Below are positions 1-64,000 of a stretch of 64,000 nt of DNA, piece by piece (positions within the stretch are counted from its first letter, which is position 1; every line of letters starts with the position of its first letter). Both the position numbers and the translations under genes were made by a program. The DNA comes from Gemmatimonas sp. (GTDB lineage Bacteria > Gemmatimonadota > Gemmatimonadetes > Gemmatimonadales > Gemmatimonadaceae), in assembly GCA_025361705.1 (NCBI GenBank), contig JANYJW010000025.1, positions 1 to 64,000 of the forward strand, in the 5' to 3' direction. The notes beneath the pieces were generated by a model, which was not told where the DNA came from, made no database searches, and worked only from the letters and a program-made list of their open reading frames with translations.

Positions 1-1
1 C

Positions 2-58
2 GGCGGACGGCCCTCGGCGGTACGAGTGCACGGAGCGATCGCCGTCCGGCCGCTGTAG
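2..58 (+). CDS. possible 3' end of an upstream gene (partial)
   Basis: The first bases read without interruption in one frame (19 codons, ending ...VRPL) to a TAG at 56-58. The next gene starts about 95 bases later on the same strand, so this could be the tail of a co-directional gene. A peptide this short cannot be assigned to a family. It may be a chance open frame in high-GC DNA. Confidence 0.25.
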   Translation, partial: GGRPSAVRVHGAIAVRPL

Positions 59-81
59 ATTCCCCGCGGGCACCACACCCC

Positions 82-147
82 GATCGCAGATCGCAGTCCC
101 GGATCGATGTCCCCAATCGCAATCCGGATTCAATATCCTCAATCGCC
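82..147. repeat. imperfect short-period repeat upstream of ftcD
   Basis: Two exact copies of GATCGCA stand at 82-88 and 89-95, followed by degenerate units such as CCGGATC and CAATCGC up to the ftcD start. The 7-base spacing resembles the clearer heptad arrays elsewhere in the window, but here the register is soon lost. No convincing promoter or Shine-Dalgarno site was seen in this stretch. Confidence 0.4.
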
Positions 148-153
148 GTCATC

Positions 154-1677
154 ATGAAGCTCGTCGAGTTCGTCCCCAATTTCTCCGAAGGCCGCCGCCC
201 CGAGGTCATCGCCGCCATCCGCGACGCCATCGCAGCGGGCGAGGGTGTCACGGTGCTCGATGTGTCGAGCGACCCGTCGCATAACCGCACCGTCCTCACG
301 GCCGTCGCCACCACCGACGTCGCGGTCGACGCGGCGTTTCGCGGCATCGCCAAGGCCGCCGAGCTTATCGACCTCAATCACCACACGGGCGAGCACCCGC
401 GTATCGGCGCCACCGATGTCTGCCCCTTCATTCCGCTCGAAGGCGCCACGATGGACGACTGCATCGCCCTCGCGCGCGCCCTCGGCAAGCGCGTCGGAGA
501 CGAACTCGGCATTCCGGTCTTCCTCTACGAACGCGCCGCCACCCGCCCCGACCGCGAGAACCTCGCCGACATCCGCCGCGGCGAATTCGAGCAGGCCAAG
601 CTGGACATCGGCGCCAACGCAAACCGCGTCCCCGACTTCGGCCCCAACCACGTGCACGACACCGCCGGGGCCACCGTCATCGGCGCGCGCCCGTTTCTCG
701 TGGCGTGCAACGTCTACCTTGGCGGCGCGGAAAACGTCGCGGTGGCCAAGGAGGTGGCAAAGGCGGTGCGCGGCTCAAGCGGCGGCCTGCGCTATGTGAA
801 AGGCCTGGGTCTCGAAGTCGATGGCCAGGCGCAGGTCTCCATGAATCTCGTCGACACGGACAAGACGCCGGTCTACCGCGCCTTCGAGATGGTGCAGCGG
901 GAAGCCGCGGCGCGCGGCGTTGCAACCACGTGGAGCGAAATCGTGGGCCTCGTGCCCGAGCAGGCACTGTTCGACACCGCCGCGCGCCACCTGCAGCTGC
1001 GCGGCTTCTCCACCGACCTGGTGCTCGAACACAAGGTGCGTCGCGCCATCAGCGGCGGCGAATCGGTGAGCGGCTTCGTGGCGTCGGTGGCGTCCAATGC
1101 CCCAGCGCCCGGCGGTGGCTCGGTGTCGGCGCACGTCGGAATGCTCGGCGCCGCGCTCGCGCAGATGGTGAGCGGCCTCACCGTGGGCCGCAAGAAATAC
1201 GCGGCCGTGGAGCCCGAGATGAAGGAGCTCGCCCTCGAAGCCGTCGCCCTCGGCAACACGCTGGCCACGCTCGTCGCCGAAGACTCGGCGGCCTACACCG
1301 TGGTCACCGACGCGTACAAGCTTCCCAAGGACACGCCCGAGCAGGTGGCGGCACGCGACGCCGCCATCCAGCGCGCGCTCGTCTACGCCTCCGAAGTGCC
1401 GTTGCAAACGGCCACGGCCTGCGCGCGCGTGGCCGAACTCGCTGCCATCGCCGCCACCAAGGGCAACACCAACGCGGCCAGCGATGCCGGCGTGTCGGCG
1501 CTCCTTGCCGAGGCGGCCTGCCGCGGCGCCGTATACAACGTGCGCATCAACGTCGGGTCCATCACCAACAAGGCATCCGCCACGCCGCTCGCCGACAAGG
1601 CGGCAGCGGCGCTGCAGCGAGCGCATCTGGCCGCCGAACAGGCCACGGCCGCGGTCGAACGGAACATCGGAGGATAG
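154..1677 (+). CDS. ftcD: bifunctional glutamate formimidoyltransferase / formimidoyl-THF cyclodeaminase
   Basis: Cytoplasmic enzyme (507 aa) of histidine degradation. It transfers the formimino group of N-formimino-glutamate to tetrahydrofolate and then releases ammonia to give methenyl-THF. The N-terminal transferase domain (about 1-290) has the family start motif NFSEGR (9-14) and the conserved GEHPRIGA segment (79-86) with the likely catalytic His81. The C-terminal cyclodeaminase domain (about 305-507) has the APGGGSVSAH signature near residue 323. Length and domain order match the fused vertebrate-type enzyme; many bacteria have only the transferase. No strong ribosome site precedes the ATG. 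No other hut gene is in the window, although one could lie just upstream. Confidence 0.95.
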   Translation: MKLVEFVPNFSEGRRPEVIAAIRDAIAAGEGVTVLDVSSDPSHNRTVLTAVATTDVAVDAAFRGIAKAAELIDLNHHTGEHPRIGATDVCPFIPLEGATMDDCIALARALGKRVGDELGIPVFLYERAATRPDRENLADIRRGEFEQAKLDIGANANRVPDFGPNHVHDTAGATVIGARPFLVACNVYLGGAENVAVAKEVAKAVRGSSGGLRYVKGLGLEVDGQAQVSMNLVDTDKTPVYRAFEMVQREAAARGVATTWSEIVGLVPEQALFDTAARHLQLRGFSTDLVLEHKVRRAISGGESVSGFVASVASNAPAPGGGSVSAHVGMLGAALAQMVSGLTVGRKKYAAVEPEMKELALEAVALGNTLATLVAEDSAAYTVVTDAYKLPKDTPEQVAARDAAIQRALVYASEVPLQTATACARVAELAAIAATKGNTNAASDAGVSALLAEAACRGAVYNVRINVGSITNKASATPLADKAAAALQRAHLAAEQATAAVERNIGG

Positions 1678-1685
1678 CCCGGCCC

Positions 1686-2441
1686 ATGCCCCCCGCCGAC
1701 TGGATGCAGTGGATTCGTGCCGACTACCACGGCACGCCGTTCGTCAACTTTGGCGCGCGGCATCTCGTATCCCTGGCCATCATCTTGCTGGTCGGCGCGT
1801 ACATCCTGCGCTTCCGCGGTGCCGACGAGACGACACGCCGCCGGGTCCGCTATACGCTGGCTGCGGTGCTCGTGGTGAATGAGCTGTCGTGGCACATCTG
1901 GGCGTACCATTACGTGGGATGGACGCTCGACAAGATGCTCCCGCTGCATATCTGCTCGGTGCTCGTCTGGGTCGGCGCCTATGGACTCGTCACGCTCAAT
2001 CCGCTGATCTACGAGTTCATGTACTTCATGGGAATCGCCGGCCCGTTGCAAGCCGTGCTCACCCCGGACGCCGGCCCATACGGCCTGCCGCACTTCCGCG
2101 CCATCCAGACGCTGGTGGCGCACGGGCTGCTGATCATCGCGGCGCTCTACCTCACGCGGGTCGAAGGCATGCGCCCCACGCTCGCCTCGGTGCGCCGGGT
2201 AATCCTCGGTACGCTCGCCTACATGGTCTTCGTGACCATCGTCAACGTCGCCGTCGGCGGCGATTACATGTGGACGCTCCGCAAGCCGGCCACCGGCAGC
2301 CTGCTCGACGTGCTCGGCCCGTGGCCGTGGTATCTCGTCCCGATGATCGCGCTCGGCATCGTCAACGTGCTCCTGCTGTATGTGCCGTTCTGGTGGGCCG
2401 ACCGGCGGCGTGCTGCAACCCCTGGCGCCGGCGCGCCGTAG
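1686..2441 (+). CDS. TIGR02206/YwaF family integral membrane protein
   Basis: A 251-residue polytopic membrane protein with six to seven hydrophobic segments and aromatic-rich loops (for example LPLHICS and MYFMGIAGP). These match the TIGR02206 family typified by Bacillus YwaF, whose function is unknown. The ATG at 1686 follows the ftcD stop by 8 bases, and a GGAGGA at 1669-1674 lies inside the ftcD end, so the two are probably co-transcribed. An upstream extension in the same frame overlaps ftcD and is Arg-rich shadow sequence, so it was not used. Assignment rests on the topology and the HICS-type motif. The role is unknown. Confidence 0.8.
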   Translation: MPPADWMQWIRADYHGTPFVNFGARHLVSLAIILLVGAYILRFRGADETTRRRVRYTLAAVLVVNELSWHIWAYHYVGWTLDKMLPLHICSVLVWVGAYGLVTLNPLIYEFMYFMGIAGPLQAVLTPDAGPYGLPHFRAIQTLVAHGLLIIAALYLTRVEGMRPTLASVRRVILGTLAYMVFVTIVNVAVGGDYMWTLRKPATGSLLDVLGPWPWYLVPMIALGIVNVLLLYVPFWWADRRRAATPGAGAP

Positions 2442-2454
2442 GGAGCATATGCCC

Positions 2455-3141
2455 ATGCGCGTTCTCCCCCAGCAACAGGCGCCAGCTCCCGCCCCCCCGA
2501 GGATCTCCATCACGGGGTCTGGCACGGCCGCGCTCCCGCAGAATGTCAGCCGCCCGATGACGCGCGAGGACGTGCAGCTGCTGCAGAACCGCCGCAACGA
2601 GCTGTCGCGTCAGCTCACCTCCGCGTCGGGACGTCGCTCCGATGTGGTCCGCGAAATGGGGCGATCGGCCAATGGCCGCGATGGACTCGACGCGCGACTC
2701 AAGGTGCTTGACGAACGCATCGTGCAGCTCGAAAAGGACATCTCGCAGAACGGGCAGCTGCTGGCATCGGCGCCGCCCAATCTCGTCGAAGAGACGTCGC
2801 CGCCCATGGTGTTTCCTCCGGCGGGGCGTTCGGTGAACATCAACGGGCTCTCGGCTGGCCTGCTCATGGTGGTCGTCTTGCCCCTCGTCGTGACGTGGTG
2901 CATCCGGACGCTCCGCCGTGCACCCAAGGCACCGCCGGCGCTGCCGCCCGAGTCGGTCGATCGCATTGCCCGCATCGAACTCGCGGTCGACAGCATCGCC
3001 CTCGAGGTCGAGCGCATTTCCGAGGGACAGCGCTTTGTCACGAAGCTGATGAGTGAGCCGCGGCAGCTCGGCGAGGGTGCCGCCGAACCAATCATCCTGC
3101 GTCAGGGCGACAAGGTCCCGGTGGCGCGCGCCGAGGGCTAG
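2455..3141 (+). CDS. hypothetical single-pass membrane protein with coiled coils
   Basis: Unrecognised protein of about 228 residues. A Pro/Gln/Ala-rich N-terminus is followed by a charged heptad-like helix (roughly 40-105), a Pro-rich linker, one hydrophobic segment (about 134-150, ending WCIR), and a C-terminal helix rich in Glu/Arg/Ile. A cytoplasmic or periplasmic scaffold is possible but unsupported. Two in-frame ATGs exist, at 2449 and 2455. The GGGAG at 2441-2445 lies only 3 bases before the first but 9 before the second, so 2455 was chosen. It ends in CTAG shared with the stop of the convergent glycosyltransferase gene. Confidence 0.7.
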   Translation: MRVLPQQQAPAPAPPRISITGSGTAALPQNVSRPMTREDVQLLQNRRNELSRQLTSASGRRSDVVREMGRSANGRDGLDARLKVLDERIVQLEKDISQNGQLLASAPPNLVEETSPPMVFPPAGRSVNINGLSAGLLMVVVLPLVVTWCIRTLRRAPKAPPALPPESVDRIARIELAVDSIALEVERISEGQRFVTKLMSEPRQLGEGAAEPIILRQGDKVPVARAEG

Positions 3142-4832
3142 CGCGCCAGCCGCAGCGCCACCACGTCAGTGCCGGCGTGGCGCTCCTCCACCACGCGCAG
3201 GCCCGCCGCCGCGGCCGCTTCCACGAGCGGCCGCAGTTCGTTGGCGGGTGAGCCCGCAAAGAAGTGGCTCGCCACCAGCCAGACATCCGGCCGCGCCGCA
3301 GCCACGAGGCGCCGCGCCTCCTCGTCCGCCCATCCTCGCGTGGGGCCGTTGCCCAGCGGTGCGCCGCTGATGCGGTACTGCACGCCGGGCGCGAGTCCCA
3401 CCAGCTCGGTGCGCGCCCCCGAGGTGATCACCAGCGAATCGCCCGCGCCGAGTGCCACGGGGAGCGCCCGCGCGGCATTCTCCGACCCCGGCGCGCCCGC
3501 CCGTCCTGCGAGCGCCACCCAGCGCTCCATGCGCGCGTTGTGCAGCCACGCGCCGTCGTGTGTGGCCATCAGCCACGCGGGCGCCGAACGCGCAAACACG
3601 TAGATGGGCACCGTCGCCGCATCTTCATCGACCTTGGCGAAGAGCGCGCGCGTTGCCTCCAGGGCCCCCGGATCGCGCAGAAAGCGGTCGGAATCGGTGA
3701 ACTGCCACGCGGCCAGCGCTGCACCCACGACAACCACATACGCCGCCGCGGCGCGCGCGTTGGCCACAATGCTGCGGCTCGAGAGCAGCGCGTTGCGCAC
3801 GCCGATCAGCGCCGCCGCCTGCGCCATCCAGACGCCGGGCACCGCAAAGAACGCCAGTCGGTCCGACAGCGGATACGCGCCAATCACGCTCGCGAGCATG
3901 GCAAACACCACCGGCCCCGCCAACAGCAGCGCGTCGCGGCGGCGCCGCCTCGCCACGCCAATCAGCCCGATCACCCAGAGCGTGCACCCAACGGCGGTGC
4001 CGGCAAGCGAGCCGGTCCAGCGCAGCGGAATCCACGTGAGTTCCATCAGCACGCGGATGACACGGACCATGCCGTCACTCGCCGAAACGTCGAGCATCAC
4101 GGGCGCCCAGTAGGCGCGCAGCGGCTCGCTTGCCGCGCTGGCGCGGTACGACAGCAGCCAGAGCGCGCCAAAGGTCGCCGCCGACAGCGCCAGCGCCGGC
4201 AGCGCTACGCGCCGGGCGCCGGGCGCTGCGCGCACCTCGCGCGACGTGGCCAGCGCCACCGCCACCGCGGCAATCACGAAGACCGCCGGCAGTGAGAAGA
4301 GCACGGCCAGCACCATGCCCGCGCCGAGCGCCCACCAGCGCCTGCTCTGGGCGGGATCGTCGCTCGCGTCGCGCGCGAGCAGCAGCAGCGCCGCAGCAAC
4401 GGCCGCGTCGCTGGCGTACGGCTTGGCTTCCGTCGAGTAGCGAAGCGCCAGCAGCGAGCCCGCTGCCCCAATGGCGGCCAGCGCACCGGCGCCAGTACCC
4501 ACCATGCGCTGGCCGAGCCGCCAGAGCAGCCACGGCAACGCGGCGCCCGCGCACCACGGCACCAGCCGGAGCCATGCATCGGGCGCGTCCGCATGCGAGG
4601 CGATGGCGCGCTCGAGCCACAGGAAACCCACTGGCGCCGCCTGCCCCCAGTCGAGCGGCTGCAGCAGTGCGCCGTAACTGCGCGTCATCACGTTGAGCGC
4701 CAGCGACGCCTCGTCCAGCCACAGCGACCCGCGCTGCGTCATGGCCCACGCGCGGACGCCAGCACCCACCACGATGGCGATCCACGCCACAATGGTAGCG
4801 GCGCGCAGCGGAGTATCAGCCGGGCGGGTCAT
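3138..4832 (-). CDS. GT-C fold glycosyltransferase (GT39-like)
   Basis: A 564-residue polytopic membrane protein. After the first helix comes the motif SLWLDEASLALN, the acidic loop typical of GT-C enzymes (PMT/ArnT-like) that bind polyprenyl-phosphate sugars. Many hydrophobic segments follow, and a soluble C-terminal domain starts near residue 420. It probably glycosylates an envelope polymer or protein from a lipid-linked sugar. Its ATG overlaps the TGA of the upstream regulatory/plug gene by 4 bases, indicating translational coupling. The acceptor and donor cannot be predicted. Confidence 0.8.
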   Translation of the reverse strand: MTRPADTPLRAATIVAWIAIVVGAGVRAWAMTQRGSLWLDEASLALNVMTRSYGALLQPLDWGQAAPVGFLWLERAIASHADAPDAWLRLVPWCAGAALPWLLWRLGQRMVGTGAGALAAIGAAGSLLALRYSTEAKPYASDAAVAAALLLLARDASDDPAQSRRWWALGAGMVLAVLFSLPAVFVIAAVAVALATSREVRAAPGARRVALPALALSAATFGALWLLSYRASAASEPLRAYWAPVMLDVSASDGMVRVIRVLMELTWIPLRWTGSLAGTAVGCTLWVIGLIGVARRRRRDALLLAGPVVFAMLASVIGAYPLSDRLAFFAVPGVWMAQAAALIGVRNALLSSRSIVANARAAAAYVVVVGAALAAWQFTDSDRFLRDPGALEATRALFAKVDEDAATVPIYVFARSAPAWLMATHDGAWLHNARMERWVALAGRAGAPGSENAARALPVALGAGDSLVITSGARTELVGLAPGVQYRISGAPLGNGPTRGWADEEARRLVAAARPDVWLVASHFFAGSPANELRPLVEAAAAAGLRVVEERHAGTDVVALRLAR

Positions 4833-7324
4833 CGATGCTCCTTGCCCGTCCACACCGCAATCACGCCGCACGCGGCGTCCATCGCCGTCACCCCGATGCC
4901 GGACGGCGTCCGTCCCGCCGAGGCAAACACCTCGAGGCCGCGCACCTCGTCGTGACGCGCCACGTTCACGCCCGCCTCGAGCGGCACCAGAATGCCGTCG
5001 AGCACCACGCGCATCACGCACGGTTGCGCCTTGGCGTCACGGTCCAGCTTGAAGCCGCGCACCAGTTCGGCAATGCGCACCCCCGCGCTGTCGGCCAGGC
5101 GTACGCCCGCCACACCGCGCAGCAGGTCCGCCAGCTCGGTCGGCATCCGCTTCGCAATGTCCGCCGCGTTGAACGATGCCGTGGCTTCGCGCCGCGCTCG
5201 CCGCGTCTCGAACCCGTCCAGCCGCGACGACGTGCGCTTGTTGCCGACCACGCGCACCGTATCGAGTTCGGGAAGTCCGGCCTGCCGCAGAATCACGGGC
5301 ACCGTGTTGCGCCCCGCCACCACGGAAAACGTGAGCTCGCCGGCGACGTACCCCGCGCGCTTGGTGCGCATCGTCACCTGTCCAGGCGGGAACGTCGCCA
5401 CCAGCGCCCGCCCGCGGGCATCCGTGGTGACCTTGCGCCGTTCGCCCGCTGCCGTCGTCAACTCCAGCGTCGTGGCGTCGAGCGCGAGGCCTCCCGCATC
5501 GTGCACCAGCAGTTCCAGCGATGCCTCTGCCGAGTCCGCATCGATCACCGCCGGCGCCGCGCCGACCCGCAGCGTCACCTCGGCCATCCAGCGCGGCTCC
5601 GGCACGGTGACTTCATTCGTCGCCCGACCGTCGTCACCCATCGCGCTCACCCGGATCGCACGGCCACGCGGCAGCTCGCACAGGTGCCAGACGCCGCCAT
5701 CGTCGGCCATCGTGCCAAAGGTCGTGCGTTGCGCAAAGGCGCGCCCCACCAGCGACACCGTGCCGAGAAAGGACACCATCACCGCACGCCCCGGCGCCGG
5801 GCGCCCGAGGGAATCGCGCACCGTGCCGTACAGCGCCGCCAACCCGTTCTTTACCGCGTCGCCGCCACACGCACCACGCACGATCTCGCGCGCCGATGGC
5901 ATCATCGCACTGTCCGGACGGGTCCGATGCACCGCCACCACGAGGTCGCGCTCGATGGGCGGCGTGCCCAACGCCAGCATCTCCACCGTGGCGATGCGCG
6001 CCGTGTAGCGCCCATCGAGCACCGGTACGGCCTGCACCAGCCCGCCGCTGTCGCTGCGCCACGCATAGTCCGTCCCCTCCAGCGCGACACGGGCGTTCGC
6101 CACCGACACCGTGCTGTCTTCACGCAGCAGCTGCAGCGACACCCCGCTTCCCGTCGCCGCATACAGGAGCTGCCCGCGACGGGCCACGCGCGAGACCAGG
6201 CCCCCGCCCACGCTGATGCCCTGCAATGAGGGCGCGCCCTGCTTCAGGATGGTGCGTGTGTAGCCCTTTTCTGGAACGTCCAGTGACGGCTGCCCGACAA
6301 TCGGCATGCGGATCTGCCAGCGGCCCACCATCCACGGCCCCTCGGCGAGGCGCAGGAACTCCACGCGGCCCCCGGGCGCCCCGTCGTCCGCCGGCGCGGG
6401 CAGGCCAACGTAGCGGTATTCCATCCAGCGCAGTTCCGACGAGGCGCGGTCAATCCACAGCGTCCCCTCAATCTCCACGCGATCGCCGTGCAACCGCTGC
6501 GGGACAAAGCCGACCCCCACGAGCCCCGGCGCCTCGTCTCGCGGCGGCTCCGTGTGAAAGCAGTGCGTGTCGGCAAAGCTCTCCGACAGCAGCACCTCCG
6601 GATCCGGGGCGTGGTACGTCGAGCCCGCTGGGCCGGCCACCACGTATCCGCGGGTCGCCAGACTCTCCGCCGACCAGCTCTTGAAAGCGTGGGTGGTGCT
6701 GCTGCGCGTGGTATGCACTTCCTGCGACCGCACAAACTCGGTGACGGGGCGCAACTCGCGCCGGAACGTGATCCACTCCGCGTCCACCGACTCGCCCGAC
6801 CACAGCGCCGCCGACGCCAGCGCCGTGCGCGCCTCGGTCCACACCTTCACCACCTGCAGCCTGGGGTCGCCCGATGCGCCGCACACATCCTCGCTCCGCA
6901 CCGACACGGCCTCGAGCGCAATGGCCGCGCCAGCCAGCACGATGCGCACCGTCACCGCACCGGTGTCGGCCACCACGACGCCCTCGACGACCGTCGGACG
7001 GAAGCCGATGCGCAATGCGCTCACCGCATACGTGCCCGCCGCGGGCAACCGCAGCTCGAATGCACCACTGATTCCGCTCAGCACACGCACCGCCGCCGTG
7101 CCCCGGGCGCCCGTGGCCACCACCACGATGCCGGCCGCCGGCGTCACGCCGTCCCCCTGCAGCACGGCGCCACGCACGCGCTGCGCCGCCAGGGGAGCGC
7201 CAAGCAACGCGCCAAGCAACGCGGCAAGCAACGCGGCAAGCAACGCGGCAATCGCGGCACACGGAGTCGCAAGGGCGAGGATGCGCGCCGTCGCGGCGAC
7301 AATCCGCTGCATCATGTGGGACAT
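4829..7324 (-). CDS. secreted protein with carboxypeptidase-like regulatory and TonB plug-like domains
   Basis: An 831-residue exported protein. The signal peptide (about 1-40) has a repeated Leu-Leu-Ala-Ala core ending in Ala-Ala-Gln. A carboxypeptidase regulatory-like beta-sandwich spans about 42-125. The middle contains further Ig-like segments (one near 510-570, another near 600-680). The C-terminus (687-831) resembles the plug of TonB-dependent receptors but no beta barrel follows, so it is not a complete receptor. Cys769 in PCVMRV and Cys819 in ACGVIAVWT are shared with the 271-residue protein at 32503-33318. ATG at 7324 was chosen because GGAGGG lies about 16 bases upstream; ATGs at 7315 and 7312 are alternatives. 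Likely periplasmic or outer-membrane associated; function unknown. Confidence 0.75.
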   Translation of the reverse strand: MSHMMQRIVAATARILALATPCAAIAALLAALLAALLGALLGAPLAAQRVRGAVLQGDGVTPAAGIVVVATGARGTAAVRVLSGISGAFELRLPAAGTYAVSALRIGFRPTVVEGVVVADTGAVTVRIVLAGAAIALEAVSVRSEDVCGASGDPRLQVVKVWTEARTALASAALWSGESVDAEWITFRRELRPVTEFVRSQEVHTTRSSTTHAFKSWSAESLATRGYVVAGPAGSTYHAPDPEVLLSESFADTHCFHTEPPRDEAPGLVGVGFVPQRLHGDRVEIEGTLWIDRASSELRWMEYRYVGLPAPADDGAPGGRVEFLRLAEGPWMVGRWQIRMPIVGQPSLDVPEKGYTRTILKQGAPSLQGISVGGGLVSRVARRGQLLYAATGSGVSLQLLREDSTVSVANARVALEGTDYAWRSDSGGLVQAVPVLDGRYTARIATVEMLALGTPPIERDLVVAVHRTRPDSAMMPSAREIVRGACGGDAVKNGLAALYGTVRDSLGRPAPGRAVMVSFLGTVSLVGRAFAQRTTFGTMADDGGVWHLCELPRGRAIRVSAMGDDGRATNEVTVPEPRWMAEVTLRVGAAPAVIDADSAEASLELLVHDAGGLALDATTLELTTAAGERRKVTTDARGRALVATFPPGQVTMRTKRAGYVAGELTFSVVAGRNTVPVILRQAGLPELDTVRVVGNKRTSSRLDGFETRRARREATASFNAADIAKRMPTELADLLRGVAGVRLADSAGVRIAELVRGFKLDRDAKAQPCVMRVVLDGILVPLEAGVNVARHDEVRGLEVFASAGRTPSGIGVTAMDAACGVIAVWTGKEHR
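7204..7252. repeat. in-frame 12-bp tandem repeat inside a signal peptide
   Basis: Near-perfect tandem copies of AAGCAACGCGGC run through the region encoding the hydrophobic core of the exported plug-domain protein. The period is a multiple of three, so copy-number change would lengthen or shorten the signal helix by Leu-Leu-Ala-Ala units without shifting the frame. Confidence 0.75.
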
Positions 7325-7392
7325 TCGGCTGGGCTGGAGACCCTCCAACCTGCGCCCCGGATGCGTACGTCGCAATTGCCGGGATCGTCCGG

Positions 7393-8144
7393 TCAGAGGC
7401 GCGTGAGCACCCGCGGGCCGTCGTCCATCACCGCCACGGTGTGCTCCACGTGTGCGCTGCGCGTCCCGTCGAGCGTCACCACCGTCCACTTGTCGCCCAG
7501 CGTTCGTGTGGCCGGACCGCCCACGTTCACCATCGGTTCAATGGCGATGGTAAGACCCGCCTGCAGGCGCGTGCCGCGTCGCGGCTTGCCGTGGTTGGGC
7601 ACCTGCGGATCCTCATGCGGCAAGTGACCCACGCCATGCCCCACCAGCTCGCGCACACCGAAAAGCCCGCGCGCTCCACCACCACCTGCACCGCATGGCC
7701 AATATCGCCGACGTAGTTCCCGGGAATCGCCTCGGCGATCCCCGCGTCGAGCGCGCGTTCAGTGACGTCCACTAGCCGCTGCGTCGTGGCGTCGATGGTC
7801 CCCACCGGCACCGTGATCGCCGCATCGGTGAACATGCCCTGATACTGCACGCCCACGTCGAGCTTCACGATGTCGCCATCGGCCAGCACACGCTTGGGGG
7901 TGGGGATGCCGTGGACGATCTCTTCGTTCACCGAGATGCAGATCGCGCCCGGAAAGCCGTACAGCCCCTTGAACGCCGGCGTCGCGCCCTCATGGCTGCG
8001 AATGAACTCCTCCGCAATGCCATCGAGCTGGCCCGTGCTCATCCCGGGGCGCACCTGCGTACGCAAATGCGCGTGCGTCAGGGCGAGGATCTTTCCGCCC
8101 AGGGCCATCGTTTCGATCTCGCGCGCACTCTTGAGCTGGATCAA
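7393..8144 (-). pseudogene. map: type I methionine aminopeptidase, frameshifted
   Basis: Removes the N-terminal Met from new proteins. The 5' part (8144 down to about 7656) reads MIQLKSAREIE through metal ligands in KLDVGV and MFTDAA to AGFSV. The family sequence then resumes in another frame as [22 protein letters not shown] and HVEHTVAV. All ligands (two Asp, one His, two Glu) are present across the two frames. Inserting one base near 7655 (plus-strand GCGCACACCG where GCGCACCACCG is expected) restores [12 protein letters not shown]. Because map is normally essential, a sequencing or assembly error is likelier than real decay. It overlaps adk by 4 bases at the end of the ribosomal cluster. 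Confidence 0.9.
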
Positions 8145-8788
8145 CGCCCGACCGCACGCAGGGCGCGGGCCTCGACGTCGGCAAACGATCCCGCCGCGTC
8201 AATTGCCTGCACGTTGCCGCCGTTGGCGCGGTACCACGCCACCACCGGCTCGGTCTGCGCCTTGTACACGCGCAGGCGGTTGCGAATCGACTCGGGTTCG
8301 TCGTCCACGCGGCGCACCAGCGTCCCCTTGGGGCTCACCGGACATTCCGCGTGCGTCTCGCCCGGCTGGCGGCCAGCCACCGGCGAATGGCAGGCGCCGC
8401 ACGTGGCGCGCGCGCTCAGTCGGCTCACCAGCACCTCGTCGGCAATCTCGAACAGCAGCACGACATCCACCTGCGTGCCGATCTCGGCGGCCACTCGGGC
8501 CAGCCCCTCGGCCTGCGGCACCGTGCGCACCACGCCGTCGAGCACGACGCCCGCCGCCTGCTCCGGCGCCGACAGCGCCTCCTTCATGATGCCAAGGATC
8601 ACCGGGTCGGGCACCAGGTCGCCACGATCCATGAACGCCTTGGCCTCGAGGCCGAGCGGCGTCCCGGCCTTGGCGGCGACGCGCAGCACGTCACCCGTGG
8701 AAATCTTGGGGACGCCGAGGGCAGCGGCTACCCGCTCCCCCTGCGTCCCCTTGCCTGAACCCGGTGGCCCGAGCAGGACAACGATCAT
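8141..8788 (-). CDS. adk: adenylate kinase
   Basis: Cytosolic phosphotransferase (215 aa) interconverting AMP+ATP and 2 ADP. It has the P-loop GPPGSGKGT (7-15), STGD (30-33), and an AMP-binding segment VVLDGVVRT (81-89) where most homologues have DGFPRT. The long LID (about 125-160) contains Cys130, Cys133 and Cys149, but the fourth position of the usual zinc tetrad is Ser152, so metal binding is uncertain. It lies between secY and map, as in many spc operons, with a 15-base gap from secY and an ATGA overlap with map. Confidence 0.95.
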   Translation of the reverse strand: MIVVLLGPPGSGKGTQGERVAAALGVPKISTGDVLRVAAKAGTPLGLEAKAFMDRGDLVPDPVILGIMKEALSAPEQAAGVVLDGVVRTVPQAEGLARVAAEIGTQVDVVLLFEIADEVLVSRLSARATCGACHSPVAGRQPGETHAECPVSPKGTLVRRVDDEPESIRNRLRVYKAQTEPVVAWYRANGGNVQAIDAAGSFADVEARALRAVGR

Positions 8789-8803
8789 GACGCTAACCTC
8801 CGA

Positions 8804-10138
8804 TCAGAACCCACCCGTGGCCTGGCGGCCGCGGAAGCGAACACGCCCCTTCTTCATGAAGCCATCGTACTTGCGCAGCAACAGGTGCTGGTTCATCTGC
8901 GCGATGGTGTCGAGCGCGACGCCCACCACGATCAGCACCGACGTGCCGCCAAAGCGGAACGGGACGCTCATCGCATCGGCAATCCAGACCGGCAGCAGGG
9001 CGATGACCGTGAGGAAGATGGCGCCCGGCAGCGTGATGCGGCTCACCACCTCGTCGATGTACTCGGCGGTCTTCGCCCCCGGCTTGATGCCCGGAATGAA
9101 GCCGCCCTGCTTCTTCAGGTTCTCCGCGATGTCGACCGGATTGAAGATGATCGACGTGTAGAAGTACGTGAAGAACAGGATGAGCGCGGCCGAGAGTACG
9201 AAGTACAGCCCCGTGCCCGGCGCAAAGAGATCGGAGAAATCACGCATCCGCTCGTTGCCGCTGAACTGGGCGAGGGCGCCCGGCACGACAATCAGCGACT
9301 GTGCGAACACGATCGGCATCACGCCCGACGAGTTGATGCGCAACGGAATGAAATTGCGCGCCGCCTCGCGCATCCGGCCCCGCGCCATTGTGCGCTGCGG
9401 GATCTGAATGGCGATGCGCCGCGCCGCGAGCGTGATCGCCACGACACCGGCCACCACGGCGACCATCAGCGCCACCAGCGCGACCACCGCGAGCACGCTG
9501 ATCGAGCCCGTGCCGATGAACTTGAACGTCTGCACCGCGCTGGGCCAGAACCGCTCGACGATCGAGAAGAAGATCATCAGCGAAGCGCCGTTGCCGAGGC
9601 CGCGCTCGGTGATCTGCTCGCCCAGCCACATCACGAACATCGCGCCCGTCGTGAGGATCCAGGCCATCTCGAACTTGAAGCCGAAGCCCGGCGACTGCAC
9701 CGCGCCCTGCACCGACTCGGTGAACAGCGCGAAGCCCCACGCCTGCACCAGCGCCAGCATGATCGTCGCGTAGCGCGTGTACTGCGTGATCTTCTTTCGG
9801 CCCTCTTCGTCCTTCTGCATCTTCTCGACCGTCGGGAGCACCGCACCCGCGATCTGGGCAAAGATGGACGCCGAGATGTACGGCATGATGCCGAGGGCGA
9901 AGATGGTCGCCTTCGACAGGTTGCCGCCCACGAACAGGTCGTACAGGCCGAGGAGCCCGCCGCCGCCCTGCTGATTCTGGAAGAAATCCATCATCGCCAC
10001 CACGTCCACGCCGGGGGCGGTGACGTGGCTTCCCACCCGGTAGATCACCAGGCAGATGAAGGTGAAGATGATCTTCTCCCAGAGCTCCGGCGTACGATAG
10101 ATGTTCGCCAGCGTCGACGCGGGATTGGACTGGGCCAT
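8804..10138 (-). CDS. secY: preprotein translocase subunit SecY
   Basis: Channel-forming subunit (444 aa) of the SecYEG translocon in the inner membrane. It has ten hydrophobic helices and recognisable family segments such as the first helix after TPELWEKIIFT, PYISASI in helix 2 and the cytoplasmic loop GRMREAARNFIPLRI. It starts one base before the rplO stop ends, so the two genes abut without a gap. SecE is encoded at 53546-53767; SecG was not found here. Confidence 0.97.
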   Translation of the reverse strand: MAQSNPASTLANIYRTPELWEKIIFTFICLVIYRVGSHVTAPGVDVVAMMDFFQNQQGGGGLLGLYDLFVGGNLSKATIFALGIMPYISASIFAQIAGAVLPTVEKMQKDEEGRKKITQYTRYATIMLALVQAWGFALFTESVQGAVQSPGFGFKFEMAWILTTGAMFVMWLGEQITERGLGNGASLMIFFSIVERFWPSAVQTFKFIGTGSISVLAVVALVALMVAVVAGVVAITLAARRIAIQIPQRTMARGRMREAARNFIPLRINSSGVMPIVFAQSLIVVPGALAQFSGNERMRDFSDLFAPGTGLYFVLSAALILFFTYFYTSIIFNPVDIAENLKKQGGFIPGIKPGAKTAEYIDEVVSRITLPGAIFLTVIALLPVWIADAMSVPFRFGGTSVLIVVGVALDTIAQMNQHLLLRKYDGFMKKGRVRFRGRQATGGF

Positions 10139-10594
10139 TTATTCCTCGACCTTGCCGCCCGCGGCTTCGATCTTCGCCTTCGCGGCGGCGCTCACCTTGA
10201 GGCCGCGCAGCGTCACGGCACCCGTCAGCTCACCGTTGGCGAGCACCTTGGCCGGCCGGTTGCCGGTGACGATGCCGGCCGCAGCCAGCGACTCGAGCGT
10301 GATGTCGCCCGTCAGCGTGGCGATGTCGGCAAGGCCGACGACCTGATACGACACGCGAAACGGATTGGTGAAGCCGCGCTTCGGAATGCGGCGCGTCATC
10401 GGCATCTGGCCGCCCTCGAAGTGCGGCTTGCCGCCGCCCGGCCCGTGGTGGCCCGAGCGCGCCTTGATGCCCTTGTGACCCTTGCCCGACGTCTTGCCGG
10501 TGCCCGAACCCGGGCCGCGCCCGAGGCGCTTCCGGTTGCGGTGCGAGCCGGGCGCCGGCGCGAGGTTGCTGAGCGTGATCTTCTCGTTAGCCAT
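10139..10594 (-). CDS. rplO: 50S ribosomal protein L15
   Basis: Late-assembling 50S protein of 151 aa. The Gly/Arg/Lys-rich N-terminal arm contains GRGPGSGTGKTSGKGHKG, followed by the GFEGGQMP-like segment (here HFEGGQMPMTRRIPKRGF) that identifies L15. The globular C-terminal half is acidic at its end. It lies between rpmD (4-base gap) and secY, as in the classical spc order. Confidence 0.97.
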   Translation of the reverse strand: MANEKITLSNLAPAPGSHRNRKRLGRGPGSGTGKTSGKGHKGIKARSGHHGPGGGKPHFEGGQMPMTRRIPKRGFTNPFRVSYQVVGLADIATLTGDITLESLAAAGIVTGNRPAKVLANGELTGAVTLRGLKVSAAAKAKIEAAGGKVEE

Positions 10595-10598
10595 CGTA

Positions 10599-10850
10599 TT
10601 ACTCCTGCACCGGCGTCACTTCGACCAGATGACGCACGCGCTTGATCTGGCCGCGCAACGACGGCGAATCCTGGTGCACCACCATGCTCTGGTGGTGGCG
10701 GAGGCCGAGCGCCTCCAGCGTCAGCCGCATCACCTTCGGCTGGCCGGCGCCGCTGCGAACCTGCTTGATCTGCACCTTCCCCTCAGTCAGGGTGTTCGGC
10801 GCGGTCTTCTTGGGCCCCCGTCCGGGGTGCCACACGAATGTGCGGGGCAT
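10599..10850 (-). CDS. rpmD: 50S ribosomal protein L30
   Basis: L30 core KVQIKQVRSGAG...KVMRLTLEALGLRHHQ is clear. From the ATG at 10850 the protein is 83 aa, longer than the usual 58-62, with about 24 extra N-terminal residues. That ATG overlaps the rpsE stop (TAATG), which supports it. A GTG just before the core, preceded by GAGGGG, would give a normal-length protein and remains possible. Confidence 0.93.
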   Translation of the reverse strand: MPRTFVWHPGRGPKKTAPNTLTEGKVQIKQVRSGAGQPKVMRLTLEALGLRHHQSMVVHQDSPSLRGQIKRVRHLVEVTPVQE

Positions 10851-11665
10851 TAGACGATCTCCTTCGACTTCGCACGCGACCGGTAGCCGAGCGAGGACGG
10901 CTCGACGCCGCGTTCCCGCGCGATCTGCTCCACCGTCGTCAGCGACGACAGCCCGTCGAGGGCCGCGCGCACGAGGTTGAACGGGTTGGTGGATCCCAGC
11001 GACTTGGTGAGAATGTCGGTGATGCCGGCGCACTCCATCACGGCGCGCACCGCACCACCCGCAATCACGCCCGAGCCCGGTGCCGCCGGCTTCAGCATCA
11101 CTTCGGAGGCGCCATGCTTGCCCACGATCTCATGCGGAATCGTCGCACCCGTCGTCGGAATCTGTACCATGTTGCGACGCGCGGCCTCGACCGCCTTGCG
11201 CACCGCTTCGGACACTTCGTTGGCCTTGCCGCTCGCGATCCCCACCTTCCCCTGCCCATCGCCCACGGCGACGAGCGCGTTGAAGCTGAAGCGACGGCCG
11301 CCCTTCACGACCTTCGCGACGCGGTTGATGGCGACGACGTTCTCGACCAGATCGGAGCCTTCACGCTCCTCTCCCGGCCCGCCGCGACCACCGCCGCGCC
11401 CGTCGCGCCCGCCCGGTCCACCATCACGGCCACCCCGGCCGCCTCCCGGACCTCCGCGCCCGGCGCCCGGACCACCACGGCCGGCACCTGGGCCGCCACG
11501 GCCGCCACCACCCGGTGCGCCACGGCCACGCCCGGGCGTGCCACCCGGACCACCGCGACCACGCCCGGCACCGCCGCCGCCCACTGGGCCACGGCTCTGG
11601 GGACGCGGGGCGCTCGGCGTGTTACCGCCGGCATGATGCGTCGTTACGCTCTTCTCGTCGGCCAT
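10850..11665 (-). CDS. rpsE: 30S ribosomal protein S5 with long Gly/Arg-rich N-terminal extension
   Basis: S5 helps decoding fidelity at the 30S body-head interface. The core (about 104-271) has [22 protein letters not shown] and [19 protein letters not shown]. Before it lies a 100-residue extension, about 26-98 of which is almost only Gly, Arg, Pro and Ala in RGGPG-type repeats, so the protein is 271 aa instead of about 165. ATG at 11665 follows the rplR stop by 1 base and has GGAG 9 bases upstream; a further ATG at 11698 lies inside rplR and was not used. Confidence 0.97.
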
Positions 11666-11666
11666 A

Positions 11667-12020
11667 TCAGAACTCCAGCCCGGCTTCCCGGGCGCCATCG
11701 GCCACCGCTTTCACGCGGCCCGTGTACTGGTACCCAGCACGGTCGAACACGACCTTGCTGATGCCGGCGGCCTTGGCCTGCACGGCGATCTTCTTCCCCA
11801 CCTCGACCGACTTCGCGGACTTCTTCCCCTCGATGCCGCCATCCGTCACGGTCATCAGGGTGTGGCGCGCGACGTCGTCGACGAGCTGGGCATAGATATG
11901 CTTGAGCGAACGGAACACCACGAGGCGCGGACGCTCCGCCGTTCCCGTGACCTTCTTCCGCACGCGCAGGTGGCGGCGCGCACGGCGCTCCGGACCCGTC
12001 TTCGGTGAACGCTTCGACAT
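11667..12020 (-). CDS. rplR: 50S ribosomal protein L18
   Basis: 5S rRNA-binding protein of 117 aa, normal length. The basic N-terminus [12 protein letters not shown] is followed by [20 protein letters not shown] and ends GAREAGLEF, the usual L18 tail. The ATG overlaps the rplF stop by one base (TAATG), consistent with coupled translation. Confidence 0.97.
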
Positions 12021-12559
12021 TACTTGCCTCCCGCCTTACCGGCCTTGCGCCGGATCTGCTCGCCCGCGTATCGGACGCCCTTGCCCTTGTATGGCTCAGG
12101 CTTCCGCAATGACCGGATCTCCGCGGCCACCTGGCCGACGATCTCCTTGTTCGTGCCCTCGACCACCACCTGCGTCGGCACCGGAGCCGTCAGCTTGATG
12201 CCGACGGGCGCCTTGAACTCGATCTGGTGCGAGTAGCCCAGCGAAAAGAGCAGCCCGTACGGCTTCACTTCCGCCTTGTAGCCCACGCCCGTGATCTCGA
12301 GCTGGCGCACATAGCCCTTGGTCACGCCCTCGACCATGTTGGCGACCAGCGTGCGCGACAGGCCGTGGAGCGCCTTGTGCCCCGGATCATCCGACGGGCG
12401 AATGACCGCCACCTTGTTCCCTTCGACCGTGAACGACATCGCCGGATTGAAATTCCGGCTCAACTCGCCCTTCGGCCCCTTCACCGTGACATGCGATCCA
12501 GCGACGGTCACCGTCACGCCAGCCGGAATGTCCACGGGGAGCTTGCCAATACGCGACAT
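12020..12559 (-). CDS. rplF: 50S ribosomal protein L6
   Basis: Two-domain 50S protein (179 aa) near the factor-binding site. It begins [15 protein letters not shown] and carries the C-terminal rRNA-binding signature [14 protein letters not shown]. Length is typical. It lies 11 bases after rpsH and overlaps rplR by one base. Confidence 0.98.
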
Positions 12560-12570
12560 GTGCGGGCCCC

Positions 12571-12972
12571 CTACCAGACGATGGCAAGGAGCTCGCCACC
12601 GGTGCGCGCCTGGCGCGCCTGGCGGTCGGTCATCAGCCCCTGCGAGGTGGACAGGATGGCGACGCCCAGCCCGTTGCGAACGCGCGGAATCTTCGTCACG
12701 CCGACGTACCTGCGCAGACCAGGACTCGAGACGCGCTGCAGCTGCCGGATGACCGGCTGGCCGCCCTGCGCGTACTTGAGAATCACGCGCAGCAGGGTCG
12801 TCCCCTGCTCCGTCGTGACATGCTTGTAGTCCGTGATGAAGTGCGTCTCCTTGAGGAGGCGGGCGATTTCGGTCTTCACCTTCGAAGCCGGCATGTCCAC
12901 GCGGCGGTGCTTCGACGAGACAGCGTTCCGGATTCGCGTGAGCATATCAGCGATGGGATCGGTCATGCTCAT
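12571..12972 (-). CDS. rpsH: 30S ribosomal protein S8
   Basis: Primary binder of 16S rRNA helix 21 (133 aa), starting MTDPIADMLTRIRNA after an initial Met-Ser. The C-terminal STSQGLMTDRQAR is the S8 signature; Gly-to-other changes are not seen. In E. coli S8 represses its own operon through a mimic near rplE; no such site could be confirmed here. The rpsN-rpsH gap (13094-12973) holds a heptad palindrome. Confidence 0.97.
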   Translation of the reverse strand: MSMTDPIADMLTRIRNAVSSKHRRVDMPASKVKTEIARLLKETHFITDYKHVTTEQGTTLLRVILKYAQGGQPVIRQLQRVSSPGLRRYVGVTKIPRVRNGLGVAILSTSQGLMTDRQARQARTGGELLAIVW

Positions 12973-13033
12973 GGTAGTTCTCTGATCTCCTCTGGTTTCC
13001 GTCGTCGACGGACCTGTAGGAAGTGGGGAAAGG

Positions 13034-13086
13034 GATGGCAGACTTCAGATGGCTGATGGCAGGTCTGCCATCGGACGTCCGCCATC
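13034..13086. repeat. heptad palindrome element (rpsN-rpsH gap)
   Basis: Left arm units GATGGCA (13034), GACTTCA (13041), GATGGCT (13048) and GATGGCA (13055) are followed by a short GGTC centre and right arm units TGCCATC (13066), GGACGTC (13073) and CGCCATC (13080). GATGGCAGAC at 13034-13043 and GTCTGCCATC at 13063-13072 are a perfect 10-bp inverted repeat. It starts 9 bases beyond the rpsN stop, inside the transcribed operon, so it could fold in the mRNA. The same design recurs at 20353-20446 and 52874-52936. Confidence 0.85.
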
Positions 13087-13094
13087 AGGCAGCC

Positions 13095-13400
13095 TTACCA
13101 GCTGGCCTTGCGAACACCCGGCAACAAGCCGTTGTTCGCCATCTCGCGCAGCGCAATGCGGCTCAACCCGAATGCACTCTCGAACCCGCGCGACCGGCCC
13201 GTCATCTGGCAGCGGTTGCGGATGCGCGTCTTTGACGAGTTGCGCGGCAACCGCTGCAACGCGAACTGCGCCGCCGTCTTCTCGTCGTCCGACGCGCTCG
13301 GGTTCTGGATCACCGCCTTCAGCGCCTTCCGCTTTGCGGCGTAGCGCTGGGTGAGCTGCTTGCGGCGCTCGTTCTTCTCGATGCTGCTCTTCTTGGCCAT
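13095..13400 (-). CDS. rpsN: 30S ribosomal protein S14 (zinc-independent form)
   Basis: A 101-residue S14 beginning [16 protein letters not shown]. The C-terminal [13 protein letters not shown] has a single Cys, not the CxxC pairs of the short zinc form, so this is the long, zinc-free type. It assembles in the 30S head. It is preceded by rplE (12-base gap), the normal spc position. Confidence 0.97.
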
Positions 13401-13412
13401 GATCCGGTCCGG

Positions 13413-14102
13413 TTAGTGCTTGACCACAACGGGCTTCTCGTCGCCGCGGAACGGCATCCCGAGCTCGCGCAGCAGCGCGAGGGCCTGGTCGTCCTTCGTC
13501 GTCGTCGTCACGAAAGTGATGTCCATCCCGTGGATCTGCTCTACTTGATCGTAGTTGATCTCCGGGAAGATCATCTGTTCCTTGACGCCCATCGAATAGT
13601 TGCCACGCCCGTCAAACGAGCGCGTCGACAGCCCGCGGAAGTCACGCACGCGCGGCAGCGTCGTCGACACAAACCGGTCGAGGAACTCCCACATGCGCGC
13701 GCCGCGCAACGTCACGCTCGCGCCCACTTCCTGGCCCTCGCGCAGGCCGAAGTTGGCAATCGACTTCTTTGCCTTCTTCCGCACCGCCTTCTGTCCGCTG
13801 ATCACCGCCAACTCGTCCACCACGGTGTCCAGCACCTTCGGCGTCTTGATCGCCTCGCCCATGCCCACATTCAGCACGATCTTCTCGAGCTGCGGGATCT
13901 GGTGCAGGTTGGTCAACCCGAACTGCGCCGACAGCTTGGCGCGCACGGTGTTCACGTAATAGTCGCGCAGACGCGGCGCCGGCACAGGGAGCTTGTCGCC
14001 CTTGTGCGACGTGGGGATCATGGAACTCCCCTTCTCGCCCTTGCCTGCCTTCGCGCCGCTCTTCGTTCCCTTGCCGGCGTCCTTCTTTTCCTTCGTTGCC
14101 AT
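13413..14102 (-). CDS. rplE: 50S ribosomal protein L5 with Lys-rich N-terminal extension
   Basis: 5S rRNA-binding protein contacting the P-site tRNA. The core (from about residue 42, PRLRDYYV) includes IPQLEKIVLNVGMGEA, SGQKAVRKKAKKSIANFGLR and the family end MDITFVTTTTKDDQALALL. At 229 aa it is about 45 residues longer than usual because of a Lys/Gly/Ala-rich start (MATKEKKDAGKGTKSG). A downstream ATG at residue 28 (MIPTSHKGD) could be the true start, but the ATG at 14102 is used as the longest supported one. Confidence 0.95.
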   Translation of the reverse strand: MATKEKKDAGKGTKSGAKAGKGEKGSSMIPTSHKGDKLPVPAPRLRDYYVNTVRAKLSAQFGLTNLHQIPQLEKIVLNVGMGEAIKTPKVLDTVVDELAVISGQKAVRKKAKKSIANFGLREGQEVGASVTLRGARMWEFLDRFVSTTLPRVRDFRGLSTRSFDGRGNYSMGVKEQMIFPEINYDQVEQIHGMDITFVTTTTKDDQALALLRELGMPFRGDEKPVVVKH

Positions 14103-14118
14103 CAGTCAGTCCTCGGCC

Positions 14119-14517
14119 TTAGCGGTTGCGCGGAATCGCGTCGCCGCTCTTCACGCTGATCCGCTCCTTCGTGCCGTCGGTATCGATCCGGCGACGCGTC
14201 CGCGTCGGGGCTCCCGACTTCGGATCGAGCAGCATCACGTTGGAGACGTGCACCGGCGCCGGCATCTCGATGATGCCCGACTGCTCCTCGGCGTTGCGCG
14301 CCTTGCGGTGCTTCTTCACGATGTTGACGCCATCAATCACCACGCGCGACGTCTTGGGCAGCACGCGGATGATCTTCCCTTCCTTCCCCTTGTCCTCGCC
14401 GCGCATCACGCGCACGGTGTCACCCTTCGTCACCGGCAGCGCCTCGCGCTCGGCGTTGATCGCATGGCGCCGCGTCAGGCGCGCGCCCATGGTCTTTTGG
14501 TGCCGCAACTTGCGCAT
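14119..14517 (-). CDS. rplX: 50S ribosomal protein L24
   Basis: Assembly-initiating 50S protein. Its KOW motif VTKGDTVRVMRGEDKGKEGK is preceded by about 28 basic residues that most L24 proteins lack, giving 132 aa. The rest (VNIVKKHRKAR, PAPVHVSNVMLLDP) is typical. The stop of rplN and the start of rplX abut, so the pair is probably coupled. Confidence 0.96.
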   Translation of the reverse strand: MRKLRHQKTMGARLTRRHAINAEREALPVTKGDTVRVMRGEDKGKEGKIIRVLPKTSRVVIDGVNIVKKHRKARNAEEQSGIIEMPAPVHVSNVMLLDPKSGAPTRTRRRIDTDGTKERISVKSGDAIPRNR

Positions 14518-14886
14518 TTAGAGAACCTCCGGCGCCAGCGAGACGATCTTCATGTATTTCTTCTCGCGCAGCTCGCGGGCCACCGGTCCGAAAATACGCG
14601 TCGCCCGCGGCTCGCCCTTGTCATCGATGATCACCACGGCGTTCTCGTCGAACCGGATGTAGCTCCCGTCCTTGCGGCGGGTCTCCTTCACCGTGCGCAC
14701 CACCACCGCGCGCGCGACGTCCGACTTCTTCACCGTCCCGTTCGGCAGCGCGTCCTTCACCGCCACGATCACCTGGTCGCCCAGGCGCGCGTAACGGCGG
14801 CGCGTGCCGCCGAGCACGCGGATCACCAGCGCGCGCTTGGCGCCGCTGTTGTCCGCAACCTTTACGACGGATTCCTGTTGAATCAT
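14518..14886 (-). CDS. rplN: 50S ribosomal protein L14
   Basis: Conserved 122-aa protein at the subunit interface. Begins [20 protein letters not shown] and carries the signature GVARAVVV-like segment (here [16 protein letters not shown]) with the end [15 protein letters not shown]. Length is exactly that of bacterial L14. Confidence 0.98.
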
Positions 14887-14898
14887 GGTCGGATCCCC

Positions 14899-15180
14899 TT
14901 ACTGCGCGCGTTCGAGAATTTCGACCACGCGCCACCGCTTGTCCTTGGACAGCGGGCGGGTCTCGGTGATCCGCACCACATCGCCGACCTTCGCCGAGTT
15001 CTGCTCGTCGTGGGCCTTCAACCGCGTGGTCCGGGTCACCATCTTGCCGTAGACCGGGTGCGGCACGCGACGCTCGATCGCCACCACCACCGTCTTCTGC
15101 ATCTTGTCGCTGACCACCTTGCCGGTGCGCACCTTGCGCGTCGGACGGGCAGCCGCCTCAGCCTTCGTCTGTTCAGCCAT
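14899..15180 (-). CDS. rpsQ: 30S ribosomal protein S17
   Basis: Primary 16S rRNA-binding OB-fold protein (93 aa). The core [20 protein letters not shown]...[24 protein letters not shown] is unmistakable. About 15 residues rich in Ala/Glu/Lys precede it. Lies between rpmC (15-base gap) and rplN. Confidence 0.97.
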
Positions 15181-15195
15181 GGGTCATTCCTCGGG

Positions 15196-15398
15196 TCAGC
15201 GGCCAGCGGCCGCGCCCGCGGCCTTCTCGCGCAGCACGGTCTTGAGTCGCGCGATGTCCTTGCGGATCACGCGCAGGCGCAGCGGGTCTTCCAGCGGTTC
15301 GGTTGCGCCCCGGAACCGCAGGCGGAACCGCTCTTCTTCCAGCTCCTTCACGCGCGCCTCAATCTCGGCAGCGCTCAGGTCGCGAATCTGTCCGGCCT

Positions 15399-15402
<4 letters not shown>
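15196..15402 (-). CDS. rpmC: 50S ribosomal protein L29
   Basis: Small helical protein (68 aa) at the tunnel exit, where SRP and trigger factor dock. [30 protein letters not shown] and [16 protein letters not shown] are typical. Its ATG overlaps the rplP stop by 4 bases. Confidence 0.96.
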
Positions 15403-15821
<419 letters not shown>

Positions 15822-15832
15822 CGGTCAGTTCC

Positions 15833-16507
15833 TCACGCGTCGGACGAATACGTGGAGCTGCCCTTGTGGCCGTCCACCATCTCGCCCTTGAAGACCCAGA
15901 CCTTCACGCCAATCGTCCCGAAGGTCGTCTTGGCCGTGCTGGTCGCATAATCGATGTCGGCGCGCAGCGTGTGCAGCGGCACCCGCCCTTCGCGGTACCC
16001 CTCCACGCGCGCGATCTCGGCCCCGCCCAGGCGCCCGCCGCACTTCACCTTGATGCCTTCCGCGCCCATGCGCATCGCGCTCTGCACCGCGCGCTTCATG
16101 GCGCGACGGAACGAGATGCGCTGCGCCAGCTGGGCGGCGATGTTGTCGGCGACCAGCTGCGCCTCGATCTCGGGGCGCTTGATCTCCTCGACATTGATGC
16201 CGACGTCCTTGCCCGTGATCTGCTGCAGCTCGGACTTCAGCTTCTCCACCTCTTCGCCCTTCTTGCCAATCACCACGCCCGGACGCCCGGTATGCAAGGT
16301 CACCACGACCTTGCCCGGCTTGCGGTCGATGATGATGTCGGCGATGGCCGGGCTCGCATTCCCCGGAAAACGCCGCAGGCGCAGGTACTTCCGGAGCAGG
16401 TCATCCTCCTTCACCAGCAGCGGATAGTCCTTCGTCGCAAACCAGCGCGACCGCCAATCCTTGGTGATGCCAAGGCGGAAGCCGATCGGATTAGTCTTCT
16501 GTCCCAT
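15833..16507 (-). CDS. rpsC: 30S ribosomal protein S3
   Basis: mRNA entry-channel protein of 224 aa with [14 protein letters not shown], a KH domain containing [13 protein letters not shown], and the C-terminal [23 protein letters not shown] at 16507 overlaps the rplV stop by one base; frames extending upstream fall inside rplV and were rejected. Confidence 0.98.
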
Positions 16508-16866
16508 TAGCGCCCTTCCTTCTCGGCCACGATGATTTCCACGTGGCTGGTCCGCTTGTGCATGGGGGTCGCCCGGCCCATGGCCGCCGGCGTCCACCGC
16601 TTGAGCTTCTGGCCTTCGTTGACGATCGCCAACTTGATGTACAGCCGGTCCACATCGAGCGACGCGTTCGTCGCCCGGGCGGCCTGCTCCGCGTTCGCGA
16701 CGGCGCTCTTGAGCACCTTCGAGATCTGCTTCGCGGCGTGCTTCTTGGAAAACTGGAGCAACGCGAGCGCGTCATTCACCCCAAGCCCGCGGATCTGGTC
16801 GATGACCAGCCGCATCTTGTAGGGGCTCTGCCGCGCCGTGCGCTGGATCGCGCGTGCCTCGGACAT
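16507..16866 (-). CDS. rplV: 50S ribosomal protein L22
   Basis: 119-aa protein lining the exit tunnel with a long beta hairpin. The hairpin region [24 protein letters not shown] and the helical core [21 protein letters not shown] identify it. Positioned between rpsS (3-base gap) and rpsC. Confidence 0.97.
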
Positions 16867-16869
16867 GGC

Positions 16870-17196
16870 TTACTTCCCTCCCTTGGCGGGCGCGGCCGCA
16901 GCCGCAGCCGGCTTGGCCTTGGAGTCGGACGCCTTGCCCGCTGCCGTGTGCCCGCGGAACAGGCGCGTCGGCGAGAACTCGCCGAGCTTGTGTCCCACCA
17001 TGTTTTCGGTCACGTACACCGGGATGAACTTGTTCCCGTTATGCACCGCAAACGTGTGCCCCACGAAATCGGGGAGCACGGTGCTCGCGCGCGACCACGT
17101 CTTGACGACCTTCTTCTCGTTGCGGGCGTTCATGCCCAGGACCTTCTTCATGAGGCTTTCCTGGATGAACGGGCCCTTCTTGATGCTGCGTGCCAT
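16870..17196 (-). CDS. rpsS: 30S ribosomal protein S19 with Ala/Lys C-terminal tail
   Basis: 30S head protein contacting S13 and t[38 protein letters not shown] and [16 protein letters not shown] are canonical. At 108 aa it exceeds the usual 90-93 by an Ala/Lys-rich tail (from about residue 90), one of several low-complexity tails in this cluster. Confidence 0.97.
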
Positions 17197-17211
17197 ATAT
17201 GGATGTCCCGG

Positions 17212-18045
17212 TTAGCTCTGCGTGGCCTTGCCGCGCTTCCGGCCGCGGACGATCAGGCGCTGCGACGGCTTCTTCTTGTTGCGCGTCTTCACGCCTTCCT
17301 TCTTGCCCCACGGGCTCACCACGTTCCGACCGCCGCGCGTGCGGCCGCCATGCGGGTGATCCACCGGGTTCATCACTTCACCGCGCACCTTCGGACGGCG
17401 ACCGGCCCAGCGCGTCGCGCCTGCCTTGCCCGCCGACTTCAGCTCGTGCTCGGAGTTGCCGACCTCGCCGACCGTCGCCAGGCAGTTGCCGTGGATCAGG
17501 CGCATCTCGGTCGACGCCATGCGCAGCGTCACGTATTCGCCTTCCTTCGCGACCACCTGCACGCTCGTCCCGGCCGCGCGCGCCATCTGCCCGCCCTTGC
17601 CCGGAATCAGCTCGACGTTGTGCACCGCGGTGCCCAGCGGCACCTCGCGCAGCGGCATCGCGTTGCCCGTGCGGACGTCCGCACCCGGCCCCGACGTCAC
17701 CGTGTCGCCCACCGACAGCCCCTTGGGGTGCAGGATGTAGCGCACTTCCCCGTCCGCATACGTCACCAGCGCAATGCGCGCCGAGCGGTTGGGGTCGTAT
17801 TCGATGTGCGTGACCGTCGCGATCACGCCGTGCTTGTTGCGCTTGAAGTCGATGACGCGATAGTTGCGCTTGTGACCGCCGCCACGACGCCGCATGGCGA
17901 TGTGGCCGTGGTTGTCGCGGCCGCCCGACTTCTTGAGCGGTTCGGTGAGCGACTTCTCCGACGTCGACCGCGTGATCGTGTCGAAATCCGACACGCTGCG
18001 GAAGCGCGAAGAGGCCGTGACCGGCTTGAACTGACGGATGCCCAT
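17212..18045 (-). CDS. rplB: 50S ribosomal protein L2
   Basis: Largest 50S core protein (277 aa), needed for peptidyl transferase assembly. It begins [21 protein letters not shown], includes [20 protein letters not shown] and the universally conserved [23 protein letters not shown] containing the essential His. Lies 3 bases after rplW. Confidence 0.98.
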
Positions 18046-18048
18046 GGC

Positions 18049-18336
18049 TTAGCCCTCAAAGATCTCGATCGTGTCGCCCTGGCGGAGCTTCACGATGGCC
18101 TTCTTCCAGCGCGGACGGAGTCCGGCGCTCTGCCCCACGCGACGCGTCTTGCCGCGCTGCTGGGAGGTCCAGACACCGGTGACATGCACGCCGAACAACG
18201 ACTCGATGGCCTGCTTGATGGCCAGCTTGTTCGCGTCGGGATGGACTTCAAACGTGTACTCGCCCCGGTCCTGGAACGCCGCCGAACTCTTCTCGGTGAC
18301 GATGGGGCGCACGATGGTGCGATACGTGGTTGGCAT
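18049..18336 (-). CDS. rplW: 50S ribosomal protein L23
   Basis: 95-aa tunnel-exit protein and docking site for trigger factor and SRP. RPIVTEKSSAAFQDRGEYTFEV and FGVHVTGVWTSQQRGKTRRVG are typical. Three bases separate it from rplD, as expected for the S10 operon. Confidence 0.97.
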   Translation of the reverse strand: MPTTYRTIVRPIVTEKSSAAFQDRGEYTFEVHPDANKLAIKQAIESLFGVHVTGVWTSQQRGKTRRVGQSAGLRPRWKKAIVKLRQGDTIEIFEG

Positions 18337-18339
18337 GGA

Positions 18340-19188
18340 CTACTTCCCCTTCTTCTTCGGCGCCGCAACCTTCTTCGCGGGCGCCTTCTTGGCGGCTGCG
18401 GGCTTCGCCGCAGCCTTCTTGGCCGGAGCCTTCTTGGCCGCCACCTTCTTGGCCGTCTCCTTCTTCGACACCTCGGCCGCCTTCCGGGCCTTGGGCGTCT
18501 TCGGCGCCGTCGCCTTCTCGACCTTCACCTTCCCCACGGCCTTCTCGGCCACCGGGGCCAGCGTCTGGCCGATCGCCGTCGACTCGACGAGCACCACATC
18601 CGACCAGAGCAGGTCGTACGTCGACGCGTCGCTGTACGGCATCACGTGCACCTTGGGCAGGTTGCGCCCGCTCAGGTAGACGTTCGGCTTCACCCCATCC
18701 GTGAGGATGAGCACCTTCTGCGACGCCACGCCGAGGCGGGCCAGCAGCTGCTGCAGCTGGGCCGTCTTGGGTGCCTCGTACGCAAAGCGGTCGATCACCA
18801 GCACGGCATCTTCGCGGGCGCGTGCATTCAGCGCGCTCTTGCGGGCCAGCTGACGTACCTGCTTGGGCACCTGCTGCGAATAGTTGCGGTCGCCGTGCGG
18901 ACCAAACACCGTGCCGCCGCCCGGCCAGTTCGGGGCGCGGGTCGAGCCCTGACGGGCGCGGCCGGTGCCCTTCTGCTTCCACGGCTTCTGGTTGCCGCCG
19001 GACACAAAACCGCGCGTCTTGGTCGACGCCGTCCCCTGGCGCTGATTGGCCAGCATCGCCTTGACGGCCTGCTGCATCACCGGGACGTTGACCGTCCCGT
19101 CAAACGTGGCCTGCGGCAGGCTCACCTTCTCGCGCGGCGTCCCCAGCGCGGTAAAGGCAGCGGCGTCAAACTGCATCGTATCAGCCAT
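18340..19188 (-). CDS. rplD: 50S ribosomal protein L4 with histone-H1-like C-terminal tail
   Basis: L4 core (to about residue 212) with the loop GFVSGGNQKPWKQKGTGRAR and GGGTVFGPHGDRNYS. A 70-residue Lys/Ala/Pro tail follows, with KKAPAKK-type repeats like those of histone H1 or AlgP, making 282 aa against about 205 normally. L4 represses the S10 operon in E. coli; the leader needed for that was not recognised here. Confidence 0.97.
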   Translation of the reverse strand: MADTMQFDAAAFTALGTPREKVSLPQATFDGTVNVPVMQQAVKAMLANQRQGTASTKTRGFVSGGNQKPWKQKGTGRARQGSTRAPNWPGGGTVFGPHGDRNYSQQVPKQVRQLARKSALNARAREDAVLVIDRFAYEAPKTAQLQQLLARLGVASQKVLILTDGVKPNVYLSGRNLPKVHVMPYSDASTYDLLWSDVVLVESTAIGQTLAPVAEKAVGKVKVEKATAPKTPKARKAAEVSKKETAKKVAAKKAPAKKAAAKPAAAKKAPAKKVAAPKKKGK

Positions 19189-19191
19189 GGA

Positions 19192-19875
19192 TTAACCCTG
19201 CTTGCGGACGAGCACGATGCCGTTCTTCGGCCCGGCCACCGCACCGCGGAGGTACAAGAGATTGCGATCCGCGTCCACCTTCTCGACCCGGAGATTGATC
19301 TGCGTGTGCTGCGCGTTGCCGTAATGTCCGGGCATCTTCTTGCCCTTGATGACGCGCGACGGATTGGTGCCAGGTCCAATGGAGCCGGGCCGGCGGTGCT
19401 TCGTGTTGCCGTGCGTGTTGGGCCCGCCATGGAAGCCGTAGCGCTTCACGACGCCCTGGAAGCCGCGCCCCTTCGACGTGCCGGTCACCTTCACCGTCTC
19501 GCCCGGCGCGAAAATGCCCACCGTGATGACGTCGCCGACGTTGTACGTCGGGATCTCGGGGTTCTTCCCCTGCGCGTCATCCAGGCGCACCGACTTCAGC
19601 ACGCGCGGCGCCGCCTGCGCGCCCGCCTTCAGGGCGTGCCCAATCTGCGCCTTGTGCGCGCGCGCGCCACGGGGCTCGCGCTCTCCCTTCTTGCTCGGCC
19701 GGCTCGCCTTCTGCTCGCCGTAGCCGAGCTCGACCGAGGCAAAGCCCGCCTTCTCCTTGGTCATCACCTTGGTGATGGGATTGGGCGTCGCCTCGACGAC
19801 GGTCACGGGGATCTGCTGCCCCGCCTCGTTGAAGATCTGGGTCATCCCCAGCTTCTTGCCAATGATTCCGATCAT
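19192..19875 (-). CDS. rplC: 50S ribosomal protein L3
   Basis: 227-aa protein shaping the peptidyl transferase centre. Starts MIGIIGKKLGMTQIFNEAG and carries KGRGFQGVVKRYGFHGGPNTHGN-type signature residues (about 125-147). ATG at 19875 matches the family start; the upstream extension in frame is Arg-rich and covers the intergenic gap. Confidence 0.98.
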   Translation of the reverse strand: MIGIIGKKLGMTQIFNEAGQQIPVTVVEATPNPITKVMTKEKAGFASVELGYGEQKASRPSKKGEREPRGARAHKAQIGHALKAGAQAAPRVLKSVRLDDAQGKNPEIPTYNVGDVITVGIFAPGETVKVTGTSKGRGFQGVVKRYGFHGGPNTHGNTKHRRPGSIGPGTNPSRVIKGKKMPGHYGNAQHTQINLRVEKVDADRNLLYLRGAVAGPKNGIVLVRKQG

Positions 19876-19990
19876 GGATTCCTCTGCGTTAGTCACGGCC
19901 GCCCGCGCGGACTGCGCGTGGCTGCATGGCCGTTGGACTCTTAGCCGACAGTCGGTCGCCGGACGACGGAACAGTGACCACTCCCGCCTG

Positions 19991-20011
19991 CCGTCCACCG
20001 TCTACCGTCTA
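19991..20011. repeat. heptad run immediately 3' of rpsJ
   Basis: Three consecutive plus-strand units, CCGTCCA (19991), CCGTCTA (19998) and CCGTCTA (20005), end one base short of the rpsJ stop codon. No matching inverted arm was found in the rest of the 137-base rpsJ-rplC gap. The unit resembles CTATCCA/CTATCTA near 59452, differing in the same two positions. Confidence 0.75.
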
Positions 20012-20012
20012 T

Positions 20013-20321
20013 TCACTCCACCTTGATTTCGACGTCCACGCCCGCCGGCAGGTCCAGCTTGGTCAGCGCGTCCATCGTCTGCGCGCGCGAATCGAGGATG
20101 TCGATCATGCGCTTGTGCGTCTTCAGCTCGAACTGCTCCCGCGACTTCTTGTCGACGTGCGGCGACCGGAGCACCGTCCAGCGCTGCGTCTTCGTCGGCA
20201 GCGGGATCGGCCCCGTCACCTGCGCCCCCGTCTTCTCGGCGGTGCGGACGATGTCCGCCGCCGCCTGGTCGATGACGGCGTGGTCGAATGCCTTGAGTCG
20301 GATGCGAATCTTGCCAGCCAT
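20013..20321 (-). CDS. rpsJ: 30S ribosomal protein S10
   Basis: 102-aa 30S protein and NusE transcription antitermination factor. Family segments: [50 protein letters not shown]. Begins the S10 gene block, 131 bases downstream of tuf; this gap holds a heptad palindrome. Confidence 0.98.
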
Positions 20322-20352
20322 GTGTTGCCTCTAGTGTTGATCGGCAGCGCGC

Positions 20353-20446
20353 GACGTCAGAGGGCGGAGGGCAGATGGCGGAACGCGTTCCCAGGGAACA
20401 CATCGGCCATCTGCCTTCTGCCATCAGCCATCAGCCATCAGCCATC
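20353..20446. repeat. heptad palindrome element (tuf-rpsJ gap)
   Basis: Left arm: GACGTCA (20353), GAGGGCG (20360), GAGGGCA (20367), GATGGCG (20374). Right arm: GCCATC (20406), TGCCTTC (20412), TGCCATC (20419), then AGCCATC three times (20426-20446). GGCAGATGGC (20370-20379) and GCCATCTGCC (20406-20415) form a perfect 10-bp inverted repeat; the 26-base loop contains a second palindrome, GTTCCCaGGGAAC (20387-20399). It begins about 6 bases 3' of the tuf stop and lies within the transcribed region. Confidence 0.88.
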
Positions 20447-20452
20447 ACGTGC

Positions 20453-21655
<1,203 letters not shown>

Positions 21656-21692
21656 GGGAAAGGATCCTGTGCTGTAAAAAGGTGGTACGGGG

Positions 21693-23816
<2,124 letters not shown>

Positions 23817-24235
23817 ATGTCGAGAAAGAGTGCCTGATTGGTATTGGAAGTCACCGCATACCGCGGAGGTGCTCGGAGTTCCATCGAACGAAAACGCGGC
23901 TGGACCGGGCGCCCGTCCCATCACCGTGGGAAGAGCCGGTATCCATCCGCCATCGCCGGGTACACTCGCCACTGCTGCACGAATGGGGACCCACGGCGCG
24001 CCGGGCTATCGAAGCCCCAACGTTGAATTGTCCTGCGTGGCTTGTCGGAAACCTCAGCGCGGTCTCAACAGCTCCCGTGCGTCATCGGTCGGCTTGGTCC
24101 ATCGCCCCCGCGCTGACAACCGCTTCCAGTCAGTTGGCGGGCCCATAAGTTGCCGGGACGCAGTACCCCGGACGTCCGCACCATCGCGGCCGACTGCAGT
24201 GAACGCGATGCATTGCAATTCCCTGTAGCCTGCGG
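23817..24235 (-). other. about 410-base untranslated leader of the fusA operon
   Basis: Between the predicted start of transcription near 24229 and the fusA ATG lie about 410 bases with no credible gene. Only short GC stems such as CCGGG/CCCGG near 24153-24170 were seen, and no known riboswitch or r-protein leader was recognised. A long leader in front of the largest ribosomal operon could host autoregulation or antitermination, but nothing specific supports this. The stretch 24264-24357 upstream of the promoter shows no feature. Confidence 0.45.
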
Positions 24236-24263
24236 AAGGTAGCGCAATTCCTTATGCTGTCAA
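24236..24263 (-). promoter_or_regulatory. predicted housekeeping promoter for the fusA-to-map operon
   Basis: On the minus strand TTGACA (24258-24263) is a perfect -35 hexamer; 16 bases later TACCTT (24236-24241) is a plausible -10. The initiation site would be near 24229. It sits between the DUF2339 gene and fusA, and so separates the large cluster from that gene. Confidence 0.6.
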
Positions 24264-24357
24264 GGCTTGGGAGCACGATTGAGGAGAGGAAATCCGGATC
24301 GCGATTCGGGATTCCGCTTGGGGGTTTCGTTGGGTGATTCGTGGGACGCTGGCACGG

Positions 24358-24456
24358 GTGCCCGGTGGGTGCCCGGTGGGTGCCCGGTGGGTGCCCGGTG
24401 GGTGCCCGGTGGGTGCCCGGTGGGTACCCGGTGGGTGCCCGGTGGGTGCCCGTCGC
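24358..24456. repeat. 11-bp tandem repeat, nine copies, 3' of the DUF2339 gene
   Basis: Nine copies of GTGCCCGGTGG start at 24358, 24369, 24380, 24391, 24402, 24413, 24424, 24435 and 24446; the seventh begins GTACCC and the ninth is partial. The array ends 3 bases before the stop codon of the DUF2339 gene. The period is not a multiple of three and no open frame uses it. The near identity suggests recent slippage. Confidence 0.95.
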
Positions 24457-24459
24457 CCG

Positions 24460-26403
24460 TCACCCCCCACCGGGCGGAGGCCCGGCATCCGGTCCGGCAT
24501 CCGCCCGGTACCACCACGCGACCCCGAGCAGGAAAGCGCCGACGCCCAGGTAACTCCCCACCCGCAGCGCGATGTGCTGCACGGTGAACGCCTCGGCGAT
24601 CGCCACCACGGCCGCCCAGACCGAAAGGCCGAGCCCCGTCTGGCGCAGATGCCCCGAGGCCAACACCCGGCCGCGCCACAGCACCACCACACCGCACACC
24701 GCGTAGTACACGATCAGCAAAAAGGTCGCCGCATCGGCGCTGAAGGCGTGACCCAGCTCGGCCCGCCACCAGACGAAGCAGGCCACCGCCACCATCACCT
24801 GCGCCACCACCGGCAGCCGCAGCCGCCGCTCGATGACCGTCGTGGTGACATCGGGCATGAGCCGGGCCGCAATGACCAAGCCGGCCACAAAGAGCGCCAG
24901 CGACGCCGAGCTGGCCGACGTGAACGGTACGCCGAAGCCAATCGCCTCGGACAGCCGCAAGAACCCGTGCCAGAAGCCGACCACGGCCGCCACTGCCGCG
25001 GCCGCTGCGATCACCGGCTGCCCTTCACGCCGCGTCACCCACGCTGCGGCAATCGCCACGCCGGCACAGGCCGGCGGGATGGCGTCCGGCCACTGCTGGA
25101 CGAGCAGCACCGCGGCCCACGTCGCCACGACGCCGCTGACCGTCAGCAACACGCCGCGCCGTTCTCCCTGTTCGCCGAGTGCGGCGGCGGCGTAGCCGAC
25201 CATCCAGAGGCCCGCCACTGCCGCATGCACCGCCCCGCCGAGGTCGGCTCCGCGGGTGGGTACGAGCGCCAGCATGGCACGCAGGAGAAACAGCAGCGGC
25301 ACCGCCAGCGCGCCGCCGGTCCAGAACAACGTCCCCGCCCGCGGCAACTCGCGCGCACCGTACAGGGCGAGCGCCGCGCCAGCGACGGCAAGGAGCATCA
25401 GGTCGGGCGCGCTCGACAACATCGCCAGCGGTGTGCCGCCCTGCGTCGCGTGCGCTCCGCCCGTCACGGCCATGGTTGCGACGAGCGCAAGCGCAATCCA
25501 CGGACGCAGCGGCCGTTGCGTGAGCACCAGCGCTGACGCGACCAGGATCAGCATGAACAGCTGCGCGAGGTCGCGGTTCAGCCACGCCAGGTCGCCGCGA
25601 TACCCCACAAGGACCTGGGCGTATGCGAATGCCGCGAGCACCACCAGCATGGCCACGAGCCGCCAGGCGCGCGCCGCCATGGTGCGCAGCGCCATCGTGC
25701 TCACCACCAGTCCGTACGCCGCGAGCATCACGAAGTGATCGACGCCGGATCGCTGCACGAATGGCGCCAGGAGCGCGCCGCCGACGCCCACCGCGAACAG
25801 CTGCTCGCTGTCGTCGCGCAGCGCGAGCAGCGAGAGCGCGACGGACGCGACGTCGGCGATGGCGAGCGAGGCCCAGGTCGGAACGAGGCCGAGTTGCGGG
25901 CCGGCGCCCCACGCGACGACGTGCACCACGGCGACTGCGAGCGCGAGCAGCGTATGCCCGAATGGCCGGTTGTCCCGCGCGCGAATCACCAGGCCGGCGA
26001 CGGCGAATGCGGCGGCGAGCAGGGCGCCCAGCGCGACGCGCACCACCGGCGTCAGCAGGCCTTGCCGCAGCGCCCACGAGACCAGCGCACCGGCGCCCAT
26101 GACGATGGTGATTACCGCAAGCGACAGCGCGCCGTACCGGCCGATCAATCGTTCGAGCGGGTTCGATGTCGCGACGCGAGCCGCAAGCGGCGCCGGCACC
26201 CGGGGCTCGGGCCGCCGCTCATTGATGGGCGGCGGCGTCACCTGCGTCGGCGCGTGCTGAGGTGCCGTCCCGTCGACCGCCAGTGGCTGGCCTCGTGCTT
26301 CTGCGTCGCGCAGGGCCGCCAACGTAAGACGCGCCTCGTCGAGTTCACGGCCCAGCCGAGCAAGCGTGTGTTCGAGATGACGAAAATCGCCGGACTCTGT
26401 CAT
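24460..26403 (-). CDS. DUF2339 domain-containing membrane protein
   Basis: A 647-residue protein. The N-terminal charged coiled-coil (about 5-35) and Pro-rich linker are followed from about residue 88 (RLIGRYGALSLAVI) to the end by many closely spaced hydrophobic segments. This layout and the LI/GRY start of the membrane part match the DUF2339 family, whose function is unknown (envelope-related roles have been proposed for some members). It sits between rpsL-rpsG and fusA, where almost all bacteria have no gene. A strong terminator separates it from rpsG. Confidence 0.8.
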   Translation of the reverse strand: MTESGDFRHLEHTLARLGRELDEARLTLAALRDAEARGQPLAVDGTAPQHAPTQVTPPPINERRPEPRVPAPLAARVATSNPLERLIGRYGALSLAVITIVMGAGALVSWALRQGLLTPVVRVALGALLAAAFAVAGLVIRARDNRPFGHTLLALAVAVVHVVAWGAGPQLGLVPTWASLAIADVASVALSLLALRDDSEQLFAVGVGGALLAPFVQRSGVDHFVMLAAYGLVVSTMALRTMAARAWRLVAMLVVLAAFAYAQVLVGYRGDLAWLNRDLAQLFMLILVASALVLTQRPLRPWIALALVATMAVTGGAHATQGGTPLAMLSSAPDLMLLAVAGAALALYGARELPRAGTLFWTGGALAVPLLFLLRAMLALVPTRGADLGGAVHAAVAGLWMVGYAAAALGEQGERRGVLLTVSGVVATWAAVLLVQQWPDAIPPACAGVAIAAAWVTRREGQPVIAAAAAVAAVVGFWHGFLRLSEAIGFGVPFTSASSASLALFVAGLVIAARLMPDVTTTVIERRLRLPVVAQVMVAVACFVWWRAELGHAFSADAATFLLIVYYAVCGVVVLWRGRVLASGHLRQTGLGLSVWAAVVAIAEAFTVQHIALRVGSYLGVGAFLLGVAWWYRADAGPDAGPPPGGG

Positions 26404-26474
26404 GGCGCAACTATGGCACGTCCCGGCCCGAGGCGCGAGTGGATGCGGTGCGCGGTGTCTATCACCCCCGCATG

Positions 26475-26506
26475 CAAAACGCCCCCGGGATCTCTCCCGG
26501 GGGCGT
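26475..26506 (-). terminator. intrinsic terminator after rpsL-rpsG
   Basis: A perfect 12-bp stem (26479-26490 with 26495-26506) and TCTC/GAGA loop is followed on the minus strand by TTTT (26476-26479). It starts 20 bases past the rpsG stop, so rpsL-rpsG form their own transcription unit, unlike the usual rpsL-rpsG-fusA-tuf string. Confidence 0.9.
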
Positions 26507-26526
26507 CCATCGTTCTCTGGCGCAGA

Positions 26527-26997
26527 CTACCAGCGATAGTGCGCGAAGGCCTTGTTGGCCTCGGCCATGCGGTGCGTGTCTTCCTTCTTCTTGATCGCGT
26601 TGCCCTCGCCCTTGGACGCCGAGATGACTTCGGCCGCGAGCTTCTCGGCCATCGACTTCTCATTGCGGTCGCGCGAGTACGAGATGAGCCAGCGCATCGC
26701 CAGCGCCGTGCGGCGCTCGGGACGGACTTCGACGGGCACCTGGTACGTGGCGCCACCGACGCGGCGGCTCTTGACCTCGACCACGGGCTTGAGGTTCGTC
26801 AGCGCCTGCTTGAAGATGTTGACCCCAGGCTGGCTGGTGCGGCTCTCGACGAGGTCCATCGCGCCATAGAAGATGCGCTCGGCGGTCGACTTCTTGCCGG
26901 CGTACATCAGCACGTTGATGAACTTCGAGACGGTCTGCGAATCGTAGCGGGCATCCGGCAGGATGGTGCGCTTGACTGCGCTCTTGCGGCGACTCAT
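26527..26997 (-). CDS. rpsG: 30S ribosomal protein S7
   Basis: 30S head organiser (156 aa). It starts [20 protein letters not shown] and includes [32 protein letters not shown] and the C-terminal [21 protein letters not shown]. Three bases after rpsL. Confidence 0.98.
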
Positions 26998-27000
26998 GGC

Positions 27001-27384
27001 TTACTTACCCCCGGCCTTCGGCTTCTTGGTCCCGTACTTGGAACGGCTCTTGTTGCGCCCGGCCACGCCGGAGGCATCGAGCTTGCCGCGGACGATGTGG
27101 TAACGCACGCCCGGGAGATCCTTCACGCGGCCGCCGCGAATGAGCACGATTGAGTGCTCCTGCAGGTTGTGGCCTTCGCCGGGAATGTAGGCGGTGACTT
27201 CGAAGCCGTTGGTGAGGCGGATACGCGCGACCTTGCGGAGCGCGGAGTTCGGCTTCTTGGGGGTGGTGGTGTACACGCGAGTGCACACGCCCCGCTTGAA
27301 CGGGTTCGCCTTCAGAGCCGGCGCCTTTTCCTTCTTGGCGACATCACGGCGGCTCTGCCGGACGAGTTGGTTGATCGTCGGCAT
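27001..27384 (-). CDS. rpsL: 30S ribosomal protein S12
   Basis: Decoding-centre protein (127 aa). [36 protein letters not shown] and [16 protein letters not shown] are canonical. The Lys residues linked to streptomycin sensitivity in other species are retained (PKKPNS; the second site reads [10 protein letters not shown]). Confidence 0.98.
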
Positions 27385-27458
27385 CGTATCCTGATGCTGT
27401 TCGTGAACCTGATTCTACGTGGATCACCCGGAATGGGTGGCACGGAACAGAGCATGAA

Positions 27459-27487
27459 TACATAGTCGGCCGGGGAGCCCCGGTCAA
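27459..27487 (-). promoter_or_regulatory. predicted promoter for rpsL-rpsG
   Basis: Minus-strand TTGACC (27482-27487) and TATGTA (27459-27464) are separated by 17 bases, giving a leader of about 70 bases. The leader contains a small CACCC/GGGTG hairpin near 27425-27439. The rest of the gap to the next gene (27488-27589) shows only short GTCCAC-like repeats near 27562-27588. Confidence 0.6.
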
Positions 27488-27589
27488 CTGGCGCGCGCCG
27501 TCAGGTCGCGAGGCGGCTTTGCTTCATCTAATCCCGATTCCGCACGATCCGTAGCATCCAGTGGTGGACAGTGGCCGTGGACGTGGCCG

Positions 27590-29050
27590 CTACCTGCCCA
27601 CCAACGCGTCCGCCGGCAGCTGGTCGCGCGCCTTCACCGCCCCCTCGAACTCCCCGCACAGGTGGGCAATCGAGTTGGCGTAGTAGCTCACCAGCTCACG
27701 CCCGCGCGGCAGTATCAGGTAGCCGTCACCCGCACGCGCCACGACGCGCCGCATGCGCAGCATCCGGTAGGCGCGGTCCCACGCCTCCTCCACCCGGCGG
27801 TCGGCGCTGAGTACGCGCGCGCCGCGCTCCACCAGCACGTCGCGCAACTCGGCCATCCGCTGCAGCAGCCTGTCGCGCGCAATGAAGTCGGCATCGAAGG
27901 TCTGCAGCGCCGCGCAGGCCAGCGGCACCGGCGTCACGGGAATGATGGCGCCAATCCGCACCATCACGCGATCACAGAACGCCTGCACTGCCCCCAGGCG
28001 GTCGGCCCGCGGTCGCTCAAACAGCGGCACGCCGCCCCCCGCGAGTTCCTGCAGCCACGGCTGCACGGCAATGGGCTCGCCGATCACCACCGCCGCGCGA
28101 CCGTACCGCTTCCAGCGGCGCGACAACGCCCGCCCGGCATTCCAGCCGGCGTAATGCAGCACCTCGGCAAGCTGTGCGAACCGGCCGCTGCGCGCCGCGC
28201 CATCGGTAATGCGCAACTCACGCAGCAGGGTGCGATCCTCGAGCACGCGGTCGTAGTTGAGCGCCACGGGAATCACATGCAACCGCTCGGCGAAGCCGGG
28301 CTCGCGCGCCACGCCGAGCACGTAGTCGAGCAGCCCTACCTTGGCGGGGCGCAGGTGGCCGTCGCGCGTGAGACCACCCTCGGGAAAGATCCCCTGCGTC
28401 ACGCCGTTGCGCGTGATGAGCTGCACGTACCGCTCGAGCACGCGATGGTACAGCGGTTCGCGGTACCGCCGACGAATGAAGTACGAGCCGAACGACTTGA
28501 ACAGGTACTCCAGCGGGAAGACGCGCGCCCACTCGCCCACCGCATACGAAATGGCCACTTCGCCGGCCAGCGCATAGCTGGCGAGGACATAGTCGGCATT
28601 GCTGCGGTGGTTCACGAGGTAAATGACAATCGACTCGCGCGGCAGTTCGTCAATGGACTCGCGCCGCACGTAATCCACCGAGACCTTGTAGAACACCGAC
28701 AGCAGCGCGCGGGAGAGCGCGTAGCCGAACTTGTAATACATCAGCAGGGAAAACGCCGGCACGATCTCGTCGAGATATGTGCGTACCCGCGCCCACACCT
28801 CGCGGTGGCTCGCGCCATGCGCCTCGGCGTGCGCGTGCACGGCGATTGCGACCTCCGGATCGTTGAGGAGCGCCTCGGTGATGTAGCGCTTGCCAGTCAG
28901 CTTGAACCGGTCGATGCGCGCGCCGAAGCGCCGATGCGCGCGCCGCGCCGTGCGCCGCACCCAGCGGCGCCAGTACCAGCCGGCGCCCAGCACGATGGCG
29001 ACGGCGATGACCGCGGCCGCGAGCAGGATGTCGATGACGGGCACGCGCAC
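27590..29050 (-). CDS. PlsB-like glycerol-3-phosphate / lysophosphatidate acyltransferase
   Basis: Membrane-anchored acyltransferase (486 aa) of glycerophospholipid synthesis. One N-terminal helix (about 5-24) precedes a soluble domain with the catalytic HX4D motif in VNHRSNAD (His148, Asp153), the substrate-binding FPEGGLTRDG (222-231) and HVIPVALNYDR. These are nearer to PlsB/GPAT than to PlsC. No ATG exists near the start; GTG at 29050 or 29044 is used, 4 bases after the stop of the patatin gene. Length is half that of E. coli PlsB, so the acceptor (G3P or lyso-PA) is open. Confidence 0.85.
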   Translation of the reverse strand: MRVPVIDILLAAAVIAVAIVLGAGWYWRRWVRRTARRAHRRFGARIDRFKLTGKRYITEALLNDPEVAIAVHAHAEAHGASHREVWARVRTYLDEIVPAFSLLMYYKFGYALSRALLSVFYKVSVDYVRRESIDELPRESIVIYLVNHRSNADYVLASYALAGEVAISYAVGEWARVFPLEYLFKSFGSYFIRRRYREPLYHRVLERYVQLITRNGVTQGIFPEGGLTRDGHLRPAKVGLLDYVLGVAREPGFAERLHVIPVALNYDRVLEDRTLLRELRITDGAARSGRFAQLAEVLHYAGWNAGRALSRRWKRYGRAAVVIGEPIAVQPWLQELAGGGVPLFERPRADRLGAVQAFCDRVMVRIGAIIPVTPVPLACAALQTFDADFIARDRLLQRMAELRDVLVERGARVLSADRRVEEAWDRAYRMLRMRRVVARAGDGYLILPRGRELVSYYANSIAHLCGEFEGAVKARDQLPADALVGR

Positions 29051-29054
29051 GGCG

Positions 29055-31127
29055 TCAGAACCAGTCGCCGAAGCGGAACCAGAAGCGACCGCGGCCGCGA
29101 TCGTTCGCCCCGTACTGGATGAGCACGGGACCGAGCGCCGTCGTGATGCCCACGCCGGCGCGCGCACCGAAGTAGGCGGTGGCATTGCGGAACAGCCCGT
29201 AGCCGCCGCGTTGCAGCATCCCACCAGCCACCACGCCCTGCCAGCTGACGGGCCCGAGCAGCGGGTGCGCCAACCGCAATGCCGCCGTCGCCGACTGCGT
29301 GCCGCGCAACTCCTGGATGAGGAAGCCGGGGAACCCCTCGTCAACGCCACCCAGGTAAGCGCTGTTCTGCAACGGGAGGTGTTCCCCGACAACGGCCGAG
29401 AGCGACGGCTCCACCGTGAAGTCGCTCACGCGGCCGGGAATGTGCCACGCGAGTTCCGTGCGCCAGTAGCGCGGCGTGGCCTCGAGTTCCATCCACCCGT
29501 GCGCCCCATTTCCGACGGCGAGTCGCTGCATGCGCCATCGCGCACCCACGGCGGTCGGCGAGCCGCGAAAGACCGGCTCGTCCCACTGCCGCACGAACGC
29601 CGTGAGCGCCACGGTCGACCGGCGGCTGAACCGCCGCTCGATGCCAACGTCCACATTCCAGTCGGCGGTGGGAATGGTCGGGTACTCTTCGCCATCGCGA
29701 ATATCGCGCACCTGCATCCGCCGGATGGTACTCGACACGAGTGGCGACCACGGCGACCGCAAGACGTCGTAGCTGCGGCGCAGGATGGCCGAGGCCTCCT
29801 GCTCAAGCTGACCGATCTCGAGGACCTCGGTCGCTTCGGCGTTGCGTCCCGACAGCCCCTTCACGCGCCCGAGCCAGAGCCGCGCCCCCAGTTCCCGGTC
29901 GAATGCCGCACCCGCCAGTTGGCGTTCAACGGCCGACGCGCGCGCCACGGGTGCAAGGATCACCGAATCGCCGGGTGCGGGCACCGGATGCAGCCAGAGC
30001 GCTCGGAAGCGCTCGACCTGCGACAAGCCCTGCAGGCGCTGCTGCAACCGGGGCACGTCGACCTCGCGGCCGCCCAGATCACCGAGCGTCACGCGCACCA
30101 CCCGCGCCACATCGGCGTCGGCATCGGCGCGCACGAGGGCGGCGGCGAAGGGCGGCACGGTGCCGCGCGGGCGCACGCGGCCGCGCGGCAGGCACGCGTC
30201 GGCGCGCAGCGCATCGGCCGCGCGATTGCCGGCGGCGATCGCCTTGTCGACGGTGACGGCCGAGAAGTCGAGCTGGCCGAGGCCGCTCACCTCGGACTGC
30301 AGCATCAACTCGCCGGGACGCATCGCGGGCAGGCTCTGTTCAAAGAGCAGGTTGACCAATTGCGCCGCGACCGTGACGGGATCATCGCTGCGGAGGGCGA
30401 GGATCGACGTGTCGCGCAGCGTGGACACGATGATGCGCGTCGCGCCGAGCGAGCGGGCGACGTCGATGGGGACGTTGTTGGCGATGCCACCGTCCACGAG
30501 GTCACGCCCGCCCTCGCGCACGGCGCGAAAGACGATGGGAATGGACGCACTGGCGCGCACGGCCTGCGCCAGATCGCCAGTGCCAAGCACCACCTGCTCG
30601 CGCGTGCGGAGGTCGGCGGCGATGGCGCGGAAGGGAATCGGCAACCGGTCGAAGTCGCCACGGGCGATCAGGTTGCCACGCACGTAGAGTGCCGTCATGA
30701 GGGCGTTCAGCGGCGCCTCGCGCACGACGTTGGTCTGCAGCGCAAAGCCCTGCGCGCCGCCTTCCCACGCGAGAATCGCGCGCCGGTCGCCGAGCGATGG
30801 CGGAGTCGCCGCGCCGTATCGACCGACCAAGGTGTCGAGGCCCATCCCGACGATGCCCTGCAGCACGTCGGGGACGCCAAGTCCGCTGGCGTACAGCGCG
30901 CCGATGAGCGCGCCCGCGCTCGTGCCAACGACAAGATCGGGGACGATGCCCAGCGAGTCGAGCGTTCGCAGGACGGCGATGTGCGCGAACCCCTTGGCGC
31001 CGCCGCCGGCGAGCACCAGGGCGAGCTTGCCGGTTGCCGGCCCGCAGGAGGACGGTGGCGCCTGCGCGCGCACCGGGGCGGCGAGCGCGACGCACAGCGC
31101 GACTGCGACCGCTCGCCGGATCGTCAC
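29055..31127 (-). CDS. patatin-like phospholipase with outer-membrane barrel (type Vd, PlpD-like)
   Basis: A 690-residue secreted protein. Signal peptide 1-22 (ends RAQ). The patatin domain (about 33-290) has the oxyanion loop GGGAKG (41-46), nucleophile Ser70 in GTSAG and Asp212 in VDGGIANN. A POTRA-like segment (about 310-400) and a C-terminal beta-rich domain follow, ending in RFWFRFGDWF with a terminal Phe, as in Omp85/type V barrels. This matches PlpD-type autotransporters that expose a phospholipase. The GTG start overlaps the MFS stop (GTGA); an ATG was not available. Confidence 0.88.
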   Translation of the reverse strand: MTIRRAVAVALCVALAAPVRAQAPPSSCGPATGKLALVLAGGGAKGFAHIAVLRTLDSLGIVPDLVVGTSAGALIGALYASGLGVPDVLQGIVGMGLDTLVGRYGAATPPSLGDRRAILAWEGGAQGFALQTNVVREAPLNALMTALYVRGNLIARGDFDRLPIPFRAIAADLRTREQVVLGTGDLAQAVRASASIPIVFRAVREGGRDLVDGGIANNVPIDVARSLGATRIIVSTLRDTSILALRSDDPVTVAAQLVNLLFEQSLPAMRPGELMLQSEVSGLGQLDFSAVTVDKAIAAGNRAADALRADACLPRGRVRPRGTVPPFAAALVRADADADVARVVRVTLGDLGGREVDVPRLQQRLQGLSQVERFRALWLHPVPAPGDSVILAPVARASAVERQLAGAAFDRELGARLWLGRVKGLSGRNAEATEVLEIGQLEQEASAILRRSYDVLRSPWSPLVSSTIRRMQVRDIRDGEEYPTIPTADWNVDVGIERRFSRRSTVALTAFVRQWDEPVFRGSPTAVGARWRMQRLAVGNGAHGWMELEATPRYWRTELAWHIPGRVSDFTVEPSLSAVVGEHLPLQNSAYLGGVDEGFPGFLIQELRGTQSATAALRLAHPLLGPVSWQGVVAGGMLQRGGYGLFRNATAYFGARAGVGITTALGPVLIQYGANDRGRGRFWFRFGDWF

Positions 31128-32452
31128 CCCTTCGGCACCAGGTGCGACCAGTCCCGTTTCTCGTCCGTCACGTCGCGCAGGATCCAGTAGGAGAGTATCA
31201 CCAGGAGCATCAGCACGATCACACCCACGCCCTGCCCCTTGGACGGCGTCATCCAGCCGCTCTCGATGGTCACCTTGGCCACGATGGCCCAGATGATGGG
31301 GCCGGTGATCGCCGAAAAGCGCCCGACCATTCCGTACAGGCCGTAGAACTCGCCGATGCGGTCGGGCGGCGTGAGCCGCAGCATCAACGGCCGGTCGGCC
31401 GACCAGACGCCGCCGAGCGCCACGCCCGCCGCCGACGCGACGATGTAGAAGTAGCCGATGGGCAGGCCGAGGATTCCCATCGCCGACGCCGCGATGAAGG
31501 TGACGATCCACATCACGAGCACGATGTTGAGCGTGCGCTTGGGCCCGATGCGGTCGACGAGCCATCCCCAGAAGAAGCCGCCGATGACGGCGAAGGTAAT
31601 GGCCACCATCATGATGAGCTTGGACGTCTGGGCGGCCGCCACCTCGCCCTGTCCGGCCGCCACCGCGAGGTTCACGGTGTAGAGCGTCATGATGGAGATG
31701 ACGGTATTGATGGCGTCCGTGTAGAAGATGCGCCCGACGAGAAACCGGACGAGCCCGGGGTACAGGTGCCCGTTGCGGATCGTCGCCACGGTGTCACGCA
31801 GCGACCCCTGCACGGCATCCCAGCTGAAGACGGGGCGCGGGTGGGGATTGCCCCGTTCTTTCACGAAGACGAAGCACGGAATGGAAAGCAGCAGGAAGAC
31901 GACCGCGATGTAGAAGAAGAGCCGGGGCAGGTCGCCGCTGCCGAAATACAGCCCCAGCCCGACCGCGATGTACGAACCGAGGTAGCCGATCGCGACGCCG
32001 ATGCCGCTGATGCGCCCGCGGTTCTCCTCCGTGCTCACTTCCGGGAGCATGGCGTCGTAGAACTGCAGCCCCGCCTGATACGCTGCGTTGGCGATGACGA
32101 ACAGCCACAGCGTGGCCTGATAGCCGCCGCGCCCGAGCAGCGCCGTGAGCACGACGCACACGACGGTGCTCCACACGAGGAACGGCATCCGTCGGCTGGC
32201 GCGGTCGGTCATGGCGCCGAGCATCGGAGAGATGATGAAGATGATCCCCATCGACACGGCGCTGATGATGCCGTACGACGCATCGGCGCGGGCGGGCCCG
32301 ACCTCGTTGCGGATGTACGCGGAGAAGTACATCGACACCACTCCCATCGAGAAGATGGTGTTGGCGAGGTCGTAGACGATCCACGAGGCCACGGCCCGGC
32401 GCGTGATGACGTGCGTGTCGGGGGGGGCGGGGGCGATCACGGGTGCGCTCAT
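31124..32452 (-). CDS. MFS transporter, UMF1/Atg22-like
   Basis: A 442-residue inner-membrane protein with about 12 helices. Begins RRAVASWIVYDLANTIFSMGV, the family-specific opening of Atg22/UMF1 transporters, and has the MFS loop LGAMTDRASRRMPF. Substrates are unknown; eukaryotic Atg22 exports amino acids. Its end overlaps the patatin gene and 50 bases separate it from the plug gene upstream, so a four-gene operon is likely. Confidence 0.88.
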   Translation of the reverse strand: MSAPVIAPAPPDTHVITRRAVASWIVYDLANTIFSMGVVSMYFSAYIRNEVGPARADASYGIISAVSMGIIFIISPMLGAMTDRASRRMPFLVWSTVVCVVLTALLGRGGYQATLWLFVIANAAYQAGLQFYDAMLPEVSTEENRGRISGIGVAIGYLGSYIAVGLGLYFGSGDLPRLFFYIAVVFLLLSIPCFVFVKERGNPHPRPVFSWDAVQGSLRDTVATIRNGHLYPGLVRFLVGRIFYTDAINTVISIMTLYTVNLAVAAGQGEVAAAQTSKLIMMVAITFAVIGGFFWGWLVDRIGPKRTLNIVLVMWIVTFIAASAMGILGLPIGYFYIVASAAGVALGGVWSADRPLMLRLTPPDRIGEFYGLYGMVGRFSAITGPIIWAIVAKVTIESGWMTPSKGQGVGVIVLMLLVILSYWILRDVTDEKRDWSHLVPKG

Positions 32453-32502
32453 CGGCTCGGTGGAAGAGACGCGCGGAATGTGTGGCGAAACGTCACGCGG
32501 CG

Positions 32503-33318
32503 TCAGGGGCCGCGCCGCGTCCAGATCATCACGAGACCGCAGTACGCGTCCTTGCGCAGGCCGCTGAACTCGACGGGCATCGTCGCCGGCCCCGGGTACA
32601 CCTCGACGCCGTGGATTTCCCTGGGATCGATCGCATCGAGCGAGAATCCCCACTCGCGCATCATGCCATCCACGGCGACCCGCATCACGCAGGGGGCGAG
32701 ATCAGAACCGCCCTTGGCCGCCGCAGCGCCACCGCCGATGATCGCCTTGCTTCCGCGTGACGACACGACGAGCAGCACACCGCTGCTGTCGATGACCTTG
32801 GTGCCCGCCGCGCGGCGCACGACGTCGATCGTGCGGACGGCCATCTGCTTCTCGATCTGCGCGCGCGTGATGAACGTCGCCGACCCGGCCCCACGCAGGC
32901 GGCGCCCTTCGAAGCCGTCGAGCATCGGCGAGCGCGCATCGCCCACCACGCGCGTGGTGTCGAGCTGCAGGACCGACGCCTGCAGCGCAAGGCGCATCGT
33001 CACCGGTTCGACACCGGCGGCAACCTCCACGACGCGTTGGGCGTACCCCATGCGCCGCAACTCGAGCACGGTGCGCCGGCCCGGCGCCACCGCGAGCACT
33101 GCGTCGCCGCGATCGTCGGTGCCCCACTCGCGGTCCCCGATCCCCTGCACCGTCACACGCACGCCGGGCAGCGCCGCCTGCGTGGCCTCGTCGGTGACAC
33201 GCAGCGTCACGAAGCGATACGACGGCTGCGCGGCGGCGCGCACCGCCGGAACCGCGAGCGCGGCGACCAGCGCGGCGCGGCACGCAAGGTCGCGGACGCT
33301 GGCGCATGAGAGGGTCAT
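32503..33318 (-). CDS. small secreted plug-domain protein, paralogue of the 831-residue protein
   Basis: 271 residues. Signal peptide to about residue 31 (ends AAAQ), a carboxypeptidase regulatory-like fold (about 36-110), and a plug-like domain (119-271) with Cys210 in PCVMRV and Cys260 in YCGLVMIWT. The same landmarks, at matching spacing, occur at the end of the protein at 4829-7324. No TonB box or barrel is seen. ATG at 33318 gives a proper signal peptide. It likely sits in the periplasm or outer membrane; role unknown. Confidence 0.75.
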   Translation of the reverse strand: MTLSCASVRDLACRAALVAALAVPAVRAAAQPSYRFVTLRVTDEATQAALPGVRVTVQGIGDREWGTDDRGDAVLAVAPGRRTVLELRRMGYAQRVVEVAAGVEPVTMRLALQASVLQLDTTRVVGDARSPMLDGFEGRRLRGAGSATFITRAQIEKQMAVRTIDVVRRAAGTKVIDSSGVLLVVSSRGSKAIIGGGAAAAKGGSDLAPCVMRVAVDGMMREWGFSLDAIDPREIHGVEVYPGPATMPVEFSGLRKDAYCGLVMIWTRRGP

Positions 33319-33371
33319 GGCGTGAAGTTCCCCGTGCGCAGGCCCGCGGTCAACCCTCGGCTCCCTCCCCC

Positions 33372-33929
33372 ATGCCACGCTACGTCGCCCTGCTGCGCGC
33401 CATCAACGTCGGCGGCCACACCGTCACCATGCCGCGCCTCCGCGCGGAGTTCGAGGCGCTGGGCCTTTCTGATGTCGCCACATTCATCGCCAGTGGCAAC
33501 GTGCTGTGCACGGCGCGGGCCGGCGCGGCGGCGCTCGAGCGTCGCATTGCACGCGCGCTGGCGGCGGCACTCGGCTACGAGGTCGCGACCTTCCTGCGGA
33601 CCGGCGACGAGATGGCGGCCGCCGTGGCGCACGCGCCTGACGCAGTCGCGGCGGAAGGCGGCACGCTCTCGGTGGGATTCGTGCCGCGCACGCTGACCGT
33701 CGCCGAACAGCGCGCAGTGCGCGCCCTCGGGACGGAGTTCGATGCGTTCACGTTCGCGGCGCGCGAAGTGTACTGGCGCAGCAGCATGGGCGTGGGCAAG
33801 TCGAAGTTCACGCTGGCGCGCCTCGAGCGGGCCGTCGGACTGCAGGCGACCTTTCGCAATGTCACGACGGTCCGGGCACTGGCGGCGCTGATGGCCGATG
33901 CGCCGCCGCCCGCACGGCGCCCGCGATAG
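33372..33929 (+). CDS. DUF1697 domain-containing protein
   Basis: 185-aa soluble protein. MPRYVALLRAINVGGH, FIASGNVLCTA and VYWRSSMGVGKSKFT are the DUF1697 hallmarks; function unknown. ATG at 33372 agrees with the conserved family start. The gene reads away from the plug gene; 53 bases separate the two starts. Its TAG lies in the first copy of a 12-bp tandem repeat. Confidence 0.93.
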   Translation: MPRYVALLRAINVGGHTVTMPRLRAEFEALGLSDVATFIASGNVLCTARAGAAALERRIARALAAALGYEVATFLRTGDEMAAAVAHAPDAVAAEGGTLSVGFVPRTLTVAEQRAVRALGTEFDAFTFAAREVYWRSSMGVGKSKFTLARLERAVGLQATFRNVTTVRALAALMADAPPPARRPR

Positions 33930-33960
33930 CAGCGGCGATAGCAGCGGCGATAGCAGCGGC
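33925..33960. repeat. 12-bp tandem repeat overlapping the DUF1697 stop
   Basis: Three exact copies of GATAGCAGCGGC at 33925, 33937 and 33949. The stop codon of the DUF1697 gene (33927-33929) is part of copy 1, and each later copy repeats that TAG in frame, because the period is 12. Confidence 0.9.
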
Positions 33961-33980
33961 GATGCCGCGCACCAACGGCG

Positions 33981-34017
33981 CGGGGGGCACCGCGACCGGT
34001 GGTCGCGATGCCCCCCG
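33981..34017 (-). terminator. strong hairpin after the TonB receptor gene
   Basis: 17-bp GC-rich stem (33981-33997 with 34001-34017) with a three-base loop, 18 bases after the receptor stop. The one non-Watson-Crick position (33990/34008) is a G.U pair in minus-strand RNA but a C.A mismatch on the other strand, so it fits a minus-strand transcript. No U-tract follows, so classic intrinsic termination is not certain. It could also protect the mRNA end. Confidence 0.6.
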
Positions 34018-34034
34018 CCCTGCTTCGGTGCCGC

Positions 34035-36860
34035 CTACCAGTCGATCCGCATGCCGGCCTGCATCTGCCGGGCTGCGAAGGCGCCGGTCGCAACGCCATA
34101 CGACGCCACCGCAGTGCCCGTGGCGGTGAACTGCGTGCTGCCGAACGACAGCTTGTTGTACCAGTTGAACAGGTTGAACACTTCGGCGGAGAAACTGACC
34201 TTCTTGCCGTTGACCGTGTAGATCGGGCGCGAAAGGCGCACGTCCACCGTGCGGTACCAGTTGGGGAACGAATTCGCCGGCAACACCGTGCGAATGCCCG
34301 ACGAGGTGGTGGTTCCACCCGTGTAGTCGTCGCCGGTGATGTTGTCGAGGTTGATGTCGCGGCCATCGATGGACGTGAACGGACGCGGGCTCGCGATCGT
34401 GGCGACGGTCGAGAGGTTGAAGCCGAACGGAATCGGGCTCACCTCGGAGAGGACCAGGCGGTGCCGTTCGTCGCCGGTCGTGCGCTGCTTGTTGAACAGG
34501 AACGGCAGTGCAAAGTTGGGCAGCGCGGCCGTGTCGAAGTTGCCCTCGTACCAGGCGAGCGTGTACGCGAGGTTGATGCGCGTCTTGTTGCGCTGGAACG
34601 TGGACGACACGAGGAACGCCGAGTAGTTGGCCTCGCCGATGTCGTCCCACAGGATGATGTCGCCAAACCGCGACGTCAGCTTGCGCGCGCTCGGCGTCAC
34701 CGACTTGTCGGTGTAGTTCGGGTTCCGCTGCACGTACAGGTTCGTGAGGTTCTGCCGCACATAGTCCACGTTGATGCCGAACGCATCGTTGAACTGGTGC
34801 CCGAAGCCGATCGACATCTGCAGGTTCTTCGGCGTCTTCATGTCGTGCTTCATGAGGATCGGCGCCGGCGATCCCGACTGCCCGGCCAGCACGCGCTGCC
34901 GCAACACGGCCGGATCCTGCGTGGGCAGGTTCGTCGTGTTATTGAACGTGAAGTTGTACGTGCGCCACGTGGAGTTCTTGCGCTCCTGGAAGCCCATGAA
35001 GCTGGTCACGCGGTCGTAGATGATGCCGAGACCGCCGCGCACAAACGTCTTGTTCTGCTTGGTCACGTCCCACGAGAACGAGACGCGCGGCGAGAAGTTG
35101 CCCAGCTGATTCACCCGGTCGCCATGGTTCACATAGCCAGCCAGCGGACCGCCCGCCGCCGACAGGCGCTCGATCGTGGTGTCACTCGCCCACGGCACCG
35201 TGTACTTGTTGTTCATCGTGTTGAACTCGGCGTCATGCCGCAGGCCGAGACTCAGCGTGAAGTTGTCCTTGATGCGCCACTCGTCATTGAGGTAGACGCC
35301 GGTCGTGATGGCGTCGGCGCTCGCCTTGGCATCTTCGGTCCCCGTGGGGTCGGTGAAGCCGACGGCGATCGATGCGGTGTTGGGCTGCGTGGACGTATCG
35401 GTGAGGAAGTTGAACGAGCCGTCCTTGTTGTTCGCGAAGTTCTGGCTGGCCGAGATGCTGGCCACTTCGACGCCGGCCTTGATGACGTGCGAGCCCGAGG
35501 CGTTGTCGATGTTCCACGTGGCGCGGTCCACCGCGCGCAGGTGCAGCTCCTTCAGGATGAGCGGGAAGCCGCTCGTACCGAAGACGATGCCCGGATAGGT
35601 CAGCTGCGGCCCCGGATGGAGCGGCGCCTCGTTGTGGCTCCAGCTCACCATCTGCAGGCTGGCCTCGTTGACGAAGTTGCCACCCGCCTTGAGGTAGCGC
35701 TGGCGCAACTGGCCGGTGTAGATGCGGTACTTCTGCGAAATGCCGCCGTTCTGCGACACACGGGCACCGAAGTTCCCCTCGCCGTCGAGGAAACGCGCCG
35801 AGACCGTGGCGTCGTACGTGACGGCCGGGCTCTGCACGTAAGTGAAGCGCGACAGCAGCGTGTTGTTCTTGTTGGGGGCCAGGAACGAGCCCTTGTACTG
35901 CGACCACGGACCGCTCACCGGATTCACGTCAAGGTAGTACGCCGTGTTCGTCAGCTCGTAGCTCAACGCCATGAACAGCTTGTCCTTCTTGATCGGGCCG
36001 CGGAGGTTGAAGCCGAGCTGCTGACGGTTGTAGTTGGGCACCGAGGTCTGGAAGGCGTTCTGCGTGATCATCGCCTTGTTCTGCAGGAATCCGAACGCCG
36101 ACCCTTCCCACGTGTTCGTCCCGCGGCGCGTCTCGGCCGAGATGACGTACGACCCCGCCCGCGAATACTCCGCGTCGTACGGGTTCACGAAGACGCGGAA
36201 TTGCTCCATCGCCTCCTGCGGCAGCGGCGAGCCCGTCTGGCCCAGGCCGACGATGTTGCCGTTGTAGAGGCTCTTCATCTCGACGCCATCGACATAGACG
36301 TTGAAGAACCGCAGGTCGGGGGCGCCACCCGCGCTCGGCAGCGTGCGGCCGGACTGCGGCGCGTACGTCTTGATGCCCGGCACCACGCCGGCGAGGTTCA
36401 TCACGCCGCGCGCATTCAGCGGCAGATTCTCGATCTCCATCTTCATGACGGGCGCCGACACCGACAGGCGCTGCACTTCCACCTGCTTCACCTTCTCGCC
36501 GAGGATGGTCTGTGCCGCCAACTCGGAAATCCCCTTCTCCATCGTGAACTCGAGGCGCGCGCGCTGGCCAATGGAGAGCTGCACCTTCTGCCCGGTGGGC
36601 TTGTAGCCGATCGCCCGCACCGTCACCGCGTACTGGCCGGTGAACAGTCCAAGAAAGCGGAACTCGCCGTTCGCCTTCGTCACCGTCCGCGCCGTTTCCT
36701 GCGTGGCGACGTTGGTGACGGTCACCTGGGCATCCACCAGGGGCTGGCCATCCGTCCGGACTACGCCGACGAGAATGACGGTATTCTGGGCGAACACGGC
36801 CGTGGCCATCGTGGCCGCGAGAGTGAGTGCCGCGAGCGCGTGGCTCACGAGTCTCCGCAT
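34035..36860 (-). CDS. TonB-dependent receptor with carboxypeptidase-like regulatory domain
   Basis: Outer-membrane receptor of 941 aa. Signal peptide 1-24 (ends FAQ); regulatory-like beta-sandwich 28-113 (ILVGVVRTDGQPL, NGEFRFLGLFTGQYAVTV); plug about 140-260 (AGVVPGIKTYAP, VNPYDAEYSRAG); then a 22-strand type barrel ending in MRIDW with an aromatic last residue. The arrangement is Oar-like. The substrate is unknown. AGGAG 8 bases before the ATG. No TonB/ExbBD genes in the window. Confidence 0.93.
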   Translation of the reverse strand: MRRLVSHALAALTLAATMATAVFAQNTVILVGVVRTDGQPLVDAQVTVTNVATQETARTVTKANGEFRFLGLFTGQYAVTVRAIGYKPTGQKVQLSIGQRARLEFTMEKGISELAAQTILGEKVKQVEVQRLSVSAPVMKMEIENLPLNARGVMNLAGVVPGIKTYAPQSGRTLPSAGGAPDLRFFNVYVDGVEMKSLYNGNIVGLGQTGSPLPQEAMEQFRVFVNPYDAEYSRAGSYVISAETRRGTNTWEGSAFGFLQNKAMITQNAFQTSVPNYNRQQLGFNLRGPIKKDKLFMALSYELTNTAYYLDVNPVSGPWSQYKGSFLAPNKNNTLLSRFTYVQSPAVTYDATVSARFLDGEGNFGARVSQNGGISQKYRIYTGQLRQRYLKAGGNFVNEASLQMVSWSHNEAPLHPGPQLTYPGIVFGTSGFPLILKELHLRAVDRATWNIDNASGSHVIKAGVEVASISASQNFANNKDGSFNFLTDTSTQPNTASIAVGFTDPTGTEDAKASADAITTGVYLNDEWRIKDNFTLSLGLRHDAEFNTMNNKYTVPWASDTTIERLSAAGGPLAGYVNHGDRVNQLGNFSPRVSFSWDVTKQNKTFVRGGLGIIYDRVTSFMGFQERKNSTWRTYNFTFNNTTNLPTQDPAVLRQRVLAGQSGSPAPILMKHDMKTPKNLQMSIGFGHQFNDAFGINVDYVRQNLTNLYVQRNPNYTDKSVTPSARKLTSRFGDIILWDDIGEANYSAFLVSSTFQRNKTRINLAYTLAWYEGNFDTAALPNFALPFLFNKQRTTGDERHRLVLSEVSPIPFGFNLSTVATIASPRPFTSIDGRDINLDNITGDDYTGGTTTSSGIRTVLPANSFPNWYRTVDVRLSRPIYTVNGKKVSFSAEVFNLFNWYNKLSFGSTQFTATGTAVASYGVATGAFAARQMQAGMRIDW

Positions 36861-37021
36861 ACGTGTGCTCCTGATGCTGGGAGTGGGGGGTGGGACCGAA
36901 TGGACGGAAAGTGCCGTGTACCACAGGATGGAGCGTGAAATCAGGCAACGGTTCAGGGGCTCTGCAGACTACCGGGCAACGGCCTAACTTAGGGCGTACT
37001 ACATTTCAGCGCCACAGGAAC
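36861..37021. promoter_or_regulatory. divergent intergenic region
   Basis: 161 bases between the divergent receptor and glycosidase genes. A small perfect palindrome CCTAAcTTAGG at 36983-36993 sits before the AT-richer TACTACATT (36999-37007), a position suited to an operator near the plus-strand -10. No complete promoter was convincing on either strand. Confidence 0.35.
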
Positions 37022-38248
37022 ATGACCCGTCCCTGCACTGCCATGTGTGTCGCCCTGCTGGCCTGGACACCGATCCTGGCACAGCGCGCCGACTCGAGCC
37101 GCGCCGACTCGAGCCGCACGGACACGCTCGCCCCGGGCGTCACGCACACGCGACTGGTGCGCCCGCTGGGCCCGTGGGTCATCCACATCGTGCGCGTCGA
37201 CCTGCGGCGTGCCGACCTGGCCGTGCGACACGTCCGGGCGCACGACCAACTCACCTCGCGCGAGCGGGTAAGCGCGATGGTGGCGCGGCGCGCAGGCGAT
37301 GGCGAGCAGGTGCTGGCCGCCGTCAACGCCGATTTCTTCGACCTGCAGACCGGCGCGAACGAGAACAACGTGCTCATCGACGGGGAATGGTGGAAGGGCA
37401 TCCGCGTCACTGACTCGCCGTTCGACACCTTCGACAACGTGCATGCGCAATTTGCACTCGACTCGGCGCGACATCCGAGGATTGACCGGTTCACCTTCGA
37501 CGGCTGGCTGGAGACGGCCCGCCTGCATTTCCCGCTCATCACGCTCAATGCCCCCAGCGCCGGCGCCCATGAAGGCGCCGCGCTCTTCACGCCACGGTTT
37601 GGTGCGGCAACCCCGCGCGACACGGTGCGCCCCGTGGCCGAACTCACGCTGACGCCGGCCGGCCGACGCGGCGATACGCTCCTGTTCGTGACGCGCGGCG
37701 CCGCGAGCCGCGCCTCGGGAAGCGCCATCCCCGCGGATGGCGCGGTGCTCGCGGCGTACGGTGCGCGCGCCAGCGAGGCGGCGGCTATCGGCGAACGCGA
37801 CACGCTCCGCATCACACTCGGACTCACACCATGGCCGGCGGCCGGCGCGGCGGCGCCGGCTCTTGTGATGGGCGGCTGGCCACGCATCCTGCGCAACGGC
37901 GCCAATGTCGCCGCACGCGCCCCGGCCGAGGAGGGCACCATCTCGCGCAACGCCGAGGTGCGGCATCCGCGCACCGCGGTGGGCTTCACCCGCGACGGAT
38001 CCACGCTGCTGCTCGTCACGGTCGATGGACGCACGGCCACGAGCGTCGGCATGACCCTCGTCGAGCTCGCGAACCTCATGAAGGCACTCGGGGCATGGCA
38101 GGCCCTGAACTTCGACGGAGGCGGCTCCACCACGATGGTCATCGGTGGCCGCGTCGTGAACTCGCCCTCCGACAAGACCGGCGAGCGCGACGTAGGCAAC
38201 GCGCTGCTCGTGACCCGCCGCGCCAAGCCCGCGCCAGTGTCGCGCTAG
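37022..38248 (+). CDS. phosphodiester glycosidase family protein (NAGPA domain)
   Basis: 408-aa exported protein; signal peptide 1-21 (ends ILAQ). Family landmarks are LAAVNADFFD (about 96-106), VGFTRDGSTLLLVTVDGR and the invariant NFDGGGSTTMV near the C-terminus. Relatives include the uncovering enzyme NAGPA and YigE/DUF2233 proteins that cleave sugar-phosphodiesters, perhaps on exopolysaccharide. Residues 22-34 contain the duplicated RADSS unit. It shares the CTAG of its stop with the convergent kinase gene. Confidence 0.9.
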   Translation: MTRPCTAMCVALLAWTPILAQRADSSRADSSRTDTLAPGVTHTRLVRPLGPWVIHIVRVDLRRADLAVRHVRAHDQLTSRERVSAMVARRAGDGEQVLAAVNADFFDLQTGANENNVLIDGEWWKGIRVTDSPFDTFDNVHAQFALDSARHPRIDRFTFDGWLETARLHFPLITLNAPSAGAHEGAALFTPRFGAATPRDTVRPVAELTLTPAGRRGDTLLFVTRGAASRASGSAIPADGAVLAAYGARASEAAAIGERDTLRITLGLTPWPAAGAAAPALVMGGWPRILRNGANVAARAPAEEGTISRNAEVRHPRTAVGFTRDGSTLLLVTVDGRTATSVGMTLVELANLMKALGAWQALNFDGGGSTTMVIGGRVVNSPSDKTGERDVGNALLVTRRAKPAPVSR

Positions 38249-41200
38249 GCCGACGCCCCGGCGTCCACCGCGAAGTACAGGCAGATCGTCGTGCCAACCG
38301 CCGCGCCTTCTCCAATTTCCACCGCGCCGTTGAACCGACGCGCGAAGGCGTAGACGAGTGGCAACCCGAGGCCGGCCCGGTTGCGCGTGGAGTAGTACGG
38401 CTCGAACGCCCGGGCGCGCTGCGCATCGGTCATGCCCAGGCCGGTATCCGAGACGCGCACAGCCGCATAGGACGGCGCGGCGGCAAGGCCAAGTTGGCTC
38501 TGGCGCAGTGACGAGAGCGAAACGACAGCGAGCGACAGCGTGAAGGTCCCGCGTGCTCCCATCGCCTCAACGGCATTCTCGGCCAGCGCGCGCAGCATCG
38601 CGGCCACGCCGTTGGGCTCGGCCCGCACGATCACCGGCTCGTCCGGCACCAGCCACTCCAGCGCGACGTCAGACGGGAACTGCGCGCCGAGCGACGCCCG
38701 TTGCCTCCGCAGCAGGTCCGACAAGTCGATGGCCAGCAGCACCAGCGACCGGTCGTGCGTGAAGGTGAGCACGGAGCGCACCTGCCCTGCCGCCCGCAAC
38801 GCGGCCTTCCGGATCTCGTCCACGGGACCCGGATCGTCGCTGTCAGGCGACTCATGCTCGATGATCTCGGCGTTGACGAGGATCGTCGTCAGCAGGTTGT
38901 TGAGCTCGTGCGCCATGCCCGCCGCAAAGCTCCCGGCGAGTTCCAACCGCTCCGCCTCCCGCACGCGACGCGACAGGATCTCCTGCAGCCGACGACGGCG
39001 CACAAGCAGCACGCTCAGCCACGCCAGCAGGCCGAGCAGGCCGGCCAGCGGCACCAGCATGGCGCGCCGCCACCAGCCCGGTGGCGGCACGACGAACGGT
39101 TCCAGCGTCGGCTCGACAGTCCGCACGCCGAGCGGCGTGCGCGCCTCGACCGACAGGACGTGGCGCCGCCACGGCATGCGCATCGGCGCCACCACCGACG
39201 TTGTACCGGACCACGCGGACCACTCGCCGTCGTCCACGCGCCACCGCGAGGCCACATCCTCGGGCGCCACGATGCCACGTTCGGTCGACACGCCCCACCG
39301 GAGCATCAGCACTCCCTCCTCGAGCCGCGGCGCCGAGATGAGCACGCGCGGCTCGGCGTCGCGCAGCTCATCGAGTCGCAGGCGCAGCAGCCCCGCGCCA
39401 AGCGTGCCAACGTAGATGTCACTGCCGGCAGACGCGATGGGCCAGACCGCCTGGGTGGGGAGGCCAAACGTGCGCGTGAGCAGGGACCACGAGCTGCCGA
39501 CGCGCACCCAGATGCCATCGGGACTGGTGGCCCAGAGTGATCCATCGTCGGCCCGTGCCACCGTCACCTGCCCTGACGGCGCGGGACCGATGGTCGCCGT
39601 CGATTCGAATGACAGGTCACGCCGGATCCGGATGATGCCATGAGACCGCAATCCCACCCACACACAGCCGCTATCGCCGAGTGCCAGTGAGAACGCGACA
39701 TCGTTCTCCGGCGGCGGGTAGGCGCGCATCAGCTGGAACGCGCCGCCAACGGAGTGCAGCACGCCCTTGTCCGTCGCGATCCATCGCACGCCGGAAGTAT
39801 CCTCGGCAAAATCATAGAAGCGCGCGGTGTCCACGCTCTCCGGCAACGCAATGGCCTGGATGCGGTTGCCCTCGACGTGCCACACGCCGCCTCGGCCATT
39901 GCGCCCCACCGGCAACCCAAGCAGCCACAGCGAGCTGTCGCGCCCCTGCACAATGCGGTGGATGCCGGCGCGCGACAGGCCGGGCGCGTCGGTGCGCAGC
40001 GTCCAGCCCGACGCCGTCTGCTGATAGACGCCGCTGAACGATCCGCCGCTCCCTGCCCACAGGCGGTGCCCGCGCGCCCACGCAATCGCGGTGAAGGGAA
40101 CGGTGGGAAGCCCCCCGTCGACCCGCAACTTTCCATCAGCCTCGGGAAATGCCACGCCGCCAGCGGTCGCCGCGACCACGTCGCCATTCATCGCGACGGC
40201 AACGCCGTTCACGCGATTGACGGGCTGCGAGGCAGCGACGCGCCACTGCGTCCACCGCTCGCTCTTGCGCCGCCAGAGCACGACGCCGCTGCGCGTGCCG
40301 AACCAGACGTCCCCATTGGCATCGAATGCGGCAGACGACGCGGTGGCGAGGAACTGCGGCGCAATGAGCCGCCGCCAGCCCTGCGTGTCGCAATACATGA
40401 AGTCGCCGGCATCGAGGATGCCCACCGCCGAGCCGTCGGATCCGATATCGAACGCTGCCGGGCTCTCGCTGCCGAACTCGGGGAACTGTGTCCAGCGTGG
40501 CCCGACGCTGGGGCCGCGCGCCCAGACCCCCTGCACGGGATCAGGACTCGCCACGACGACACGCTCCTCGCCCGCGGCGTTCTGCACGACCCGGGAGATG
40601 TTGCCCCGACCGCCGAGGAATGGCGGAACCGGAATCCACGCCCGGTCACGACGCTCCCAGAGCGCCGCTCCCACGGACAGGAGCAGCCGCCCCTTCTCGC
40701 CCACATGCAGCTTGGCGTTGTACGACTGCCGGGGCAGTTCCCCTGGCCACGGCTCCTCGACCCACCGATCGCCGCTCAGGCGGCGCAGTTTCAGCCGGTC
40801 CGCCACGACCACAATGGCCCACAGGCCATCGCGCGACACGGCCACCCGGCTCCACGACTGCACTTCCTGCGCAAAGGCCGGCAAGGGATGTGCGGGTTGT
40901 GCCCTGGCATCGACGCGGTAGATGGTGCCCTGCGCGGCGAACAGCACCACGCCGCCGGCGCCGGCCGACACGAAGTGCGCCCGTTCCGACGTCAGGGCCC
41001 GGCCCGACTCGTCGCGCACGCCCTGCCACCGGTACCCGTCAAACCACGCCGGACCACGGTCGGTGGCCGCCCACATCGTCCCATCCGTGCCACGCACCAC
41101 CTCATGCACGACCGGTGACGGCAGCCCCTCGGCGACACCAAATCGCACCCAACGCCAGTCCTCGACCAGCGAGGTCTGCGCCCGCGCCAGCATCGGCGTA

Positions 41201-41277
41201 CACGCCAGCGCCACATACGCCGCGAGACGCCAGGCCAGTCGGCGTACCTCGCGACGGGTGACGGTCGGCGCTATCAC
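38245..41277 (-). CDS. sensor histidine kinase with two-component-regulator propeller
   Basis: 1010-aa membrane sensor. Signal/anchor about 12-33 (ends LARAQ), periplasmic propeller repeats (about 35-700; unit endings like GTMWAATDRG, GDVWFGTRSGVV, VWVGLRSHGI), a Y_Y_Y-like domain (about 705-735), a TM helix (about 738-760), and a kinase core with His790 in MAHELNN, Asn901 and DTGLGM (944-949), then GLGLPLVYAF. No REC or HTH domain follows, so it needs a separate response regulator, not found next to it. GTG at 41277 yields a signal peptide; longer frames run through a 9-bp repeat array. Confidence 0.88.
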   Translation of the reverse strand: MIAPTVTRREVRRLAWRLAAYVALACTPMLARAQTSLVEDWRWVRFGVAEGLPSPVVHEVVRGTDGTMWAATDRGPAWFDGYRWQGVRDESGRALTSERAHFVSAGAGGVVLFAAQGTIYRVDARAQPAHPLPAFAQEVQSWSRVAVSRDGLWAIVVVADRLKLRRLSGDRWVEEPWPGELPRQSYNAKLHVGEKGRLLLSVGAALWERRDRAWIPVPPFLGGRGNISRVVQNAAGEERVVVASPDPVQGVWARGPSVGPRWTQFPEFGSESPAAFDIGSDGSAVGILDAGDFMYCDTQGWRRLIAPQFLATASSAAFDANGDVWFGTRSGVVLWRRKSERWTQWRVAASQPVNRVNGVAVAMNGDVVAATAGGVAFPEADGKLRVDGGLPTVPFTAIAWARGHRLWAGSGGSFSGVYQQTASGWTLRTDAPGLSRAGIHRIVQGRDSSLWLLGLPVGRNGRGGVWHVEGNRIQAIALPESVDTARFYDFAEDTSGVRWIATDKGVLHSVGGAFQLMRAYPPPENDVAFSLALGDSGCVWVGLRSHGIIRIRRDLSFESTATIGPAPSGQVTVARADDGSLWATSPDGIWVRVGSSWSLLTRTFGLPTQAVWPIASAGSDIYVGTLGAGLLRLRLDELRDAEPRVLISAPRLEEGVLMLRWGVSTERGIVAPEDVASRWRVDDGEWSAWSGTTSVVAPMRMPWRRHVLSVEARTPLGVRTVEPTLEPFVVPPPGWWRRAMLVPLAGLLGLLAWLSVLLVRRRRLQEILSRRVREAERLELAGSFAAGMAHELNNLLTTILVNAEIIEHESPDSDDPGPVDEIRKAALRAAGQVRSVLTFTHDRSLVLLAIDLSDLLRRQRASLGAQFPSDVALEWLVPDEPVIVRAEPNGVAAMLRALAENAVEAMGARGTFTLSLAVVSLSSLRQSQLGLAAAPSYAAVRVSDTGLGMTDAQRARAFEPYYSTRNRAGLGLPLVYAFARRFNGAVEIGEGAAVGTTICLYFAVDAGASA

Positions 41278-41466
41278 CTGATGGTCGCCGCCGGGCGTGC
41301 GAACCAATGCAACTCCAATAAATGTGTAGGCCGGTCGGCGCTCAGTGGCCGACAGCCTGTGCAACATAATTCTCAGGCACCGACTCTGCGAGGCTGGGAA
41401 GGTGACGGAGTGACGGTCGGCGTGAAGTTCGTGACAGCACCCGCGACCCGGTGCGTGCGCCTGCTG

Positions 41467-41538
41467 CACCAGCGGCACCAGCGGCACCAGCGGCACCAGC
41501 GGCACCAGCGGCACCAGCGGCACCAGCGGCACCAGCGG
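41467..41538. repeat. 9-bp tandem repeat, eight perfect copies
   Basis: Eight identical copies of CACCAGCGG (41467-41538). The perfect identity suggests recent expansion. The minus strand would encode repeated Pro-Leu-Val if translated, but no supported start includes it. It lies between the rpoC-end hairpin and the kinase gene. Confidence 0.95.
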
Positions 41539-41564
41539 CACGCGCCCTGCCGCCCGTCCATGCA

Positions 41565-41598
41565 ACGAGGCCCGCCTCCTCGCGGAGACGGGCCTCGT
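41565..41598 (-). terminator. hairpin at the end of rpoB-rpoC
   Basis: Perfect 10-bp stem ACGAGGCCCG/CGGGCCTCGT (41565-41574, 41589-41598), 14-base loop, starting 25 bases past the rpoC stop. The minus strand continues TTGCATGG, so only a trace of a U-tract follows. Probably the operon terminator or a 3'-end stabiliser. Confidence 0.6.
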
Positions 41599-41622
41599 GA
41601 GCCTGCCTACTGCCGTGTCAGC

Positions 41623-45930
<4,308 letters not shown>

Positions 45931-45933
45931 TGA

Positions 45934-50499
<4,566 letters not shown>

Positions 50500-50653
50500 G
50501 GGGTGTCCGGACCGTCTGGTGGACAGGCGAAAACCGCCCCGGCCCATCACGCGGCGATTTGCCGCGGGACAGGATCAGGGCGTCGAACAGTTCAGTTGTA
50601 CAGCAGGTTGGGGCGTGCGATCACGGGAGGTCGTTGGGGCTGAGGGTGGGAAC

Positions 50654-50682
50654 CCGGCGGCGCGGACAACCCGCACCGCCGG
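50654..50682 (-). terminator. attenuator hairpin between rplL and rpoB
   Basis: 12-bp stem (50654-50665 with 50671-50682) and five-base loop, 13 bases past the rplL stop. The single irregular pair is G.U in the minus-strand RNA and C.A on the opposite strand, as expected for selected RNA. There is no U-tract, so partial termination would lower rpoBC relative to rplJL, as in E. coli, or the hairpin may be a processing site. The rest of the 195-base gap shows nothing notable. Confidence 0.7.
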
Positions 50683-50694
50683 CAACCCCCGGCC

Positions 50695-51075
50695 TTACTT
50701 GACTTCGACGCTCGCGCCCTCAGCCTCGAGCTTGGCCTTCAGCGCGGCCGCCTCGTCCTTCGTGACACCGGCCTTCACGGCCTGCGGCGCGCCATCAACC
50801 AGGTCCTTGGCTTCCTTCAGCCCGAGCCCGGTGATTTCGCGGACAACCTTGATGACCTGGATCTTCTTGGCGCCGCAATTCATCAGCGTGACCGTGAACT
50901 CGGTCTGCTCTTCGACGACGGCGGCGGCCGGTGCGGCCGCACCGCCCGCGGCGACGGCGGCGATGGTGACATTGAACTTCGTCTTGAACGCATCAATGAG
51001 CTCGACCAGCTCGATGACCGACTTGTTGCCGATCGCGTCGAGGATCTCGTCGTTGCTCAGGGTCGTGGTAGCCAT
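50695..51075 (-). CDS. rplL: 50S ribosomal protein L7/L12
   Basis: 126-aa stalk protein recruiting GTPase factors. N-terminal dimer domain, Ala/Gly/Pro hinge near residues 40-58 and the factor-binding domain [28 protein letters not shown]. 46 bases after rplJ. Confidence 0.98.
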
Positions 51076-51121
51076 GGTTTGAATCTCCGTGTAGTTCCCA
51101 GGAGTCCTGGGGCGTTGTTGA

Positions 51122-51631
51122 TCAGGCGGACGCCTGGGGAATCAGTTCGCTGTTGCCTTCGAGCTGCGCCTTTCGCGCGTCGAGCGACAGCGCGAACGTC
51201 ATCAGGATGCTGTTGAGGTACCCGGCGAACATGCTCAGGGCCTCGTCGCGGGTCGGCATCGTGGCGAGCTTGCTGACCATCGCCTGGTCGACCACCGCCC
51301 CTTCATAAATGCCGCCCTTCACCGTGGGCCGCTGGTCGTTCGCCTTGGCGAAGTCGGCCAGCACCTTGGCCGCCGCAATGGCGTCCTTCGCCACCACCAC
51401 GCCCGTCGGGCCCTTGATCGGCTGCCCCACCAGCCCGCACTCGTTCACCGCGCGGATGGCCAGCGAGTTCTTGATCACCACATACTCCACCCCGGCGCGC
51501 CGCAGGCGGCGCCGCAGGTCCGTCATCCGCTTCACGTTCAGCCCGGTGAAGTCGGTGTAGTACAGGGCGCTGGCGCCCTTGATCTTCTCGCTGAGCTCGG
51601 CGACGAGCTTTTCCTTGTCTGTGCGCTTCAT
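51122..51631 (-). CDS. rplJ: 50S ribosomal protein L10
   Basis: 169-aa stalk base. [25 protein letters not shown] and [10 protein letters not shown] identify it. Only 6 bases separate it from rplA, so the L10 autoregulatory leader known before rplJ in E. coli has no room in the gap; any such control must act within rplA or elsewhere. Confidence 0.97.
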
Positions 51632-51637
51632 GGCTCG

Positions 51638-52330
51638 TTACCGGTAGGGGGTGGTGTCGACCTTCACCCCGGGGCCCATCGTCGACGAGACCGAGACGTT
51701 CCGCACATAGACGCCCTTCGCGGCCGCCGGCTTGGAACGCATGATCTGGTCCATGAAGGCGGAGAAGTTCGTCGCGAGCGCGTCGGCCTCGAACGACACC
51801 TTGCCGATCTTGGCGTGCACATTGCCGCCCTTGTCGACCCGGAACTCGATCTTGCCGGCCTTGGTCTCCTTCACGGCCTGGCCCACGTTCATCGTCACGG
51901 TGCCCGCCTTGGGGTTCGGCATCAGCCCGCGGGGGCCGAGCACGCGCCCCAGCTGGCCCACCTGGCCCATCTGGTCGGGCGTGGCAATCATGACGTCAAA
52001 GTCGGTCCAGCCTTCCTTGATCTTGGCGATGTACTCGGTGCCGACGAAATCGGCGCCCGCGGCCTCGGCTTCCTTCGCCTTGTCGCCGACGGCGATCACC
52101 AGCACGCGCACCGTCGCACCCGTTCCCGCCGGGAGGACCACGGTGCCGCGCACCACCTGATCGGCGTGGCGCGGATCGACGCCGAGGCGCACCACCACCT
52201 CCACCGTCTCATCGAACGTCGCGAACGCGCCGGTCTTTACCAGCGCGAGCGCCTGCGGAGCCGCGTACGCCGTGTCGACGTTCCGCTTGGTGGCCGCAGC
52301 GCGATACTTCTTGCCATGGAGGTGGTTCAT
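51638..52330 (-). CDS. rplA: 50S ribosomal protein L1
   Basis: 230-aa L1-stalk protein. [38 protein letters not shown] and the C-terminal TMGPGVKVD are typical. The ATG overlaps the rplK stop by one base. L1 often represses the L11 operon through an mRNA mimic; none was proven in the nusG-rplK gap. Confidence 0.98.
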
Positions 52331-52752
52331 CAGTCCTTTACCTCCACGCCCATCGAGCGCGCGGCGCCGGCGACCATCGCCATGGCCGACTCGATGGAGT
52401 CGCAGTTGAGGTCGGGCATCTTGAGCTCGGCAATCTTCTTGACCTGCGCCTTGCTGATGACCCCCACCTTGTTGCGATTGGGCTGACCTGACCCCTTGTC
52501 CAGTCCAAGCTCCTTCATGATGAGGATCGCCGCGGGCGGCGTCTTCAGAATGAAGGTGAAGGACTTGTCGGCGAAAATCGTGATCTCGACCGGGAGAATC
52601 GTGTCCTGGCCCTGCGTCCGAGCGTTAAACTCTTTGCAGAAACCCATGATGTTGATTCCCTGCGGGCCGAGCGCGGTGCCGACCGGCGGGGCCGGGTTCG
52701 CCTTGCCTGCAGGAATCTGCAGTTTGACGAAACCGACGACCTTTTTTGCCAT
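52330..52752 (-). CDS. rplK: 50S ribosomal protein L11
   Basis: 140-aa protein of the GTPase centre. [29 protein letters not shown]-type start (checked in parts), the Pro-rich hinge, and [25 protein letters not shown] at 52752 fits the family; the longer frame runs into the gap. Confidence 0.98.
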
Positions 52753-52873
52753 GGTGCTCCTCTGACGTTCAGGCCGGGCGCCCATCGCCCAGCCGACTCC
52801 CACGGTGTGATTTGCGAGGTCGTGGTGGCCCTCGGTGCGTGAGTGCGGCAGCCGTCACACGCGGCACTCCAGA

Positions 52874-52936
52874 GATATCAGACGTCAGAATGCAGATGGC
52901 AGATCATCTGCCACCTGCCCACTGCCTTCTGCCATC
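52874..52936. repeat. heptad palindrome element (nusG-rplK gap), nine units in register
   Basis: Exactly 63 bases of nine heptads. Left: GATATCA (52874), GACGTCA (52881), GAATGCA (52888), GATGGCA (52895). Centre: GATCATC (52902). Right: TGCCACC (52909), TGCCCAC (52916), TGCCTTC (52923), TGCCATC (52930). TGGCAGATcATCTGCCA at 52897-52913 is a perfect core palindrome; GATGGCA and the last TGCCATC also pair. It lies 58 to 120 bases past the nusG stop, in the transcribed gap. Confidence 0.93.
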
Positions 52937-52958
52937 TCTTCGGCGGCATTGCGGTCGA

Positions 52959-52976
52959 AGCGATTGAGGAATCGCT
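52959..52976 (-). other. small hairpin after nusG
   Basis: AGCGATT/AATCGCT, a perfect 7-bp stem with a four-base loop, 19 bases past the nusG stop. No U-tract follows, so it is not a standard terminator. It may contribute to control of the downstream L11 operon or mark an mRNA-processing site. Confidence 0.5.
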
Positions 52977-52994
52977 CCGCCGTGGGCGCTCCGC

Positions 52995-53537
52995 CTAGTG
53001 CGCCCGCAACTGCAGGTAATCCAGCTCCACGGACGTCGGACGGCCGAACAGCGACACCGACACCCGCACCTTGCCCTTGTCGGGCATCACGTCTTCGACC
53101 ACACCGTTGAAGTCCGTGAACGGACCGTCGGTGATGGCCACGGCCTGCCCGATGAGGAACGGGATCTCCTCCTTGGGTGCCACTTCCTCCGCTTCATCGG
53201 CGAGGCCGAGGAGGCGGCGGACTTCGTCGTCGCGCAATGGCGCCGGCTCGCGTTCCTTGCCGACGAACTTGATGACCCCCTGGAGACTGCCGATGGTGTG
53301 CAGCGCGTCCTCGTGCGCCTCCATCTCCACCAGCACGTAGCCGGGGTACACCTTGCGCTCGACCGTGACTTTCTTGCCCGCCTTGATCTCGACGACTTCT
53401 TCCGTCGGCACGAGCGCCTGCCGAATGGCACGCGCCTCGGGGGCCGCCGGATCCGCGTCAATCTTGCGCTGGATCAGCGACCGCACCTTGTTCTCGTGCC
53501 CAGACGTCGTCTGGACGGCGTAAAACCGATGCGACAC
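52995..53537 (-). CDS. nusG: transcription termination/antitermination factor NusG
   Basis: 180 aa. NGN domain (about 1-115; FYAVQTTSGHENKV, VYPGYVLVEM) and KOW domain (about 127-180; GQAVAITDGPFTDFNGVVEDV). Couples RNA polymerase to Rho or the ribosome. Begins at GTG 53537 with AGGAG 8 bases upstream, 8 bases after secE. Confidence 0.98.
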   Translation of the reverse strand: MSHRFYAVQTTSGHENKVRSLIQRKIDADPAAPEARAIRQALVPTEEVVEIKAGKKVTVERKVYPGYVLVEMEAHEDALHTIGSLQGVIKFVGKEREPAPLRDDEVRRLLGLADEAEEVAPKEEIPFLIGQAVAITDGPFTDFNGVVEDVMPDKGKVRVSVSLFGRPTSVELDYLQLRAH

Positions 53538-53545
53538 GAAGGCTC

Positions 53546-53767
53546 CTAGAACGCCGAGGGGAGGCGCACCAGCAACTGCTGGAGCACCACGTCCATCAGC
53601 GCAATCACGCCCCCGATGAACAACGAGAGCAACACGACGCCAACGGAAAGCTGCCGCACCTGGGGCACGTCGGGCCACGTCACCCGCTTCATCTCGGCCA
53701 TCACGTCATGATAGAACGTGACGACCTTCTGCACCGGGCCCTGTGGCACCACCTCGACGACGGCCAT
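53546..53767 (-). CDS. secE: preprotein translocase subunit SecE
   Basis: 73-aa single-helix SecE (VVTFYHDVMAEMKRVTWPD, then a helix VGVVLLSLFIGGVIALMDVV). Clamps SecY. ATG at 53767 lies 1 base past the rpmG stop; the longer frame above it is rpmG shadow. Confidence 0.96.
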   Translation of the reverse strand: MAVVEVVPQGPVQKVVTFYHDVMAEMKRVTWPDVPQVRQLSVGVVLLSLFIGGVIALMDVVLQQLLVRLPSAF

Positions 53768-53768
53768 G

Positions 53769-53921
53769 CTACTTCGTCTCCTTGTGGACCACGTGCTTGT
53801 TGCAGCGCGGGCAATACTTCTTCCACTCGACCCGCTCGGGATGCAGGCGCTTGTTCTTGGTGGTGAAGTAGTTGCGATTCTTGCAATCACTGCACGCGAG
53901 AATGATCTTGTCGCGGGGCAT
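53769..53921 (-). CDS. rpmG: 50S ribosomal protein L33
   Basis: 50-aa zinc-ribbon L33, [18 protein letters not shown] followed by CPRCNKH, with CxxC pairs intact (zinc form). GAGG 8-9 bases upstream. Its position between the tRNA cluster and secE matches many Gram-positives and other phyla. The next gene starts 1 base later. Confidence 0.95.
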
Positions 53922-53976
53922 GTCTGGTACCTCTTGGGTCCTGCTGAGATTGGCGGTTCACGGTTGACCGCCCCCG

Positions 53977-53992
53977 TAGCACGATCGTGCTA
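53977..53992. promoter_or_regulatory. 16-bp perfect palindrome upstream of rpmG
   Basis: TAGCACGATCGTGCTA is a perfect dyad with no loop, 56 bases before the rpmG start and 70 bases past the tRNA-Thr end. Symmetry without a loop fits a dimeric DNA-binding protein better than an RNA hairpin, but nothing identifies a factor. Confidence 0.5.
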
Positions 53993-54008
53993 TGCACTCG
54001 CACAGTAC

Positions 54009-54060
54009 TGCCCCTGCCCCTGCCCCTGCACCTGCCCCTGCCCCTGCACCTGCCCCTGCA
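54009..54060. repeat. 6-bp tandem repeat between tRNA-Thr and rpmG
   Basis: Eight complete hexamers, six TGCCCC and two TGCACC, from 54009 to 54056, with the TGCACC units spaced every third copy. The array begins immediately 3' of the tRNA-Thr(GGT). It is not coding. Confidence 0.9.
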
Positions 54061-54061
54061 G

Positions 54062-54134
54062 AGCTCACGACCAGAATCGAACTGGTGACCTCTTCATTAC
54101 CAATGAAGTGCTCTGCCGACTGAGCTACGTGAGC
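54062..54134 (-). tRNA. tRNA-Thr(GGT)
   Basis: Folds as a full cloverleaf: acceptor GCTCACG/CGTGAGC, D-arm GCTCAGTCGGCAGAGC, anticodon arm CTTCATTGGTAATGAAG with GGT in the loop, T-arm with TTCGATT. 73 bases with U discriminator. CCA is not encoded. Fourth and last tRNA of the cluster. Confidence 0.97.
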
Positions 54135-54168
54135 AACATCCAGCAGTCCATCGTCTATCGCCTACAAG

Positions 54169-54241
54169 AGCGGGAGACGGGGCTCGAACCCGCGACATCA
54201 AGCTTGGAAGGCTTGCGCTCTACCAGCTGAGCTACTCCCGC
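54169..54241 (-). tRNA. tRNA-Gly(TCC)
   Basis: Cloverleaf with acceptor GCGGGAG/CTCCCGC, D-arm GCTCAGCTGGTAGAGC, anticodon arm CAAGCCTTCCAAGCTTG (TCC) and T-loop TTCGAGC. 73 bases, no encoded CCA. Confidence 0.97.
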
Positions 54242-54316
54242 GAGTCCTCCGACGTTCCCTCACGGCCCATCCGGCGCCGCCTCCTGCCGATCCCTCGCCT
54301 CACTGCGATTGCCCAG

Positions 54317-54399
54317 TGGTGGGGGAAGGATTCGAACCTTCGAAGGCGTACGCCGGCAGATTTACAGTCTGCTCCCGTTGGCCACTTGGGTACCCCACC
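54317..54399 (-). tRNA. tRNA-Tyr(GTA)
   Basis: Class II tRNA of 83 bases with a long variable arm. Acceptor GGTGGGG/CCCCACC, anticodon loop CTGTAAA (GTA), T-arm TTCGAAT; A discriminator. No encoded CCA. Confidence 0.97.
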
Positions 54400-54441
54400 A
54401 ATTTGTTCCCCCGCACTCGTACCCATCGCCAACACCAACAG

Positions 54442-54514
54442 AGCTGACGGCGAGAGTCGAACTCGCAACCGCTTGATTACAAATCAAGTGCTCTGCCAGT
54501 TGAGCTACGTCAGC
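54442..54514 (-). tRNA. tRNA-Thr(TGT)
   Basis: Cloverleaf with acceptor GCTGACG/CGTCAGC, anticodon arm CTTGATTTGTAATCAAG (TGT), T-loop TTCGACT. 73 bases, no encoded CCA. First transcribed gene, 27 bases past the promoter -10. Confidence 0.97.
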
Positions 54515-54540
54515 GACTGGCTCGTTTGCGCAAGACTCTT

Positions 54541-54569
54541 ACAATACTCACCTCGCGCACAGGTGTCAA
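54541..54569 (-). promoter_or_regulatory. promoter for the tRNA-rpmG-secE-nusG cluster
   Basis: Minus-strand TTGACA (54564-54569), a 17-base spacer and TATTGT (54541-54546). The best-matching housekeeping promoter in the window. Initiation near 54534, about 20 bases before tRNA-Thr(TGT). No terminator was found between the tRNAs and rpmG, so read-through into the ribosomal and rpo genes is possible. Confidence 0.8.
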
Positions 54570-54609
54570 GCCGTTGCAATTGTTGGCGTTAGGGCGGCTC
54601 CGACGACCA

Positions 54610-56022
54610 TCACCGCTCGGTCTTCCAGCGAGCGCCCTGTGCGGTGTCTTCCACAACTATCCCCTTTTCTTCCAATGCTTTGCGGATCTGGTCGGCCGCG
54701 GCAAAGTCGCGCCGCCCACGCGCCGCCTTGCGCGCCTCGAGCTGCTGCTCCACCCAGGCCGCGACCGATGCATCAACGCCCTCCCGCTCGGGCACAATGT
54801 CGAGCACGGCGTCGGCCCGCCCAAACGCCTCGCGCGCCGCAATCAGCGACCCGGGATCACTGCCGCGCTTGTCGAGCTCGGCGTTGGCCTGATTGATGAA
54901 CACGAACAACGCCGCCTGTGCGCGCGGCGCGTTGAGGTCGTCGTGCAGTGCCGCGTCGAACTCGGCTCGGAATGTCTCAGCTGCCACAGCCAGCGCAGGC
55001 GTGCCGCCAGGCGCCGCAGCCAAGCGATCGGCAAAATCCCCCACGCGCCGCACCGCCTCGATGCTTGCCTCGAGCGCTGGGCCCGACAGGTTGAGCTGCT
55101 TGCGGTAGTGTGTCGAGAACATCAGGTGCCGCACCGCGGCCGCACTCACCTGCTGGGCGCGCAGGTCCTGCACCGACGCCACGTTCCCCACCCGCTTGGC
55201 CATCTTGGCGCCGTCCGTGAGCAGGAACTCCCCATGGCACCAGAAGCGCGCAAACGGCTTGCCCGTGGCCGCTTCGCTCTGCGCGATCTCGTCCTCGTGG
55301 TGCGGGAACACGAGATCGACCCCGCCGGTGTGAATGTCCATCGTCTCGCCCAGCAGGCTCATGGACATCGCCGAGCACTCGAGGTGCCAGCCCGGGCGCC
55401 CGCGTCCCCAGGGCGAGTCCCACGCCGCGCCGCACGCTTCGTCATTGGGCGTAGCGGCTTTCCAGAGCGCAAAATCCTGCGCGTTTTCCTTGGCGTAATC
55501 GTCCTGCGCCACGCGCGCGCCGGTCTTGAGCTCACGGGTATCGAGGCGCGACAGCCGCCCGTAGCCGGGGAACTTGTCGATGGCGAAATACACCGTCTTG
55601 TCCTCGGCCTGATACGCAACGCCCTTCTGCTCGAGGCGCCGCACGAGGTCCACCATCTCGACGATGAAGTCGGTGGCGCGCGGATAGTGTTCCGCCGGCT
55701 CGATGCGCAGGTAGTCGCGGTCGGCGAGAAAGGTGCCCACGACCGGCTCCGTGACCTCGCGGATGGACTTTCCCTGCTCCGTGGCGCGCTTGATGATCTT
55801 GTCGTCGACGTCCGTCAGGTTCATCACCTGGCGCACCTTGAACCCGGCCAGCTTGAGCGCACGGCGCAGCAGGTCGCCGAAGAGAAAGGTGCGGAAGTTT
55901 CCGAGGTGCGCGGGATTGTACACGGTGGGACCGCACGCATACAGACGCACCGTCTCGCCGTCGGCCGGAACGAACGGCTCGACGGCGCGTGTCATCGAAT
56001 TGTAGAGGCGGAACTCGGGCAT
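54610..56022 (-). CDS. cysS: cysteinyl-tRNA synthetase
   Basis: Class I synthetase of 470 aa. HIGH-type motif in TVYNPAHLGN, KMSKS-type motif in KMAKRVGN, and zinc ligands Cys30 (YACGPT), the Cys of GWHLECS, and His/Glu in FPHHEDE. It starts 9 bases after the ABC-type gene. Confidence 0.98.
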   Translation of the reverse strand: MPEFRLYNSMTRAVEPFVPADGETVRLYACGPTVYNPAHLGNFRTFLFGDLLRRALKLAGFKVRQVMNLTDVDDKIIKRATEQGKSIREVTEPVVGTFLADRDYLRIEPAEHYPRATDFIVEMVDLVRRLEQKGVAYQAEDKTVYFAIDKFPGYGRLSRLDTRELKTGARVAQDDYAKENAQDFALWKAATPNDEACGAAWDSPWGRGRPGWHLECSAMSMSLLGETMDIHTGGVDLVFPHHEDEIAQSEAATGKPFARFWCHGEFLLTDGAKMAKRVGNVASVQDLRAQQVSAAAVRHLMFSTHYRKQLNLSGPALEASIEAVRRVGDFADRLAAAPGGTPALAVAAETFRAEFDAALHDDLNAPRAQAALFVFINQANAELDKRGSDPGSLIAAREAFGRADAVLDIVPEREGVDASVAAWVEQQLEARKAARGRRDFAAADQIRKALEEKGIVVEDTAQGARWKTER

Positions 56023-56031
56023 GCCTGCAAG

Positions 56032-56943
56032 TTAGCCGTGCGCCGGGGGTACCGTCCACCGTCCGGGCGGTTCGGTGACGACGCGCGAGCGGAGGACGCT
56101 GATCCCTTCGGCGCGACAGAGCGCGAGCACTTCCTCGGCCGAACGGTCGGCGAGCGGCACGCGCACGGCGCCGTCGCGCCGGCAGGAGGCCTCCACGTAT
56201 CGGCGCAGGAGGGCTGCGGCCGCACGGGGCGCACCCACCGCCAGCTCGAGCGCGTTGCGGGGCGCGGCCGCACGGGGGTCGACCCACGCCACAAGGCGCC
56301 CACCGCGCAGCAGGGCCGCCCGGTGCGCGACGCCGGCGAGCACGCCCAGGTCGGCCGCGCCCAACAGCACGGCCACGCCGCTGGCCGCCACCACGTGCAG
56401 GACCCGCCGCAGGTCGCGCCGCGCCGCCGGGTCGAGGCCGTCGAGCGGCCCGTCGAGCGCGAGCAGCGCCGGCCCGCCCTGCATCGCCGCGGTCAATGCC
56501 ACCGCACGGCGGTCGGCGAGCGGAAGTGCCCCCACGCGCATGTCGAGGCAGTGCGCCAGCCCGAGCCGCGCGGGCCACGCGTCCTCGGCGACGATGCGGC
56601 GCGCGCCGCGCAGTGCGCGCTGGACACCGGCAAAGCGGAGCGATTCGCGCACGGTGAGAGACGCGTGCAGGGCGGCGTGCGACGGGACGAAGGCCGCGAA
56701 GCGCGGTGGGCACTCGGCACCGCCGCGCCACCGCACGGCGCCCGAGTCGGGCCGCAGCATGGCGGACGCCACGCGCAGCAGCGTGCTCTTGCCGCTCCCC
56801 GGCGCGCCGGCGATGCCCACGATCTCGCCCTCCGCCACGGCCCCGGTGACTCCGTCGAGCGCGACGGTGCGTTCGCGGGCGCCGTAGAGGCCGGCGTTGT
56901 ACGCCTTGCGGACATCGTGGAACGACAGCACGGGATCGAGCAC
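56032..56943 (-). CDS. degenerate ABC-type ATP-binding protein
   Basis: 303 aa. Walker A GAPGSGKST (46-54) is intact. Walker B reads LLALDGPLDGLD with Gly165 where the catalytic Glu is normal; the signature is ALPLADRRAV in place of LSGGQ; the switch His is lost (LLGAADLG, about 194-201), and no Q-loop Gln is evident. ATP binding is likely, hydrolysis doubtful. No permease adjoins. GTG at 56943 has GGAG 9 bases upstream. It may be a structural or regulatory relic. Confidence 0.75.
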   Translation of the reverse strand: MLDPVLSFHDVRKAYNAGLYGARERTVALDGVTGAVAEGEIVGIAGAPGSGKSTLLRVASAMLRPDSGAVRWRGGAECPPRFAAFVPSHAALHASLTVRESLRFAGVQRALRGARRIVAEDAWPARLGLAHCLDMRVGALPLADRRAVALTAAMQGGPALLALDGPLDGLDPAARRDLRRVLHVVAASGVAVLLGAADLGVLAGVAHRAALLRGGRLVAWVDPRAAAPRNALELAVGAPRAAAALLRRYVEASCRRDGAVRVPLADRSAEEVLALCRAEGISVLRSRVVTEPPGRWTVPPAHG

Positions 56944-57052
56944 GGGCGCACTCCGTCGGGAAGTGCGCCGAGTGTGCCTGCTCAGCCGGGCCGGCGTGTC
57001 ACCGTTTGCGTGCGCGTGGTGCCGAAAGTGCGCAGGTGGGGCGGCGGAGGTC

Positions 57053-58135
57053 TCAGGCCGGTTCCGGCGTCGCCGGTTCGGTCGGTGCGACGTCGCCATA
57101 GCGGCGCTCGACGAGCAGGACGCGCACGACGACGAGCAGCACGGAGAGCCCGGGCACCGCGACGAGCAGGCCCATGGGGCCCAGCAGGCGGCCGCAGATG
57201 AGCACACTCATGATGGTGAGCACGGGCGGCAGGCTCGCGTGCTTTTCCATGATGAGCGGATTCACGAGGTTGTTCTCGACGAAGTGGATGACGAACCCGA
57301 ACGCCACCACGAGGAGCGCGAGCACCCAGTTGCCGTCGGCGAGCACGAAGAGGGCGGGGAGCAGCGACGACACGAGGGTGCCGAAGAACGGCACCAGCGC
57401 GACGATGCCGGTGAAGATGCCGAACGTGAGCCAGTACGGAACGCCCAGCGCCCAGAGCCCGATGGCGGTGAGCCCGCCGAGCACGAACATCGCGAGCAGC
57501 TGCGCAAAGGTCCACGCGCGCAAGGCCAGCGTAGCGCCGTGGATGACATCGCGCGCCGCGTCGCGATGCCGCGGCGGGACGAGCGACATCAGCAGGCTGA
57601 GGTAGGTGTCGGGACGCAGCGCGAGGTAGAGCGCCATCACGAGCACCGACACGAGGTTGATGAAGCCGTGCAGAATGCTGAAGACGCGCGGCACGACCTC
57701 GCCGGCGAAGGACTGCACTTCCTCGAGCGCAAGCTGCACCAGCCGGTGCTCGCCCGGATGCACGATGCCGCTGCCGCCGGGGATGGTGCCGATGAGCGCC
57801 TCGAGCTGCGACTCCCATGCGGGCACATAGCGGGGCAGGACACTGAGCAGTTCGCGCGTTTGCGCCACGACGGGGCCGACCAGCAGGGTGCTGATGCCGG
57901 CCACGGCGACGATCGTGCCAATGATCGCCGCCGCAAACGCGGCGGCCCGCGGCAGCCGCGTGCGCGCCATGAGGAAGTCGGTGGTGGCGCCGAGGTAGAC
58001 CGCGAGCAGGATGGCGAGGAAGAACAGGAGCAGCAGATCGGCCACGCGCCCCGCCATCCACACGAGGAGCGCCGCCGCCGCAACGGCGGCGAGCGCTGGA
58101 CCGAACGAGAGGCGTGGCGTGTCGCTGCCGGTCAA
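57053..58135 (-). CDS. AI-2E/PerM family membrane protein
   Basis: 360-aa protein with 7-8 helices. The central amphipathic segment and C-terminal signatures (VPYWLTFGIFTGIVALVPFFG, FVENNLVNPLIM) are those of the AI-2E transporter-like/PerM family, linked to autoinducer or ion export. Actual substrate uncertain. It abuts pspA with no gap and precedes the ATPase by 109 bases. Confidence 0.9.
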   Translation of the reverse strand: MTGSDTPRLSFGPALAAVAAAALLVWMAGRVADLLLLFFLAILLAVYLGATTDFLMARTRLPRAAAFAAAIIGTIVAVAGISTLLVGPVVAQTRELLSVLPRYVPAWESQLEALIGTIPGGSGIVHPGEHRLVQLALEEVQSFAGEVVPRVFSILHGFINLVSVLVMALYLALRPDTYLSLLMSLVPPRHRDAARDVIHGATLALRAWTFAQLLAMFVLGGLTAIGLWALGVPYWLTFGIFTGIVALVPFFGTLVSSLLPALFVLADGNWVLALLVVAFGFVIHFVENNLVNPLIMEKHASLPPVLTIMSVLICGRLLGPMGLLVAVPGLSVLLVVVRVLLVERRYGDVAPTEPATPEPA

Positions 58136-58909
58136 CTACTTCTTCTCCTCGCGGGCATCTTCGATTTCGGCGTGCGCAATTTCCTCGCCGGCGCCGATCT
58201 GCTTGGGCGCCTCTGACCCGCCGGCGCCGAGCAAGCCCATCTTCTGCTTGAGGGCGAGGAGCTGCTGATCGGCGCTCGCCGAGCCCGCCACTTTTTCCAG
58301 CTGCTTGAAGTCGTGCTGCAGCCGGTCGCCGGTGAACTCCTCGTCGATCTCGGTGCTCGCCTTGAGCATGCGCTCGTTCTGGTCGATGCGCTCTTCCATG
58401 CGGGCGAACGCGTCGAACGCCGATTTTTCCGACATCGACGACATGGTCTCGTTGATGCGGGCCTGCGCCTGCGCGCGACGCTGGCGGGCGAGCAGCAGGT
58501 TCTTCTTGCGCTTGGCCTCTTCAATCTTGTCGTTGAGGTCGCGCAGGGAGTTCTTGAGCTTCTCCGTCTCGGTCTGGTGCGCCTGCCACGTGGTCTCGAG
58601 CTGCTGGGCGTGGGCAAAGTGCTCGGACTGGCGCACGAGCGCCTGCTTGGCGAGATCGTCGCGCCCTTCCTTGATGGCGAGCATCGCCTTCTGCTCCCAG
58701 TCCTGGGCGGCCTTGTATTCGGATTCCGCCTGGTCCTTGAGGCGTTTCTCGTCGGCGATGGCTGCGGCGACCTGCTGCTTGGCGCGCTGCAGCTGGGTCT
58801 TCATGTCGACGACGATCTGATCGAGCATCTTCTCCGGATTCTCGGCCTTCGAGATCAGGTCGTTGATGTTCGACTTGAGGAGCGTGGTGAACCGGTCCCA
58901 GATACCCAT
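58136..58909 (-). CDS. pspA: PspA/IM30 (Vipp1-like) membrane-stress protein
   Basis: 257-aa helical ESCRT-III-like protein. MGIWDRFTTLLKSNINDLISKAENPEKML is the standard PspA opening (about 1-29), followed by long coiled coils and an acidic C-terminus. It coats stressed inner membranes. ATG at 58909 matches the family; the GTG at 58915 overlaps the YbjN-like stop and adds two residues. No PspF/PspBC genes nearby. Confidence 0.95.
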   Translation of the reverse strand: MGIWDRFTTLLKSNINDLISKAENPEKMLDQIVVDMKTQLQRAKQQVAAAIADEKRLKDQAESEYKAAQDWEQKAMLAIKEGRDDLAKQALVRQSEHFAHAQQLETTWQAHQTETEKLKNSLRDLNDKIEEAKRKKNLLLARQRRAQAQARINETMSSMSEKSAFDAFARMEERIDQNERMLKASTEIDEEFTGDRLQHDFKQLEKVAGSASADQQLLALKQKMGLLGAGGSEAPKQIGAGEEIAHAEIEDAREEKK

Positions 58910-58911
58910 CG

Positions 58912-59316
58912 TCACTTTGCCTCGCGGATCGTCGCCAGCTCGCGGAGGTGCGAGGCCAAGGCGAGCGTGATGCTTTCGTAAGCGGCCAGGAATTCCTGGA
59001 AGTCGAGGTGTTCGAGTTCGAGGGCCTCGGTGAGCACCACCGAATCGTTGTCGATGCCGTACGAGCCGTGCAGCAGGTCGGTGGCATTGAGTTCGAGCAG
59101 ACGGCGGTTGAGGCGCGCGCTCGTGGCGTCGTCGGCCGGCGTGTCCATCACCTTGACGCGCAGCACGACGACCGGCGGCGAGTGGTGGATGACGACGCTC
59201 AGGTCGAGCTCACCGCCGGGGTTGACGGTCCAGAGGCCCGACTCGACCTCGTGGTACGACGCCCCTTCGTTTGCCAGGCGGTCGAGGAATTTTTCGAGTT
59301 CTTCGCGATTGACCAT
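58912..59316 (-). CDS. YbjN/CesT-like small protein
   Basis: 134-residue acidic protein with the alpha-beta topology of YbjN or type III secretion chaperone-like families (EELEKFLDRL, VVLRVKVMDTP, LLHGSYGIDNDSVVLTEALEL). No type III genes are present; the fold is common in unrelated stress contexts. ATG at 59316 has AGGA 6 bases upstream; an alternative ATG at 59322 overlaps that site. Heads an apparent operon with pspA, perM-like, ATPase and cysS. Identity is moderate. Confidence 0.75.
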   Translation of the reverse strand: MVNREELEKFLDRLANEGASYHEVESGLWTVNPGGELDLSVVIHHSPPVVVLRVKVMDTPADDATSARLNRRLLELNATDLLHGSYGIDNDSVVLTEALELEHLDFQEFLAAYESITLALASHLRELATIREAK

Positions 59317-59451
59317 GGTCATTCCTGCGTCAGCGTGTGGGCATGCCTACGTTGGCCCCGTGGGTGGAAGTTTCACACTGGCACGGAGGCGGCGCCAGAG
59401 CCGTTGAGTCCGGACGTCGTGCGCGGAGTTCTGGACCCCATGTGCCGATAT

Positions 59452-59472
59452 CTATCCACTATCTACTATTTA
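59452..59472. repeat. AT-rich heptad run ahead of the CheR-like gene
   Basis: Three consecutive heptads, CTATCCA (59452), CTATCTA (59459) and CTATTTA (59466), each one base from the next. They lie in the 212-base divergent spacer (59317-59528). The region is the most AT-rich in the window and may hold the promoter, but no clear hexamer pair was found. Confidence 0.6.
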
Positions 59473-59528
59473 TATTGATGGTGGCAGGCCCCTCCGGCGA
59501 CGACGCGAGCCAGATTCCGCGGGTTCCC

Positions 59529-60406
59529 ATGATGAAGCATTCCAGAGATACCCACGACCGGGCTGCCCCGTCGCGCCTCCACCAGGCCGTGTCGGTCATG
59601 CTGCGCGCGCATGGGCTGGACGTGGCCGGGTATGACGCCGCGTTCCTGGAGAAGACCGTGGAGGAGCGTCGTGCCGCCACGGGGACTGGCACGCCGGAGT
59701 CCTACGTGCAACTGCTCGAGGATTCGCGGGCGGAGGGCGAGCGGCTCTTCCAGGCGCTCCGTGTGATTTACAGCGAGTTCTTCCGGAACCCGCTCACGTG
59801 GGCGGCACTCGAGCGGCTCGTGCTTCCCGGCTTGGCCGATGCGCTGGTGCGTTCGGGGCGTTCGGAGCTCCGCATCTGGTCGGCGGGGTGCGCGGCGGGA
59901 CAGGAGGCGTATTCCGTGGCAATGCTGCTCGACGCGATGCGCTCGTCGCCCGACGGCCCGGTGCCGTACCGGGTCTTCGCCACGGACCGTTCGCCGGAGA
60001 GCCTGGCGCGGGCGCCGTCCGGCACGTACGGCGCGGCGGCGCTCGGAAACGTTCCCCTCAAACACCTGCGGGGCAGTTTCACGCGGGAGGGCGAGTCGTA
60101 CACCGTGGTGCCGAGGATTCGGGAGCGCGTCAGTTTTTCGGCGCACGACCTGCTCGAAGCCGGCACGGCGACACCGCCCGCCAGCATCTACGGCGACTTC
60201 GACCTCGTGCTCTGTTGCAACGTACTGCTTTACTATCGACCGGAGAGCCGGCGTGCCATTCTTGAGCGTCTTCACGGCGCCGTGGCGGCTGGCGGCTTCC
60301 TCGTGACGGATGACACCGAAGCAACGATGGCCGCCGACGCCGGCGGGTTTCTCATGATGGATGCCCCTGCGCCGATCTTCCGGCGATTCGACGGGAACCA
60401 CCTCGC

Positions 60407-60410
<4 letters not shown>
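59529..60410 (+). CDS. CheR-like methyltransferase
   Basis: 293 aa. N-terminal helical domain with SEFFRNP (82-88) and a SAM domain with SAGCAAGQEAYS (118-129), FATDRS (150-155) and DLVLCCNVLLYY (225-236; most CheR enzymes have CRN). Members methylate Glu of chemoreceptors, but no receptor or cheB is here. ATG at 59529 chosen; ATG at 59478 would add 17 residues through the heptad run. Ends ATGA-coupled to the kinase. Confidence 0.85.
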
Positions 60411-63410
<3,000 letters not shown>

Positions 63411-63421
<11 letters not shown>

Positions 63422-64000
63422 AGCGCTGACGATCCTGGCCGTTGACGACAACCGCGACAACCTGGTCACCTTCAGGGCCGTGGCACAGGACGCGCTGCCG
63501 GGGTGCCGCGTGCTGACCGCTCAGAGCGGCGAGGCGGGGCTCGTGCTCGCCGCCGCGGAAGACCCGGACGTGATCCTGCTCGACATCGTGATGCCGGGCA
63601 TGGACGGATTCGACGTCTGCCGCAGGCTGAAGGCGGACGTTCGCCTGCGCATCATCCCGGTGATCTTCCTCACGGCGCTGCGCACCGATCAGGCGGCGCG
63701 CATCAGGGCGCTCGAGACCGGCGCCGAGGCATTCCTGTCGAAGCCGATCGACCCCCTGGAACTGATCGCGCAGATCCGCGCCATGGCCAAGATCAAGGCG
63801 TCGCACCAGGCTCGGCGGCTGGCCACGGACGAGCTCGAGGCGCTGGTGGCGGAGCGCACCCGGGAGCTCGAGAGGGAGCTGATGAGCCGCCGGCAGGCGG
63901 AAGAAGCCGCGGCGCGACTGTATCAGGCCAACGAGCTGCTCCTGACGTCGGTGGCGGAAGGGATTCTGGGGCTGGATGTGCGTGGGCGGCACACGTTCGT
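63411..64000 (+). CDS. REC-PAS sensor or hybrid kinase (partial, runs off the window)
   Basis: GTG at 63411 overlaps the kinase end by 11 bases and has GGAGGAGG at 63397-63404. The first 120 residues are a receiver (ILAVDDNRDNL, ILLDIVMPGMDGFD, FLTALRTDQ, FLSKPID). A coiled coil (LEALVAERTRELERELMSR) leads into what looks like the start of a PAS domain (SVAEGILGLDVRG). The rest lies outside, so kinase or output identity is unknown. Confidence 0.85.

Follow-up and report, generated by a model that had tools for sequence, protein, structure and literature searches.

What fills the unusually long gap between rpsN and rpsH in an operon whose genes otherwise nearly abut? The window analysed here, 64,000 nt of a Gemmatimonas sp. 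contig (JANYJW010000025.1; source assembly of 2.97 Mb, 93% complete), carries in its spc operon rpsN (ribosomal protein S14; 13095..13400; PF00253, E 4e-25) and rpsH (ribosomal protein S8; 12571..12972; PF00410, E 6e-47), both on the minus strand like the other ribosomal genes and separated by 122 bp. The nearest named relatives by rpsH are Gemmatimonadota, including Roseisolibacter. A first-pass annotation had noted that most other gaps are short, which holds, since in the ribosomal block most are at most 16 bp; it had also proposed that palindromic heptad elements account by themselves for the few long gaps, inserting or expanding as a unit.

Direct reading of the letters at 13034-13086 (GATGGCAGACTTCAGATGGCTGATGGCAGGTCTGCCATCGGACGTCCGCCATC; minus strand) confirmed a palindrome of period 7 with heptads GATGGCN / NGCCATC, composed of three GATGGC and two GCCATC units. 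Its outer arm GATGGCAGAC (13034..13043, plus strand) is complementary over a perfect 10 bp to the matching arm GTCTGCCATC (13063..13072, plus strand), as had been described. Read along the mRNA, rpsN comes first, the palindrome begins 8 nt past its stop codon, and after about 10 nt more a conserved leader precedes rpsH. The 72-nt upstream part of the gap has a self-complementarity score of 15, about 7 s.d. over its own shuffles, and lag 7 is its strongest lag. Clusters of five GATGGC/GCCATC units occur only twice in the window, here and in the tuf-rpsJ gap. The palindrome is followed by CCTTTCCCC, which lacks the U-rich tract expected 3' of the stem of an intrinsic terminator. An Rfam search of the gap returned only microRNA and CRISPR matches at chance level, and no family resembling the leader.

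In 11 of 11 genomes of the genus a homologous palindromic heptad element occupies the same place, in a gap of 122-132 nt. Lag 7 is the best lag in all 11, with head-to-tail 7-nt units above chance, as in a heptameric simple sequence repeat. An alignment of these elements (A2) is almost gap-free within the arms except at the apex, and the heptad letters vary among species (GATGGCA, GATGGGA, GACGGTA, GACGGTT and others). The variation falls on the third and sixth letters (GA-Y-GG-N-R), and the opposite arm changes with them. Two-sided arm changes numbered 33, versus 14.5 +/- 3.1 in shuffles (0 of 500 as high) and 6-11 in slid versions of the palindrome, a test of real against slid that leans towards structure because the structure was read from the same sequences. 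Watson-Crick pairing of the arms was 75% in register, 57-78% when they were slid by 7, 14 or 21, and 14-38% at other offsets; pairing is nearly as good at the heptad slides, and the stem can therefore slip by whole heptads. In the rpsN-rpsH element G-U pairs make up 6%, no excess over the 8% of A-C mismatches, and many of the elements have a zero-loop dyad (AGATCT, TGATCA, CGATCG) at the apex, which is odd for an RNA hairpin. Given these apices and the missing G-U excess, the symmetry looks DNA-like rather than that of one RNA strand.

The palindrome shares its gap with a second conserved feature. Some 52 nt (12974-13025, minus strand) form a separate rpsH leader with an S8-operator-like hairpin, recognised by covariation and by a match to our covariance model R1 (59.2 bits, E 2.6e-15). 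The hairpin itself (UUCCUACAGGUC...GAAACCAGAGGAG; 12987..13022, minus strand) has the pattern UUCCUA-GGUC...GAWACC-AGGAG, and its 3' side contains the rpsH Shine-Dalgarno sequence AGGAG, paired with UUCCU. The 25 leaders of the model, chosen by eye from parsed gaps, align on UUCCUANAGGUCC...GGAWACCAUAGGAG; in the RNAalifold structure UUCCU is paired with the Shine-Dalgarno AGGA and 7 of 12 pairs have two-sided changes, counts that lean towards structure because of that choice by eye. Stronger evidence than these pair counts is the occurrence of one match per genome in genomes outside the model set. R1 had a single match in each of 94 of the 297 phylum genomes, and the leader is conserved throughout the class. 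Among the family genomes compared, all 80 have it at 0-19 nt from the start of rpsH, hence on the S8 mRNA as in an S8 operator, and in other families it adjoins rpsH in 13 of 14 genomes, the remaining one (G237) having a weak match elsewhere.

The internal loop of the hairpin, GGUC / GAAACC (12994..13014, minus strand), is made of invariant columns that resemble 16S G597, U598, C599 / G639, A640, N641, A642, C643. All 25 leaders have G-U-C / G-A-W-A-C, which reproduces the G597-C643 pair, N641, the invariant A642 and the 598-640 and 599-639 pairs of the S8 core of helix 21, as that core is described in PMC4176348. The E. coli 16S record reads A595 A596 G597 U598 C599 / G639 A640 U641 A642 C643 U644, and this core, AAGUC/GAUACU (595-599/639-644), is identical in one phylum genome (G244); the leaders of G244, G355 and others carry AGUC...GAUACU. 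Because the hairpin copies the S8 site of ribosomal RNA, it is a candidate for S8 autoregulation, in which S8 would bind the leader RNA and, judging by this identity of letters, probably switch off its own gene. The leader, and not the palindrome, is what compares with the S8 operator of the E. coli spc operon (PMC10931766, PMC4176348): both are mRNA copies of the helix 21 S8 core within the same operon. The sites differ, at the rplE start in E. coli and here directly before rpsH, with the Shine-Dalgarno sequence within the stem. In E. coli 33 nt separate rpsN from rpsH. It is established there that S8 retroregulates upstream spc cistrons (PMC10931766), and the same source describes spc regulation beyond the E. 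coli type as unknown.

The rpsN-rpsH gap was then compared in about 55 genomes beyond the genus. Without the element, the leader makes up a gap of 54-85 nt; examples are Roseisolibacter (54 nt), G004 (58), G112 (63), G126 and G092 (64 each) and G152 (67). Against the 122-132 nt of the 11 genus species, this contraction bears out the proposal of the first-pass annotation that the element comes and goes as a unit. Its stronger proposal, that the element accounts for the gap, was not supported: the unit is gained and lost, but roughly half of the gap lies outside it, the leader staying when the palindrome goes. A long gap filled by unrelated sequence in a sister species, which would have spoken against the proposal, was looked for and not encountered within the genus. 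Beyond it, palindromes of period 7 but unrelated sequence often take up the position, and "one inserted element" is therefore too simple a description. The best of nine lags tested was 7 in 13 of 28 upstream parts of at least 35 nt (8 or 9 in some others), the units including GGCTATT, GAACGAG, GTGACTC, GTTGGGA, GGTAGTA and GGGAGCC, and other orders of the class have ACGAATT, AAGTGCT and ACAGGGG palindromes in the same place. A few genomes with gaps of 13-21 nt have neither palindrome nor leader. A strict link between palindrome and S8 leader had to be dropped: several genera retain the leader but no longer the palindrome, and in a few genomes (G040, G009 and G196) a palindrome stands without the leader. 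In G040 an A-C mismatch is repeated in every unit.

Related elements occur in other gaps of the window. A sister heptad palindrome lies in the 131-bp tuf-rpsJ gap (20360..20446, minus strand), and each of the 10 genus members examined has heptads at this position. The 137-bp rpsJ-rplC gap holds GACGGTA units that are only partly palindromic (19943..20010, minus strand), and heptads are again present there in all 10 genus species examined. A fourth heptad palindrome, its units read in the sequence, lies between nusG and rplK (52871..52939, minus strand). Here too the elements do not explain the gaps alone, as the rpsJ-rplC gap likewise contains a second conserved hairpin, AGUCCAACGGCC...GGCCGYGACU, upstream of rplC (19891-19939, minus strand). 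Its nine pairs are nearly invariant in 15 genomes, and it is possibly an L3 or L4 leader.

Genome-wide, the array GCCATCN (GCCATCNGCCATC) occurs 310 times in the window's own genome, versus 15 times for a reversed-pattern control. In another genome (G162) it is the reversed control pattern, CTACCGNCTACCG (heptad GACGGTA), that is frequent instead (337 versus 2). The dominant heptad type thus differs between species and many genomes contain several types; a single heptad per species was rejected, as GACGGCA, GATGGTA and GACGGGA arrays are found together in G032. Gaps at genome scale were defined with a simple codon-model gene caller, with uncurated gene starts set in this analysis, on mostly draft assemblies. 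So defined, the intergenic DNA of the own genome and of G052 has a prominent period 7, with harmonics at 14 and 21 in the own genome. The lag-7 excess of the own genome is +0.051 in co-directional gaps (CI 0.029-0.076), +0.101 in convergent gaps (CI 0.052-0.153) and nil in divergent gaps (+0.002; CI -0.014 to 0.018), and G052 is alike, a few of its divergent gaps (6 of 24) containing period 7. Lag-7 repeats fill 36 of 160 co-directional gaps, versus 2.6 in dinucleotide shuffles. The excess peaks in the first 45 nt past the stop codon, and the strong heptad stems of the own-genome co-directional gaps start a median of 5 nt past it. On the transcribed strand the heptad stems of co-directional gaps have 47 G-U pairs versus 50 A-C mismatches, so that this test does not support selection at the RNA level, and none of the 11 strong stems in the own co-directional gaps has a U-rich tail. 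The convergent gaps contain ordinary terminator-like hairpins that heptad arms flank or extend (L128 8465-8637, L136 15025-15267), and in two other genera (G100 and G036) period 7 lies mainly in convergent gaps. Period 7 was not seen in G093, of another family, a negative weakened by the gene caller, which accounted for just 70% of the genome.

Tentatively, our first choice is to read the palindrome as a post-gene stem-loop, one that sits at the boundary of an S8-controlled segment and either punctuates or protects the message upstream. It would be one copy of a dispersed class of such stem-loops, built of 7-nt tandem repeats in inverted orientation and typically beginning a few nucleotides past a stop codon, whose letters may drift by slippage and local homogenisation while arm complementarity is kept. 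The leader hairpin, mimicking the S8 site of 16S helix 21, would sequester the rpsH Shine-Dalgarno sequence, and excess S8 bound there would block translation of rpsH and later cistrons. If the heptad stem-loop just upstream blocks 3'-to-5' exonucleases, or otherwise punctuates the transcript, the rplN...rpsN part would survive repression, instead of undergoing retroregulation of the E. coli style. The role suggested derives from REP/BIME palindromes, for which protection of upstream mRNA has been proposed and which are likewise extragenic stem-loops after genes. The heptad palindromes differ from these in their 7-nt tandem units with changing letters, and no Y1 transposase is found in this genome. 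Position past stop codons, homology in 11 of 11 genomes, arm covariation, recurrence with unrelated heptads elsewhere and the leader data all favour a stem-loop. The missing G-U excess counts against it, because selection on RNA should favour G-U, and so do the zero-loop apices, the near-equal pairing at slides of 7, 14 or 21, and the uncoupling of palindrome and leader.

The strongest competitor, a close rival that we regard as quite possible, is that these are functionless, self-perpetuating DNA repeats: slippage would expand heptads, fold-back (quasi-palindrome) template switching would make and repair the second arm, and the repeats would persist only at sites where the harm is small, past the end of a gene and ahead of any downstream leader. 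Both the lack of G-U bias and the zero-loop apices are easier to explain in this way than by a stem-loop, and the equal pairing in all heptad registers, the A-C mismatch in every unit of G040, the many losses among genera and the differences in dominant heptad between species also fit a functionless repeat. Less easily accommodated are the retention of the rpsN-rpsH element in all 11 genomes and of heptads at tuf-rpsJ and rpsJ-rplC in all 10 species examined. The two-sided changes, far above shuffles, weigh on the same side, though templated repair predicts them likewise. We consider it unlikely that the same architecture recurs in unrelated letters across orthologous gaps because a class-wide process, sensing the repeat length of 7 and inverted symmetry and indifferent to letters, keeps rebuilding palindromes after genes; if true, this would mean either that a machinery generating such repeats awaits description or that a trans-acting factor reads a 7-nt period.

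Other readings meet more direct obstacles. The absence of a Y1 transposase from the genome and of a U-tract 3' of the stem argues that the palindrome is neither a REP moved by a RAYT transposase nor a canonical terminator. Although dispersed palindromes in extragenic space are what RAYT activity would leave, PF01797 was unmatched in 9 of 11 genus members including this one (G000), the two exceptions having one match each, a fragment at a contig end (G032) and a copy with one internal stop (G201); for this genome that origin is largely refuted and hardly probable at all. A terminator or attenuator lowering expression of later genes would suit a stable stem right past stop codons and the arms flanking terminator-like hairpins in L128 and L136, but it is improbable given an element within an essential operon and the uniformly missing U-rich tails. 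Conservation that is DNA-symmetric, without strand bias, and centred on zero-loop dyads might instead mark a site for a nucleoid or structural protein, which is distinctly improbable because the letters are not constant, either within a genome or from one genome to another, and because divergent gaps show period-7 repeats only weakly or not at all.

A literature search for intergenic repeats of Gemmatimonadota found nothing specific. The TAACTGA heptamer repeats of Beggiatoaceae (MacGregor 2015, PMC4679880) are alike in that 7-bp units are repeated in tandem at many intergenic sites, some of them near ribosomal-protein genes, and in an abundance that depends on the species. They are direct repeats of one fixed unit, mostly just upstream of start codons, whereas the Gemmatimonadota heptads form inverted arrays of a changing unit just past stop codons. 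According to the available part of PMC4692102, heptamer repeats are over-represented in many bacteria and little characterised; the heptameric G-rich repeats of Xanthomonas and Nostoc, and cyanobacterial heptanucleotide repeats, share the over-representation of unit length 7 in intergenic DNA. For the former, that part proposes a G-quadruplex structure and describes no inverted arrangement at gene ends. The heptads described here are covarying palindromes tied to gene ends; their letters turn over among species and their architecture does not, which makes it possible to distinguish slippage, selection and templated repair.

Repeats of other kinds were seen as well. In the str operon of the window, between rpsG and fusA, a DUF2339 membrane-protein gene (24460-26322, minus strand) is followed, beginning a few nucleotides past its stop codon, by nine near-perfect copies of the 11-mer GGGTGCCCGGT (24356-24452). 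In G052 a dispersed, MITE-like palindrome of about 150 bp, GGAACGGGGAGGGGGTAGAGGC...GCCTCTACCCCCTCCTCGTTCC, is repeated after genes (L194 3242-3420, L187 14049-14338, L184 2109-2379 and L190 14190-14344).
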